From Amyloporia xantha (lineage: Eukaryota; Basidiomycota; Agaricomycetes; Polyporales; Adustoporiaceae): DNA of 64,000 nucleotides. Under the pieces are notes generated by a model. It was not told the DNA's origin. It worked only from the letters and a program-made list of their open reading frames with translations, and did no database searches. The stretch spans positions 434,001 to 498,000 of the forward strand of contig JAYKKR010000005.1 in the NCBI GenBank assembly GCA_036971615.1, written 5' to 3'. Below, piece after piece: positions 1-64,000 of this stretch (positions within the stretch are counted from its first letter, which is position 1; every line of letters starts with the position of its first letter). The translations under genes and the position numbers were made by a program.

Positions 1-2129
1 GCAGGTTTTGGGGTTGTCGGTGAGGATACGACTGTCTTCGTTCTCTGTTGGCTCAGTTTTTAAGTCGTTTGGGGGGTTCAGGCGCTGGCGTCGGTCGTCG
101 GTGTCGGGTGGTGTGATCGCCTCGTGTAGTTTTTCGTACACGTTCCTTCCGTTGTTTTGGTTGTGGTGCGCGTCAGTCGCAGTCTGTTGGGGTGTCATTT
201 ACACATATGGGGTATGTATTCAGAGGAAAATTTTGGGCGCCGTTACATATACGCGAGTACGGCGGGGCGTGGGCGCTCGTGGTACACGCTGTCGGGGAGG
301 TCTATACTAGGGTACATTACTCTCGTTATGGTCGTGCTCGGCGGCATCGCTTCACCATCCATTTCTCCTGTCTAACTGAGGTGGGGTTAGGCTCGGAGGT
401 CTCGTTTTGCGTTCCTGGTACTCACACGCTGTCCGAGTCTTGCGCGTCGTCGCCCAGCCATAGGAATTGGATGATGTACCAGATGTATTCCATCATGGAA
501 AGCGTCACCCACTTCCTCGGTACCGCCAGGTAGTGCTTGATCGGAATGAGGTTCTCGGTTATCTTGAAGACAACCCAGCCTTTTGTTTGGCGCGTCACTT
601 CTGTCACCGTGGCTTGGATGTGGTCGATTTGGATGTGTGCTCCGGTTTTGACGGTCGAGTTCGGGGGGTTGACGACGAGCCAGGGGAAGGTCTGGGTCGA
701 CTGCACCCGTGGGTTGAGGACGTCTATTTTGATTGTGGCTGGCGGGGCCTGGGTCCTGTCGGGTTCGGGTCCGGCGTGGCTTTCCGGTTCATCGGTCCAC
801 TCTTCCGCGGGCTGGCACGGTCCGATGATGATCACGGGGGAGCGGTCGGTCTGGACTGCTCTCTGCGCCGTCTTGCGTCTTTCGGTCACGGGGTCCGTCA
901 GTGTGGCATTGGGGGTCGGTGAGACGAAGAGGTCGGGGGGGAATATTTGGCGACTTATTTCGCTTAGCGTTTTTGGCGACTGGGGGGGGGAGCTGTCCTG
1001 CGAGAAGCGTGAGGGTGCTTCTTGAGCGACCTGGGTCGGTTGGTGTATGGGTTGCATGGGAGGTTGTGGGGGTTTTTCTGTATTGCGGGTCAACGTTGTC
1101 GTCTGTGTTCTTTTTAAGTTTTTTTATGGGCGCTCTTTATTGGGCGCTGGTGGGACAGTGTCGTATCATTGTATTTTTGACCATGTCGGCTATCGGGCGG
1201 CATGGTCTGGACTTCGGTTATTGGTACATTGGTGTGTGTGGCGGTGGCAAGGATAGGGGGGTGCGAAGATTCTATTTTTCAGGGGTATTTACGTGTAGTT
1301 TCCCTTACGTCATTGGGCCAGTCTGGGAGCTTCCAAGGTGTTCAGGGAGGTTCGATAAGGGAGTGGTCTTTATCGTCGTATGTTAGTTGGCAGGGGGTTG
1401 CATTTCGCAGTTGATTTTAGTTCAGATAGTTATCAGTGTTGGCCGACTTTTAATTTATTTATTTATTATGGTTACGTTTCCTGGTTAGGTGCTACTTGGC
1501 GAGGTAATTATTATGGTGTGCCGACGGTGTGGTCGGCGGGTGAAGGACGAGGGGGGGGGTATGGTAGGGGTGGTTCGCCGTTACAGCTTGCCGGGTAGGC
1601 ATTCGACCATAGGTTCTGTTCGGTCTCTATTCGGGGGGCTGTTTGTTCTGGCATCGAGGTGGATCGTCTCGGTTCTGCGCTGCTTGGTGTAGCGGTCATC
1701 AATGGTTGGTTGAGGGTGTGGTGTACCCGTCTCGACTGTGGTCGTTCGTCTTGGTGTAGCCTGGAAGGGGTGGAAGGCTGCGACATATTCCTGGCGTGCC
1801 CTGGGCTCGCCATGGATTTGCCCAGCGGTTGCGACCGGTAGGAATCGTCATCGGGTCAGAGGACGCACCGTTTATCCTTCCCCTCTCCTTCCGCGCATGT
1901 TGGCTTCCCCGTTTCCGAGTACTAGTCCCCTGAGCCACGTAGAGGCCTGCGCCGGGTCGTTTGTGACGATCCCTTTACCAGGGGAACATGTGCCCGTTCT
2001 ACAATACCCTCGAAATGATTTGTCCGAGCTTTGAGCTCACAATGGTCAAACCCATAATCCTCCGAGGTTTTATTAGCGTGGCTCCGCAGCGTGTTCAGCA
2101 ACCCTCTGCCAGACAGGGAAGGGTATTTG
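1..2129. other. G+T-skewed region, no recognisable gene
   Basis: The plus strand is visibly rich in G and T over roughly the first 1.8 kb, so the minus strand is A+C-rich; this contrasts with the rest of the window. Poly-G runs occur near 980 and 1550. The longest open frame (422-1093, minus, 223 codons) has a Pro/Gln/Thr-rich first half and a more ordered second half ending in an acidic tail. I recognise no domain in it. Strand asymmetry of this kind is common in retroelements, but I see no terminal repeats, reverse transcriptase or integrase motif. It could be an edge of an element continuing outside the window. Confidence 0.4.
422..1093 (-). CDS. Hypothetical 223-codon ORF in skewed region
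   Basis: This open frame is unusually long for its surroundings. Residues 1-110 are low complexity (Pro, Gln, Ser, Thr); residues 120-205 look more like a folded domain with alternating hydrophobic positions and Trp-rich segments; the end is acidic (DDAQDSDSV). No family is recognised. The long frame may simply result from the base skew, which reduces stop codons on the A+C-rich strand, so the call is weak. Confidence 0.25.
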   Translation of the reverse strand: MTRNTEKPPQPPMQPIHQPTQVAQEAPSRFSQDSSPPQSPKTLSEISRQIFPPDLFVSPTPNATLTDPVTERRKTAQRAVQTDRSPVIIIGPCQPAEEWTDEPESHAGPEPDRTQAPPATIKIDVLNPRVQSTQTFPWLVVNPPNSTVKTGAHIQIDHIQATVTEVTRQTKGWVVFKITENLIPIKHYLAVPRKWVTLSMMEYIWYIIQFLWLGDDAQDSDSV

Positions 2130-3546
2130 ATGCCCACAGATGATCTCGCGATACCCACACTGGTGCCAGCGACCATGCCAGACGCCTCAATAATCGGGAT
2201 ATGCGACCTACCCTATGATGTGTTATGTGCGCTCTCTTACTATCTGCGCGCGAGGGACATATGTTTCCTGCTTAGTGCATGCAAGATACTTCACCAGCAT
2301 ATGCGAGACCCCTCGATTTGGCAACGCCTTTGCGCTGAATACGGTCTGCGGAACCTGAACAACTTCCCCGACTTGTCGTTCTACACTGTGTACACGCAGT
2401 TGCTATACTCGTACGGTCCTCTGATAGGCCTTTGGGCTAGCGACTACCCTTATCGAGGGAATATCGTCGAGTTTCGTGTCAATGACGAGGAGGGATGTGC
2501 AGGGATTGTCGGAGACGTCTGGACGTTCCCCCAGACACGATCTGTCGACGGGATCCCATCTCCCCCCGAGTATGTGCGCATACTCACGATATGCTTTGAT
2601 CCTCTGCGGAGATTTCCTGGCGGAGAGGGATCAGGTATACCGGACACTGTCTCAATTCACTGCAATTTGGCGGCACGATCGATGGGCGACCAAACTGGCT
2701 TTATACCCACTCAGAGTGTGCCAGTCCACGCTTCTATCATCGAAGTGCTGCCCCCCACGAATCAAGGATATTTCCTGCAAGGCTATCGTCGGACTTCCTC
2801 CCATCCGGACTTTCCATACAATAACCCTAGTTGGTACGATAAAGGACGCGACTTGCCACACCTGAAGCTCTCCGATCCCGTAGTCATCGACCAGCGCGAG
2901 CTGGTACGCATCTACCCGGCGGTGCGCCTTCCAGTCATTTTTATGTCGTCCACACCCTGCACCAAACCTGCCGCGATATCCATACTTTGTCCGGGGCCAA
3001 CGTGCGACGACGATCGCCAGCCACATATACCTTTTGAGGATCTCGCTCCCGCTCCTCCACGTTACTATCCCCTCAAGCAGACTGTCCGAGAGGGAATTGA
3101 TCCCGATAGCGATAGCTGGAGCTTCGAGTCACTGACAGGCCTGTGGCTGGGTGCATATGGGCCGAATGGAACCGAAGTACTTTATTTGACATGGCGCGCT
3201 GACTGTGAGGAACTGCATGCCGACAAAATCACCGGGGATGTGTATATTCCACGCGGTGTGCGTAGTTGGACAGTGCAGCCGCTCTCAGGTGTGCTAGATC
3301 ACTCCGGGCGGCATAGGATGGCTGGACGTCGAGTATTCGGAGGAGTCGGCACGGTCAGCGACCGTGGGTTTCCGTACGTTTCACGTTGCTTCTGGGCAGA
3401 ATACTCAATTGACAGTACTTCGCAGTCACCCATCTTTTGTGGACATAGTGGTTACTATAACCGGGGCAGACACTATCAAGATCTGGTGGGACAAACTCCA
3501 TGACACGCATCAATACGTTCGTTACACAGGCCGAGCAATAGCGTGA
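2130..3546 (+). CDS. F-box protein, FBXO31/cyclin-D1-binding type (one frameshift)
   Basis: Probable substrate adaptor of an SCF ubiquitin ligase. An F-box lies near residues 20-70 (DLPYDVLCAL, then DPSIWQRLC). It is followed by two halves resembling the FBXO31 C-terminal domain (Pfam Cyclin_D1_bind): GLWASDYPYRGNIVEF in the first half and TGLWLGAYGPNGTEVL near residue 335, then KITGDVYIPRG. Start chosen at the first ATG; the open frame extends upstream only through a GTG. The frame 0 reading stops at 3503 after an unrelated tail, whereas the +1 frame downstream of about 3372 gives the expected family ending (GFRTFHVASGQ, then IKIWWDKLHDTHQYVR). Removing one C of the CC at 3372-3373 joins them into 471 codons. 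Either a sequence error or a recent pseudogene. Confidence 0.8.
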
Positions 3547-3974
3547 TTGACAGCCGCATCGTTGGACTATGAATATTTTGTAACTTAGGATAACAGGACC
3601 AGCTTTGATTAGCGGCTGCATCATACCGGCGCTGAATGACTCCATAACTTGAATGCTAGCTCAATGGAGGATCGCGGGTGGTCTCATGGAAGCCATAATC
3701 TTCAAGAACGAAATATGTGCGGCAAGATAGGACGACTTGAGAAGGCAATCAGCACATGAACGCGTACTCCAAGATATGTCCGACTGACTAAGAATGTAAT
3801 TCATCCGCAATAAGGGAGTGCGCGTCGGAAGCAAGACGAAAAGGAACTTGACGTGATACATGGCGAGCACTTCAGCATACGTACACCACACTATCAGAGA
3901 TGAAATGCAAGAAAGCAAGCCGCCAGGATGCAGCGAGCTCAACCCAATAAATCGCACACTACAAACCACATATG
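3547..3974. other. Convergent intergenic spacer
   Basis: About 430 bp between the convergent ends of the F-box gene and the receptor-like membrane gene. I see only short spurious ORFs and no repeat or RNA signal. Confidence 0.5.
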
Positions 3975-6900
3975 CTACCGATGTCTACCCAAGCCGAAAC
4001 CAAAAACAAGAGATTTCTGTCCGAAGCCAGGTGTTGAAGGACTGCCAGTCGCACTAGGTGCTTCCGCAGTAACAGGGCGATTACCCCGAGGATCGACAGC
4101 AGTGGTTGGGGTAGCGGCAGGTGTACTGGTACTGGGACCGGATCCTGTTGCTGGAATACCCATCAACTTCTGCACAATATTTGAGCGCACGACCTGCGAA
4201 TTGTCGCGTGCATGTGTTCCCATGGTGGGTGCAGTGGGCGACGATGGTGCCGTGGTGCCAGGCAGTGGTGGATGTGGAAGGCGATGGGAACCGCTGTTTC
4301 GAAACGCACTTGTGCGACGAGACTCTGTTCCCTGCGACGCCGAGGAATGGACGGAGTGTCTAAAGTGGATGTCAGACACTGTCAGAGGAATGGAGTCAGT
4401 GGGTGATGGCAGTGCACCCGTCGGATCGGCCTGGAGTCGGTCCTGATCGGCGTGCGTATCTGGTGGCATGATGATAGGGGGTGGAAGTGGAACGGCTTGA
4501 AGAGAGATATCAGGGGTGAGCGAAGGCCTACTCGCTGTCGGTCCACCCCCGATAGTCATAGATAGCCCTAATGACATACGGCGTTCTGGTGGAGCAGTGC
4601 TATTGACACTACGCTCACTACCTGTATTCCTTCGTGATCTCGAAGACTGGCGTGTTGAGCGCGCCGAATTCGACCGTGATATTGACGGCGAAAGGCGAGC
4701 AGAGCGGGACCGGCCACCTGTTGATGTTGAAGCAGACGAAGATGATGAGAAATCAAGGAATGAAAATAGAGTGGACGGCCTTGACGCTCCAGCCGCTGGT
4801 GGGTCCTCATCTCCTTCAGCCTCCCTGTTGCGAGAAATCGCCTGCCGAAGAGACTGAGGTAGTGAGAATCCACCCGTGCTGATGTATCTTTCCGCACGGC
4901 GGTCCGGCCGTTCTTGTTGATTGGCAAACTCTACTCTGAGTGACGGAAGACCGTCCTCCTCTTCAACATCAGAGGTTGGGGTGATGACTTGCGACAGCAG
5001 GATCCCTCGACTGCTGTCACGCCCGTGCATTTCTCGTGGCCCGCGTGGACGAGCACTGCGCGGAGATGTCGGGGAAGATGTAAGACGAGGAATAGTAGAT
5101 ACTTGCGACAGGAGAGAAAGTGGTTGTGGAGTGGAAGGAAATGAGGCAGGAGGATACGCCAACGGAGTGGAGGACAACTCTGGCAAGTCGATAGAGAAGC
5201 TCCCATCTGAGTTCTGTGACGCATGCCTAGTTCTTGGTGTCGACTTGCCCTTGGCTCTTCTTCTCGCTGCCTCCTCGTCGTCCTCGTACTTATCCTGATA
5301 GCCCACCTCGCCACCAATCTCAAGCACACCAGTCCGTCCAGTCTCGACTACCTGTTCACCCCACGAAACTGCTTTCTCCGTTGTCGGCTCCCGTTCATGA
5401 GGCTGGGAAGATCCAGGCGTGAACCATCGCCGCCAGTTTGTTTTCCAAAAATTGAATTCAGGGATTAACAAGTAGGTCACGCTTTCTTCGCGTTCCACGC
5501 CGTCGCCAGAGAATCAATCCAATCATGAGGGCTACTGATGCGATTAGCGCAAGTATTGCACCGATGGCAATAGCAGCAATTGTTCCACGCGGAAGCCGTG
5601 AGGAAGACGAAGTGGTTGTAGTGCTATGGGAAGAGCATGAAAGATGTTAGAATGCAATATGCGGAATTTTAGATAGAACATCGAGACAGCGAGACACAGC
5701 ACCAGTGAATGGAAGGGAAATTATCGCAGGAAGACAGGGACCGCCATTACTCACGCACTGGAAGCTGTGACCGTCGTAACGTTGACCCCGCCAGCCAATA
5801 CTACTAGATAAGATCCCGCATTGCCTCCAGACGGTCCTGCGTTCATGATCTCGAGCGCGTGGATGAAGGAGGGGTCTAATCCAGCTGCGTAGAACAGTAC
5901 GGTGGGCGATGAGCTTGTGAAGGAAGACCGCGCGGACAGTGTCGGATATTGGAGATTATCAAACGTTATATTGTATGTTCCAGAGGAAGGGGTCGTCAGA
6001 CCTGAAAGGGTGACTGCTGTGCCTGGGATAGAGCAACGATCAGTAAAGCAAGATGCGCCCAGGAGCGTCGGGGATGGCTATGACAGAAGCACCATGAGGA
6101 GATGAACGCAACATTACGGGGTACAAAAGACACCGATTTGCCAGCAGTTATGTAGACGAATTACGTGCCGCATTTTATGAAATATTCCACCCGGAGGCGC
6201 CACGGACATAACGTGAGAAAACACGCTACGTAGATGCGCCTCCGTATCATTCGGAATATGTACGTGGTATTCAGGCGGTGGTGAGGATGACAGACATGCA
6301 CCTCTGAAGCGAGGCAGCAAGCGAACATGCTTCGGCAATTACACGCAGAGTACACGCATCAGATCATGCCACTCGACGAAACAGCCGTCGGAGGACGTGT
6401 CAGCGGAGACTCTTGGCGCTTGTTTGATGGCTAATGGAGTAACGGAAGCACACAGATTTGGCGAACGCACCATTGAAGTCAAAGCGGGCGGTGTCTCCGA
6501 CGCTCGCGCTCGTATGAAACGCCTCAGCAGAAAAATCGGGGAGAAGGCCTGCTGAATACGACCACTGTCCGTGGTACGCGACGGAGTCATCGGGTACAGT
6601 AAATGTGGTCGGTGTCAGAGTTGCCGACGGTGATGGTGAAGCGGACGCTGTGGCTTGGCTGGGAATGGGATATGAGTATGACGGCAAAATCCGAATTTGA
6701 AAATGCATGCGGAATGATGGGACATCATGATCCAGAGAGAAGAAATCAAAAGTAGGCAAAGAGAATGTGACAATTGGTGCACAGGGTTACAACGCGAATC
6801 ACAATGATGTCAAAGGGGAGGATAAGGCGATGAGTGTAAAAGGACTGAGGCAACAGAGAAATCAAATGTGCGAAGCGGTGGTGCTGTAAAGAGCAAATAG

Positions 6901-7967
6901 TGACACTCGAATTTGTACGACAGAATACATACTATGGAACTCAAGCGAGCAAGGCAAGGATAGAAACAAAGACAAGAAGTGAAGTGAATCTTGGGAGAGC
7001 CCTTGCTATACAGATATGAAATGATGCACAGGACAATACACGAAAGCATAAAATAAAATTGATAGAATTGTGCAAACAGCCCTGGCTAATTCGGCTGCTG
7101 CGATAGAGATAGGCTCACCTCCCGGACACAGCCATGTAGACTACAGCACGATCAAATGCAACGACTGCATCAGGAGCGTTCGTACTGCTTGATGTGTCGG
7201 AATTGTGCACGGTTAGCACGATCTCGTGTAAAGTGTCAGTCAAGTTCGAGAATGCTGCCAGGATATCAATAGCGGCGGTGTCCACCGACGGAGATGAAGA
7301 CATAGAGGAGACATAATTTGTCGTCGAAGTACCGTCCAGCGAGATTGAATAGGAAAGCGAATTGGTGGAGGCCGGCGATGTGATCGTGCCATACACGTCG
7401 ATGGCAGTACCTGGGAAGATATAATTGTAACTTGTGAGTAAGATGATTCAAGACTGTCAAAGGTCACAAGACGGAGACGGGGCACATGACACCATGACAC
7501 GATCGTCAATCATGGCGGGGTAGTGGCAACCAAAATACAGTTGTGTCAGACGGCGTTGATGAGGCATTATTCAGCGCTCCGACATGGTGGGACAGTACAG
7601 CGTCCAAACCAGCTTACTCTCCAGGGTGCATCCGTCGAAGCACAAGATACCAGACGACCCCCTCTCTCGCAAACAAACCGACGTTGGCAGACAGATGTAG
7701 GATATATCACACGATCAACTCACCGTTCCATTTGATTGCAAATTGAGCACCGTCACATGCAGTGAGATGCAGACTAGTACCATTCCCAATATTGCTCACA
7801 GCAGAGCTTGAGGATGAAGGACTGGGATCGTTCGAGAAGCCAGAAGCGGTGTAATACGAGTTCCATCCCGCAGTCAAATTGGGTGCGCTCGATGCATCAG
7901 TGAACGGCGCGTAGGTGATAGTCGGGGACGTGTCGTCGAGAGTGACTAGAAAAACAGAGTCTGCCAT
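3975..7967 (-). CDS. Single-pass receptor-like membrane protein with two ectodomain repeats
   Basis: Six-exon model (7967-7724, 7410-7119, 6658-6471, 6022-5755, 5623-5470, 5402-3975), about 857 residues. Two tandem ectodomain units share the same layout: a strand-rich start, a sequence ending in NG at an exon junction, then TAIDVYGTI or TAVTLSGLT, a YSISLDG or YNITFDN turn, and Ser/Thr-rich linkers. A hydrophobic helix (AIAIGAILALIASVALMIGL) is followed by RRRGTRRKR and a long Ser/Pro/Arg-rich cytoplasmic tail, giving type I topology. No signal peptide is visible at the first ATG, so a 5' exon may be missing. The last intron (5469-5403) uses the weak donor GTTAAT; alternatively one extra C at 5461-5463 would join the frames without it. 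The family occurs widely in Agaricomycetes; ligand and function are unknown. Confidence 0.7.
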
Positions 7968-9788
7968 ACATGCAGGCTCCTCCAGGCTCGATCTGTAGAT
8001 CGAGAAGTCCTTCCGAGACCGACTAGAAGTACGAAGACAAAAGAAAAGAAAGTACCCGCAAGCAGGGAGAAAACAGAAGAGAGGAGAGCGGTCTCAGACA
8101 ATAAAGCGTAGATTAAAGTGAAAGCAGGGCGCTCGCCAGGCTCTGGGAGACTTGCATGTATATGAAGGTCGATTGATGAGAGACCTCGGCGGTTGTCCTA
8201 CCAATGCTCGGGAAGCTGCCCAGAAGCTGGCCTCGAGGACGTAATGTGTAGCGCCCATATACACGTGACCGCGACAACTAGTCTCGCGAGAGCTATTTAC
8301 GCGCTAACATGGGCTGTGCTGGCTGTGCAAGTATCAATTGGTATGGAGAGTCTCTGACAGCACCAAGCGGGTCAAACAGGGCACATCCAGATAATCTTGT
8401 TAATCGATTGGTGCATTGCGGTTTGCCGCCATTCATCTACTGGCCAAGCCTGACTGTTCAAACTCCAGAACAGCCGCCTATAGGAGTGCGCCCATCGGAT
8501 CAGCTGCACCTTCGACGACTGACGTCTGAATGCCTCCATGTTCTCCATTCATGTCAAATACTACGCCCCGAATGATCGTGGTCGCATAGACATCACTAGC
8601 AACTTGATTGTTCCTATCTGTCTGTCGGCGTCGATGAAGGTTCCTTAATAGTGGTACAAGTGGGTTTAGCGTGGTGGCTGGTTGTCGTAGACGTTCAGAT
8701 ACCATAATGAATATGTCCAGGGCAAGAGGGCTCACCTATCAATTACCAGTATGCTTGATCGCCGACGAAGCACACTCGCCGACGAAGGGAAGATAAGGGA
8801 GTGATGCTGTTGACGCATTGATGCACCACGGGATAAGCACTAAAAGCGTCGAACAAAAACAGCACTTGCTGATGCAACGATGCGTAACGGTGAACATTGT
8901 AGGACCAAGGTTATCTGCCGACATCTGAACTCCTCGGCCACTGGAACCCAAGTCAACAGACTCCACGCCACCACTACGTAAGGGCTGCCCTGCACGCAGC
9001 CTACCCTGAAACAGCCATCAGTCGGGCAGTAACACCGATGGACATTATAGCGTACCAATGTGGGTTACGAACTATTCAGAGTGACAGTGGTGTGCAGTCT
9101 CCACACCGCATAGACATGAAGCTCTCGATGCAGTGAGGACGCATTGATATTATCACGATCTGCTCACGGTCGATAATCACGGGCCAAATCCACGGGGTTG
9201 CACAGGAAAGATGTCAGCGGAATAGCTCAGCGTCGCTGTCTGAACTTAGGCTTCAATTATACGAAGTTGAGCCTTCAATAGATTTCTCTGCAGCCAGAGC
9301 TTGCGACAGCGTGCGCGATTCGTATTTCACAGCGACGGCTCTGATCCATCATTCAGCTCAATTGCGCACTGTGATGTTGCTGAGCGGGCTAGATGCATGA
9401 GGAATGAGGTGAGGCAGTAAAAGAGGGCCACAGACCACAAAGTACGAACCTGTTATCAGGAGCAAGCAGCTGTCCGATTTATAGCGCTATCCACTGGGTT
9501 GCAGGCCTCGAACACAGCACCGGCCAGAGCAAAATAGATCACGAGGCAAACACAATTCCTTCAACTTACAGTCGAAAATTCTCTCGTGAAACTATTCTCT
9601 AATAATACCTTCTGTGGGACCTCCACAGGTTTGGGAACCTTGCGATAGAATCGGACTGGGATGATGTAGTTAGGTATGGACCGAACCCTGACACCGATTA
9701 CGACGCATGCGACCAGAGATCTGTATCAGAAATGCTGACCGAATTCGTAAATGAGTAGAGTGGTTCGACCGAGACCTGTAACATTGCC
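7968..9788. other. Intergenic, possible degraded gene
   Basis: About 1.8 kb with only short ORFs. Minus-strand frames around 8478-8735 and 8739-9058 contain a hydrophobic stretch near 8800-8870 and a basic segment that could be remains of a membrane protein. I could not build a consistent exon chain, so no gene is called. No tandem repeats or RNA genes seen. Confidence 0.35.
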
Positions 9789-10713
9789 CTATGTGCTATC
9801 CTGGCCAAGTGCTGTTGCATTCGTCTTTCCAATCGTCACTCGATGCGCATTGACCCATCGTTCGATCTTAGAAAAATCCCGACAGGTGTGTGCGGTTTGT
9901 AAGTTAGGTCGGTCCTCCTGCCTCCCTTCGTCCCAGTGCCAGACAAGGGGGTTGATATCGATAGAACACATCAGCGATTGCCGAACGACGTCGATGCAAT
10001 GATCGACGACCTCTTGACGCGGTGAAATAGGAGAGACATAGTTTTCTGGATGCAGCAACTTGCTAAACATGTTCTGCCGTGATCCTTGTCAGTACAGTCT
10101 ATGCATTGGAGTAGGTCCGATGTACACTAACCAAGCAATGCAATTGGCGGAACACTTCGATGCTGATTACATAGTTGTCTTCATCTCCAGGGATCAATGA
10201 GGTCGGCTCAGCGAGACGATGAGCTTGCTCCTGCGCTATCTGTATCGTGCCAGCTGCCGTACACATACTACGGATCAGTTCGACAAAGGGCCGGAAGAGG
10301 CACAGCACCGACTTATAAACAGGTCTTCCCAAGTATCTGCTTTGTCTGAGTGTGGTAAGTGTGCGACCGGATTCTCGCCAGTAGCCTCAGTGTAGTGACC
10401 AATCTGATACTCGACCACGTCCTCTAAGGGTGCTAACGGGGGTCCTTCGGTCAAGAATAATACCAGCACGACATTGGAACAACGAAGGCTCACAATATAC
10501 CAGACGCGGAGGCTTGGGTAGACCAGAACCCTGGCGTGCGTTGTGAGACCATCCAATCCCGCCCAGAAGGATAATGCTGAGTATCGCTTGAATTACTATA
10601 AGTCCGTCGAGTAACCGGAGCCTGTAGCATGTGCGAGACGATGTATGATCGACGCTCTCCTTGACCATCGTGAAGGCGTCCTTGGGCTCCTCAGACCCGC
10701 GGTGTGAGGCCAT
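9789..10713 (-). CDS. UstYa-family (DUF3328) protein B
   Basis: Four exons (10713-10494, 10432-10313, 10253-10132, 10073-9789), 248 residues. An N-terminal membrane anchor (LIVIQAILSIILLGGIGWS) is followed by the DUF3328 body: YSPLEDVVEYQ, then VFRQLHCLNMFSKLLHPENY, VVDHCIDVVRQSLMC and a C-terminal W-rich part. UstYa proteins act in oxidative steps of fungal peptide pathways such as ustiloxin and cyclochlorotine. The two signature HxxHC motifs are both altered here: the first reads RQLHC and the second VVDHC, so the leading histidine is missing in each. It is head-to-head with paralog A; both share a 122-nt third exon and the same junction phases. It may be a partner subunit or a decayed paralog. 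Confidence 0.85.
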
Positions 10714-11285
10714 TCGGTCGCATATGAAGGTGGGGGATGAGCGATCAGATTCCTTCCCGCAGCATATACGTACTGCCTGCGAGTATCAGAGCCTCGAACG
10801 GTGACCTATTTGGTTTTTTGCATTCAACAACTATGTGTGAGACACCACTCAGTGTGACATGCAGTGGTGTCTGGGGGGATTGACGGGATTATTGCTTCAA
10901 ATTGACTCATTGTTCTTCGGGCATCATGCATCTCCGTCGGATCCTGGCAATGGGCATCGTGACCTGGGTATTCGGGATTTGTTTTCCAGGCTGGGGCAAC
11001 GGGGCCCTTGGACTGTGTTTCAAGCGGAGACTGACATTAACTTATTTGGTTAGATGCCCATCACATCAAGTTTCAACAACGGATCACTCCTAATAAGAGA
11101 TCATCGGCGCGCGGGCGAGAGATGCCATCCCCATAAGTATTGCAGGGTTCTTAAAAGTCTTCTGATGTCAGAGCAGCTTACCATGGTTAGGTCCGACAGA
11201 GTATCGGAGCTGTACAGAGACGCTGGCGAGAGACAACGAGCTATCACTTGACAGGCTCACATTGGATCCTCGAAGCCCCTCCAGG
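10714..11285. promoter_or_regulatory. Shared divergent promoter region of the UstYa pair
   Basis: About 570 bp separates the start codons of the two divergent UstYa-family genes and must hold both promoters, so they are likely co-regulated. Two short plus-strand ORFs start at 10859 and 10902 with hydrophobic N-termini; neither has repeats or dibasic sites expected of a peptide precursor. Confidence 0.5.
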
Positions 11286-12199
11286 ATGAGTCGAAGCCGT
11301 GTTAAGTACGAGCCGCTATCCGTCGACGACGACGATACGAACGGCGTAGGGCACTTGCATTCCAAGGCGCGCCCCAATCGTCGTCGATTGTATATATTCC
11401 TAGCCCAAAGCCTGCTCAACGTCTTCTTGCTTGTCTTCGGATGGTCATACCATCAGCGCGGTCTCGCGCTCAGGTTTCCCTACTGTGAGTACTTCCTAGT
11501 CATGTTGGATAATAAGATCCGCTCACCTCAATTCACTACAGCTCCCATGCAGGACGATGTCAGATACGAGGCCAAACGCTTTTCCCCTTCTCTGAATGAG
11601 AATGCTACTATGTTCATGGGCCAATCGGACAAGGTCGACGACAGGTGGACTCAAGTCTCCAGCTGTAAGCATGCCGGTAATTATGCGTAGCGCCGAATTT
11701 TGCTGATCCACTACATGCCTCTAGTTGGAATCTACCAGATACCAGAGGAGGTCGCAAATCGACTCCTAGAGAAAACGATGCCTCTCCACAACGATCCGAG
11801 CAACTACCAGATTGGCTTTGAAGTCTTCCATCAGCTACACTGTCTGGTGAGTAAATCCATAGGTTATTCTACATACGTATCCCATGTCCTCCTCATCAAC
11901 AGGACATGCTTCGCATATGGTTCCATCCGGAGCATTATCCACGTTCTAACTTAGCCCATGAATACGAAAACGGACACCTCGACCACTGTCTCAGATGGCT
12001 CCAGCAGACTACGATGTGCATGGCGGATGTAAGCCCTGTTCCGTGGCAGTGGGACGAAGAGAGGCGGATGACACTACCAAAGTTGGATTCGCTGCATGAG
12101 TGCCGGAGCTGGGATGATGTTTGGAAGTGGTCGAAAGGACATCGTATTAAGGTTCAAGTTGGTGACACGGGAGATGCACATGAGCACCACCATCACTAA
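11286..12199 (+). CDS. UstYa-family (DUF3328) protein A
   Basis: Four exons (11286-11484, 11542-11664, 11725-11846, 11903-12199), 246 residues. Start is the ATG at the head of MSRSRVKYEPLS; the frame upstream opens only with TTG. A cytosolic basic stretch precedes a membrane helix (LYIFLAQSLLNVFLLVFGW), then YSPMQDDVRYE, a typical third exon ending in VFHQLHCL, and DMLRIWFHPEHY with HLDHCLRWLQQTTMC. Both HxxHC motifs are intact (HQLHC and HLDHC), which are proposed to be catalytic in UstYa oxidases. The C-terminus ends in a His-rich tail (HEHHHH). A neighbouring P450 and a glutaredoxin make a role in modifying a secreted or ER-lumenal peptide or small molecule plausible, but no precursor gene was found. 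Confidence 0.88.
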
Positions 12200-13194
12200 G
12201 TAGAACTTCGATGTGTCTCTATGTACGACCTCGAGCTCAAGCAGACTGTCAGAGATTCAAACGTAGTCTTCATCAGTTGGCCACCGGGAATAGGCCTTCG
12301 GCTTTACGAATCACGTGGGTGACCAAGCCTGCGCAAATAATGCGTCTCTCTGAGTACGCGACAATGCGATTCCATCCATGTTCACCGTGTACCTGTTCCT
12401 ATCATGATTGGAAAGGCCTCAAGAATGAATATTTGAGTAGCAAATTCATTTTATTGTGAAGTATGAACACCTCAAGCTACTCTACGGCAATAGCCGGGAC
12501 GTCTGAGAGGCAGTCAGTATGTGTGTCTCCTTCCAAATTGGGCGTAAGGTCGAAGGCCTACTGGGCGACGCGACTTGATGCAGACTATTACTGAAATGGA
12601 TCGATTGTCATCCATTTCTGATTAGTCAGCAACGGAGACTAATTCAAACGAGGCATGTTCTCCAAGTAATGACACACCCTAAACACAATATTGCCGTCCA
12701 CTTGCTATGCGAATTTGTCCGAAGTGAGCATGCATGCCCCATCGCTGTTTATGTAATTCCAGCGAGTCTATTAACCGCGAATCTAGGCGTCGCTGCTTGG
12801 AAGTTACAAAGCACGAAGATGAAGATGGCTGAACCCAAACACCGGGAATCATTCAGGTCGCGCGTCTCTATCATGTGATCGCGAGATAAAATTAGGCGCC
12901 CATGCAGCGAGACGCGTTACATCTCTCTGGTGTACAGCGGAAGGCTCTACTGTCTGAACCTCGGAATGAGACCTGCACAGGACTAGCCTTTATTATTGCT
13001 CAGACTGAGGTGAACGTCAATTGAGGCTTGCGTTGGACGCGTCGCGAGCTACACCCTCTTGCTTTACTAGCTGAGTCTATTTCAATTTGTGACGGGCACG
13101 GCCCATCCATCACGTCTGTCGCTGCGTCAGCGCCGAATCAAGACTCCTCGAAACCTCACATTTCAAAGAGGCTCCTAGAACTTCACCCTGTACC
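12200..13194. other. Intergenic, nothing recognised
   Basis: About 1 kb between UstYa A and the glutaredoxin gene. Only short ORFs (for example 12669-12878) without motifs or splice context; it should contain the glutaredoxin promoter. Confidence 0.5.
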
Positions 13195-14035
13195 ATGGCC
13201 AGCTCATACCGCCGCCGCCGCATCGCCTGGTCAGCACTCCTGTTGTCCGCAGTCTTTCTCTTCTACGTAAGCACGCACGACACCTTTTCTTTCTGGTCGC
13301 TCCCAGAGTCTCTCAAAGACCTTGGTTTCTCACCGTCGTCCTCGCGCGCCGGCCAGGTTGCGCTTGCGAAATTCAAGGATATTGCGCAGCGAAAACCTCT
13401 GGCTTCCGAGCTCCAGGGCCTGCTTTACTTCGTGGCAGAACATCCTGATCGCAGGCTAAATGAAGACGATGGGTACATCACCGTAGAAGGGTTAGGGCGC
13501 ATTAAAATAGATCCAGATGCGGCTCTTGACTTGAGGGTATTCTCGCCTAATGGAGACGCCAACTGGGAGGGCCATCTGAAAGTGCTGAAGGAGGAGTATC
13601 CGCTGATCGTTTTCAGCAAGACATTCTGCCGGTGCGTCCCGCAATCACTTGTTCCTGATATGTGATACAGAATGTGAGTTTGCCTGCTTCAGCTTCTCCC
13701 AGCGTGCGAAAGCGCTACTCCAAAATTACGAGTTGGATCCGCCGCCGGTCGTTGTGGAACTCAATACAAGAACAGACGGGGCCATCATACAGAAAATCCT
13801 CGCCCGACTCACAGGGCGAACTACAGTCCCTAATATCCTCCTGCAGGTACTAGTGACTTTCTACCATTTGTGAGCATATGCTGATGAGTTTCTTCGACGT
13901 TACCAGGGCAAGTCCATAGGAGGGTCTGACGACATCTATGCACTCCATGAAGTCCACGAGTTGAAAGGTGTACTGGAAGGCGGGGGCTTGCAAGTTAATG
14001 GAGTCTCAGCTGGTCTTCAGGTGCATGGAGTTTGA
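13195..14035 (+). CDS. Membrane-anchored glutaredoxin (Grx6/Grx7-like)
   Basis: Three exons (13195-13631, 13693-13846, 13907-14035), about 239 residues. Short Arg-rich cytosolic N-terminus, membrane anchor (IAWSALLLSAVFLFYVST), spacer, then a glutaredoxin domain from about residue 130. The active site is reconstructed across intron 1 as SKTFCRFSQRAK, i.e. a CxxS monothiol-type site (C-R-F-S in place of the common C-P-Y-S). Later signature residues are present: TVPNILLQGKSIGGSDDI, with the cis-Pro and GG of the glutathione-binding groove. Yeast Grx6/7 have the same plan and act in the early secretory pathway, so a lumenal thiol-redox role is likely. Confidence 0.88.
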
Positions 14036-14186
14036 ACATTGGGTGCCGACGATAAAACCTGTCGCGTTGATGTGTGTACAAATAGTTGCGCCGCTCTCAA
14101 CTACAATAGTCCTTGAAAACGCGATATTTTACAAAGAATTGGCCTTCCTTGGGTGTAACTTCCGATGCTTACTGCCTGTTTCAACA

Positions 14187-15206
14187 TCACTTCGTGTTAT
14201 AAGATGGTAAACCCCATTCCTCGGGCACGAAGTCTTCTAGTGATTTCAGTGTCTGATCTGGCTGTTCGATCTCGAGAGTCGGACCAGAGTCTCCCAAGGC
14301 GAGCAGGCTCGTGTCTGGTACCCACACCACTGCAAGAGAGCGAGAGACCAGTAGTACAAGTTAGCGACATACGCTGCTGTGCCTTACACAGCCACTTACC
14401 GTTCATGCCCGCCCTCTTGCCCGCCTGCACTCCCGCAATAGCGTCCTCAAAAACCAACCCCTTCGACCTCTCGGTCTTCTTGTTTTCGCTCACCCTAGCC
14501 TCTCCCGCCTCGCCCTCTCCCACCGTCCTCCCCAAACACCGCTCCGCCGCCACCAGGAAGACGTCCGGGTGCGGCTTCCCGCGCCCCGGCCGTATAAGCC
14601 CATCGTCCGCACACACCACGCGCCCCTCGAACGCACCAAAGAGCGTGTCCATCAGGTGTACGCTCTTCTGCGTGTAGTTCCGACGCTGCGAGCCTGTCGC
14701 GACCGCGATCGGGATGTTGTGGGTGCGGAGGTGCTGCACGAGCTTGACAGCGCCCGGGGAGGGGCTGGACGGTCGGCCATAGGGCATCCTGACCCGTGCG
14801 CCGGAGGTCGAGATATGTGTCGAGGGTGAAGTCGGACGGAAGATCAGGGAAAAATGAAAGGAGATGCGCGGCCGCTTCGCGCTCGGCTGCGGGAAGGTAA
14901 GGCAGAGGATGGCTTGTATGTTTACAGGCACTTACGCTTTCCCATAAGGCCTGCTTTGATATCCCAAGTCATCTCCTTACCGTACTTTGCAAGGATGTTG
15001 TCTGGACATCGGGCGCGTCATGGCATCACGGCGGATTAGGGTGATACGAACAGCGTACTGGTCACTTCGGTATATATCCTTTCCGAGTCGATTAGAAGGC
15101 CTAACACGATCGATATGTATTAAGCTGAGTGCAACGAACTATTACGAATTCCCTTACCATCCATGTCGAATATGACATACTCGATTCTGGGCCTCGGGGA
15201 TGCCAT
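14187..15206 (-). CDS. HAD-superfamily phosphatase, GS1/HDHD1-like (one frameshift)
   Basis: Five exons (15206-15158, 15100-15059, 15001-14936, 14886-14400, 14329-14187). Motif I is YVIFDMDGLLIDSE with the nucleophile and acid/base aspartates, split by intron 1. The cap follows, then IAVATGSQRR (motif II), GKPHPDVFLVAAERC (motif III Lys) and VFEDAIAGVQAGKRAGM (motif IV). The family includes pseudouridine-5-phosphatase and glycerol-3-phosphatase; the exact substrate cannot be told. Exon 4 has one base too many: LWPTVQPLPG reads in one frame and GAVKLVQHL in the next, with the extra base in the CCC at 14753-14755. Exon phases also balance only when one base is removed. It converges with the glutaredoxin gene. 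Confidence 0.85.
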
Positions 15207-15505
15207 CATTTCAGGGGGAGCAGTTCTAAGCTGTACAATTAATCGCTACTTTTCTATTCGGCGTTCACCCGAATTCAAGGTAAAGGGAAGCGAAAGATTG
15301 TGGCGAGTTTTAAAGACGCGTTCAATGAATGCGTCGATCGTGAAATGAGATACAAGATCGATCGCGTATATTGTGGCATTTAGCGCTTACATAAATATCA
15401 ACTTAGTGCATGTCGCTAGTACTGTAACAGACACCAGCCCTCAAGCCTCAGTATTCAAGCTCAAGTCTTACCCGAGACTTGACCAATATTGGCACTTCTG
15501 ACGGA

Positions 15506-17658
15506 TCACTGCTCACTGGAGCCGCGTACGTTCATTATCAAAGCTTCAGCAGTCGTTGATCTGGGTTTAATGGAGTACTCAAACGGATGAGGATGGCTGG
15601 AAACGGTTGTGTCAGAGTCCCCCTTCTGACAATCACAATAGCCAGGCCACATACCTGACAGTCCCGCTTGTGTACCGAATGGCAGGCTCCACAACCTCGC
15701 CATTCACCGTCGCTTTGCCTATGTCGAAAACAGCCAATGACATGGCACAAGAGAGAAATACAGACGCCTCGGCAAGGTGTAAACCTAGGACATTCCCATG
15801 AGAACGTAATTAAATGTTATATGTCTGATCACACCAACCTGGGCAGATCCTTGGCGCCTTCTGTCAAAAACGAATACAGCGTGAAACGCACGTCACTCAC
15901 CTCCTCCCGAACCCGAAAGCGACTTGACGTGGGTCCGGTTCAGGTTCATGGTTGCCAGACTTAATGAATCTGTCTGGATTGAACTTGAAAGGTTCGACGT
16001 AATCGTCCGGATCATGCAGAAATTTCCTGCAGGTTGACACAGAACCATCAGGTAAGAGCCTGAGTAATTGATCGAGCGCAATTTAAAAGGTACATACCAG
16101 ACATTGGGAATGACTGTAGCACCTTCTGGGATGAGGTAGCCTGCGTGAATGTCGTCCTTCATTAAGCGGTGAGGTAATCCTGCGCGCAGCTCGTATGTCA
16201 TGAGGCTGAAGCTAAGAGAGGATCGAGCTCACCCAGTGGAACGACCGGCTGCCAACGAAGAACCTCTAAATACAAGGCATTGACATAAGGTAACTGTTCG
16301 CGGTCAGCAAGGGCGGGGAGTCTATCACGACCGACGAATGCGTCAATTTCAGCCTGTGCCTTCCGCTGTACCTCCGGGTAGCACACCATGGCGAGGAAGA
16401 AGCTGGTAATTGCGGAAACGGTCTGATGGATCACAGATGGAAGATAGGACAGCGACGACGCTGCGGAATGCACTCACGGTATCTGCACCACCTATAATGA
16501 AACAATGCACTGTCAGATCACCGAGAAATACCGTAAGTTAACTGCTGACCAGCGTATAATGATGCCGCGACATCCTTGATTAAAGATTCCTGTTCTGCAT
16601 CAGGCACCATCTCGAGTTGCATGGAAGTAAAATTGGGCAGAGCCATTCCAGCTAACTGGGTAGATACCATGTCAATAGTCGGAGCTACGACGCGGGAATA
16701 GCACTTACGTTTGACATTCGTTCTTTAGTAAATGCATACGGTACGTCGCACATCATATCCATATCTTTGCGCCATGCTTGTGCTTTTCTCTTCCATTGAG
16801 CCCCTGGCATCCAGGCTGGAACATGCCTCACTGGGATGATATGGTACTCGTCAGTCATGGGTTGGGCCGTCATATCAAAGCCAGATACGGACAGAAAGGG
16901 AGTACATCAACGAGGAATGCCCCAGGGGCAGTGGCTATCGAGAACTCTTCCATCGCACGATCGACCAAGTCAACCAGAGGGTCAATACCCATACGCGATC
17001 TTCAAGATGATAGCACCAGAAGTTCTGTGGTCAATACATTGTAGCATTAGTTGAGTGCGTAAGGTAACAATATTAGACTTGCTTTCGAACTTGCTCCAAC
17101 AAAGTGTCAGGTTGTTGCAGCACACGGCCTAAAAACCGATGGACCTCGCATTCCAGTTCCTCTGAGAGGAGTTGAATGTGGCCGTGACTTCCAATTATCT
17201 GGTGGAATAACCGACGCATCTGCCGGGACTTTGTACCGTAGCGCGTTAGGCCGAGAACCCGATCCCAGCCCATCATAGAGCACATTGTCAGGATAGGTCT
17301 GTCGGAATAAATGCCGCTCTTCTTCTCCAACATTTCGTTGGCAAGTTGCGATGAGTTGATGATGACGATGGTTTGTCCGAATAAAGAGACAGACAGAAGG
17401 TCGCCTAGTCACCGCTTTCAGTACTCTCGAGAACGCAGCCGTGGATATGGTGAACTCGCCCCAAGTGTCTCCCCATTCTGTAAAGGTCTTCCACTCGTGT
17501 GATGTGGGCATACTTAGGACATTTCCAATCAGTGGCCACCCTGGCGGACCTGGAGGCAGGGCTCGAGGCCCCGTCCGCCTGCTTCGTAAAGCACTGGTCA
17601 AAAGCAGGGTTAGGAGTAGAACAGCAGCCGCGGCAAGAGATGTCAAGAGATCGGGCAT
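15506..17658 (-). CDS. Cytochrome P450 monooxygenase with two micro-exons (one frameshift)
   Basis: Twelve exons, about 507 residues, ER-anchored by an N-terminal helix (LLTSLAAAAVLLLTLLL) followed by the hinge LPPGPPGWPLIGN. Conserved parts: I-helix GGADTTVSAITSF, ExxR as YLEVLRWQP, the PERF-like FNPDRF, and the heme loop FGFGRRICPGLHLAEA. It resembles basidiomycete clans such as CYP5144/O-methylsterigmatocystin-oxidoreductase-like enzymes; substrate unknown. The 14-nt exon 6 (16491-16478) encodes GGADT and the 11-nt exon 10 (15849-15839) encodes the invariant heme cysteine. Introns 1 and 2 have GC donors. In exon 3 the CCC at 16988-16990 has one base too many, since reading phase breaks between IAYG and DPLVDLVDRAMEEF; a few residues may also be missing there. 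Likely part of an accessory block with the UstYa pair. Confidence 0.9.
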
Positions 17659-20092
17659 CGGTGCTATCTCCCAAGAGGACGGCTGCGGGACAAGCAAGTG
17701 GCACCAGGCTCCCATTATATGCACCCTTTGCGTGACAGTGACAGTGCTATGATGCAGAGGAGTCGGAACATCCGTGCATGAAGCCATGTCATGACTCACA
17801 TGGTGAGTGGACGATTGCAGCGGGCTGTCCTCGCACCAGCATGAAGAGCAATACTGCCACCGAATTCCGGATGAGACCAAAGGGACTAGATCGATCCTGT
17901 GGCCACAGTGAAAGCGCCATGCTAGCGAAAATATTTTGCCACCATCTCCATCGAACTTCTCGCTTTGAGCGTCAGAGCTAAGGCATCTGAAAGTGAAGAT
18001 TATCATGAAAGATGTCCACGCGAGTTCGCACTGGCTCTATGTAGGCTCTTCGTGGATTGCCTTCTCCGAGGCCCAGTAGTTCCGAGTACTGAATAAATGT
18101 CCAAGGGTCTTGGGAACCTTCGCGACTGTCATAAATATGTAAGAACAGACAAAGGTGCCTTCCGCTTTAACAATGCAACATTGCGGATGCCATAATTTCA
18201 TACATCTGATACTTACTAAGTTGAGCCGAACTGGCACGCGTCACGAGGATGCTATCGTTGTCCATGCAGCCCATGGGAATGCGACATACAGGTACCGTAG
18301 CAAAGGTCCCATCCGTGCGACAAGCTCGGACTTCGATCGAGGAGGCGTCAACCCAGACTCTCGGATTGAATTCAATGTAGCAGAAATGGAAAGAGCCAAC
18401 GTCAGATAGGGCGAGACGCACGAGTTTCCTGCATAAGATGTCATGGTGATCCACCGATAATGGCGTGTATGCAGAGGTCGACGACTGGGTACGATCGAGA
18501 GACAGCTCTGCAGTCCGATCTGGAAAATACATAGAAGACGTTAGGTTTGCTCCGAATCCATGGAGATAGGATGCTCATCATAACACACTGTTCAAACACA
18601 TTGCGATCAGCAATATGGCACTGCGCGAGATGTGATCGTGCCTATGCAGAAGATTGGAAGCTCTACTATTGCTTACGGGTGCACACACCCAACTTCCTTC
18701 TGCGAAGGCCATCATAGCGCCGGACAGAATTATACCTGTGTCAGATGCTATTTAGTGGGCAATAAAGTGAACCTGGTCGCACTCGGATATATGAGAATCT
18801 GCACTTTGTTTAGAAGTTAATACCGTCGTAGAATTGTTAGAGTAGACGCTCGCGCGCTAAGCACCGTAGTACAAACATGTACATACACGGCCAGCGCAAT
18901 CCGCGACGGCCTCCTTCGTATACATTGCTTGCTTCCGCGACTTCTTGTGGGCCTTAGGTGTCGGTGTCTGTGTCTGTGCTCTCTTGTGTCCTCTCGCTTC
19001 TCATCTCTGGGCTATCTCAGATCACATCTTCCATTCATTCTGCTGACAAGAATGTCGAGTCAAACGCTCAGAATGAGCAGGCGTCAAAGAAGATGAGAAG
19101 CAAAAGCCCCAACAAACGAATATTCGGCATGAGCCCCGAAGATGTCTGCGCCTTCGTATGCGATATCAACCACAACGAAAATGGCATCAAATCGGGACAA
19201 GGGAAGCACCGTTATATCCATCCACGGGCTGTTGGTCGACGAGAACATGGCCCGGACAGGGGTCAGTACCAATCACGCAGGGCGGTTTGGTAACAGCGCT
19301 TGCCCGATGGTCACCATGCCGTGGACGTCCCATTGATAGCATCTCCATCATTGGGGACAGTCCTGTGCTGAGCACGGAGCTAGAGAAAGGATATTTGCTG
19401 TACGTCATGGAGCTCCGCCCATGCAACCAGTCTATGCGACAGCGCGGATCCCACCGTGGGGCGTATCTTCTGGCAGTTCCCAACGCGACATGTACAGAAA
19501 GCGCAGCTATGTAGAAAGCGCTGAGTGGACAGTAGACCACGACACGGGGACATGAGAAGCTGACGCTCAGGAAGATTATAGTGCCCACCTTCTGATCCTA
19601 TATGTATCCTTTCGGACCGCATAGTACACATTTCGGGTCCTCCAGCCCCCGACGTTGATTTGGCAAGGAAAGCGCTCACAGTATTTTGGGCAGCCGCTGT
19701 TGGATTCGGCCAAGTTCGCAATTCACCCCCGCCGGACAAGAGCATAAACCAAGCAAGCATCTAAATCCTAGTAGTTTAGTGTGATATGGTACGAGTAGAT
19801 AGTGATAGTGATAGTAATGCTAGTCGTACACCCCATATACCGCTATACACGGAAGGCCAGCGTCTGCGACCGTCATCAACAGTCTGCGACCGTCATCAAC
19901 AGTCTGCGACCGTCATCAACAGTCCGCGGCCAAACAGCGCCCGAGCGCATAGCCACCAATAGAGAGTACTGAGCAAACGAGCAGAGTCAATAGTCCGATC
20001 AATCCCTATATCACACCGGTGTGTAGAAATGTGTATGTGCATGTAGATGAACGTGCAAGGCGCATGTCGCATCACGCGAACGCAAAAGCAGA
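17659..20092. other. 2.4 kb without a convincing gene
   Basis: The start probably contains the P450 promoter. A 121-codon minus-strand ORF (18532-18167) and overlapping frames at 18958-19760 have no recognisable motif and no consistent splice chain. Short GATAGT-type repeats lie near 19800 and a 20-bp tandem repeat at 19861-19920. The end is the 3' flank of the next gene. Confidence 0.45.
19861..19922. repeat. 20-bp tandem repeat, three copies
   Basis: The unit CAGTCTGCGACCGTCATCAA occurs three times head to tail; the first copy lacks only the initial CA-type bases, and a diverged fourth start (CAGTCCGCGGCC) follows. There are no spacers, so it is a simple minisatellite, in a gene-poor stretch. 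Confidence 0.9.
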
Positions 20093-21058
20093 CTACAGCT
20101 TCCTCTGCTTCTTCTTCGCGCCGTAGATCTCCCCGCCAGCCGCGGTGATCATGCGCTGCAGGTCGCCGTTCCTCTTCATGTTGCGGAGCTGCTCTATTGA
20201 GCCGTCAACTGGACGGCCGCCGATGAGGAGGATGGGCAGTTCGGATTTTGAGGTGAGACGATAGAGTAGGGGGGCAAGCACGAATTCATCCGCTGGAAGG
20301 GGGAGTGGTCAGAGAGACATTGGCAGTCAGTTGAAGTCGGGACGCACTTCGTTGGTCAACATCAATGATCGTAGGTGCTGGGCGTAAATACATTTCCGAT
20401 AGGATCTGTTTGATTTCTCGTGAAACAGGGGAATAGAACTGATTCCAGCGACGGTCAGCTGGTCAGTTCCGCATGTGTTAGGGCAGGTATGACGGACCTT
20501 GGAGTAGAGAACGACCGGATTCCGTGCCCAAACGTCGTCCACGACAGTCTGCAGCTCCTCTGCCGCATGCGGACTCCGCGTGTCGAAGTCAAGCACGAGT
20601 TGCGGGTCAATGGGCCGTGATGGATCAACAGACGATGGGATCACATTTTGGGGCAAACTCGCAATGAAGCTCGATACAGCCGCCAGCTCCTGCGCCGAGT
20701 CGAGCTCTATCTGTGGTCGCCCAGCGTTAGGTGAGTGTGTGCCGCCTGGATGCTTATGTCTTAGCGCGGCGAGGCGGTACGCCTCTGGAGAGAGATGTGC
20801 GGGATGCCGGGAGCCGTTCGCCTCGAAGAATGATACTGACGAGAGGGAAGGCTGGGCGATGAGCAGCACGTAGACAGAGAGGACTATGAGGGCAAAGAGG
20901 GCGAGGAAAGTGGTGCGGTACCAGTAGCTCTTGGGCTTGCGGGACGCCAGGGATTGGAAGGCGGCAAGGTTGAGGGTTGGGGTCAAGGGAGGGGACTCGA
21001 GGGCGACTGGGCTACCCATTGGGGGAAATCGTGCAGACTGGGTGCGACGGTGTGCCAT
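20093..21058 (-). CDS. Membrane-anchored glutaredoxin-fold protein lacking catalytic cysteines
   Basis: Three exons (21058-20498, 20438-20348, 20292-20093), 283 residues. Cytosolic N-terminus, membrane helix (FLALFALIVLSVYVLLIA), a lumenal spacer, then a thioredoxin-like domain beginning NPVVLYSKFYSPVSREIKQ. Compared with glutaredoxins (SKxxCPYSK), the site reads Y-S-P-V-S, so both positions of the CxxC/CxxS motif lack cysteine. The rest of the fold is kept: a helix, PAPTIIDVDQR, SELPILLIGGRPVDGS with the cis-Pro and GG turn, and a basic C-terminus (GAKKKQRKL). It shares its topology with the catalytic gene at 13195. It probably has a binding or structural role, perhaps in the ER or Golgi. 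Confidence 0.8.
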
Positions 21059-22260
21059 GAGGATTAGTACAGTGATTTAAGAAGACCTGGGGAACAAAGG
21101 AATGTTAGAGCGTGATGTGTAATCTAAACCGAGCGACTCGTATGTCACAGCCATCTTCTTGTTCCTGAGGTTGACAATGAGCCCTCGCGGCAGAAACACG
21201 TGGAGATAACCTCAAAACGGAAGCCATCCTTCTATATATGGACTTATCTGGTTCGTTATATAGTGCGAAACGGTTCGCATTTCCCTCGTCCTCCACAACG
21301 TGTAGCTTGCTTCTACTTAGCCATTCACATGTGTGGAGCCCACTGTTATGCGACGACGTTCTCCGTCTTGACGACAATACATTATAGTAATCCAGCCAAG
21401 ACTAGGATCTCCGTTACTCCGTCGACCCCTGCTCTCGAAGTCCATGCATCAGTTCACATTGACTATACCTCATTGTAACTTATCGCCCAAATGCTCCCCA
21501 TCCTTGAACAGCGCTGGTAATGACGAGTGTTGAATTGGATAGGTAAGCACAAGCGTTAGCGCTTTCCCCGGACGGACCATAGGTCGTCGACTCATCTGTC
21601 ATATGTGACGTCGTACGCTGCACACGTTCCTCTGGATCTATCAATAGAAATGGCCTCTAGTCAAATGACCAATGTTGGAGTATGCGTGTTTCTCAGCATT
21701 GGGGAGTCGATTGTGTGCTCAATGCTACTTACTGTCGTCCCCGAATTCAAACGTCACCGAATACTTGATATCAAGATATCGAAGGTATGTAAAGCGTTCT
21801 AAACAATTCAATCGCATGGATGTCCATTCTCATCTTGGTGCAGACGCCGCTATTCTTATCCCAATATCTCCCATCGTTCGATATCATGCGCGCGCGGTAC
21901 GCCGAGGTGAGCAACATCACGGATTTATCCCGACGTCGCATCCCGGTACACAGGCTCCAGTTGTTCAGACTCTACCGTTCGAAGTCTTCGTGGTTTTTCA
22001 TTCTGAGAATGAAAGTATTATCGACAAATAAGGCTTGGCGCAGAGGTCCAACAGACGACCGTCTGGCCTTTGCTCAAGTATGTACATGGTACATGATGGG
22101 TGGCGATAGGGATCCTCCGCGCTATCTATTCAATGTATACAATGATGATATTTCCATCGACGTCAGAGCCATATTTCCATCCAGAATCGTCGCAAAAATT
22201 CCAAACTTCATAGGTAGGTTCACGATTATTGACTAAATGCAAGAATTGTGACCAGGGTTT
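21059..22260. other. Intergenic, nothing convincing
   Basis: About 1.2 kb with overlapping short plus-strand ORFs (21605-21802, 21672-22031, 21820-22236) that do not chain through splice sites and show no motif. The first part is likely the promoter of the Cys-less glutaredoxin-like gene. Confidence 0.4.
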
Positions 22261-23465
22261 TCAATGCCAGCCCGCCTTCTCGTCCAACGGTACAACACCC
22301 CGAGGTTCCCTTAGCATCTGTCAATCAACAAGTCTCTCAGTCTCGTCAAGCAGCTCCGGCACATATGACACTCACAATGCGAACGACGACAGGAGGCTTT
22401 GTCCACGCCGGATTATCCTCTCCCAGGGTGAATTCTGCGACGGTTGAGAATCCGCAGTGTTCATAGAACCCTGTATTAGCTACATTCGACGAGCCGAGCC
22501 AAGTCGCGCGTCCTTGTGCATCCGCCTGTGAGCGCAAGGAAGGTTTCACAAATTTTTGAATCAGTCCGCGGGCATCAGATTGAACGATATTAATGACATA
22601 CCATGTCTGTGATTTTGGCCACTAGCATGGTCCCATAGCCCCTGCCCTGTTTCTCGGGCGTCGTTGCCAGACTTTGAACAGCGAACATTTCTTCGAGCCT
22701 GTTTCCTAGGGCAGCTTTCGTCGCGGAAACGGACTTACTTATGAGTTCTTGCTCTCGCTGTCGCGTGAAGGAGAGAAGGTAAATGATCACAAGCATCACA
22801 TCGAATATGCTGAGACAGCTAACCTTCATCTGCTCTGGAGACTTTGCACGGGGTAATTTACTCCAGGATGCCACTAAGGTCTTGTGCAGATTGTCATCCG
22901 GTCCGGGAGGACTTCTGTTTTTTACAAGCAGGGTTTCAAGAGCTATTGAGCACAAAGAGCGCTCCAGTACACTCATTGCTATTACCATGCCGCTACTCAC
23001 AATTGTACCACGGCGTCTCCTTGATCGACCGTGAACAGCCGCCGACAGAGCACTTCAAGAGCGAGGCGTAACCCCATTTTCACGCGGATGAGATACTTGG
23101 GGACAGGCGACTTGCTTGCATCCTGAAGTCGCAGGTCAGGAAAGAGATGGAGTGCGTCGGTAAACCTGGTCAATCATCTTCAGGAGAATATACATGATAT
23201 TACCCACTGGAGTCGTGTCGATGTATTCGGAGACTTGGTCCGCCGCAGTCGCGAGTTCTATGCTGCGAACGGCTCGTGGAATGTGAGCTGGCGCGTGCGA
23301 CGCAGAGGGGGAAAATGATTCTGTCAATATATTGTATCCAGTCAGGCGGGACTTACAATATTTCATGGGCTTAACTTGAGCCCTGTCTAGGTGTCCCCAC
23401 GGGTATACGGGATACGCTTCTGCAGATGCAAGGCTGTACATGGCCTGAGGCTTTTCAGACTCCAT
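22261..23465 (-). CDS. GNAT-family N-acetyltransferase, paralog 1
   Basis: Seven exons (23465-23357, 23287-23208, 23122-23001, 22914-22824, 22757-22602, 22525-22376, 22317-22261), 254 residues. GNAT motif A is TTPEKQGRGYGTMLVAKITD, binding the pyrophosphate of acetyl-CoA; motif B follows as WLGSSNVANTGFYEHCGF. The N-terminal 130 residues are specific to this family. The acceptor substrate is unknown; the fold is of the small-molecule acetyltransferase type rather than a histone one. Exons 2, 3, 5 and 6 are 80, 122, 156 and 150 nt, identical in length to the two plus-strand paralogs at 29019 and 30649. Confidence 0.85.
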
Positions 23466-24744
23466 TTGATCAAGTGGAAGGTGAGAGCGATACTCCTGTG
23501 AGGGGGGGGGGCTTCAAACGAGTGCACATCTTAAATCAGTAAGAAAGCCGCTAGGTACATCGTCCATTTGACTGCGTACCGCAGGTTCCGCACTGACAAT
23601 GTGACAAATGCGACAAGTGCGCAGTGATGTGCAGTCGGGGGCTGACTTACGAAAGTTGCGCAGCCGTACTCTTATCTTCTGGCGCAGCAATGTCCCTATT
23701 CTAGAACATTCTCCACCTTTACTGTAGCCTTGTGTGCCAGGAAGGCAGCTACGGTATTTGCAATCATAGCCGGGCGTTGAATTCCAACTTGTAGGGAGTT
23801 GGCGCTGCTCCGCCCGTCCAAGTCCAAATGACCTCAAAACAGGATTTATACCTGAGATAATTTGGTGACAGAGCCTTCAGCAACTCAATAGCAATTTTTA
23901 GTAACAAGTGGACCAAACACGATACATCTTCAAACAATGAACCTCACTCATCTAATCAATCTAACAATAGCTAATAGATGGTCTCCAGTCGTGTAATCTA
24001 CAATCACAGACCAGAGATCATATACCCCTGCAAAACAGACATAGTGAGGAAGAGTTACAAGGATCACTAGATAAGAAAAGAAAAGAGAGAGAAAGTTATC
24101 GACATAAGCGGCCGCTGTGGAGCAACTGAGTAACCATACTGAAGTATGGTAGGGATTTCTCACCAAACAGCAGTAACAGCAATTGGGCCAGCAGCATCTC
24201 GTCAAGGTAAGTATACCGGCCACCATTCACTCGCAAACGAGACAAGAGGCGAGCTCGTCGACATCGATGAATCTGAAAGAGAACCGCAAGGCATGATGAG
24301 CACTGTCCATGCCAAGAAATATACACCGTGGCCCTGGTCCCGTCCGTGAGGTATGACGATCAAACTGAATAGTGAGAAAGGCCAGGGAAGAGACAACTCC
24401 TACTGTAGCAATTTTGAGTGACTGCAGGAGTACTGTATGGTGACTGTATGTACCATGTACCGACCGACCAAGCCAGTGGCCAGAAACGGACAGCTTACGA
24501 AAGCCGGCTAAACCTTTCGGATGCAGCAGAGTGGAGCCCTTACGTAAAATCCCCTCACCGTACATAGATTGATAACCAAATGACAGGTCATTTGGAATTT
24601 AGGAAGAAGTCTGATAAGCGCCCTTCGCGAGCTTGTGCTGCAGCCGCAGTCTCTTGGTCTCGCTCAGTGTGCAGCCTCGGCTTGGTATCATCCTGGTCCG
24701 ATTCTACCTACTTCTGACCGACTCGTCAGAGGTCGGATATTACA
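23466..24744. other. Intergenic, nothing recognised
   Basis: About 1.3 kb between divergent genes (GNAT 1 and the RNase P subunit). It contains a run of about ten G near 23505 and short ORFs (23514-23837, 24227-24565) without motifs. It should hold both promoters. Confidence 0.45.
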
Positions 24745-25615
24745 ATGGCGAAGAAGAATAAAGATCAAGAGCCCACAGTTACTATCAACAGTGTCACGAA
24801 TAGAGACATTCTGCAACGCCTCAACTTCTTGTATCAAGCTGGCACATACCTGAACAGCATCTCATCACCCCGAGATACCATCTCCGCTGATCGCAGGAAT
24901 GAGATACTGTGTCTAGGCGAACCTTCGAGAGCGCGAAAGCAGGAGAAACGGAGAAAGGAGAGACATCCGGCGACTACTGCAGAGTTGTCGAGGAGTTATG
25001 TCAAGTCGATGAAAATCATTGGACAGAAGACCACGGTCAGAATGTAAGCATTCCTAATGACTCTTCAATCCTATTCCTCGCTGACTCTTACCAACAGGGA
25101 CCCGAACGTCAAGCGGACAATTTGCAAAAGCTGTAATACCATCTTGGTACCAGGCACGACGGCGTTGGTGCGAGTTAGACGTAAGTAACATCATACTTGA
25201 TAAGTCGAAGGAGGTGTAAACTATGTTAAACGTTTCCAAAGCGTCTCCCGCTCATGGACATGTCGTGTCCTACATATGTACAAGTTGCAAGACCAAACGG
25301 AATATCCCCGCTCCGCCTGTACTGGACCCTGATGCCTTGCCGGAGTCGTCATCTACTTCTGCACCACCACTACCATCGCATCCAGCGCAAGCCGTGATCG
25401 AAGATCAATCCTCGGCTGAAGACGTAATGCAAATTGATGAAGCAGATCCAGAGGGTCCTGCGGCGTCGCTGCCCGGACGCAAGGGCAAGAGGACACGGAG
25501 GCCGAAAGGGCCAGGAAAGAGGCGCCCACAGCCACGGCTGGCTCCTCTTTTCCAAAGGAAGGGTCATGTAATATTTAGAGGGAACGAGAAGTTGGACGAC
25601 GACGGGACAATCTAG
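24745..25615 (+). CDS. RPR2: RNase P/MRP protein subunit, Rpr2/Rpp21 family
   Basis: Three exons (24745-25043, 25098-25180, 25242-25615), 251 residues. An N-terminal helical part (DILQRLNFLYQAGTYL) and a basic helix precede a zinc ribbon: RTICKSCNTILVPG supplies one CxxC pair and VSYICTSCKTKR the second, as in Rpr2/Rpp21. The family binds the RNA subunit of nuclear RNase P, which removes the 5' leader of pre-tRNA. The C-terminal 100 residues are low complexity with a basic patch (GRKGKRTRRPKGPGKRR), longer than in yeast Rpr2, and may bind RNA or direct nuclear localisation. The paralogous Snm1 cannot be wholly excluded. Confidence 0.85.
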
Positions 25616-25965
25616 TTTGTTGTCATATACATCATTTAGTTCCGGAGCTTCTGCGTCTCTCGTACATCGCGGTGACATGCTTGGCTGCTGTGTATTGCCA
25701 AGCTGCAGCTAACGCACATGGGACGATCACAGACGAAAGGGTTGAATATCTTGTGCGTCTTGACGGACTTCGTACTGTCACGGTACACTGAAGAGTTCAG
25801 AAGTGTTTGGTACCGTCGGCATGCAGAGAATCGATGCAGGCGTTTCCCTTTGCGTTCAAGCGACTTTCCGCGCTACTTAGAACGTGCTTCAGGACTACGG
25901 AAAGGTCAAATCATACCATCTGCAACGAAACTGACAACGCACCAGCCGACTGAAGCATGGGACCA
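25616..25965. other. Convergent spacer
   Basis: 350 bp between the ends of two convergent genes; no structured feature seen. Confidence 0.5.
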
Positions 25966-28119
25966 TCAAACATCGCCGAGGATTTGCACTAGGATCTCCT
26001 TTACAGTCTTTCTATTCCATTCACCATCATGTGAAGGCTCATCCTGCGAGGACATACGGCCGACGGCGGGCCAATTCATGCTCGCCAGTATTTCTTCGTT
26101 GGGTCCATCGCGCACTCGGAGACGATGCGAGACGACCCTGGGGAACACCCTCGCAACGTCGACTTCCGAAATATCCCACACCTCGGCGACCTCTGGGCTT
26201 CGTAGGACAGAGAGATGGCCTTCGGATTCTGACTCGTCCTCAGCAACCGGGCCGCCGAAAGGTAGGTTCACCCTCATGGGGCCATCGGCGTTATCACCCA
26301 CGCTCCCCTCCCCTTGCTTAGGCGTCACATCGTGCGCGGCCCAGTCCATGCCGATCACGTCTTTGTCCCACTCTGCACTCTCCGTAGCACTTGCGCTCTC
26401 CCCACTCATTTCCGTGTTCGTCCCATCCAGGTCCAGCCCTCGTGGCAAAGCCGCGGCCAGGAGCCCAGCACCGACGGAGTCACCAGCCAGCACACGGAAC
26501 GCGCGCACGAGCGCATCCGCGTCCACGTGTGCTCGCCTTGTCAACAGCATCCCATCGAGCAACGGGTGATGCCGTGCGGCATAAAAGAGGTTGCTGAGAT
26601 AGCTCGTGAGGAATGGGTGCATGTTTGTGTGTGCGTGTGCACCGCAAGGGAAGGGGCTCGCGAGCGCGCGAAGCGTAGCCAGTTCCGAGGAGGGCAGAAC
26701 GGGCGCGGGCAGTGGTTTTGACATCGAGGATCGGGTGTTTGGCGAGCGCAATGGTGTGCTAGGAGTGTGCTCAGACGGCGTTGGAAGGGAGCGAGGAGTG
26801 GCGAACGGCGAGGCGTGTGGCGTCGGGCCAGGGGTACCTCTGTATGCATTATATGCCTGGCGTGTAGACGGGGTGATCATAATATCTGCGCTCATGGCGA
26901 ATTTGTCTAGCTGCAAGACAATGTCGTTAACAATCAAATGCTCATTTATAAATAACGGATGCCTTACAAGTGCTCCTAAAAGCGCAGGCCGTTCGCATCC
27001 GTCTGTCTTGCAAACATATACCATTAGGAAATCGTTGGGGAGATTCCACGTCCCACCGACATGCCCATTGTCGCCCATGTTGACCCCTTCCTCAAGCATA
27101 AGTCTTCTGTCCGACAAAACTTGAGACAACTCTCTTTGCACTGGAAGTGAGCTGTGTTCCAAACCGGACACAACAACGGCTTTAGATAGGGTTGGGAGTG
27201 GACGCGTGTTGTCTTCCTCCCCCTGTTCATCTATATCAGCGTCCTGTACGGCTCTCCTTCCGCCTGTAGACGTCAAGGAAGCAGACTCCTCATCCAGAAA
27301 CAGGGGCAAGCGCTCTCCGTACGTCCGACGTGAGCGCAGAGTCGACGAGGGTGTGGAAGCAGAGACCAACGGGCGTCTGGATGACGCGAGGGAAATTTCG
27401 TCGAAAAGGCCGTCTGCATTCGTGTCGCTTGGATGCTTCTCGATGGAGCGAGAGAGGCGAAGGGGCGAAGGGCGAGAGGTCTGAGATAGCGAATGCCGAT
27501 TTCCGAGCGCTGGCGAGCTTGGTGGCCTGCTTCCCGCCCAAGGACTCATGTCGGCACTGAGGCGCGCCGACGGAGATGGGGATGGACGACGAAAGAACAG
27601 GGCACGGAGGAATGCATCGGGGGACTCTGCCCTGTCTTCGCGTGCCGTATGCTTACCCCCTGTAGAACGTTTAGGCTTTGGGGAGGTCTTATGCTTGTGG
27701 GTAGGAAGCCCGAAGACCGTAGTCAACGTCTGGCGAACGTTGTTAGCAATGTGCAGCGCTAACTAATTCTGACATCATCTTCAGACAAAAGGTTTATTCG
27801 TGCTCACCAGGCTTACTAAATGAACTAACAATGCTACATCTTCCTCTCTGGTACGCAGGATGAGGTTCGCGCAAGAGGAAACATCGTCTCTATGTAAATT
27901 CCCAGAGTCTGCCCAACACACCTCGGTGGGATGCCCCTTGACAAATGTCGAGGGCGTGTCTACGCAAGCAATGAGACAGAGAAGAAGGGATTGAAGTACA
28001 ACTGGTTCGAGGGGAAAAGTAGGATGGGTAGTGTGAATTAGCGAGAGAATAGACGGGAAGTAATTTGGTGTTCCATGGGTAGCAAGCAAGGGTGTAGGAG
28101 GGGCTTCAGGTTGATTCAT
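25966..28119 (-). CDS. Unrecognised 702-residue protein
   Basis: Two exons (28119-27808 and 27762-25966) joined by a 45-nt intron; further in-frame introns are possible. The first 110 residues are helical and hydrophobic (LEPVVLQSLLLCLIACVD, EEDVALLVHLVSLLALHIANN). Residues 125-300 are Ser/Pro/Arg-rich and look disordered. A compact conserved-looking core around residues 350-400 contains LMVYVCKTDGCERPALLGAL, RHPLFINEHLIVNDIVLQL. Then come another disordered stretch and a helical region (HPFLTSYLSNLFYAARHHPLL). No membrane helix is clear. The helical ends around the core might be an ARM-like fold, but I cannot assign a family. Confidence 0.65.
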
Positions 28120-29018
28120 CCTCGGTGCTGACAAACAGTATTATGGTGGTTTCCTCGTTCAAATGCTGAACATTGGAACACGGAAGACGTTCACTTTCAG
28201 CTAAGGCCCAGTTCGAAAGAGTCCGAATATCGCAGTGCGCATGGTAGGAGTTGCCCACTATCAACGTGATCGAGGGCAATTCAATAACGTAGGCGCCTGG
28301 CGGCCTGAGCTGATCACGCCGCTGCTCTCGTATAGCACTTCTCTATATCTGACTTCAAGTGCAGTGCACTAGGCCCTTTTCGGACGCGTCTTCAGTCTGG
28401 TGCGCGACTTCCCGTCACGGTGGTCATGCATATGGGTATCGTAAGTCCAGCAATCCGTTTCGCCGCCATAGTGACTCTGGAATTCATTCCCTTTGATGTA
28501 GATGGGACGAAAGCCGAGTAATAAAGCTCTGATGCAGTCATGTTTCTTAGATCAGTTACCAAATATGTTTTCTCCTCGCCTAGTGGAACTGTTGTTCGAC
28601 TATGGACAATATCATACATCCTTCTTCGTGTGCCAGAAGTATGTGGAGCATGGCTTTGGTATCCTTCGATAGCGTGAGGCTTGCAGCTACTACTCATGTA
28701 AAGTAAGCATTTGGACGAAGACGTCTGATGTTCAGGTGTTGATAAGGCCCACGATAAGGGAATCTCAAGGCACTGGTCTACTAGGTGATGTATGCTATTA
28801 TTAACTTTCAAATGTCGATATCTCAAGCTCCTCTTTATCACACAGCGAAAGCATGCCGACGCATATCAATGCTGATAATTTACGGATGGAATTCATTTGC
28901 TTTGTCACGTTGCGACGTTGCGCAGTCCGGACAAGAGCGACAATGTCGTGTAGTAAGCGCTCTGGTGCACGGACAACCGATTTGCTTGTCAGTTCCCTTC
29001 CTCGCAGTTCCCGAGTCA
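28120..29018. other. Intergenic between divergent genes
   Basis: About 900 bp. A 149-codon minus-strand ORF (28841-28392) fills the middle but has no motif, unusual composition and no splice context, so it is not called. The region must contain the promoters of the unknown protein gene and GNAT 2. Confidence 0.4.
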
Positions 29019-30179
29019 ATGGAAACAATCAAAGCAAGTGAACTTGTATACAGAGGGGAAACCAATGCAACAAACGAATTGCGCCATTCGAAGGAGTCTC
29101 ATTTGCTGGAAACGGAAGTCCGCCCGATGAGATACGGTAAGTATGGTCCCCCGCACTCATCGAATTTCTCCACATTCACATCAACATATACCTGCTATTG
29201 GCAGTGGATCTCCCAAATACGATCAGCACAATTAGTATCGCACACGAGGGCGGCCTGCTGGGGGACTACACGAGCAAGACACCAGTGCGTAGCCGGTCAA
29301 TACAACGATTAGAAAATAGCCAGCTAATACCCTCGCTTTTCACTATAGGATGCCCACGAGTCTGTGTTCTACAGATTAAGGTTCAAAGTGACGCGCTTTC
29401 TGCTCTTTGCAGTCAAGGTTCAGACGGGGACCGCCTTTACTATCGGCGGAGGCAATGCTTTCGTAACGCTGTGAACACTCACCCTTCTGTATGCGGTCCG
29501 TATTTGATTCATTAACTCGATTGTGCATCTATAGGACCCCTCCAGGCAGCAAGCCAACCTTCTTCACTCGTGTGATCACAGCTGTTGTCAAATATCTCAA
29601 GCGTCTCGACAGTACAGAACAACGTAAAGTACGTCCGCTCTTATGGATCATTGTAGTAGACGTGTTGCTCAGCGTTTGCATTAATGGTAGCGTACTGCAG
29701 AGTTCCATTCTAAGTATGCCGCTGAGCTCAAAGCAGCGTACGGAGACCGAACAAAGGCGATGTTCTGTGTGAGGACCGTGGCAACCGCTCCACAACATCG
29801 ACGCAAGGGATACGGTACCGCGTTGGTCAGGTCTGTTACGGCGATGGTACGTCACGGAGAGAGTCCAGTGAACCAACCACGGGTGTCTATAATTGGCTTA
29901 TCTTGTCCTTTGAACTTCATCAGGCAGATGCTGGCTCGCGTGCAACGTGGCTTTGCTCGTCCAACATTGACAATACAGCATTCTACGAGAGGTGCGGATT
30001 CGTGACCGTTCGTGAATTCTTGTTGGGCGACAACAATCCCACATGGACTAAACCACCGATTGTCATTCGTATCGTGAGTGAACGCTACGTTTGTTTTATT
30101 TGGCATATTTTTTGATTTCCTCTCGGCGTAGATGGGGAGAGAACCTCAGAACAGCGTGCAGTATGAGGGCGAACAATAA
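29019..30179 (+). CDS. GNAT-family N-acetyltransferase, paralog 2
   Basis: Seven exons (29019-29136, 29205-29284, 29349-29470, 29535-29628, 29691-29846, 29924-30073, 30132-30179), 255 residues. Motif A: ATAPQHRRKGYGTALVRS; motif B: WLCSSNIDNTAFYERCGF, followed by VREFLLGDNNPTWTKPP. Last exon encodes MGREPQNSVQYEGEQ. It is the upstream member of a tandem pair on the same strand, only 470 bp before paralog 3, and its exon lengths match that gene almost throughout. This points to local duplication. The start is the ATG that gives METIKASELVYRG, aligned with the other two paralogs. Confidence 0.85.
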
Positions 30180-30648
30180 ACGGCTTTTTGACTTGGGGTG
30201 TGATCATTGTCGTTACATTCCGTGGAGAACTCGTGACATAGTCTTGAAGTAAAATTTCGGGATAGTTGATTCATGTAAATAACGCTGAGCAGGAGTAAGT
30301 CGAGCGGGTACTAGAGCACGCGGTTGGATATTCTGACGGTGGGGAAGGATGTGTTGTGTACGCGTTGTTTGCCCGGTCAAACGAGCTGCCAGACTGAGGG
30401 GTGCTCCTCGTTGACTCTTCAGTGGATCCTCTTGAGTCTTGACCGTCAACCACTGCATCCCAGCTACGCGTGCTTGCCTATGACGGATAGCCCGACTATA
30501 GGATAGTGTCGTACGTTGCTCTACCAGCCATGCTGAATTCCGCAGCTCGTCACTGCGCACACGAGTCAAACACATCCGGTGCCAGCGCCACCCCCTAAGT
30601 TCGACGACAAAACCATACCGCTGTTATCAGCTTGTCTGTGCGCTAGCA
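30180..30648. promoter_or_regulatory. Promoter region between tandem GNAT genes
   Basis: 470 bp separating GNAT paralogs 2 and 3 on the same strand; holds the terminator of one and promoter of the next. No specific sites recognised. Confidence 0.4.
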
Positions 30649-31806
30649 ATGGGCTCGAAAGCGACAGGCAGACTTGTCTTATTCAAGGGGAATGATGGAG
30701 AAGAGTTTTACGAGAAGGTGCATTCCACCGAAGTCGACGTCAGGCCGTTGAGCTTCAGTGAGTCTGATAATTGTTTGCCATGGCGGGTTCTGATTCCAAA
30801 CACGTTGACCACCTATTTGATAATACCAGCCGATATCGTGCATGCAAGGAATACGTATAAGCTCGCCTTTCGTAACGATCCGCTTTTTGCGTACTTGGGC
30901 AACACACCCGTACGCATTGTCGCAGCGCTCATCGACTAAAGACTCCGACGGTATTGATACCATCTTCTGTATGACAGGATGCGCCTCCGTCTGGTGTCAC
31001 GAAGTGGAAATTAAAGGTGAACGATTATCTCATGCTAGAGGAAAACATATGGACCGGTCATGCTCTCGCAGTCGGCGGCGGAGATGCGTGTGTTACGTTG
31101 TGAGCTGTCTAATTATTTTTATGGGCTTTGCGCATGTTTAAACGCATGCTCTCCATGCATAGCAACGTATCTGGGCCTTCAGGCTTCATACACCGCATAC
31201 TCACAACTCTTGGTGAACTGCATTTCAAATTGATGAGTTCTCCTGAACAACGCAAGGTATTGTTTCATCGAATGTGTGTCTGCGAGTCCGTAATTAACGA
31301 CAAACGACTCTCAGCGCATGTCCGATTTTGCAGGCAAGGTGAAGGCTGCGTTCAAGAGCGCATATGGCGAAAAAGAAGAGGACATGTTTTATATACTCGC
31401 ACTGGCCACTTCGCCCCAACATCAGGGCAAGGGATATGCCACCGCACTCGTCAGGTCTGTCACTGCAATGGTGCGTCAGTTGTCCTGTAATTCTGACACT
31501 GCGGAAGCTCCGGCGTTTAATGACTTCCACCTTGCCCCTTTATGTCTCCAGGCAGACGCTGAGTTGCGTGATACATGGCTAGTTTCGTCCAACGTTGTGA
31601 ATACTGCGTTCTACGAGAGTTGTGGCTTCGCGACGGTTCGAGAATTTCTATTGGGCGACGACAGCTCCACGTGGACCAAGCCTCCCGTTATTATCCGCCT
31701 TGTAAGTTCCTTGGCTGTCGGTGTCAATAATGTTCTTTTGCTGAGGTTTGACTGTACATAGATGGGTCGCGCGCCTCACAATGATCATGCAGACTCGGGG
31801 AATTGA
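30649..31806 (+). CDS. GNAT-family N-acetyltransferase, paralog 3
   Basis: Seven exons (30649-30757, 30830-30909, 30978-31099, 31163-31256, 31315-31470, 31552-31701, 31762-31806), 251 residues. Motif A: ATSPQHQGKGYATALVRS; motif B: WLVSSNVVNTAFYESCGF, then VREFLLGDDSSTWTKPP. Exons 2 to 6 are 80, 122, 94, 156 and 150 nt, exactly as in paralog 2. The divergence lies mainly in the N-terminal half, which probably carries acceptor specificity. The motif A glycine pattern QGKGYA replaces the RxxGYG of paralog 2 but stays compatible with acetyl-CoA binding. Confidence 0.85.
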
Positions 31807-33250
31807 ATGAACCTCACTTGTAACTTTGCCATTTCTGCAGAATATGCTTCTGCAAGGGTTTTAGGGCTTCGATAATGCGATGCTGTACTTCCTTGTAGTC
31901 GCTTCTGCAATAGATTGCGACAGGTTCTTTTGCCTAAATCCTCACCGTACATGGCGGCATTCCACAATGCTCAGTCATTACATGCCAACTATTCATCTGC
32001 AAGGCGCGCTCTACATGGTAACATCGCATCTTTTCTCACGTATCAAGGCGGTTTTGTTTAATATTTGGTGTCTTAGAGCGACTGAGGCACTCGCTCATGG
32101 TGAATCACGCTTGTGAACACATAATCTGTGAGTCCCATCTGCCACATGTAGTTCTTTCTCCCTCACCTTGGACGATGAACGAGACTCGTAAAGTTGCGGA
32201 GTTACATGGACGGTTATCGGGCGTTTCTCGTGGAAGGTCGAGTTCCAAATTGGGCGGATGATAGATGAACATCAACGGCCTGACCAGACGTCCTAGGCAG
32301 CCAGGTAATTCAGTCTCTGCATGGGCTCCGCCTTTCTGGTGAGAACTGCGATTCTTCTGATCTGTCAATTTCTTCTATTGCATTTACATGGATGCTTCAC
32401 ATGTACTAGATCGGAAGGCGTGCCTGGGAACGATTCGCAACTCGCAAGGCGTGTTTGGCGTACGCGCTCTTCAGATTGTTGTCAGGACAGATGTCGAGGA
32501 ATCATCTGCAGCCTTGTATGGAGGCAATGAGTTCCCTCGTGAGCTCATACTTAGGGTCGCTCAGCTTTGTTGGTTGACACAACGAGTGAACCAATAGAAT
32601 GCAATGGGATCAGAATCATGATTCCCTGTCACGTCCCGAACAAGGGGCTGTTCGTCAGCCAATTACTGGGTGGATTGGACGCGCGAGCTCGTGGATGTGT
32701 ATGAGACTGCAACGGACCTGAGTGACCCCTCGGAGTGGTGTATCGCTACAGAGGTGATCCGGCTCGAGCCTTAAGCTGTCTTGAGGTAGGCACGTCTAAC
32801 CTGGGCGGGGCGACCGCGTTCTGACGGTCGCAGCTGAATCCAAAACAGTGCCAAACTGACGGTTGACATGCTGGGTGCAACACACTCACACTGTATCTGA
32901 TCTATCCCCTTCACCATTCCTATTCGCTACCGTAAGCCTACCTACCCTGATGACCATGTCCTTGCGCAGGCCTAGAGCAGTCGCCATCGTTCTTGGCCAA
33001 TACGGTTGACTGCTACATCTCCATCCTAACCAGGTAATCGAGGTCCCTCTGTGATCCGTGGTCCTCGCTAAACTCATCATACGTCTCCATCCGTATCAGT
33101 GACGGTCTTCTTGATTTTGGGCCACAGCATCGCTGTCGCTATAGCGTGCGCTATGCTTCGCTCCTTTCCTCTGCTGGTTTCGCTTCCGCATTGCCCTCTT
33201 GCATCCCGTGGCTGCATACCGCCTACACACCACCAGAGGTGGTGGTGAAG
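31807..33250. other. Intergenic, nothing recognised
   Basis: About 1.4 kb of short overlapping ORFs (31880-32116, 32321-32597 and minus-strand shadows) without motifs. The last part contains the promoter of the receptor-like gene that follows. Confidence 0.45.
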
Positions 33251-35077
33251 ATGTTCTCGGACATAGCCATCTTAGTACTCTTGGTCCTTCTCTTATACCA
33301 CTTCGCACTCACATCTGCCAAACTGGTCAACGTCACCGTCGATGATACCTTTGGTGACCCTTTGACTGGTGCACAATTTATCTACTCCCCGTCCGACGAG
33401 TGGATCGCCGGAGATTCTTCTAAGTACTGTAGTGGATGTCTTTCCTTCATCGATCGTGCTTATGTCCATAACGGTACCTGGCATAATACGTTCTACGATC
33501 CAGGGGAAGATGATACTCTGCAGTCCGCATCAATCTCTTTCAATGGTGAGCCTTCATTGTCAAATCCCCGCCCAATGTTCATGAATCATATGTGGGGCCA
33601 GGCTCAGCGTTGTACGTGTATTGCGTCCTCGTCTACAATGTGTCGGCTCCAGGTAGCAACCCCAGCATGACTTTCATGGTAGATGACCAGGTCGTTGGTT
33701 CATTCGACACTCCTCCCATTAGCGATTCGGAGGACGTGATCTCCTATGATTATTTAGTATATGCAAACGAGACCCTTTCATCGGAGACCCATACATTCAC
33801 TCTTGTCAATTGGGCTTCGAAGAACTCGACACCGCTGGCTGTCCTGGACTACATCAAGTATTCGTAAGTACAAAATCCTTTTTGTGGGTGTCTGTCCATT
33901 GAGGGGACTCTGCTATTCGTACCATAGGACAGACTCCCTTTCCCAACCACGTTCGCCGGCTTACACTATCGGTACCCTCGGGCCGACGCCTTCGGTGGAC
34001 AACCCTCCGGCAGCTACGATAACTGTATATCTCAGCGATCCAAATAGTCAAACCCGGGCTATCATCATCGCAGTCTCGATAGTTGGCGTAACGCTCCTGT
34101 TAGCGTTAGGAGCATTTGCGGTGTTCTGGAGGCGTTATGTCAGAGCAAATGCTTCGTCGAAGGCAAGCTCCCACAGACCGTCGTCTGTACACGGCGCAGA
34201 GTCCCGCCGCTCTGACCCTTGGATGGAAGGCACCTGGGTCAATCAACAGTATAGCCGCCGTCCTTTTCACAAGTCACAATCCAGCGTGGAACAGGCGCTG
34301 CTATCTGCGCATGAGGATTTAAAGGGTGCACAAATGCGAAATGTCTCTGCAAGTCTCATAATCCACACCGTCGCGTCTCGTCGTGAACAGCCCCAAACCG
34401 AAGAATATGATCCCGTTGTCTTACAAGCAAATTCAAACGCTCCTCCAACCTCGCTGCGCGGCTCCATAACAGCAGTAAATGATATGTCTATGAGCGAACA
34501 CCTTCCTCGTCACCCTGCAGTGCTACGGCGACCACTCGTCGTCACCATTCCTGGTCGGGTAAGCTCTGCAGAGCCAGCGCTTCCGTCTTCGTCGTCCATT
34601 CAGCCACCACCCCCTCCGAAATCGCCTAGAAGGAAACTCAAGTCAGCGCTGCGACCCCGATCAGAGCCCGCGTCGACATCACCACCCTCTGCGGGCTCAT
34701 CCCGCACGCGATCGATACCCATGCGCACCACGACGCCGAGCACGGGTACCCGTGGAAGCACTGGATTCGGGGGGGACCGCACGACCATTAACAGCATGTC
34801 CACGCCGACAAGTGTGGACTTCTGCTTCCAGAATCCCTCTGTGCGGTACCTTCCCGCGCGAGCCGACAGCGTGAAGACGATTAAGCTGTCGCCCCATCGA
34901 TATCCTGACGTGTTTGCAGCACTACCGCCTGCACGGACCGTTCCCCTGGAAGGTGCTTCCAGCGACACAGGGTCGACCCCCGTGGGAGACGGTCAAAGAA
35001 AGCGAAGTGACATGGAGTCGAGGGGCCAGCAGAAAGATCTTCCACCATTGGTCGATGGGTTCACTGATTCGTACTAA
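33251..35077 (+). CDS. Single-pass receptor-like membrane protein, one ectodomain unit
   Basis: Three exons (33251-33545, 33602-33863, 33928-35077), 568 residues. Signal peptide MFSDIAILVLLVLLLYHFAL, then an ectodomain beginning LVNVTVDDTFGDPLTG and containing SISFNG at the first exon junction, followed by SALYVYCVLVYNV, SMTFMVDDQVVGSF and LAVLDYIKYS. A Pro/Thr linker leads to a membrane helix (IIIAVSIVGVTLLLALGAFAVF) and a WRRYVR stop-transfer. The 300-residue tail is Ser/Pro/Arg-rich. Order, junction position and ectodomain pattern match the gene at 3975-7967, which carries two such units. Function unknown; presumably a cell-surface protein. Confidence 0.85.
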
Positions 35078-36818
35078 AGGATAATCTACTAGAATACTTT
35101 ACACACTGCCTGTTCTCCTGACCTTACTGACACAATCATCGCGGTAGCATGCCACCATCTGCAGCCATTTTTCGTATTTCTAACTGATGTAGTTCTTTCG
35201 CTTTCGGGTTGTCGCTCCTTTTGCAAAGCCTCTGTCACTTTGTCGTTTCGGCCGAATCGGTCCACTATATGCAAATATCATTCAGAAACTACATACTGCT
35301 AAATATCACAGTTGGCAAGATCATACACAGGAAATTTTACATTCACCAAGTCCCGGAGATCTCTGTAGGAATGGTTTCACACCGATGGTACTACAGCACT
35401 GGGATTCAACCCTCACAGACCTCCACTCATCCTGTGCTTTCCGACGATGACTCAACTATTATATCATAGATTATAGTCCACGATGAGGTCGTATATCTCT
35501 GTTCGCCATACTGCACGCGTATCCAATATTCGCTCCAAAATGGTCGAGCACTCGCGAGGGGGATTTTGCCGACTTAGATTGCTCGAATTGTCATGTGCAT
35601 ATTAACGAGAGGGTCAATTAAAGACCATCATCCGGAACGTCATTGAGTGAGCTAGCACACCAGTGAACGGAGTAACATACATCTTCCTACCAGACACTTA
35701 ACTGGGATATTTATGCAAACCCTGACAATGTCCTTGTCGTAGTAGTCTGAGTACGACTCCTCAACAGCAGCGGCCATGACTTGGATAGATATAAGACCAT
35801 ACGCTGGGACCGAGAGTTGACAAAATTCTTGCCTTCAGGTGGTAGTTAGAGCACAATCGCTCGATAGTCCGAGTACAGTTCCTCGAGCGCGATGCTGGCA
35901 TTGTGCCTCTGAATCTCAGTTGAAGTCATCTGAGCAAGGACAACATGAGTCACTCACCACGGCGTGGAGGGCCGTAGTAGAACACACCGTAATGGTGCAG
36001 AAAGGGCATTGAAGGGGAACTTCATTGCGGTTTGAGAAACGTAGAGCAGCTGTGGGCTGAAGTACTCCCCTCGTCTCGCATCCCTTACATACTTGAGGTC
36101 CGCAGAAAGACATATCACAGCCGTCTACATTGCAAGCTATTGCAACCCTAACTGTCAGATTGGCAAGGTGTACTTTGACTCCATCGCTTGGGATGCCTTG
36201 TGAGTACACGGTCGGACTGAGCTAGCAATCAGTTTAACTGTCCTCGCGACAATGGGAGTATGATTCCCTGTCCCGATATCGGGTCATTCGTCTAAGACTG
36301 ACCTGAAATCAGTGGCGAACGATATTTTGTCATAGATGTAGCGAGACTTACCCTGCAAGCGCAAAAGTAGAGGCTCAACATCATCCTTACCCACCAATCC
36401 GCGCGACCTCAGCTGACACTCATATTTCAAGAAAATATCAGCTGACGAGTATTTACCTTTTGACACCATGAACTGGCCGGCGATAAGAGCGTTGCAGTGG
36501 CTTAAGTTCCGATTGGAAATTAACCCTTGTTCCGATTAGTGGCACAAATGATGAAGAGCTGTTCACTGGGATGAGACATGCACGGTATCATTCTGCTATG
36601 TCGCAGCTCTAAGGCTTCTTGACAAAGTGGAGGACTACCTATATTTTTTCAATGAATGTCAGCAATCAACCACCTGCACTGCATGCGAGGTAAGGGGACC
36701 GATCACTGGCCATGGTACGATGGCGATCTCATAGCCCAGAATGACAATGATGTTCTCTGATTCCGATATGATATATGTTATCCAACCTATGTAGGTCCTA
36801 TGTTCTGCGCAATCATCA
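35078..36818. other. Intergenic with a possible Cys-rich gene fragment
   Basis: About 1.7 kb. The only suggestive content is on the minus strand between 36520 and 35916: a segment reading HCNALIAGQFMVSKG, then a Cys-rich frame. The rest (35078-35900, 36520-36818) shows short ORFs only. Confidence 0.4.
35916..36209 (-). pseudogene. Cysteine-rich fragment, possible remnant
   Basis: An open frame holding ACNVDGCDMSFCGPQVCKGC and later VPLQCPFCTITVC, which looks like a small zinc-binding arrangement (C-x4-C-x4-C-x4-C-x2-C and C-x2-C-x4-C). Upstream on the same strand, frames at 36469-36284 may be earlier exons. I cannot complete a start or a terminal exon, so it may be a remnant or an incomplete model. 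No function assigned. Confidence 0.3.
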
Positions 36819-37747
36819 TTAATATGCGATGCTGACACACTTCCCTTCCCATTGATCCCAATGCGGCAGAATTCCCTCAACCAGAAAATGTGCAACGTCT
36901 TTCCTCGAGACGGTGTAGCTACCTGAGAGCTCCCCCTCCGCCGCTCTGTACGGAATCTTGCTTGCGCCATCTGCCTTGCATGCTCCGTCCGTCAGTAGTG
37001 CTGGCCTCACTACAACGAGGTGTTTCAGTTTTCCGGGCTCTACCAGACCTTCCCTCTCTTGCCACCCCTTAGGCAGGATCTCCGCACTGGGCTCCTCGTC
37101 CGTCCACTCCCAACCCGCGCAGTGCGCAATAACGCGCTCCGCTCCGAGCTTATCTGCATGCGGGCTGCGAAGCAGGTAGCCGTACATTGGTTTGAGAGGC
37201 AGTGGGAGCGCAGCGTGTGAGGCGCGCGAGAGGCCCGTGGAGGAAATAGTAATAAGGCGCGGACCTGAGGGGGGCATAACGGAAAGCAAGGTGAGGAGCG
37301 CTCGCGTACAAAGGTCGGGCGGGGTGATTACAAAGCCCTTGGTGAGGCTGAAGGCCGGGGTGCCGCCTGGTGAGAAGCAGTCATTAGATACAGTCAGGAA
37401 TTAGGAGAAGAAGAATCCTACCAACGGTGAAAAGGACGAGGTCGATTCCCTTGCCTGCGCCGGCTTCTTCAGCTGTTTTCCAAGCGCTTTGAACATCGTC
37501 TTTGTTCAGGGCATCTCCTTTAACGAGTCGTGCAGAACCGGAGGCGATATGGTTCTGGATGGTTGCGTCCGCATCGAAGGCAGACGGTGAGCGCAGCAAG
37601 AACGTCACATTCGCCCTCTTTCTCTATAGATCGACTGGTCAATGAGTCATGAACGTGGTAGGAACGGTGGACGCCGGACTGACCCAGTAACCTAACTGCA
37701 GCGTAGTAGCCAATGTTTCTGGACGCTCCTATAGCGAGGACGTTCAT
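36819..37747 (-). CDS. NmrA-like NAD(P)-binding Rossmann protein (one frameshift)
   Basis: Three exons (37747-37684, 37623-37422, 37366-36819), 270 residues after removing one base. N-terminal dinucleotide-binding strand-turn MNVLAIGASRNIGYYAAVRLL, then VTFLLRSPSAF, ARLVKGDALNKDDVQSAW and LVLFTVGGTPAF, as in atypical short-chain dehydrogenases of the NmrA type. The C-terminal part has YLLRSPHADKLGAERVI and HLVVVRPALLTDG. Exon 2 starts in the wrong phase: one extra base in about 37612-37618 separates EK from the expected NVTFLLR frame, and exon phases balance only when it is dropped. Such proteins can be redox sensors or oxidoreductases; the substrate is unknown. Confidence 0.75.
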
Positions 37748-38701
37748 GTTAATTATGCGGATGTGTGAAGACTCTGAAGAGTGAATAGATGGACTTGGAC
37801 TCACCGCTGCACTCATTGTCATAGGTTATATACTAGCCCGACTCACCTGCCAAGACGAAGGCGCAGCTCTGCCACGCCGACAAAAGTGTTGCAGGACAGT
37901 CATGCCTCCACCGCGCGCATTCCGACAACGGGTGCCGCTGTCATTGTCATGTCAAGCTTAGCTGCCGCAGGATGCTGCGATCCACTGTGAGTACAGAACC
38001 ACGTACTGCACTTGCTGCGGAAGGCACAATCTTGTGTAGAGTGACTACTATTCACCGACTGCCGAAGGTGCACGAATGACGAACGCTGTGCACTAGCTTC
38101 ATAATGCTGATAGCATTGCACTGCATGAAGTTTCGCGTTGATTTACAGGGTCAATGTCATCCTGGTCAGACCAGTTGCTCCGCCAATCAATCGCCGATGT
38201 GATCGCACGTTGAAAGGTTGAAAACCGGTAGTGCTGCACGCCGCTATAGACTAGCACTACTAACGGGACAGTGTCACACATGATTGCCACCACAGCATTG
38301 ATTCTGAGTTACCAATCCACGAACCAACAACAATCTACAGTACACTAACCCAGACCAGACAGCACGTACACGCGCGCTCACCAACTACCACACACCCCGT
38401 TCATCAACCCCGCGGGGGAGAACGAAGTAGTAAGCAGGAGGGAGACAGCAACGAGATGCGCGACTGCAAGTAAGAGATGATACGCACTAGAAGAAAGCGA
38501 AGGACTACGACAGCGCCGGAGAACAATAAGATCGAAGGTGGCAAATGGAGGTGACGATGAGAGGAAGCGAAATATAGGGAATAGAGTAGCTGAGACTGGT
38601 CCGATAAATAGAGGAGAGATCCGTTGGAGATACGACGTAGGACCCAAAGCGAAAGCGAAGATGGTATAGAAAACCGTGCGCGAACACAACGGAGACCAGC
38701 A
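37748..38701. other. NmrA-like promoter and HAC1 3' flank
   Basis: About 950 bp. The minus-strand ORFs at 38378-38715 are hydrophobic by composition and most likely represent the 3' untranslated region of the bZIP gene. No other feature seen. Confidence 0.45.
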
Positions 38702-39927
38702 TCAAAAGACACCAATCTCCTGACCTAGCGGCACTCCGAGATTACCGTCTAGGTCCCACCCATCTAGCTCCAAGTCCAGAGCCGACGGGAAAGCTAGCGC
38801 GTCCGCGTTCGAATCCATCCCTGCGCCTGCGTCAGGCTGGACATTAGGGAGCATGTCCAGCAGTCTCTGCATCTCCGCATGACCCTCCCAGTCTGCAGCT
38901 CCCGTGGTAGGGATGGTCACCGACGGCGAGGCCCCGGCGGGCGTGGTCGACACAGCCTGCCGAATGGAAGGCGTGATTTCAGGTCCCGACGCTGACTGGG
39001 AACGTGACCGGGAGCTGAAGTTGGGGTGCACAATAGGAAGAGGCGCTGACGGGATGGTGGGAGAGGGCGCGAGTATCTCGCGAAGGAGGTCTTCCATGGC
39101 GACTTCGTCCAATGGTGATGGGGGTTCTTGGTCTGACGGCAGGGTTGACGTCGAAGGAGGTAAAGGGGAGGGATCGACAAGCCCGAATCGAAGTTGTAGG
39201 AGGTTGTCGTCCGACGAGAATTCTGGCCCACCCGCTGCCGGGGCACCGATGATAAAGGAGGGGCATCGGTGCTCACCACCCGTGCTAGGTGGCAAGTGGG
39301 CGCAAAATCGTCGAAGGACGTAGAGGAGGTGTTCGAGTTCGGGCTTGGGGGTCGAGAGAGTGCGGGAGAGATGGGGAAAATCGTTGAGGGTGATGGGGGG
39401 ACTAGGACGGGAAACGTAGTGGTGGGTGGCTGTGAGGATGGCGGTGGGTTGGATGAGGTGGATGAGGATGAGGGAGGGGCGGGTACGTTCATTGGGAGAC
39501 CGGAGGCGGCGAGAGCTTTGACGACGGCATCCCAGCCCGTCTCAAGAGTCTTGATCCTCTCTTTCAGCTCCTCGTTCTCCTTGTCCCTAGCTTTCTCTCT
39601 TTCGCGCTGCTCCTCCACCTTGTCGTCCTCCGCGGCGCGGCGAAGGCCTATGAGGCCCATACCTGCACGGAGCTGTTTGTTCTCTTCCTCCAGTTCAGCG
39701 ACGCGGCGCTCAAGATATGAGAACTGGGCCTTGCGTCGGTCGCGCGAGTTCTGTGCGGCGATACGATTGCGATGGGCACGAGCCTCCCTGCGTTCCTCAG
39801 GAGTGATTTCTGAGCGGGACCGCTTGCGAGGCGGGCCGGCGAGGTCAGAGGAGGACGGTGCTGGTGACTGGGATGATTCGGCGGGCGACGGAGGGTAGTC
39901 AAACTCGGTGTCTGCTGCTCGTTTCAT
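38702..39927 (-). CDS. HAC1: bZIP regulator of the unfolded protein response, HAC1/XBP1/Cib1 type
   Basis: Transcription factor activated in ER stress. Basic region NRIAAQNSRDRRKAQ (residues 54-68) runs directly into a leucine zipper (YLERRVAELEEENKQLRA, residues 71-88), in the Hac1/XBP1 style, followed by Ser/Pro-rich and acidic stretches. Unspliced, the frame runs 336 residues to a stop at 38917. Removal of 47 nt at 39284-39238, a proposed Ire1-type intron, switches after residue 214 into a second frame giving 392 residues and ending LGQEIGVF at 38702. The open frame also extends 5' to 40125 without an ATG, so the ATG at 39927 is taken. Expected to be controlled by IRE1 through that splice. 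Confidence 0.87.
39238..39284 (-). promoter_or_regulatory. Probable 47-nt Ire1-type non-conventional intron of HAC1
   Basis: In transcript sense, a 7-base loop TAGCACG closed by a 5-bp stem (CCACC/GGTGG) lies at the 5' cut, and a 7-base loop CGGCAGC closed by CCC/GGG at the 3' cut. The second matches the C-x-G|C-A-G-C loop of XBP1. Cutting after the third loop base of each removes 47 nt and joins the bZIP frame to the long downstream frame. The ends are not GT-AG. A perfect 8-bp inverted repeat (CACCGATG/CATCGGTG) lies inside. Confidence 0.8.
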
Positions 39928-40474
39928 GGCTGATACGTTGAGATACGTGGAGGAGAGGTGGACAAAGGAGGGGCTGGTCTTGTATGAGAAGAGCTTACTG
40001 CGGTCGGAACGCAGGACGTACGTGGTGGTCGTGAAGAACGTAGCGACACGTCCCCTGCCACGTATGCACGACGTCTGTTGTCCTATGTTTGGTTTGTGGC
40101 TGCTTGCGCAGGCGCTTGTCGACATTGTTCGCGCTGCGCCGCAGAGACATTGGTGTCTTCTGTCAAACGTCTGTTGTCAAGTCGTCGTCTCGATACTCAC
40201 ACACCAACTAGTGAATCTGTGTTATTTGGCATATCTCACTTGAGGGCTGCAATAATGCACTGGTCGAATCTCGTCCACCAAGAATAATGGGTCTCTTGAA
40301 GTGCAACCGAGGATATCGGAGTGGCTTAGATGTCAATTCATCGTCCTATAGAGTTCGGTTATCAGTGATTGTACCTTGCGGCACCCTTGCGTCATCCTGT
40401 ATATCATGACATATAAGTCATACTTGCTTTCGCAATCGGTGTGAACATTCGCATCCGTTAACCGTTCTATCGCG
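39928..40474. other. HAC1 5' flank
   Basis: Upstream region of HAC1 up to the inserted element. The proximal 200 bp stay open in the HAC1 frame but have no ATG and read like an untranslated leader. Confidence 0.45.
40466..40474 (+). repeat. Target-site duplication, left copy
   Basis: TCTATCGCG directly before the left terminal inverted repeat; identical to the right copy. Confidence 0.9.
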
Positions 40475-40577
40475 CAGGCTCCTTCCCGCCGTCTTCGGGA
40501 GGTGGGGGCCCATCCGAAAGATTTATGACATACGGAAAACATACCAGCCACACATCGGAACTATCCGAAACTAATTC

Positions 40578-40674
40578 AAACTCCACAATCTTAATCCCCC
40601 TCACCTCCCTACGACGGCTGGCACAAAACATTTGTAAACAAACGGCCTCGGTCAAGGATCGCCTCGATTTGGAA
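40578..40674 (+). repeat. Inner 97-bp inverted repeat, left arm
   Basis: Perfect reverse complement of 41055-41151. The unmatched bases between outer and inner arms (64 on the left, 76 on the right) show the arms are interrupted rather than one continuous repeat. Confidence 0.9.
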
Positions 40675-41054
40675 AGCACGGTTGCCGGAATTCTTCGTGG
40701 CGCGCGGTGGTGGGTCGTACTGAGTAGAGTACAGGACGTGCTGTACTTGACAGTTGACTTCCAAAATTTACTGGGAAAATATCTTTTATACAAAGAAGTA
40801 TATCTGTACCCAGAAGATAGTTACTAATGAGCAGAACAGAGCATTGGTGAGGGTGATTCATGCCAACTTCCTCCTATGGGCCTATTTGTGAATCACGAAG
40901 GGAAAAATCTCTTTATTTTGTATCTTATTTATATTCCTCATGCTTTAAGCATATTACTCAAAAATTTTATAGAGACACAGGCTTGTAGAGTGTTCGAATA
41001 CAGACTCTGTGCACTCGCGCGTGCGCGAGATTTAGTTTTCGCCGCGAAAGAGCC

Positions 41055-41151
41055 TTCCAAATCGAGGCGATCCTTGACCGAGGCCGTTTGTTTACAAATG
41101 TTTTGTGCCAGCCGTCGTAGGGAGGTGAGGGGGATTAAGATTGTGGAGTTT
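41055..41151 (-). repeat. Inner 97-bp inverted repeat, right arm
   Basis: Perfect reverse complement of the left inner arm; together they could fold into a long hairpin with a loop of about 380 nt. Confidence 0.9.
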
Positions 41152-41266
41152 GAATATTCACGTGATTTTCACATGACTATGCACGTGACTTCAGTACCTA
41201 GAATATAGCACAGAGTATTGCCTTAAGATGGGCCCCCACCTCCCGAAGACGGCGGGAAGGAGCCTG

Positions 41267-41275
41267 TCTATCGCG
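41267..41275 (+). repeat. Target-site duplication, right copy
   Basis: TCTATCGCG directly after the right terminal inverted repeat. Confidence 0.9.
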
Positions 41276-41552
41276 GTGCGTCAGTCCAGACGAGCTGTTT
41301 TCAGAAAATGCGTCCACATACGTACCGTGGGTTTGATGTGTCTGGCATATGTGGCGTCAGGGTTTTCAGACAGCTGTTCCTTGTTATCTCAATCCCCATG
41401 AACGAGGCTGAATGGAGACTTCGTTGCACGAAGTTGGTGCCTTGGCGGTCTTTCTGCGTCCAAGGTCGACGAATCGATTTGACGGCCTGTTGTCGGGCGT
41501 CCGAAAGTTCTGTTGTGATGAGTCACTGGACTCCGCAGCGGAAAGTACCTGT

Positions 41553-42020
41553 CTATCGGAACCGGGGATTTTGGACGTACAAAGAATCGATGTACATATG
41601 TGGCTTGCCTCCAGCAAATAGTCCCAGGGTTGGTTCTGCAAAAGGTGAATTGTAGTCACGTACGTATGACTGTCGGAACCTGGGGGCGACGTTACCTCCT
41701 GAAACGCTCCCGGCCGTGTTCTGCGAGACTAGAAGTTGTGTAGTACTTATGTACGGCAACAACGCAACAACGATGAGGAAAGACAGGAAGCACAATCGCC
41801 GCTTGCGACTGTGTTGACGCCGAGCGCCCAACCGCATATTTGTTGTAACGCCTTGCGTGCGGTTCGAATAGAGCGCGGACTGGCGACGTAACACGATCAG
41901 CATAGATAAAATCCGCCGGTTCTTACGCGAGCCGAAGTGAGATTCAACTCTGCCCAAGGAGCGTCTGTACCATGAGGTTCCCAGGCATTCGTTTATGTCA
42001 CCAAGGTCAGAAGCAACCAT
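41553..42020 (-). CDS. Hypothetical small membrane protein
   Basis: An ATG-started 155-codon frame, or 94 codons from an internal ATG giving MRLGARRQHSRKRR. A basic segment is followed by one membrane helix (LCFLSFLIVVALLPYIS), the pattern of a type II anchor, and then only about 65 residues. It may be the first exon of a longer gene whose other exons I could not find, or not a gene. No family recognised. Confidence 0.25.
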   Translation of the reverse strand: MVASDLGDINECLGTSWYRRSLGRVESHFGSRKNRRILSMLIVLRRQSALYSNRTQGVTTNMRLGARRQHSRKRRLCFLSFLIVVALLPYISTTQLLVSQNTAGSVSGGNVAPRFRQSYVRDYNSPFAEPTLGLFAGGKPHMYIDSLYVQNPRFR

Positions 42021-42248
42021 TTTCTGGGAGTCTGGGAGTCATGGAACAGCTGACGTAGAAATAACTTGAATAGTTAAACCTCATAGCACAGATATTGACA
42101 GACAACACGCAACGAGCACAAGAAATACACTTCTCGGGCGCCAATCCCCATACATTCTCCGAGTTAGCCCGTCGACGCCTGGTCCAAGCTTCGGACACGA
42201 GAACATGCGGCTGCTTGGAACCCTTTTGATGATACAAGCACCACAGGA

Positions 42249-42742
42249 CTAGTCATCATGCATTTCGTCGTCCTGTGCGACAAAGGAGTCCTCGCCCTCC
42301 TCTTCGTCTGCAGCTTCAGGCTTGAGGCCGGCCTTGGCAAGCGCGGCAGGGGAGGAGTAGTCGATGCGTACCCCACGAGTGCGGCGCGTGCTGATGATCG
42401 CTGACGGGTCGATCTCGCGCAGGTCATCCTCCTGTGTGGCGACGCGTCATTACGCGTCGCACTCTGCGCCCAACCTATGTGTGGCATGACAAAGACGCAC
42501 CTCGACCATGTCCTCGTCCTCATCTTCGTCCTCCTCCTCGTCTTCCTCGTCGTCGTCATCGTCCACCACCTCTTCCTTTACGAACTTGCCCTTGCCTTTG
42601 CCCTTGTCATTGGGGGACGCGTTCGTGGCGTTCTGAGTGGCGGATCTGCGCGCAAAAAGGGGCCGCACGAATGAGCTAAAGTCTGCGGCTGAAACAAGTA
42701 GGAGAGAACATACGCGCCGGCGGCAGTGGCTTCTGTGGACAT
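42249..42742 (-). CDS. CHZ1: Histone H2A.Z-specific chaperone
   Basis: Three exons (42742-42714, 42645-42501, 42431-42249), 118 residues. Basic Lys/Gly stretch (NDKGKGKGKFVKEEVV), then an acidic run of Asp/Glu, then the CHZ motif DDLREIDPSAIISTRRTRGVR followed by DYSSPAALAKAGL and an acidic end (DEMHDD). Chz1 binds H2A.Z-H2B dimers and hands them to the SWR1 remodeller in the nucleus. Length and order match the family. The acidic run is encoded by a CTC/GTC-rich imperfect repeat that can slip, so its length may vary between strains. Confidence 0.88.
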
Positions 42743-43277
42743 GTTTCAGGTAGTACTGCGGATGTGTTGATGCGAAGTGCGCACTTGGGCGTCGGTATTG
42801 ATATGAGGACACGGGCGGTGGACGGCGAAAAGACGCGTCCGAGTTTGAGGCCACTGGACAATGGAGGCACGTGATTATGGGCGGGTGGATGCCGGAGGGC
42901 GCGCCGGAGCCATGCGGTCCCTTCCCCGGGCTTATCAGCGCCGATCGAACGGATCCGGAGCGATGGCGACAATAGCCAGTTGCTAGCCGTGTTGTAGTCG
43001 TGCAATCGACAGTGTGTGATATTCACCATACATGGGTGCTTTCGCCTCGCTGAAGACACAGTAGTGTACCGCTCACCGCATTCCGACAAATGCACCGAAC
43101 GAGCCAAGTAAATACGTACTTAATACGGAGCGAATTGCTATGGCAGCTGTCGTATTCAGTGTAAAGCGCCGAAGATCCGCGACACATGTATAGCGGGTTA
43201 CGTAACGCACTGGGAGAGGAAACCAAGGGCGCCTCGCGCAACCGTCTTCAGCGCCAGACTGCTGCCAAACGGACATT
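42743..43277. promoter_or_regulatory. Divergent promoter region of CHZ1 and the PPxY-rich gene
   Basis: About 535 bp between two divergent start codons. Short ORFs are present but none is credible; no specific elements recognised. Confidence 0.45.
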
Positions 43278-45585
43278 ATGGCAAAGGGCGAAATCACTCC
43301 CTTTCCCCTGGACGCCTCTCAGTCTGCTCAGCCCGCTGCTCGTTCCCGAAGGCCTATGTCCGCGCCCTCATCTTGCTCTCGGACAACACGCGCAAGACCA
43401 GCCTCCTTTTCGCTCTCAGGTCCTGTCGCGCGCATCCTGGATCCCTTCACCGCGGGGACGTCTGACCGCGACAGGGAAATGTCTTCTCCCGCTCGCTCAA
43501 GCAATCCGGCTCATCCTGCAGAACCTACACCTATCCTTACCCTCAAACTCAGCGGGCCCTCCTTCCTCGACACGGTCATACGCGACAACGTCTCCAAGCA
43601 ACCGGTGTATATCATCGAGACCGTGCGCGATCTCACCAGTATATACCGTCTGGACAGCCGGCTCAATGAAGCAGGCAAAGCCGCTGCCGTGCAATGGCCT
43701 CCCAGTGTGACTGCGTCCTCTAAGGGAAAGGGCCGGTCAGGTAAGAGCGTGCAGATGGGCAGCGGGAGCTGGCGGGATGCGGAGGATCTCCTGAAGCAAG
43801 GTGCACTCGGAAATCTCGCGTGAGCAAAATCACTACCACTTATCAATGTTTGCGTTCTCATTCGATTTGATCACACAGAAGCCGTAAATTCAATTTGCCA
43901 CATTACCCACACACGCTCAAATGGAAGCTCGTCCCAGGAAATGCATACGTTGTAAGTGGTATTCTTCTTACTTAACCCCCTCGTGATCACATCCCGCCAC
44001 CTCATAGAACAACATTTTCGCATATTCAGTAAATTTCGTCCGGTTGTTATTTCACCGTACCATTACTGACATTACTTCACCACAGTGCAGCACCAGCGCG
44101 GTGAAAGGAAATATTGCCGTCCTCGATGCCGCTGTTCTGTCCGCATCACCGCGTTTGCGCATTTATGAGACACTTATCCCAGCAGAACTCGCGCGCGGTC
44201 AACAGAACCACTCGGGAGTCCCTTTACTGCTTCTGGATTACCTCATTACGACTGCCCTCTTGCTGACAACGACTAACCAAGAATGGCTCGACCGCCCTGC
44301 GGGCGCGCGTATCCCTGGCTCTAGCTCTCATGTTGTGCAAAAGTGGCTCGCGATTATCCATTCACGGCCGCTACCACCTGCGGTTGAACTCGAGAAAGAA
44401 GCAGACGGCGCTGAGAACGAGCCAGCAAGTCCTGCGACGCCGTTCTCGAGGCGGCCAACTTCGTCGGTGTGGGAAACACACACGTCATGGTCCTCTGGCA
44501 GTGGAAGCGGTTCGGGTTCGGGTGGCAGCGAACATGTCACGTCGCCTTCTACTCCCGCTACGACACCATCCACACAACCGTCTGCGTACTCGTTCGCTCG
44601 CGGTGGACATCTGAGTCCGAATGCGCAAGAAGATGTTCCGCCTGTTCCGCCACTACCATCCGTGCAGCAGCCCCCGCAGCAGCAAATTCGATTTCAGATC
44701 GCAAATCCGGAACCCACTCCGAGCTACAAGTCAATCATGGCTTCTGCCGAGTCTCGTACATACAGCCCAGCTCCTGCAGACGCCTCGCCGGCATATGAAC
44801 CACCATTCTCGTCGACCCATCCTTTTGCCTACAACGCCGACCTGCGCCCGTCCTCTTCGCTATCGATGTCTTCCGGCCGTCGGCCGAGACAACTCCCGAT
44901 ACCTCCCCCACTACAAAATTCACACGCGCCCCCTCCACCATCAGCCCATGAGCTCTCACGCGTAGCATCCCTTCCATCGTCCCTTCCTTTTTCCGGCCAT
45001 CCGTCCCTGCACTCCTCTGCTTCTTTCGCAAATCTCATGCCCGCAACAAGCGCGGCATCGGAATCTGATGCGAACGCAAGCGGCTCGAGGTCCATATTGC
45101 GCCGTTCAGTTCGCTCGATGCGCTCGATACCTCAGGCTCCCCCTCCTCCACAACATACGCTTCCCCTACCTCTACCGCCAAAGCTGGCAATGGAATACGA
45201 CCGCGCCGCCGGGCCGAGTCATACCCAGACAGGAGCCGTCAGCGGAAGCCAGCGCAGGCAGCCACACGAGGATGAGCTCGCGAGGGGCATGAGCAACCTG
45301 GCAGTTTCGTCGTCGAATTTGCGATCTCCTCCCTTTCTGCCTCAGCAGCATCTGTTTGCCCAGTCACACGTCGGCCCGGACGCGGGCGCGGGTCCGAGCA
45401 GCGATGCGAGCGCGGCGCATATGGACGCGGGGCGCGTGCGCCCGTCGTATGCGCATGCACCTCGGGAGACGGAGACGGAGAGTGTCTACGAGATGCCACC
45501 GCCAGCATATGATGCCATTGACTTCTCGCTGAGGGTTCGAGTGCCCGGAGCACCTGCTCGTAGAGGACCTCCGGCTCCCCAGTGA
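43278..45585 (+). CDS. Proline/serine-rich protein with C-terminal PPxY motif
   Basis: Three exons (43278-43819, 43879-43951, 44086-45585), 704 residues. Residues 90-330 look folded: ILTLKLSGPSFLDTVIRDN, QPVYIIETVRDLTSIYRLDS, FNLPHYPHTLKWKLVPGNAY and RLRIYETLIPAELA, a pattern like the small strand-rich DUF6593-type domain of basidiomycetes. The last 400 residues are Pro/Ser/Gln-rich and disordered. The end carries MPPPAYDAIDF, a PPxY motif that binds WW domains, for example of Rsp5-type ubiquitin ligases. A role as a ligase adaptor or target is an inference. The second intron (134 nt) is longer than usual and could hide a small exon. Confidence 0.7.
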
Positions 45586-46652
45586 CGCGTGCGTGCTCAA
45601 ACTGAGTACGCTAGCGTGTGTGGTGTTTCTTCCTGATCGCCGCTCTCGAGTGCTCGTGGGCGAGGTGGGGCCTAGGCATAACACATGGGACATCATGCAT
45701 CTAGAACTAATTTTGAGCTCTTGGATCCACATGCAATCTGTCTGCTTCATATTGGACTATCCCGCAATCATCTACACCCATCTCAACGCACCCCGCCAGT
45801 GCTCACGCCAAAAAGAGTCCCATTTTGACCAAGTAACATACCCGTCTCCCTGCATACCTCAGTCTCCAGACACGTTTTCGGATCACGCTTTGCACCAACA
45901 CATTCTTACTTGCACTGTATCGAATATATGGCTTCTCAACTGCACTTACGCTCCTACACATTCCTTTGTGTCCTAGAAGGAGCGCTCTTTACCCTCTGGA
46001 AATTTCGTTCTCTTCCCCTGCATCCTCTCTCGGCTCTTGTTTACAATCTTTGCAATTTCTCGCTGCTACATTTGACGGATTCCCTTCTAATTCCTTCGTT
46101 CCTTCAGTGTTTGCAATTTACCTGGTCTTCGCTGTGCGTGCGGTTCGCGACTTCGGGTTGATCGAGCGGAATTCGATAACAGAATTAATGTTTTTAGTAC
46201 CATAGTCATGTTACAATATGAATACCCTGTAATATTCGTCGCTGCAATATGTGTATGTCGCCTTGCTCGTATGGTTGCGTTTTCGGTCGGTTGGCAATAT
46301 ACATAGAATTCACCGTCGCACCAAAAGGAACGGGGGCTGCGGCTCCATTTCCATGACCGTGAGTGTCATAAAGAGACAGTCACGAAGGAGGGAGCAATAT
46401 GTCAAATGCTGAGGTTGCAAAGAGGGTTGGCAGAACATCGAGGAAAGGTAGACTTAGACGACTCATCGACCCTCAAGCAGACTGATCTAGAAAATGTCCT
46501 TTATATATAGTATAGTAGGTTCAAGGTAGGTTCAGGTGTCCGGAGTACAAATGCACATAGTTCAATTCGCTAGACCTAGATCATCAATCGGCATCTACTG
46601 AGACCGTCGTCCGGTTGCAGAAGACACATATTTTTAGCGTCATCGCCTCAAT
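45586..46652. other. Convergent intergenic spacer
   Basis: About 1.07 kb between convergent genes, T/C-rich in the first 600 bp, probably containing the long 3' end of the PPxY gene. No RNA gene or repeat seen. Confidence 0.45.
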
Positions 46653-47919
46653 TCAGGCCGTCACAAGCGGCACCCACCGTAAAATTCCTCGCCCACAAAG
46701 CCTGGGTAGTAGTGTTGTCAGCGTGTCCCTCCACGCAACCTGATTGGTATCCAGACAATCAGAAGGTATTCCCAATCTGAATTTGACATGTTGAAGGTCG
46801 GAGAACATCGGAGAGCAGAGAACTTCGTCGAGTTGAGAGCAACAGTCCTTATCGACTGCTGTCAGAAGTAGTTTAAGTGAAGCTGCAGTGCTCTCTCCGC
46901 AGAAAGTGAAGAGGAGGGTAATTTCTTGCATTACGGGAGAGGCGATGTGTGAGAGAACTTTGGGTATTCAGGCGTGGCTGGTGTTCTCGTCAGCATGAGG
47001 CACGAGAAGTCGAAGTGATTCGAGCGTTCGATTCTGTGCGAGACAGAGATGTCTCTCTTTGCACGGCAAATGAGATGTGACTATCCATCGCAAGGGGGGA
47101 AGGGCGCTCACCGATAGTCTTTTCAATGGAATGGCCTTCTAAGTGGAGACTGGTGCTGAGAGACAAGCTCAGTTTACGGAGTGATACACCGGAATCTAGC
47201 AGTAAGCTCTGTACGTCCGCAGCTTCGATGTCCTCGGCAAGAAAAGGACCCCAGTACCCTAGCCATAGTTCATTCAGGTTGGCACTGATGGCAGTTATGA
47301 CAAAGAAGTTCACGAGGTCAGCGTCTAGTGCTGGCTCCAATTCCAGATGCGTGAGTTTGATGCGGGATGCACATTTCAGGAAGGCCAGAGGATCGAAGCG
47401 GCTGTCTCTGAAGTGCAAGTCCCAGCGGCTGAGCCTGCGGAGGTTGGGAAACGCAGCAAGGAGACGTCCGAAGACTGCAACGTTCGGAAAACTAACGTCG
47501 CGGAGGACAAGGCGGGTGACGGACGAGAAGACGGAAAGATGGAGAAAGACGGCGCGGTGCATGTCCCCTCCCCGCCACTCCGCGAACCAGACGTCGAGCC
47601 GCTCTAAATGGGCGAGCCTCCCCGCCAGCATCGCTACGAATGCCGTCAGGTGCGGGACCGGCTTGCGCTCGAACCAGTCCTCGCCGCCGGTGATGATCAC
47701 GCGCCTTATCTCGTCTGCGAGGTGCGGTCTTGCGTGGAGCGCGCTGGAGATGTGCGCGACCTGCTTGCGGTCGCTGAAATGGACCTTTGCGAGGAGGTAT
47801 AACAGGCTCCTGGTGTGCCACTGCTTGCACACGAGCATGCAGCTCCACCAGGTCGGACGGTCATCGCCCACAAAGTCGATGACTCGTTCCCAGATCTCGA
47901 TAGAAACTACTGGCGTCAT
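46653..47919 (-). pseudogene. F-box/LRR-like protein with internal stop codon
   Basis: Two exons (47919-47112 and 47056-46653). N-terminal F-box-like helix (VSIEIWERVIDFVGDDRPTW, then CKQWHTRSLLYLL) is followed by leucine-rich, repeat-like segments (HLERLDVWFAEW, VTRLVLRDVSFP, NLRRLSRWDLHF, LTHLELEPAL), typical of the many F-box-like genes of Agaricomycetes. In exon 2 the frame reads HADENTSHA, then TGA at 46970-46968, then continues without another stop for 105 codons (IPKVLSHIASPVMQEITLLF onward) in the same frame. Family usage suggests a Trp codon there. Truncated product: 298 residues; full frame about 403. Either a nonsense mutation or a base error. Confidence 0.65.
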
Positions 47920-48741
47920 GGGAGAGGGATCAAGAGGGATGTTTGCTTACTCAGACAGTTTAGCTGAGAATAGGTAGAAGATCAAATCAGCAAAACGAAC
48001 TCGCATAAGTGCTGCACTAACCAGACTGCTATAGCGGCCAAAATAGCAGATTAAATGGTGCGGTTATATGATGCACCCTACGTGAGCGTGAGATGAGGGA
48101 CGGTAAAGTAATACCATCAGGGAAAACAAGTCTTTATATCGTCACATTGACGCTCCAGCGATACAAGTACAGGCAACGCGTCTACCTTCACGTACCTTCA
48201 CGGGGAGTGCTGGCCTAGCGCATTCATTGTATCTGGGCGCGCCTACCTGACGTCTACTCATGCCTCTGCCAAGATGCTGCGTGCATTGCAAAGGTCTTCA
48301 CTCGGCGAGCGGGAGAAGAGTCAAAGAATACATCACAGTGGCGATATTTGTCCGCAAACGCCAGTTTCGCTGTACAGTAGTACTGTGATATGATCGTTGT
48401 AGGAACCACACCGGTACCACCGTCAGACGGAATCAGTAAAGTTAGTTATGGGAGCCAGAGCAGAGCCACGACCTTGAAACTATTCTCAAGAAGGGTTACA
48501 AGCAGTTTCGCGTGTTGTGCCGGTGAACTCTGGCAGAAAGTTGCGAGTAAAGCATCGGACGTCGTCGATGCGAGTCGATCGTTGACGCATGACCGCGACG
48601 GACTGTCCGATCAGTCTCCGGCCCGCCGTCATCGCTCCCTCACATCGGCTTACACAGTTCAGACACATCGCAGCGAATGCCTTCAACTTCAACCACCATC
48701 TCGTCCCAGGATATAGCACCTTGTAGAGAGCGGAAAGTATC
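47920..48741. promoter_or_regulatory. Divergent promoter region
   Basis: About 820 bp between the F-box-like gene and gluconokinase start codons. The ORF at 48390-48716 has no motif and overlaps the likely gluconokinase leader. Confidence 0.4.
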
Positions 48742-49522
48742 ATGTCTGAGTCAGAGCAGGATGCGCCCAAACCCATGCTCATCATAATCATGGTATGTGT
48801 CTTCCATCCAGTATGCTCTACGCGACTCTAATGGTCCGTACTCCGTTACTCTTCATACCGCCGGTCGTGTGCAGGGGGTCGCGGGCACCGGGAAGACCAC
48901 TCTCGCCAAGGCACTCAGCAAGACGCTGCACCTACCCTATATCGAGGGCGACGAGCTGCACCCGCCGGCCAACATCGCGAAGATGTCTGCAGGTCAGCCG
49001 CTGACGGATGCCGACCGCGAGCCATGGCTTGCCCTCCTGCGTACCACCGCAGAACATCTCGTCGCCGAACAGCAGAAGGAGGGCAGGCCCGACGCCAATC
49101 CCGATCCCGAGCACGTCCACGAGCCTTCCAACTCGAGACCACCGTCTCCCTCCGACCCCCCACGACGCCGCGCAGGCGCGCTCATCACCTGCTCTGCGCT
49201 CCGCAAGTACTACCGTGACATCCTCCGCGGTGAACTGCGCCCGGGTCTCCCAGCGCCCTTGCACCCGCTCGAGCCGCCTGCATCATCTGCGACCCTTCCG
49301 ACTTACTTTGTGTTCATCGAAGGCAAACGGGACTTGCTGCTGGATAGGGTCTCGAAGCGGCAGGGACATTACATGAAGGCGAATATGGTGGACAGTCAGC
49401 TGGAGACACTGGAGAGCCCCGAAGGCGAGGAGGGTGTGGTGAAGGTCGACATGGATGAGCCCACCGAGGACCAGGTTAAAAGAGTGTTGGAAGAGCTGTC
49501 CCAGTCGACTCATGGGCTGTAG
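48742..49522 (+). CDS. Gluconokinase
   Basis: Two exons (48742-48792, 48875-49522), 232 residues. Phosphorylates D-gluconate with ATP to 6-phosphogluconate, feeding the pentose phosphate pathway. Walker A motif GVAGTGKTT starts exactly at exon 2; further signatures are EGDELHPPANIAKMSAGQPL, a substrate-binding segment of the family, GALITCSALRKYYRDILRG, and RQGHYMKANMVDSQLETLE near the end. A Pro/Asp-rich insertion (about residues 88-118) is absent from bacterial GntK and probably forms a surface loop. Start is the only ATG before the splice; exon 1 encodes MSESEQDAPKPMLIIIM, which includes the first beta strand. Confidence 0.92.
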
Positions 49523-49848
49523 GGCGAACGGACACGTTTAGATGAGCGAAGAGTGAAAGCTTGTTGGAGAGAGTACTGTCGATGTGAATTATTCCGACTG
49601 TAGTTGATTTAATTATAGCCCAAGGAGATACTAAATAACCAATGGAATCACCAAACCCCTGCGGAACACAGCAGTAAAATGTGCGAGCTGTCTACACGGA
49701 GAGCAAAGAAATAGTGCACTGCACTGAGGACGGCAAATGCCGATCATGCAAGATCGTGCGCGACGCGTAACGCAGACGCGTCAACACCATCCTAGACAAG
49801 GCTTGCCATTCACCGCTCACCTATTTCTTTCCCACTTCTTTCAGCACA
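49523..49848. promoter_or_regulatory. Proteasome subunit promoter region
   Basis: 326 bp between gluconokinase and the proteasome alpha gene on the same strand. No specific element recognised. Confidence 0.4.
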
Positions 49849-51031
49849 ATGGTACGTCCCTTTGCTATTTCAGCTTATGTATGTATAACAAAGAGACCGT
49901 GTAGGCCAGACGCTATGACAGTACGTCGATCACATGCGTATACGTACAGTGGACTAACGTACCCTACAGGTCGCACAACGATCTTCTCGCCAGAAGGTAA
50001 GTCTCGTACTGCACTATTTCCTCTAATGAAGCTCATAAGACAAAAAATTATGCTAGGGCGACTCTACCAAAGTATATACGTCTTACTACCAACATTGTGC
50101 GAAGGCTCACGCATTATTTCACAGTCGAATATGCCATGGAGGCAATCTCACATGCTGGTACCGTCCTCGGCGTCTTGGCCAAAGACGGTGTCGTGCTAGC
50201 CGCGGAGAAGAAAGTCACCGGCAAGCTGCTAGATCTCAGCGGTATGAAAGACGGCGGGTACGGGGGGAGTGGGGAGAAGATATTCATGCTGAATTCGTGC
50301 GTCCGTCCCCTTGAGTGGCATCTCTTCATGCTAAATGAATGACTCTGCAACAGAAACGTGATAGGGGGCGTCGCAGGGATCACAGCCGATGCGAACTCCC
50401 TCGTCAACTTCGCGCGGCAAGCGGCACAGAGACATCTATTCTTGTATAACGAAGATATCCCTGTCGAGCTGCTCGCACAGCGCCTATGTGATCTCAAGCA
50501 GGGTTACACACAATACGGAGGTGCTGTGTGTCCATGTTTTTCCAGTCCATGGCTTTGCTCATTTATCAAATAGGTCTGCGCCCGTTCGGTGTGTCGCTCC
50601 TCTATGCGGGCTACGACCCGCATTATGAATTCCAGCTTTACCATTCGGACCCGTCGGGCAACTACTCCGGCTGGAAAGCGACATGCATCGGTGCGAACAA
50701 CGGGACGGCGCAGAGTCTGTTGAAGCAGGAGTACAAGGATGATATGGGGATTGAGGATGCCATCGGTCTCGTGCTCCGGGTAATGAGCAAGACGATGGAC
50801 AGCACGACCCTGGGGAGTGAGAAGTGTACGTTCAATTTCAGTTTGCTCTGTTGTTGCATTTGGAGACTGACACCTCTCTCTGTGTGTCCAGTGGAGTTCG
50901 CAACTCTGACGCTCGACTCGACGACGAAACAGCCCAAGGCGAAGATCTACAAGCCCACGGAGATCGACGCACTCCTACAAAAGCACGATCTGGGGAAGAA
51001 GGATGAGGATGCGGAGATGCAGGCGGTATGA
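49849..51031 (+). CDS. PRE9: 20S proteasome alpha subunit, PRE9/PSMA4 type
   Basis: Eight exons (49849-49851, 49905-49920, 49970-49996, 50057-50071, 50125-50296, 50354-50520, 50574-50825, 50892-51031), 263 residues. The N-terminus reads [20 protein letters not shown], then [19 protein letters not shown], as in alpha3 of yeast and human PSMA4; the family mostly has [21 protein letters not shown] and [19 protein letters not shown] follow. The YDS/SPEGRLYQ segment gates the pore of the core particle. Four tiny exons (3, 16, 27 and 15 nt) encode the first 20 residues; exon 1 is just the ATG. The C-terminus is acidic. An essential nuclear and cytosolic protease subunit. Confidence 0.95.
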
Positions 51032-51312
51032 TGATACACTTGATGGACCTGTTACTGTACATGATACAATTCTGCCTGTATTGCTCGTGTCAGCTGTGGC
51101 GTTCTTTGACCAGCGGGAGGGAATGCATTTGCCAATGCATGATTCTGGACGAGCCGGGACTAAGAAGCGCCCATGGTCTGGTAGTGTTGCCTCTCCGGAT
51201 TTAGCAAGTCGTGTCAATTCGTATTCTCACCGCCTTCCCCCAAGTATAAACGACCGCTGGCTGCGGCGCCCCTCCTACTCTTTCGCCCCTCTCACACCCC
51301 TCGATACACACT

Positions 51313-51991
51313 ATGAACCACGGCGACCATGACATGCCCATGCCCTCGGGCCCCAAGTGCTCGATGAACATGCTGTGGAACACCCAAATCGAGGACACCT
51401 GCGTGGTCTTCCGCTCGTGGCATGTCTCATCCAAGACCACGTTCGTACTCTCGTTCTTCGCCATCGTCGCCCTCGGCATACTGTACGAGTGGCTGCGGGT
51501 CGCACAGCGCGATGTAGATCGCTTGATTGCGCGGAGGCTGATCGCGGAGGGCAAGGGCAAGGCGCGGGTGATTAGGAGCGGGAGGAACACCCCGGAGAGC
51601 GACTCCGAGGGCGCGGGACTCCTGACAGGAGTGTCTGTGGCGAAGGCGCAGGTTGGGTGTGTATTCTCTCTGCGCGGTAGTGGCTATGTTAATGGAACTA
51701 ATCCTGGTTCAGAACGCCCCTGCCGACGTTGGCTCGTTTGACTCGGGCCATCTTGTATGGCCTGACGGTGTTTCTGTCGTTCTTCCTCATGTTGGTCTTC
51801 ATGACTTACAACGTGCGTCTGTCTCGCTTTCGTTCCTCCTATAACCCCCAGTATTGACTGATCTCTAGGCCTACTTGATACTCGCTGTCGTCACGGGGGC
51901 TGCTATTGGGCACTACATCTTCGGATCCCACATGGATTTGAATAGTGCACTGGCTGGTCCTGTCGATGCGAAAGGCATGGCGTGTCATTGA
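51313..51991 (+). CDS. CTR-family copper transporter
   Basis: Three exons (51313-51656, 51713-51812, 51869-51991), 188 residues. Short Met/His-rich start (MNHGDHDMPMPSGPKCSMNM), membrane helix 1 (TTFVLSFFAIVALGILYEWL), a cytosolic loop with Arg/Lys, helix 2 with the MxxxM copper filter (FFLMLVFMTYNAYLI) and helix 3 with GxxxG (GAAIGHYIFG). These trimeric channels move Cu(I). The scarce extracellular Met motifs and short length resemble the vacuolar/low-affinity CTR2 group more than CTR1, though this is an inference. The C-terminus ends in MACH, with Cys-His as possible metal ligands. Confidence 0.92.
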
Positions 51992-52602
51992 CGGAGCGAG
52001 CATACCAATGGGTTTTGTAAGATTGAACTTGGAATCAATTTGTATGATTTCCCGAGAGCTTGCTCTCTCGTGCTGATTTGGTATTTTCGTCTGATAAATT
52101 TATGGGATCGTGGATGAAGGATGGCCTGACATACTAACGATCGCGGGGGCTCCGCTCGCGCGCTCAACGTACCGCAGGTCTTACTGCGTTCGTTAGTGCA
52201 CTAGAGTGTGAATAAGCCTGAGATGCTCAAATCATCTATTCTAGTGCACCCTTGCGACGGAACCAGACGCAGAACTGGGACAAATGGGCATACAGAGCGA
52301 TCTCACCGAGGAATGTACAACGTATTCACAGCTGCATTGTTTGGTGATACTTTGAAATCAGATAAAGTAGACTACACACGAGATGAGCCATTATTGAAAA
52401 TTTTGACGGTTGTGTCGGGGAAAACTCATGCTGCAATGGCAAAGAGAACGTGGTAGATGCAACGACAACAGGAATACATCGATTACAATCTGCACGGTCC
52501 ACAATGAGTTACACTCTGGTTGCTCGACAGAAAATCAAAAAGTCTACTAACACAGCTATAGAACAAGATTTTGCAGACAGCAAGGGCTCCATCCTCCCGT
52601 AC
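51992..52602. other. Convergent spacer
   Basis: About 610 bp between the ends of the copper transporter and SmD3 genes. Short ORFs only. Confidence 0.45.
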
Positions 52603-53222
52603 TCATCGTCTGATCCCTCGTGCAGCAGGTACCCCACGACCACGACGAGCTGAGATGGAACCATAGTTAGCACTGATTTAAAGACTGTACACGATGAAAT
52701 CTGCATACCGTTGGCTGGAGAAAACGGACCGTCAAGTTAGCGAAATAGAATGGGTGTACAAGCGGATGAAACGTACCTCGCATGATGGTGGCCCTTCCAC
52801 GCGCCGTTCCAATACCCCGTCCTCTCATCGCATTAGGGCCAACTCGCTTGAACCTTTTAGAGCAATCGTTAGATTGAGGGCTGATTTCGTACTTCATGGG
52901 CTACTCACATTGGCGCGTTCTGTAGCATGTCTGGTACAATGAAGAATCGGATCATACTTCCCCTGATGTAGACCTGGTCAAGCTGCGACACGCGGCCATC
53001 TCTGCCTGTTACTGTGATATCCTTGAGAGAGATGTTGAGGTTGTCTTCCGCTGCAACAATGGATGAGCATGATGGATCGCATGGATATACAACTGAGCAG
53101 ATTTCCGCACCTTCCGCCAATTTTCCACGATAGAGCTGCCCCGTCTTGAGCTCTACGGTAATGATATGTCCTAGGGACTCGTGCAAGAGCTTGACTGGGA
53201 CGCCAAGTCCTGCGGTAGTCAT
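52603..53222 (-). CDS. SMD3: Spliceosomal Sm protein D3
   Basis: Four exons (53222-53111, 53050-52909, 52853-52777, 52649-52603), 125 residues. Sm1 motif: [35 protein letters not shown]; Sm2 motif: [22 protein letters not shown]. The tail is RG-rich ([17 protein letters not shown], then [15 protein letters not shown]), a target of arginine methylation in other organisms. Part of the heptameric ring on U1, U2, U4 and U5 snRNAs. The last exon was chosen because it gives the RG tail; an alternative acceptor 70 nt upstream would yield a long unrelated tail. Confidence 0.92.
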
Positions 53223-53809
53223 TTTCGAGTGGATGTGAGGTGCAACTGAGTCGTTGCAGGAAAACGAGGATCGAGAGTGAAGGCGTACCAGGCGCCAGGC
53301 CAGTTGTGTGAGAGTTTCTGACGGATTAGGCAGCACGGCGAGGATGTCACTAGGAGCCTGGTATGCGACCCGGTTATCGCCTAGATTAGATTAGATCCCA
53401 TCTTTCCCAAGTGAGAATCCGATCAGAGCACTCTCGTCTCCGAGCAACTCACGTCTTCAGCCGACCGAGGCAGGCTACTGGCCCTGAGACCACCACAATT
53501 GAGGTCGGATCGTGGACATTCGCGCAACTTGGCCCTGTTAGTGGCGCGGGGCGGTATCATCGACCTCTTGCATCTCGGACAACCAGCAAAGTGACGTCTT
53601 CCGGGCCACACGCCTCGTGTTTTGGTTGTCTGCTGCAGCGCTCCGAGTCGATCTTCGTCTTCCGAATATCGCGACAAGCTGCTCAGCAGAGGACGCATCT
53701 GCGAATTTCTGGCCTTTGTCGACTCTAGAGTGACCTACAGAGAGAGTCTACTGTCGCTCTTACCCCCACATCTATAGGTCGTGTGCCTCCCTGGTGCCTA
53801 TCTCGCACA
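53223..53809. promoter_or_regulatory. Divergent promoter region of SMD3 and the CLC gene
   Basis: 587 bp between divergent start codons. The ORFs at 53411-53728 (plus) and 53423-53698 (minus) mirror each other and show no motif. Confidence 0.4.
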
Positions 53810-56800
53810 ATGCCTCTGAGCAAGGCTACCTCCAACGCGAAACCCTCGTCGCCCCAAGATACAGACGGTCTTCCTTTCGGTCCTCACACTGGCCCGTCTG
53901 ACCCGACTTGGCGCCGTCAGCGTCTACTACGAATTGGGAACGAAGCTCCCGAAACGGACGAGACGTCTGGACTGCGTGCAAATCCAGCTCGAACGACGTC
54001 TTATGGGACACTGTCCAACTTTACGCGCACTGGCAGGAGTAAGTCCAAGTCCACTTTTAGGACGCGTCGCGGCTTGAGTGCCTTACCCGGCCTTCGGATA
54101 CCCATTTACTCCAAGTCCACTCCGGCGTCGCCTCGTACACCAGGTTCTTTAAGGGATTCGCTCCTCGTAAACCAGCGGCCTATCTCCGCATACGATCAAG
54201 CGAAGGACAGCTTTGATTCCCAGGAAACACATGCAGATGTCAAGACGAACGGTATCCGCGTATGGTACTCTTCCTTCACTTCCATTGACTGGCTCCACGA
54301 CGCTATAAAGGACTCAGCACGCCAGTCGCGTCTCCGAAGACGCAAGTCGACGCGTGGTCGCCTGTTCCGCCAAATGGACAGAAGCGTAGGGTGGATCATC
54401 GTCACCATCGTGGGGTTCTTGACCGCGATCGTCGCCTTTCTAATTGTGCGTGGCGAGCAGTGGCTTTTCGATATAAAAGAGGGCTACTGTCACGATGACT
54501 GGACCAAAGGCGAAACGATTTTGTTGCTCGGTAGAAGACGATGCAGTGTTCACCTTTCCTACGCCTTTTTTCACATCTGCCGTGGAAGAGGGATGTTCAT
54601 CATGGCATACATGGTCGGATGTCTTCGGGCAAGTGCTGGAGAGAAAGGGTGAATGGTTTGGGTTTGAGGCCGAGATGGTGGAGTACATAGCATACACAAT
54701 TGTTGCGGTCCGTAACACCTCCATTCCGGTAGATGTTGACTCTATCTGACCCCAGGAATACAGCTTCTTTTGGCAGTGACATCATCCTTTTTGACAATCA
54801 ATTTGACGGCTTCAACAAGCTTCATCACACGGAAGGACTCCGGAGTGCTCTCCCCAGATTTTGCTGGCATAGACGCTGATGATAAGATGGCTGAATCGGG
54901 GGACGACGGGGAACCGAAACGTAAAGTTCTATATTATGTACGTTTCCTTTTCGGCTTGTAAGATCGCAATATCGGCGCATGGAAAACACGGCTCCTGCAG
55001 ATCAGTGCTCTCGTCTCGAGCCTTTATTGTCGCGCTCGCAATGCTTTCAAGAAAGGACTACGCTGACTACTTATTTATAGGCTGCCGGAAGCGGCATTCC
55101 CGAGATCAAGACCATTCTGTCAGGTAAAATAATATAGATCATCTTTCAACTTGCGCCACTCAACAAAGAGGTATCGTCTGATGTCTAGGATTCGTCATTC
55201 ATGGTTATCTCGGAGGAAGGACGCTTTTCACAAAGGGAGTCGGTCTCGCTCTTTCCGTCGCATCGGGTCTTACTCTAGGTGAGAAACATCGATCGTCCTT
55301 GCCGCTACTTCTCACCATTGAGGCGACTGCGATCAGGCAAGGAGGGGCCGTTTGTCCATATTGCATCCTGCATTGGGAACATCGTCAGCAGATTCTTCAG
55401 TAAATACGAGACCAATGAAGGTAATTCGTCGAAGCCTTGGTTCACGGACAATTCAACTCAACGCATTACACGCAGGCAAGCGGCGAGAGATCTTGAGTGC
55501 TGCTAGCGCTGCCGGCGTCGCAGTTGCATTTGGTGCACCTATCGGCGGTGTTCTGTTCAGCCTGGAAGAGGTCTCTTACTTCTTTCCCGCGAAGGTTATG
55601 TGGAGAAGGTATTTCAGTGCATGCTTGTTGTGTATAGTTTGGAATTTTAAAATTCACCATAGCTTTTTCTGTGCGATGGTTGCTGCCATGACACTCAAGT
55701 TCCTCGACCCATTCGGCAGCGGCAAGTTAGTGCTGTTTCAAGTCACGTATGACAAGGTTGGTGGCTCCCAAATCGACAGTAGCTCTGTGCTGATTGAAAC
55801 CCAGGACTGGCATGCGTACGAATTGATATTCTTCCTTTTGCTGGGAGTCTTTGGTGTACGTGTCCACCGTCCATACTATCCCAGTTCGGTTCATTGATCC
55901 CCGCCACCAGGGTGTCTATGGAGCATATTTCTCGAAGTTGAACATCCTGTGGACCCGCCATGTCCGCAATGGTACTTGGCTGAAGACACATCCCGTCTTC
56001 GAAGTGTTCTTGGTGCGTCTGCCTCGCTGTGAAAATTTCGAGTGGCAGCCCTCCTAAAATCCATAAAGGTTACCCTCATCACGACTCTACTCTGTTTCGT
56101 GAACCCATACACGCGCATGGGCACCACAGAGCTCGTGTACAACCTTTTTGCGGAGTGTCGACCAGGCAGTCCCAACACTCATCTGGGGCTTTGCGTGTTG
56201 AATCCTTCAGAACAAGCGATGCCAGTCATCCGCGCCATCCTCGTGGCATTGGTGGTGAAGGGCTCTCTGACGATCGTCACTTTCGGGATCAAACTGCCCG
56301 CGGGGATCTTCATTCCGTCGCTGGGAGGCAAGCCTCATCATACTCCCATTCGCTATACCACCTGACCTCGTAGCATATTTAGTGGGGGCTTGTGCCGGGC
56401 GCATTCTAGGCATCCTAGTGCAGTGGATGCAGTTCTCACATCCCAACAGTGCGATGTTCTCGGCGTGCAAGGGGGACCTCGACTGCGTTATCCCGGGGTT
56501 GTATGCTATGGTGGGCGCGGCGGCTGCGTTGTCCGGAGTGACGGTGCGTTCTTGTCCGGAGTCTACCCTGGATGTGTTACTCAGATTGTCATCCCAGCGA
56601 ACGACCGTGTCTCTTGCGGTTATCATGTTCGAGCTAACGGACACCCTGACGTACGCGGTGCCTGTGATGCTGTCTGTTCTTGTCGCCAAGACCGTCGCGG
56701 ACGCATTGGAGCCTAAGGGAATATACGATCTCGTGATTGAGTAAGTGCAGTTTTATGCCTGTATGTTTTGTAAGGAGTCAACCCTCGCACAGGCTCTCCC

Positions 56801-57602
56801 AGCTGCCCTACTTAGATGCCAAGCATGATTACGTTTGGGGCCACCTGCAAATCGACGATGTAGTGAGTGATTAAGGGCCGGCATCGTGACAACCGCTTCT
56901 CACAAAGAACTATGAAACACAGACTGATCGTGATGTGGACGTCATCCGAGTGGACCGCGAAAACACGGTGAAAAGTATCAGGGACCAGCTACAGGGCCTT
57001 CTCGTGACCGGAAATTCGGACAGCGGGTTTCCGATCTTGCGCAGCGATGATGGAGAACTGCGTATGCTAGGCTATATCGGAGCAAATGAGCTCGAGCATG
57101 CTCTCAGTAAGCCATTTCCAAGCGTGGCTCTCCTTATCTCTGGACCTGAGCTCCCGTACCTTGACAGGTATCGTCGCTGATGAGGCAGAAAAACCCGTCT
57201 CATTCCATACCACCAGTCCGTATGGACATGGCAGTTACGGGGCGTCCTCGATGTCCTCCTTGGTGGAGACTGGTTCAGCATACGTCAATCTTATTGACCC
57301 ATTCGATTTTAGTCCTTACATGGATAAGGTAGGATGCTACTTCAATCTTACCGAGTGGGGTGGCTCACGCATGTTATTCAGGCCCCGTTGACTGTCCAAT
57401 CCAACTCCCCGTTGGAGCTGGTTCAGCAGTTTTTCACCAAGCTCGGCGCACGCTATGTCGTTGTCACAGACACTGACGGATACTGTAAGTCTCTCTATTA
57501 GTGATCTGACAAGAGGACAACTAATCGCATGCAGATGAAGGCGTCATTGACAAGAAGACGTGGCTTGCCTTCCTCGGGCAGCTGGAAGCGAAAGCTTCAT
57601 GA
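53810..57602 (+). CDS. CLC-family chloride channel/transporter with CBS domains (one frameshift)
   Basis: About 17 exons, roughly 820 residues. Cytosolic Ser-rich N-terminus of some 200 residues, first helix at [20 protein letters not shown], then the CLC signatures: [26 protein letters not shown] with the gating glutamate, and [17 protein letters not shown]-terminal pair of CBS-like segments follows ([15 protein letters not shown] and [20 protein letters not shown]). It resembles yeast Gef1, an endosomal/Golgi Cl-/H+ exchanger. The ATG at 53810 is used, since the frame upstream opens with GTG. One extra A in the AAA at 54506-54508 breaks the frame between EGYCHDDW and KAKRFCC; removing it also restores phase at the first intron. 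Intron 56328-56382 is GC-AG. Confidence 0.9.
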
Positions 57603-57999
57603 CATTGATCGCACGCGGACCAAGCATAGCACAATTTTTCTGTTTTACTTTCGGGAACTGTACACTATTCATCAATCATCCAGTACCATATCACCTAGCA
57701 TACTCTCGTAATTAGCAATTTTTCACTAAACAAGTTTTTTTTATTTCGTCTGAGGTCTTGCAATGATAACTGCAGATTCGATCTTATCTAATCTATGTAC
57801 CGTTGGTCGAACTCGATCACGATCGTGCTAGTAAATTTACCGGCGGATACCTGCAGGCAGCCTTCAGGCGACCTCTCCCCTATTGCTTGCAAGTGCATCT
57901 TACCGGGACTGTACATCTTGTGTTTGACTTAGCTTTTATTAAAAACACCCATAAGATCTATTCAATCCGGTTTGGGACGAAGTCCGAGTCCTGGTCACG
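57603..57999. other. Spacer between CLC and TSR1
   Basis: Nearly 400 bp: 3' end of the CLC transcript, then the TSR1 promoter. A poly-T run is at about 57735. No other element seen. Confidence 0.45.
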
Positions 58000-60882
58000 A
58001 TGACTGAGTCCATCCACCACCATAGGTCTTCACTGAAGCAGGTATGTCAATCTCTCTCCCCGGCCATCGATCTGGATTTTCCAACGGGTATTATTGTCTA
58101 GCAAAACAAGGGATTTAAATCTAGACATGCTACAAAAGGGTCACGCAAGGAGGCGGCCAAGGGTCTGTCGACAGTTCAGCTACTCCAACCATTTGCTGAC
58201 ATGTTGCGATGCTGCAGGCCGCTCCGTGCGACAGTCACCCAAGGCTACTCCGATCTCAAACGCAGCAGCACAGTCTCGGCTAAATAGACGCAACAACTCG
58301 AAGCAGGCACAGATAAAGAAACGCCAGGCTCTGGTTTCAGCGACCCGTATTTTCAGCGGAGTAGATGGGGCACCACGAATAGTCGCCATTGTCCCCCTCA
58401 CAGATAACGTCTCCTCTCGCGCCGTGGCACATGCGCTCTCGAAATCGTTGGATTCGTCCATAGAAGACCCGCAGGATGGTCCGTGGAAAGTCAGGTGCGA
58501 ATAGTATGATCATAGTGCGACAATCTTGTCCAATAACAGCGCTGGTGCAGGGTGGAACGCTTCAAGACCTCGTTGCAACTCATCCCATTGCCTTATAAGC
58601 GCCTCTATGCAACGCTCGATGCTTGCAAAGCGGCCGATTACGTCGTATTCGTGCTTTCATCAAGCGTGGAAGTAGATACCTGGGGCGATACCCTCTTGCG
58701 CTCATTACAGGCGCAGGGCCTTCCAGAGGTTGTCTCAGTTGTCACGTCAGACTCGCCTATGGATCCGAAGGACAAGTCGGGGATACTCAAGTCATTGTTG
58801 TCCTTCATTCAGTACTTCGTGCCGAGCCAGTCGAGGGTCTTCGACATGCACTCGAGCTCGGATACGCTCAATGTCGCCAGGGGTCTCTGTGAGGGAAAGC
58901 CAGGGGATGTGAATTGGAGAGCGGGTCGAGCATGGATCGTGGGGGAGAAGGTCGAATGGCAGGACGGATCGCTCAGCATAACTGGTGTCGTTAGGGGAGC
59001 AACCCTCTCAGCCGACCGTCTGGTGCATGTGCCCAACTATGGTGACTTCCAAATATCCAAAGTGAGCCGTTCTATTTGACCTTCTGAAACTCATTGTGAA
59101 CGCGACTTGCATAACCAGATCATGTCCGCGCCGCTACTTAGACAATCAAAATCCGGCAATGCGGGGGCTATGGACGTGGAGCCCACTCTTCTCGCAGAAT
59201 TTAATCCGTCTTCTGCGGACTCGCTCGTGTCCAGCAATGATCCCGACGACCTCGCTAATGAACAAACGTGGCCTACGGAGGAAGAAATGAAAAATGCCCA
59301 GCATACCACCGAGCCGGAGGACGCCATTCCAGACGCCCCGCTAGGCACGACTCCCAAGCGCGTGCGCAAAATTCCTAAGGGCATGAGCGAGTACCAAGCG
59401 GCGTGGATCATGGACGAAAGCGACAATGACGACGACGGGCAGGGCGAGGATGAAGACGTGGAAGAGGAGGGAATGGAGGGCGAGGGGATGCAGGACGTCG
59501 ATGAAGAGGAGATGGTCGAAGTGCCTGCGAGGGACGAGGATAACGAGATGGAGACCGAGAGCCGGAGAAGCGTCGCCTTCCAAGATCTCGATATGGAGGA
59601 GGAGGACCGTCAGTGCGTATTTCGGGACTTGACGCGGTCGCAGCTAACGCCCGGTTCGTAGGCTGAAGGCATGGAGGAATCGTAAACGAGAGGAAGAAGA
59701 CGACCTCGCGTTCCCGGACGAGATCGATACGCCGCTCGATATCCTGGCGCGCACCCGATTCCAGCGGTATCGCGGGCTGCGCTCGTTTCGGACGAGCCCG
59801 TGGGATCCTTACGAGAACCTGCCGAGGGACTATGCCCGGATATTCCAGTTCGAGGATTACAAGCGGACCGAGCGCGCAGTGAGAAAGCGCGCGGAGGAGA
59901 ACAGCTCTGGGGTCGAGGTGCGTTGGTTTGATTGAGGAATTGCATGTGTCTCTGAGATGATTTGCTTGTCAGCCTGGTGTCCGAGTAACGATCTACCTCA
60001 AGGACGTCCCGCAAGAAGCTGCTCGCCGAGACCCCGGCGCGCCTCTTGTTGTCTTTGGTCTGATGCAGCATGAACATAAAAAGACTGTCTTGAACTTCAC
60101 GGTGCAGCGAAACACCGAGTATGACGGATCCGTCCGGTCTAAGGTCAGACGGACACATTGCGGTTGATTACAGGCGTGCTTACTTGACGTCTCCCAGGAT
60201 CCTCTCATACTGTGCGTTGGACCTCGCAGACTGCGCGTCAATCCTATCTACAGTCAGCATACTCGTGGGGGCGGCAAGGGAGCAAACAACGTCCATAAAT
60301 TCGAGCGCTTCCTTCGTCATGGAGTGACAAACGTAGCAACTACGTATGGCCCAGTGGTATTTGGGAAGCAGCCCTGCATGCTACTAAGAGAGACAGAAGA
60401 TCCTCAATGTAAGCTATCGCGCATATAATCCGCGTTTTTTTAGCTCACGTTGTCTTCAGCACCAGAGCTTGTGGCCATGGGCAGCTTCCTCAACCCGGAC
60501 ACGACACGTATCATCGCCAAACGTATCATTCTGACCGGGCATCCATTCAAGGTAAATAAAAAGACCGCGACTCTTCGATACATGTTCTTCAACGCAGGTA
60601 AGTACTTCGGAACCTTTTCCTGGGTCGTGATTGATGGGGTGCCTGCATTTCGAAGACGATGTCAACTACTTCAAGCCGATCCAGCTGTACACCAAGTACG
60701 GACGAACAGGCCACATTCGCGACTCACTTGGCACACATGGATACTTCAAAGCGCACTTCGACGGGCCGATCAACCAGATGGACACCGTGTGCATGTCTAT
60801 GTACAAGCGTGTATTTCCCAAATGGGGAGAAAACTGGAAAGATCCCTCCGCTGTACCTGACGCCGATGCGATGGAGGAATAG
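58000..60882 (+). CDS. TSR1: Ribosome biogenesis factor TSR1
   Basis: Ten exons (58000-58041, 58102-58162, 58218-58494, 58551-59061, 59119-59612, 59662-59917, 59973-60143, 60198-60408, 60460-60597, 60656-60882), 795 residues, the normal family length. N-terminus [20 protein letters not shown] is the typical basic head. A GTPase-like but inactive domain follows ([18 protein letters not shown]: no P-loop), then an acidic linker and the C-terminal domain with [55 protein letters not shown] and [16 protein letters not shown]. Tsr1 sits on late pre-40S particles, blocking early subunit joining. All exon phases balance without any correction. Confidence 0.95.
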
Positions 60883-62434
60883 AAGTAGATGCATGTCAAT
60901 TGAGTTGTACCGTTTTGTTTCATTTTTTGCTTTCTCGGCTGCGTGTATATATCATGTCCTTGACCTGCGTAAAGATGGTCTTCCAGTGTAAATTCGGATC
61001 ACCAAACGAAAGTCGAGCGAATTCTTGCCGGATCCATATTTGTCTTGGATTTGTCCGTCTACTTGTCCCTCTCCACCTGCCTGTAATACATTGGTACCAC
61101 TGACGAACTCGCATCATCGTTAATTAACGATTGTCGCTGCTGCCGGGAGCATATGCCCAGTATCGTTCAATTCCATGATCCCTATACAACGCGCAATCTG
61201 TTTGAGGTAAGACACGACGGGCATGTCTAGATGCTCTGCATGAGAATCTTCCAGTCCCCATCATGTCTATTCCTTCATTTCAGCATTTCAGATATTGTTA
61301 GTTACCAGTAAATCCCAAATCCACTAGACGTCACCCATATACCACGTGAAATTTGGGATCGAAATTTTACCTGACGATAGTCGGCTTGGTGTACCCGTGC
61401 GTTTAGCAGAGGAACGCTGAATACAGGTACATGATGTGCTGTCTCAGAATTGAGGAACAGAGCTAGAAATTTAGATCTACCCGGAAAGAATCAGCGGGGC
61501 CAAGAGCCCTTAGGAGAAATAAAAATCACATGATCGCGTATTGGGGGGGCGTTCTTGCGGAAGCATCTTCTCCTGGATACATAGTCAACGTCCTCAGGCC
61601 TCATTATCAACGTTAATATCCGCGGCCTACCGAGACAGAGCTATCTATCTCCACACAATCTGGTACGGGACCTGAAATGAATTAATTCAATCAGGTGTCG
61701 TCACTTGCTTACTGTGCGAAAAAACCCACGGGCCTTGCAGTGTAGATAGATGGGAGTCCATAGAAGCACCCTCGCGATATTGTGGTAAGTATTGCGTGGC
61801 CACTAAAGACTCCTGTGCATCGCATGGGAGTGTTGCATCAACTTAAGCTTACAAAAGTTCCGCAGACACAGACTGATGGGTGCACTGTGAACCACATAAT
61901 CCATGGGAGTCTTGGGTAATCCTTTCGATATGCGATGTCAGAAGGTGACTGACATGTATTGGACGACGAAGGATGGCATGGGAGTCTTTCGTCAACTGGA
62001 TTCCCAGCGACCGGCTTTTATGTGTCACAGATATGGCGTGAATCAAAGACTCCCGGAGCGTCGACAGAGATCCGATGCAGGTCAAGGAGATATCTGAGGA
62101 ATGGCCAACATGGAGCCATGGGTAAGACATCTAGCGAATGCTTTCACCCTACGGCTCGATCAGCATCTGTAAGACATGATTCACACATCGATGATTTTCA
62201 TTCTGAGCTGACCTCCATCAAGCTTTTCGCTCGGACGTCCGCGGTTCACGACATCCGGCGATATGTTGGGGCCTGGCGTCAACTTTGACTTATTCAAAGA
62301 TGGAATGTTATATGTCACTCATCATGTACTTATAGCACTTTGTATGACAGTTTACATTGTCAATGAAGCGCACTGCCGGCGGCACACGAACCCCACCGAA
62401 TAGGTATCTTGATACACGGATATAGGTAAGGTGA
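60883..62434. other. Convergent intergenic spacer
   Basis: About 1.55 kb between TSR1 and VPS53 ends. Contains a run of seven G at 61542 or so and a few copies of a CATGGGAGT word between 61820 and 61985, but no structured repeat. Short ORFs at 61849-62288 lack motifs. Confidence 0.45.
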
Positions 62435-64000
62435 TCATGATGGCGGCAGAGATTCCCGTCTCAGACCGAAGCTGACGAAGCGTCTGAAGTCGGAAAAAAC
62501 CTCTCTCTTGGTCGCCTGATCCGCCCTTGGTGGCGTATCGGAGCCGGTCGAGGGACCGGTAGCGGGAGGTGACGCCAGTGCTGATAGAATACTCTCTCCA
62601 GTACCTGTTCCTGGAAGAAGCGATGTCCGACTGGCGGCTGGGCTTATTAGATTTGTCACTTGGCCAGGATCCATGTCGAGCGATGACAGGAATGAAGTAC
62701 TGTCAAGGTCCGTCTTCGTGCTGGTGATTGTAAGGAATGTATCTAGCAGATCGTTCTGTTCGGCTTTTGTCGCGCCTTTCAGATCAAGAATCTGACCCTG
62801 TTTTCAGTGAGGTCTGAAAACTTCACAAGCGGGGGATATACCTTCTGGAAGTTAGTGAAGGATGCATCCCCGATGAGGAGGGTATAATTCAAAATGAATC
62901 CTTCGGCGGGGTCCTACACTCCATAGCATCACGGTCAACTAGGCTTGAGAGAAAAAACGGCTTACCAATGGCGTCACAATGACTTTAAGCAATGCTTCCA
63001 ATCTTGTGGTATGTTTGGTAACGCTCCGAGTGTAACTATAATGGGAGGATCAGTACTTTCCGCAATAAAATATCGGATCACACACTTCGTGGTGGTCAGA
63101 GCATCACCAGGAATCCTCAGCAGAGCTACCTTGAGCGCTTGCAGGTCAATCAGCAGCTGCATCACACGCTTCAGTAAATCGAATCACGGTGAAAGGTAGA
63201 AAGACAGACCTGTTCGGCTCCGATCTCTTTGAGCGGTCGACTCTTCACCAATGAATTGGTAAATTTGGCAAAGAGAGCACTGACAATAACGCTTCAGAAA
63301 CTCTGGTTATCACGGGAGATGACAGCTCACCTTGAAGCTTTGTCCAAGAAGTTCCTGATATACTTCTTCTGCTCCACAAGAGGTTTGACAGTGTCCACCA
63401 CCTGCTCAATAGCCTTCACGAGGTCCTCAACGTACGCAGACTGACCGCTGACCGACTTAAGCGTAGCCCAAGAACTTCGAGCCATATTGGAGAACGCAGC
63501 GTCGCAAGCAGATTCAAGCTCTCGCAGCATGACTTGGATTGCGGCTGAGATGGCACTACCTACAGTGTCAATGGCGACATGGCGGGGGAGATGGGGGTGT
63601 CTACGAACCTCACGAAAAGATCCCGCTCGTCTTGGAAGGATATCCTATTTTTATACCCATCATCACTCTTCTCTCTGATATTCTCTTCCAACTGGTCCGT
63701 AATATGACGTGTCAGCTTATATCAACCACGGTCATATAAACATTACCTCTAGTGCGGTTGTTTGGCAGTAATCCGCAGTGTTAATGAGCGTGCACGCGCT
63801 CTTTAACTCGTTCATGTCGAAACGGCTTTCCATTGATTTTCTAGACGTTGCGGCTGGTCTGCGCGGAATCTTTGTTAATAAACAACCTGAACAGATGTTT
63901 GGCCTCCCACCTCTTCAAGCTAGCCATCAAGACATCTTCTACAAGGAGACATAGCGATGGTAAACATGCCAGCCGATGCGACTGTTGAGAAAGTTGTTAA
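62435..64000 (-). CDS. VPS53: GARP/EARP tethering subunit VPS53, 3' part (5' end outside window)
   Basis: The gene runs off the right edge; only the C-terminal part is visible. Exons recognised include about 63555-63331, 63279-63210, 63156-63086, 63035-62966, 62913-62842 and 62791-62435, with more exons to 64000. Signatures: CTLINTADYCQTT, LRELESACDAAFSNM, LVEQKKYIRNFLDKASS, EIGAEQLLIDLQALKVALL, ALLKVIVTPL and FQKILDLKGATKAEQNDLL, in the order of human and yeast Vps53. The end is a Ser/Thr/Pro-rich tail. VPS53 acts with VPS51, 52 and 54 to tether endosome-derived vesicles at the Golgi. Confidence 0.9.

What the first reader, a model, noticed from the sequence alone, without database searches (positions are those of the whole stretch)
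39238..39284. HAC1/XBP1 homolog appears to carry a 47-nt Ire1-type intron, visible from loops and frame
Seen: the bZIP frame and a long downstream frame are offset. Cutting after the third base of loops TAGCACG and CGGCAGC removes 47 nt and joins them exactly, yielding 392 residues instead of 336. The second loop has the C-x-G|CAGC form known from XBP1. Known: HAC1/XBP1/Cib1 mRNAs are spliced by Ire1 and an RNA ligase. The removed length is 2 mod 3, unlike the +1 errors elsewhere in the window, so it is not the same artefact.
Basis: partly seen in the sequence, partly recalled or inferred. Interest (0 to 1): 0.85.

Follow-up and report, generated by a model that had tools for sequence, protein, structure and literature searches.

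The report
Ire1-spliced intron in mushroom HAC1 gene
A stress-response gene in a mushroom-forming fungus appears to carry a 47-base intron of the special kind cut out by the ER-stress sensor Ire1 instead of the spliceosome; related fungi share it, and its first cutting site departs from the textbook motif.

Summary
A bZIP gene (ATG 39927) reads 336 residues unspliced; removing exactly 39284-39238 (47 nt) gives 392. This is the only Ire1-type hairpin pair in the gene at the thresholds used; 0 of 3000 null genes have one. Of 188 related proteins fetched, 8 read exactly across the predicted junction (7 HLA|AG, 1 QLA|AG), three of them from short contigs that look like cDNA. At the 3' loop, unspliced forms carry a CNG-codable residue (L, Q, R) in 100 of 100 usable rows. 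The genome has an IRE1 kinase-RNase and a Trl1-type ligase. The 5' loop (UAG|CACG; YNG|CNCG in relatives) breaks it at +3 and usually at -3, and is predicted to contract to 5 nt. The flanking exons can pair far better than chance and may hold the cut ends for ligation. The family is known; I did not find the unlike loop pair described in the papers I could search. No RNA from this species was seen.

The parts
39285..39927 (-). First coding exon of the HAC1/XBP1-like bZIP gene, ATG to the 5' Ire1 cut (214 full codons plus one base)
   Evidence: Pfam bZIP_1 E 1.6e-11, above the curated cut-off
39664..39798 (-). bZIP domain
   Evidence: PF00170 match in the whole-genome search, G000:C45:473664-473798
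39238..39284 (-). 47-nt Ire1-type intron
   Evidence: homologues; predicted product (7 HLA|AG, 1 QLA|AG) in 8 of 188 proteins
39273..39295 (-). 5' splice-site hairpin; loop UAG|CACG at 39287-39281, cut between 39285 and 39284; the MFE pairs U1 with G7, leaving a 5-nt loop
   Evidence: One copy in the genome at up to 1 mismatch, but the backwards control pattern also matched once
39229..39245 (-). 3' splice-site hairpin; loop CGG|CAGC at 39240-39234, cut between 39238 and 39237; canonical CNG|CNGN
   Evidence: only canonical loop with a stem of at least 4 bp in the gene; holding both loops open at 7 nt costs 5.6 to 6.4 kcal/mol over the MFE, in which the 3' loop is 4 nt
39243..39272 (-). Intron-internal stem, GCACCGAUG paired with CAUCGGUGC (39272-39264 with 39251-39243)
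39213..39309 (-). Exon arms either side of the intron (39309-39285 and 39237-39213) that can pair with each other: candidate exon zipper
   Evidence: -25.0 kcal/mol; shuffled arms mean -13.5, 0 of 500 as low; same spacing elsewhere in the gene mean -10.4, 0 of 500 as low; amino-acid-level covariation mixed
38702..39237 (-). Second exon: C-terminal region gained by splicing, to stop 38704-38702
   Evidence: this frame is far more conserved than the unspliced one; 99% identical ORF P0160 in another data set over 66% of this frame's ORF
38917..39237 (-). Unspliced-frame tail (U form), stop 38919-38917
   Evidence: weakly conserved on the whole

Best explanation
This is the HAC1/XBP1 gene of a mushroom-forming fungus, the counterpart of Cryptococcus HXL1 and Ustilago Cib1. 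Its mRNA leaves the nucleus with a 47-nt intron still in place and can give a 336-residue U form. On ER stress, Ire1 cuts after G3 in two hairpin loops, a canonical 3' loop (CGG|CAGC) and a relaxed 5' loop (UAG|CACG). The flanking exons pair with each other and stay together, the intron leaves, and the Trl1-type ligase joins the ends. Translation then runs into the other frame and yields a 392-residue factor with a new C-terminal region, presumably the activation domain. Shown here by sequence: gene, frames, hairpins, conservation, predicted spliced products in relatives, presence of IRE1 and ligase, exon pairing by energy. Inferred: Ire1 as the cutting enzyme, stress control, cytoplasmic site, zipper function, activation domain.
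For: Exact frame join and the only twin hairpin in the gene, 0 of 3000 null genes. Fold z -5.06. Of 188 fetched proteins 137 align over the 5' site: H and A in 137 of 137, R in the 133 that are neither spliced forms nor gapped there, loop position 1 a pyrimidine (codons for L 129, S 7, P 1). 101 of 136 unspliced forms show a 3' motif; the residue before [Q/P]R is L, Q or R, all codable as CNG, in 101 of 101, of which one (P0116) is a spurious match. 8 of 188 proteins carry the predicted product, 7 as HLA|AG and 1 (P0115) as QLA|AG; P0070, P0098 and P0115 come from JGI contigs of 1192, 1398 and 1557 bases, most simply cDNA. Dual-frame decoding recovers relatives' DNA over 99, 101 and 39 codon steps. 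The spliced C-terminal frame is conserved: 8 spliced forms median z 20.5, 13 downstream-frame forms median 17.6, against a median of 3.3 for 89 unspliced tails, 30 of them above 5. IRE1 kinase and RNase; RNA ligase and CPD domains in one locus. Exon arms pair at -25.0 kcal/mol, 0 of 500 controls as low in each of two sets.
Against: No RNA from this species was available. The 5' loop breaks the yeast rule at -3 and +3, and even the relaxed yeast double mutant still needed CNG|NNGN on HAC1-derived hairpins (PMC8104961). The MFE draws a 4-nt, not a 7-nt, 3' loop. The exon-zipper base pair tested fails in 24 of 100 rows. In Abortiporus the unspliced tail also resembles the window's (z 10.2). Two relatives (P0116, P0117) have sequences that imply a modelled in-frame intron here. 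P0115 has Q for H, which would alter the 5' stem. The five spliced NCBI models may be computed, not read from RNA. No Rfam match above chance.
Confidence: 0.94

Rival explanations
1. A spliceosomal intron at this place joins the frames or trims the protein.
For: Proteins of close relatives skip differing pieces here, as if gene models had placed various GT-AG introns. The sequence itself shows GTGAGC...GGCAG, 42 nt, with good-looking ends. 103 GT-AG (40) or GC-AG (63) pairs of 35-150 nt would bridge the frames, 13 of them overlapping the site.
Against: The 42-nt pair is 0 mod 3 and does not join the frames. Only 3 of the 103 have a GTA or GTG donor, at 39486-39344, 38953-38865 and 38920-38865, none overlapping the site. 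None of the 13 that overlap it removes 39284-39238, the piece missing from spliced relatives. Models of close relatives disagree with each other, as expected when predictors repair a frame break.
Confidence: 0.03
2. A -1 programmed ribosomal frameshift, not excision, joins the frames.
For: The shift needed (frame 0 to frame 2) equals -1; two in-phase XXXYYYZ heptamers start at 39400 and 39379.
Against: Both heptamers are about 100 nt upstream of the conserved site. Spliced proteins in relatives lack exactly the intron's residues, which frameshifting cannot produce.
Confidence: 0.01
3. Sequencing or assembly error: a false frame offset in an ordinary bZIP gene.
Against: Unspliced forms with both motifs occur in about 100 other sequences, and both frames decode consistently in Abortiporus and in a Thelephora-like pair.
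Confidence: 0.01
4. A decayed Ire1 intron: hairpins kept by descent but no longer spliced, as a review reports for Candida glabrata HAC1 (PMC6116095, passage).
For: Non-canonical 5' loop; no RNA from this species.
Against: The downstream frame stays open for 178 residues and is conserved; loops and stems are intact.
Confidence: 0.02

Closest known systems
Cryptococcus neoformans HXL1 (56-nt intron, Ire1-spliced)
   Same: Basidiomycete bZIP with a short non-spliceosomal intron downstream of the bZIP domain and a new C-terminus after splicing; CAG at the borders (PMC3154848, passages; that paper also named Coprinopsis and Laccaria homologues as uncharacterised)
   Different: 47 nt here; UAG, not CAG, before the 5' cut in the window (CAG is possible in relatives with S or P for L). 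HXL1's full loops are in a figure that I could not see
Metazoan XBP1 (26-nt intron)
   Same: Twin hairpins, cut after G3, 3' loop of the CNG|CAGN form (PMC8674358, passages), frame change gives the active factor
   Different: Longer intron with its own stem; 5' loop off consensus; Trl1-type ligase domains found here, RtcB in mammals (RtcB was not sought in this genome)
Saccharomyces cerevisiae HAC1 (252-nt intron)
   Same: bZIP factor; Ire1 with a Trl1-type ligase
   Different: Short intron; no intron to 5'-UTR pairing beyond chance; loop rule CNG|(C/A)NGN of the yeast enzyme (PMC8104961) broken at the 5' site
Ustilago maydis Cib1
   Same: Basidiomycete UPR regulator (PMC4836707, title and passages)
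   Different: Its intron sequence was not seen in any call

Membership tests
HAC1/XBP1-type Ire1 introns | bZIP gene with the intron downstream of the bZIP domain | tested here: met
   Pfam PF00170 at residues 44-88; intron after residue 214
HAC1/XBP1-type Ire1 introns | Two hairpins with the cut after a G at loop position 3, G|C | tested here: met
   the scissile G and C are unpaired at p 0.97 in both loops, though the MFE loops are 5 and 4 nt
HAC1/XBP1-type Ire1 introns | 3' loop CNG|(C/A)NGN | tested here: met
   CGG|CAGC; CNG-codable residue in 100 of 100 usable relatives
HAC1/XBP1-type Ire1 introns | 5' loop CNG|(C/A)NGN (rule of the yeast enzyme) | tested here: not met
   UAG|CACG: U at -3, C at +3; in relatives the R codon gives C or A at +3. 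The rule is for one enzyme, so this marks a variant rather than exclusion
HAC1/XBP1-type Ire1 introns | Excision changes frame and gives a new conserved C-terminus | tested here: met
HAC1/XBP1-type Ire1 introns | Spliced product seen at the exact junction | tested here: inconclusive
   Seen in relatives' proteins, 8 of 188, source RNA not inspected; not seen in this species
HAC1/XBP1-type Ire1 introns | Excision depends on Ire1 and rises with ER stress | not testable with these tools
   needs RNA from stressed and mutant cells
HAC1/XBP1-type Ire1 introns | Ire1 and an RNA ligase in the same genome | tested here: met
   (the best ligase match reads through 2 TGA, probably an intron)
Spliceosomal intron | GT-AG or GC-AG ends that remove the piece missing from spliced relatives | tested here: not met
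Promiscuous (S. pombe-like) Ire1 RNase | D/E at Sc 992 and K/R at Sc 1059 | tested here: met
   T, D and K at Sc 988, 992 and 1059, counted by hand on the alignment; rule from PMC8104961. Sc R1039 (RNA binding) is K here

The most novel reading that the evidence does not exclude
Ire1 of mushroom-forming fungi splices HAC1 at two unlike sites: a canonical 7-nt 3' loop, and a clade-specific contracted 5' loop (YNG|CNCG, closed by a Y1-G7 pair, 5 nt open) that the yeast enzyme should refuse. A relaxed-specificity Ire1 accepts it, and a conserved exon-exon stem outside the intron holds the cut ends. The asymmetry would order the two cuts.
Probability: 0.42. Interest if true: 0.6.

Novelty: new variant of a known kind. 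Interest (0 to 1): 0.45.

Why it matters
It pins down the Ire1 intron and its exact ends in the UPR factor of a large fungal class. A polypore genome paper reported no clear Hac1/Xbp1 orthologue although Ire1 and Trl1 were present (PMC4101180); a protein of Trametes cinnabarina, P0034, is one, with a wrong intron model. UniRef already names many of these proteins 'X-box-binding protein 1', so the homology itself is not new. The junction gives a direct RT-PCR readout in mushrooms used for enzymes and food. The off-consensus 5' loop makes the open question of what Ire1 needs in a loop testable with natural substrates.

Tried and rejected
Rfam gave only chance-level matches. A PDB sequence search of the protein gave none. 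No DNA of relatives was found in viral contigs or genome contigs, so relatives' DNA was inferred from protein pairs in two frames. A yeast-like block of translation by pairing of intron and 5' UTR was not supported: -33.8 against a shuffle mean of -35.4 kcal/mol. A -1 frameshift and spliceosomal splicing were rejected. Copy number of the 5' hairpin was no evidence: the backwards control also matched once. My first regex for the 3' motif wrongly took 'APRL' inside the intron in 13 rows; it was corrected. Row P0116 is a spurious match and was dropped. In one search two further rows were skipped because their residues were not in my base table, S was read as TCN, and I had seen the pattern before testing it. 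The '13 tails' are downstream-frame forms only; its regex missed the spliced forms, which adds. That intron lengths are 2 mod 3 in unspliced forms is by construction, since both motifs were sought in one frame; the free tests are the residue identities. The query stretch itself holds the motif and a score cut was used. The first constrained-fold attempt did not apply its constraints; one search replaces it. Only the listed rows of protein searches (120 of 439, 120 of 497, 34 of 34) and of paper searches were seen. Assignment of species to Agaricomycete orders is general knowledge.

Full report
What is there. The feature lies on the minus strand. A bZIP gene starts at ATG 39927. Unspliced, its frame runs 336 residues to a stop at 38919-38917. 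Removing 39284-39238, 47 nt, gives 392 residues ending at 38704-38702. The bZIP domain is solid (Pfam PF00170 E 1.6e-11). The ends are ...CCTAG|CACGGG...CCCCGG|CAGCGGG.... Because of repeated bases the junction could slide over four positions, none of which has GT-AG, GC-AG or AT-AC ends (read from the sequence).

Is it more than chance. Folding 121 nt gives -59.5 kcal/mol, z -5.06, 0 of 200 shuffles as good; the opposite strand gives -54.7, z -3.15, as expected of inverted repeats. Scanning the 1226-nt gene for a 7-nt NNG|CNNN loop on at least 7 bp and a CNG|CNGN loop on at least 5 bp, 18-120 nt apart and 2 mod 3, gives exactly one pair, at 39284/39238; 0 of 3000 order-1 Markov genes had any. 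The thresholds were set after seeing the stems. The 17-nt 5' hairpin occurs once in the 46.8-Mb genome at up to one mismatch, but so does the backwards control, so that says nothing.

Relatives. The spliced protein finds 439 proteins, 120 listed; the best is from Laetiporus sulphureus at 60% identity over 93%. Two more searches raised the set to 188 proteins. Sorted by motif: 8 spliced forms (7 HLA|AG, 1 QLA|AG), 136 forms with H-[L/S]-A-R, 13 with the downstream frame read through the site, 31 others. Of the 136, 101 show a 3' motif and the residue at loop positions 1-3 is L 76, Q 22, R 3, all codable as CNG; one of the 101 (P0116) is spurious. The other 35 skip differing pieces at the site or, in one case, end early. 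An alignment that does not require the motif, though its query holds it, covers the 5' site in 137 of 188: H 137, A 137, R in the 133 that are not spliced or gapped there, and L 129, S 7, P 1 at the codon whose middle base is loop position 1. The R codon lies wholly inside the intron, so the spliced protein cannot explain its conservation; the RNA, or the unspliced protein, must.

Relatives' DNA without DNA. Unspliced proteins and downstream-frame proteins are two readings of one stretch. Intersecting their codons returns the window's own bases apart from one ambiguous position and the last base, and gives consistent DNA over 99 codon steps for Abortiporus biennis (P0048 with P0033), 101 for Thelephora terrestris P0109 with a JGI protein (P0145) and 39 for Trametopsis cervina P0052 with P0092. 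Introns are 47, 50 and 47 nt. The 5' loop reads UAGCACG in the last two; the Abortiporus decoding begins at its G. The 3' loops are CTG|CAGC, CAG|CAGC and CTG|CAGC. Where decoded, 5' stem changes against the window are one-sided and pair-preserving (G-U to G-C, U-G to C-G); the 3' stem is weak, and Abortiporus has a mismatch at its third pair.

Spliced products. LA|AG is what the proposed cut and ligation predict. Five come from NCBI-annotated genomes (P0004, P0008, P0011, P0023, P0076), whose basis I could not see. Three come from JGI contigs of 1192, 1398 and 1557 bases (P0070, P0098, P0115); an open frame through the junction on such a contig is most simply a cDNA, an inference. The downstream frame is the one under selection: against the window, 8 spliced forms score a median z of 20.5 and 13 downstream-frame forms 17.6, all above 11; 89 unspliced tails score a median of 3.3, 30 above 5. 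In the Thelephora-like pair the same DNA scores 15.7 in one frame and 0.3 in the other; in Abortiporus 35.1 and 10.2.

Machinery. G000 holds one IRE1 locus with a kinase (PF00069) and a KEN RNase (PF06479, 159.4 bits) and one locus with the RNA ligase (PF09511, best match read through 2 TGA, probably an intron) and CPD (PF08302) domains of a Trl1-type ligase; the kinase domain of the ligase was not sought. Aligned to the solved yeast enzyme (2rio, 3fbv; numbering counted back from residue 1115), the RNase keeps the catalytic histidine (Sc 1061) and has T, D and K at Sc 988, 992 and 1059, and K at 1039.

How it works. Passages of PMC8104961 state that yeast Ire1 needs CNG|(C/A)NGN. The K992D/Y1059R mutant needed CNG|NNGN on HAC1-derived hairpins but little more than G|C on BIP1-derived ones, and took several loop sizes. 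175 of 230 orthologues have the D/K-type pattern. The 3' loop here (CGG|CAGC) satisfies the strict rule. The 5' loop (UAG|CACG) breaks it at -3 and +3; in relatives with S or P for L, -3 becomes C but +3 stays off. The MFE pairs position 1 with position 7 and leaves AG|CAC open; U-G and C-G both allow that pair. So I propose that a relaxed Ire1 cuts an asymmetric pair of sites. The D/K pattern is common and the mutant data cut both ways, so it permits this reading and does not prove it.

Exon pairing. The exon ends can pair at -25.0 kcal/mol over 25 nt each. Shuffled arms average -13.5 and gene pieces at the same spacing -10.4; 0 of 500 of each are as low. This recalls the 'RNA zipper' named for XBP1 (Peschek 2015, title seen in a reference list; paper not held). 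The base pair testable from amino acids forms in 76 of 100 rows against 67.3 in shuffles, p 0.0007 without correction for relatedness; 33 of 52 after collapsing, against 26.9, p 0.009. T-A, C-G, A-T and G-C types all occur, and 24 of 100 rows do not pair. I noticed this pattern before testing it and count it as suggestive.

Against known systems. It meets the tested features of HAC1/XBP1-type introns except the strict 5' loop. HXL1 of Cryptococcus (56 nt) is the nearest characterised case (PMC3154848, passages), and that paper already listed Coprinopsis and Laccaria homologues as uncharacterised. The Pycnoporus genome paper reported no clear Hac1/Xbp1 orthologue (PMC4101180, one passage); P0034 of Trametes cinnabarina (the same fungus under another name, my knowledge) is one, with HLAR|LEL in place of the expected junction. 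My paper searches (only the listed titles were seen, 20 of 156, 16 of 16, 9 of 9, 12 of 154, 10 of 10 and 10 of 57) showed no description of an Agaricomycete Ire1 intron or of a YNG|CNCG loop. They cover open-licence papers only, and the key survey (Hooks and Griffiths-Jones 2011) is not held.

Verdict. It belongs to a known kind, in a class where it seems poorly described, with a departure at the 5' loop shared by the relatives examined that makes it a variant.

Noticed in passing
window 40475-41266: A 792-bp MITE-like element with 40-nt perfect terminal inverted repeats and inner 104-nt inverted arms (99%), starting about 550 bp upstream of the HAC1-like ATG; seven full-length matches at 96-100% identity (this one included) and three more at 81-83% in the genome, plus many fragments.
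   Followed up: partly
window 39276-39235: A good-looking GT-AG pair (GTGAGC...GGCAG, 42 nt, 0 mod 3) overlaps the Ire1 intron; the sequences of two relatives (P0116, P0117) imply in-frame introns modelled at this site.
   Followed up: partly
proteins P0001-P0040: Public proteins of this orthologue often look mis-modelled at this site, skipping several different pieces, which may explain why Hac1 was reported missing in a polypore genome.
   Followed up: partly
L012 (G000:C11:306500-313500), minus strand: The IRE1 locus: kinase exon and RNase in two exons separated by a short intron, with an upstream ORF that weakly matches beta-propeller families, as an Ire1 luminal domain might.
   Followed up: no
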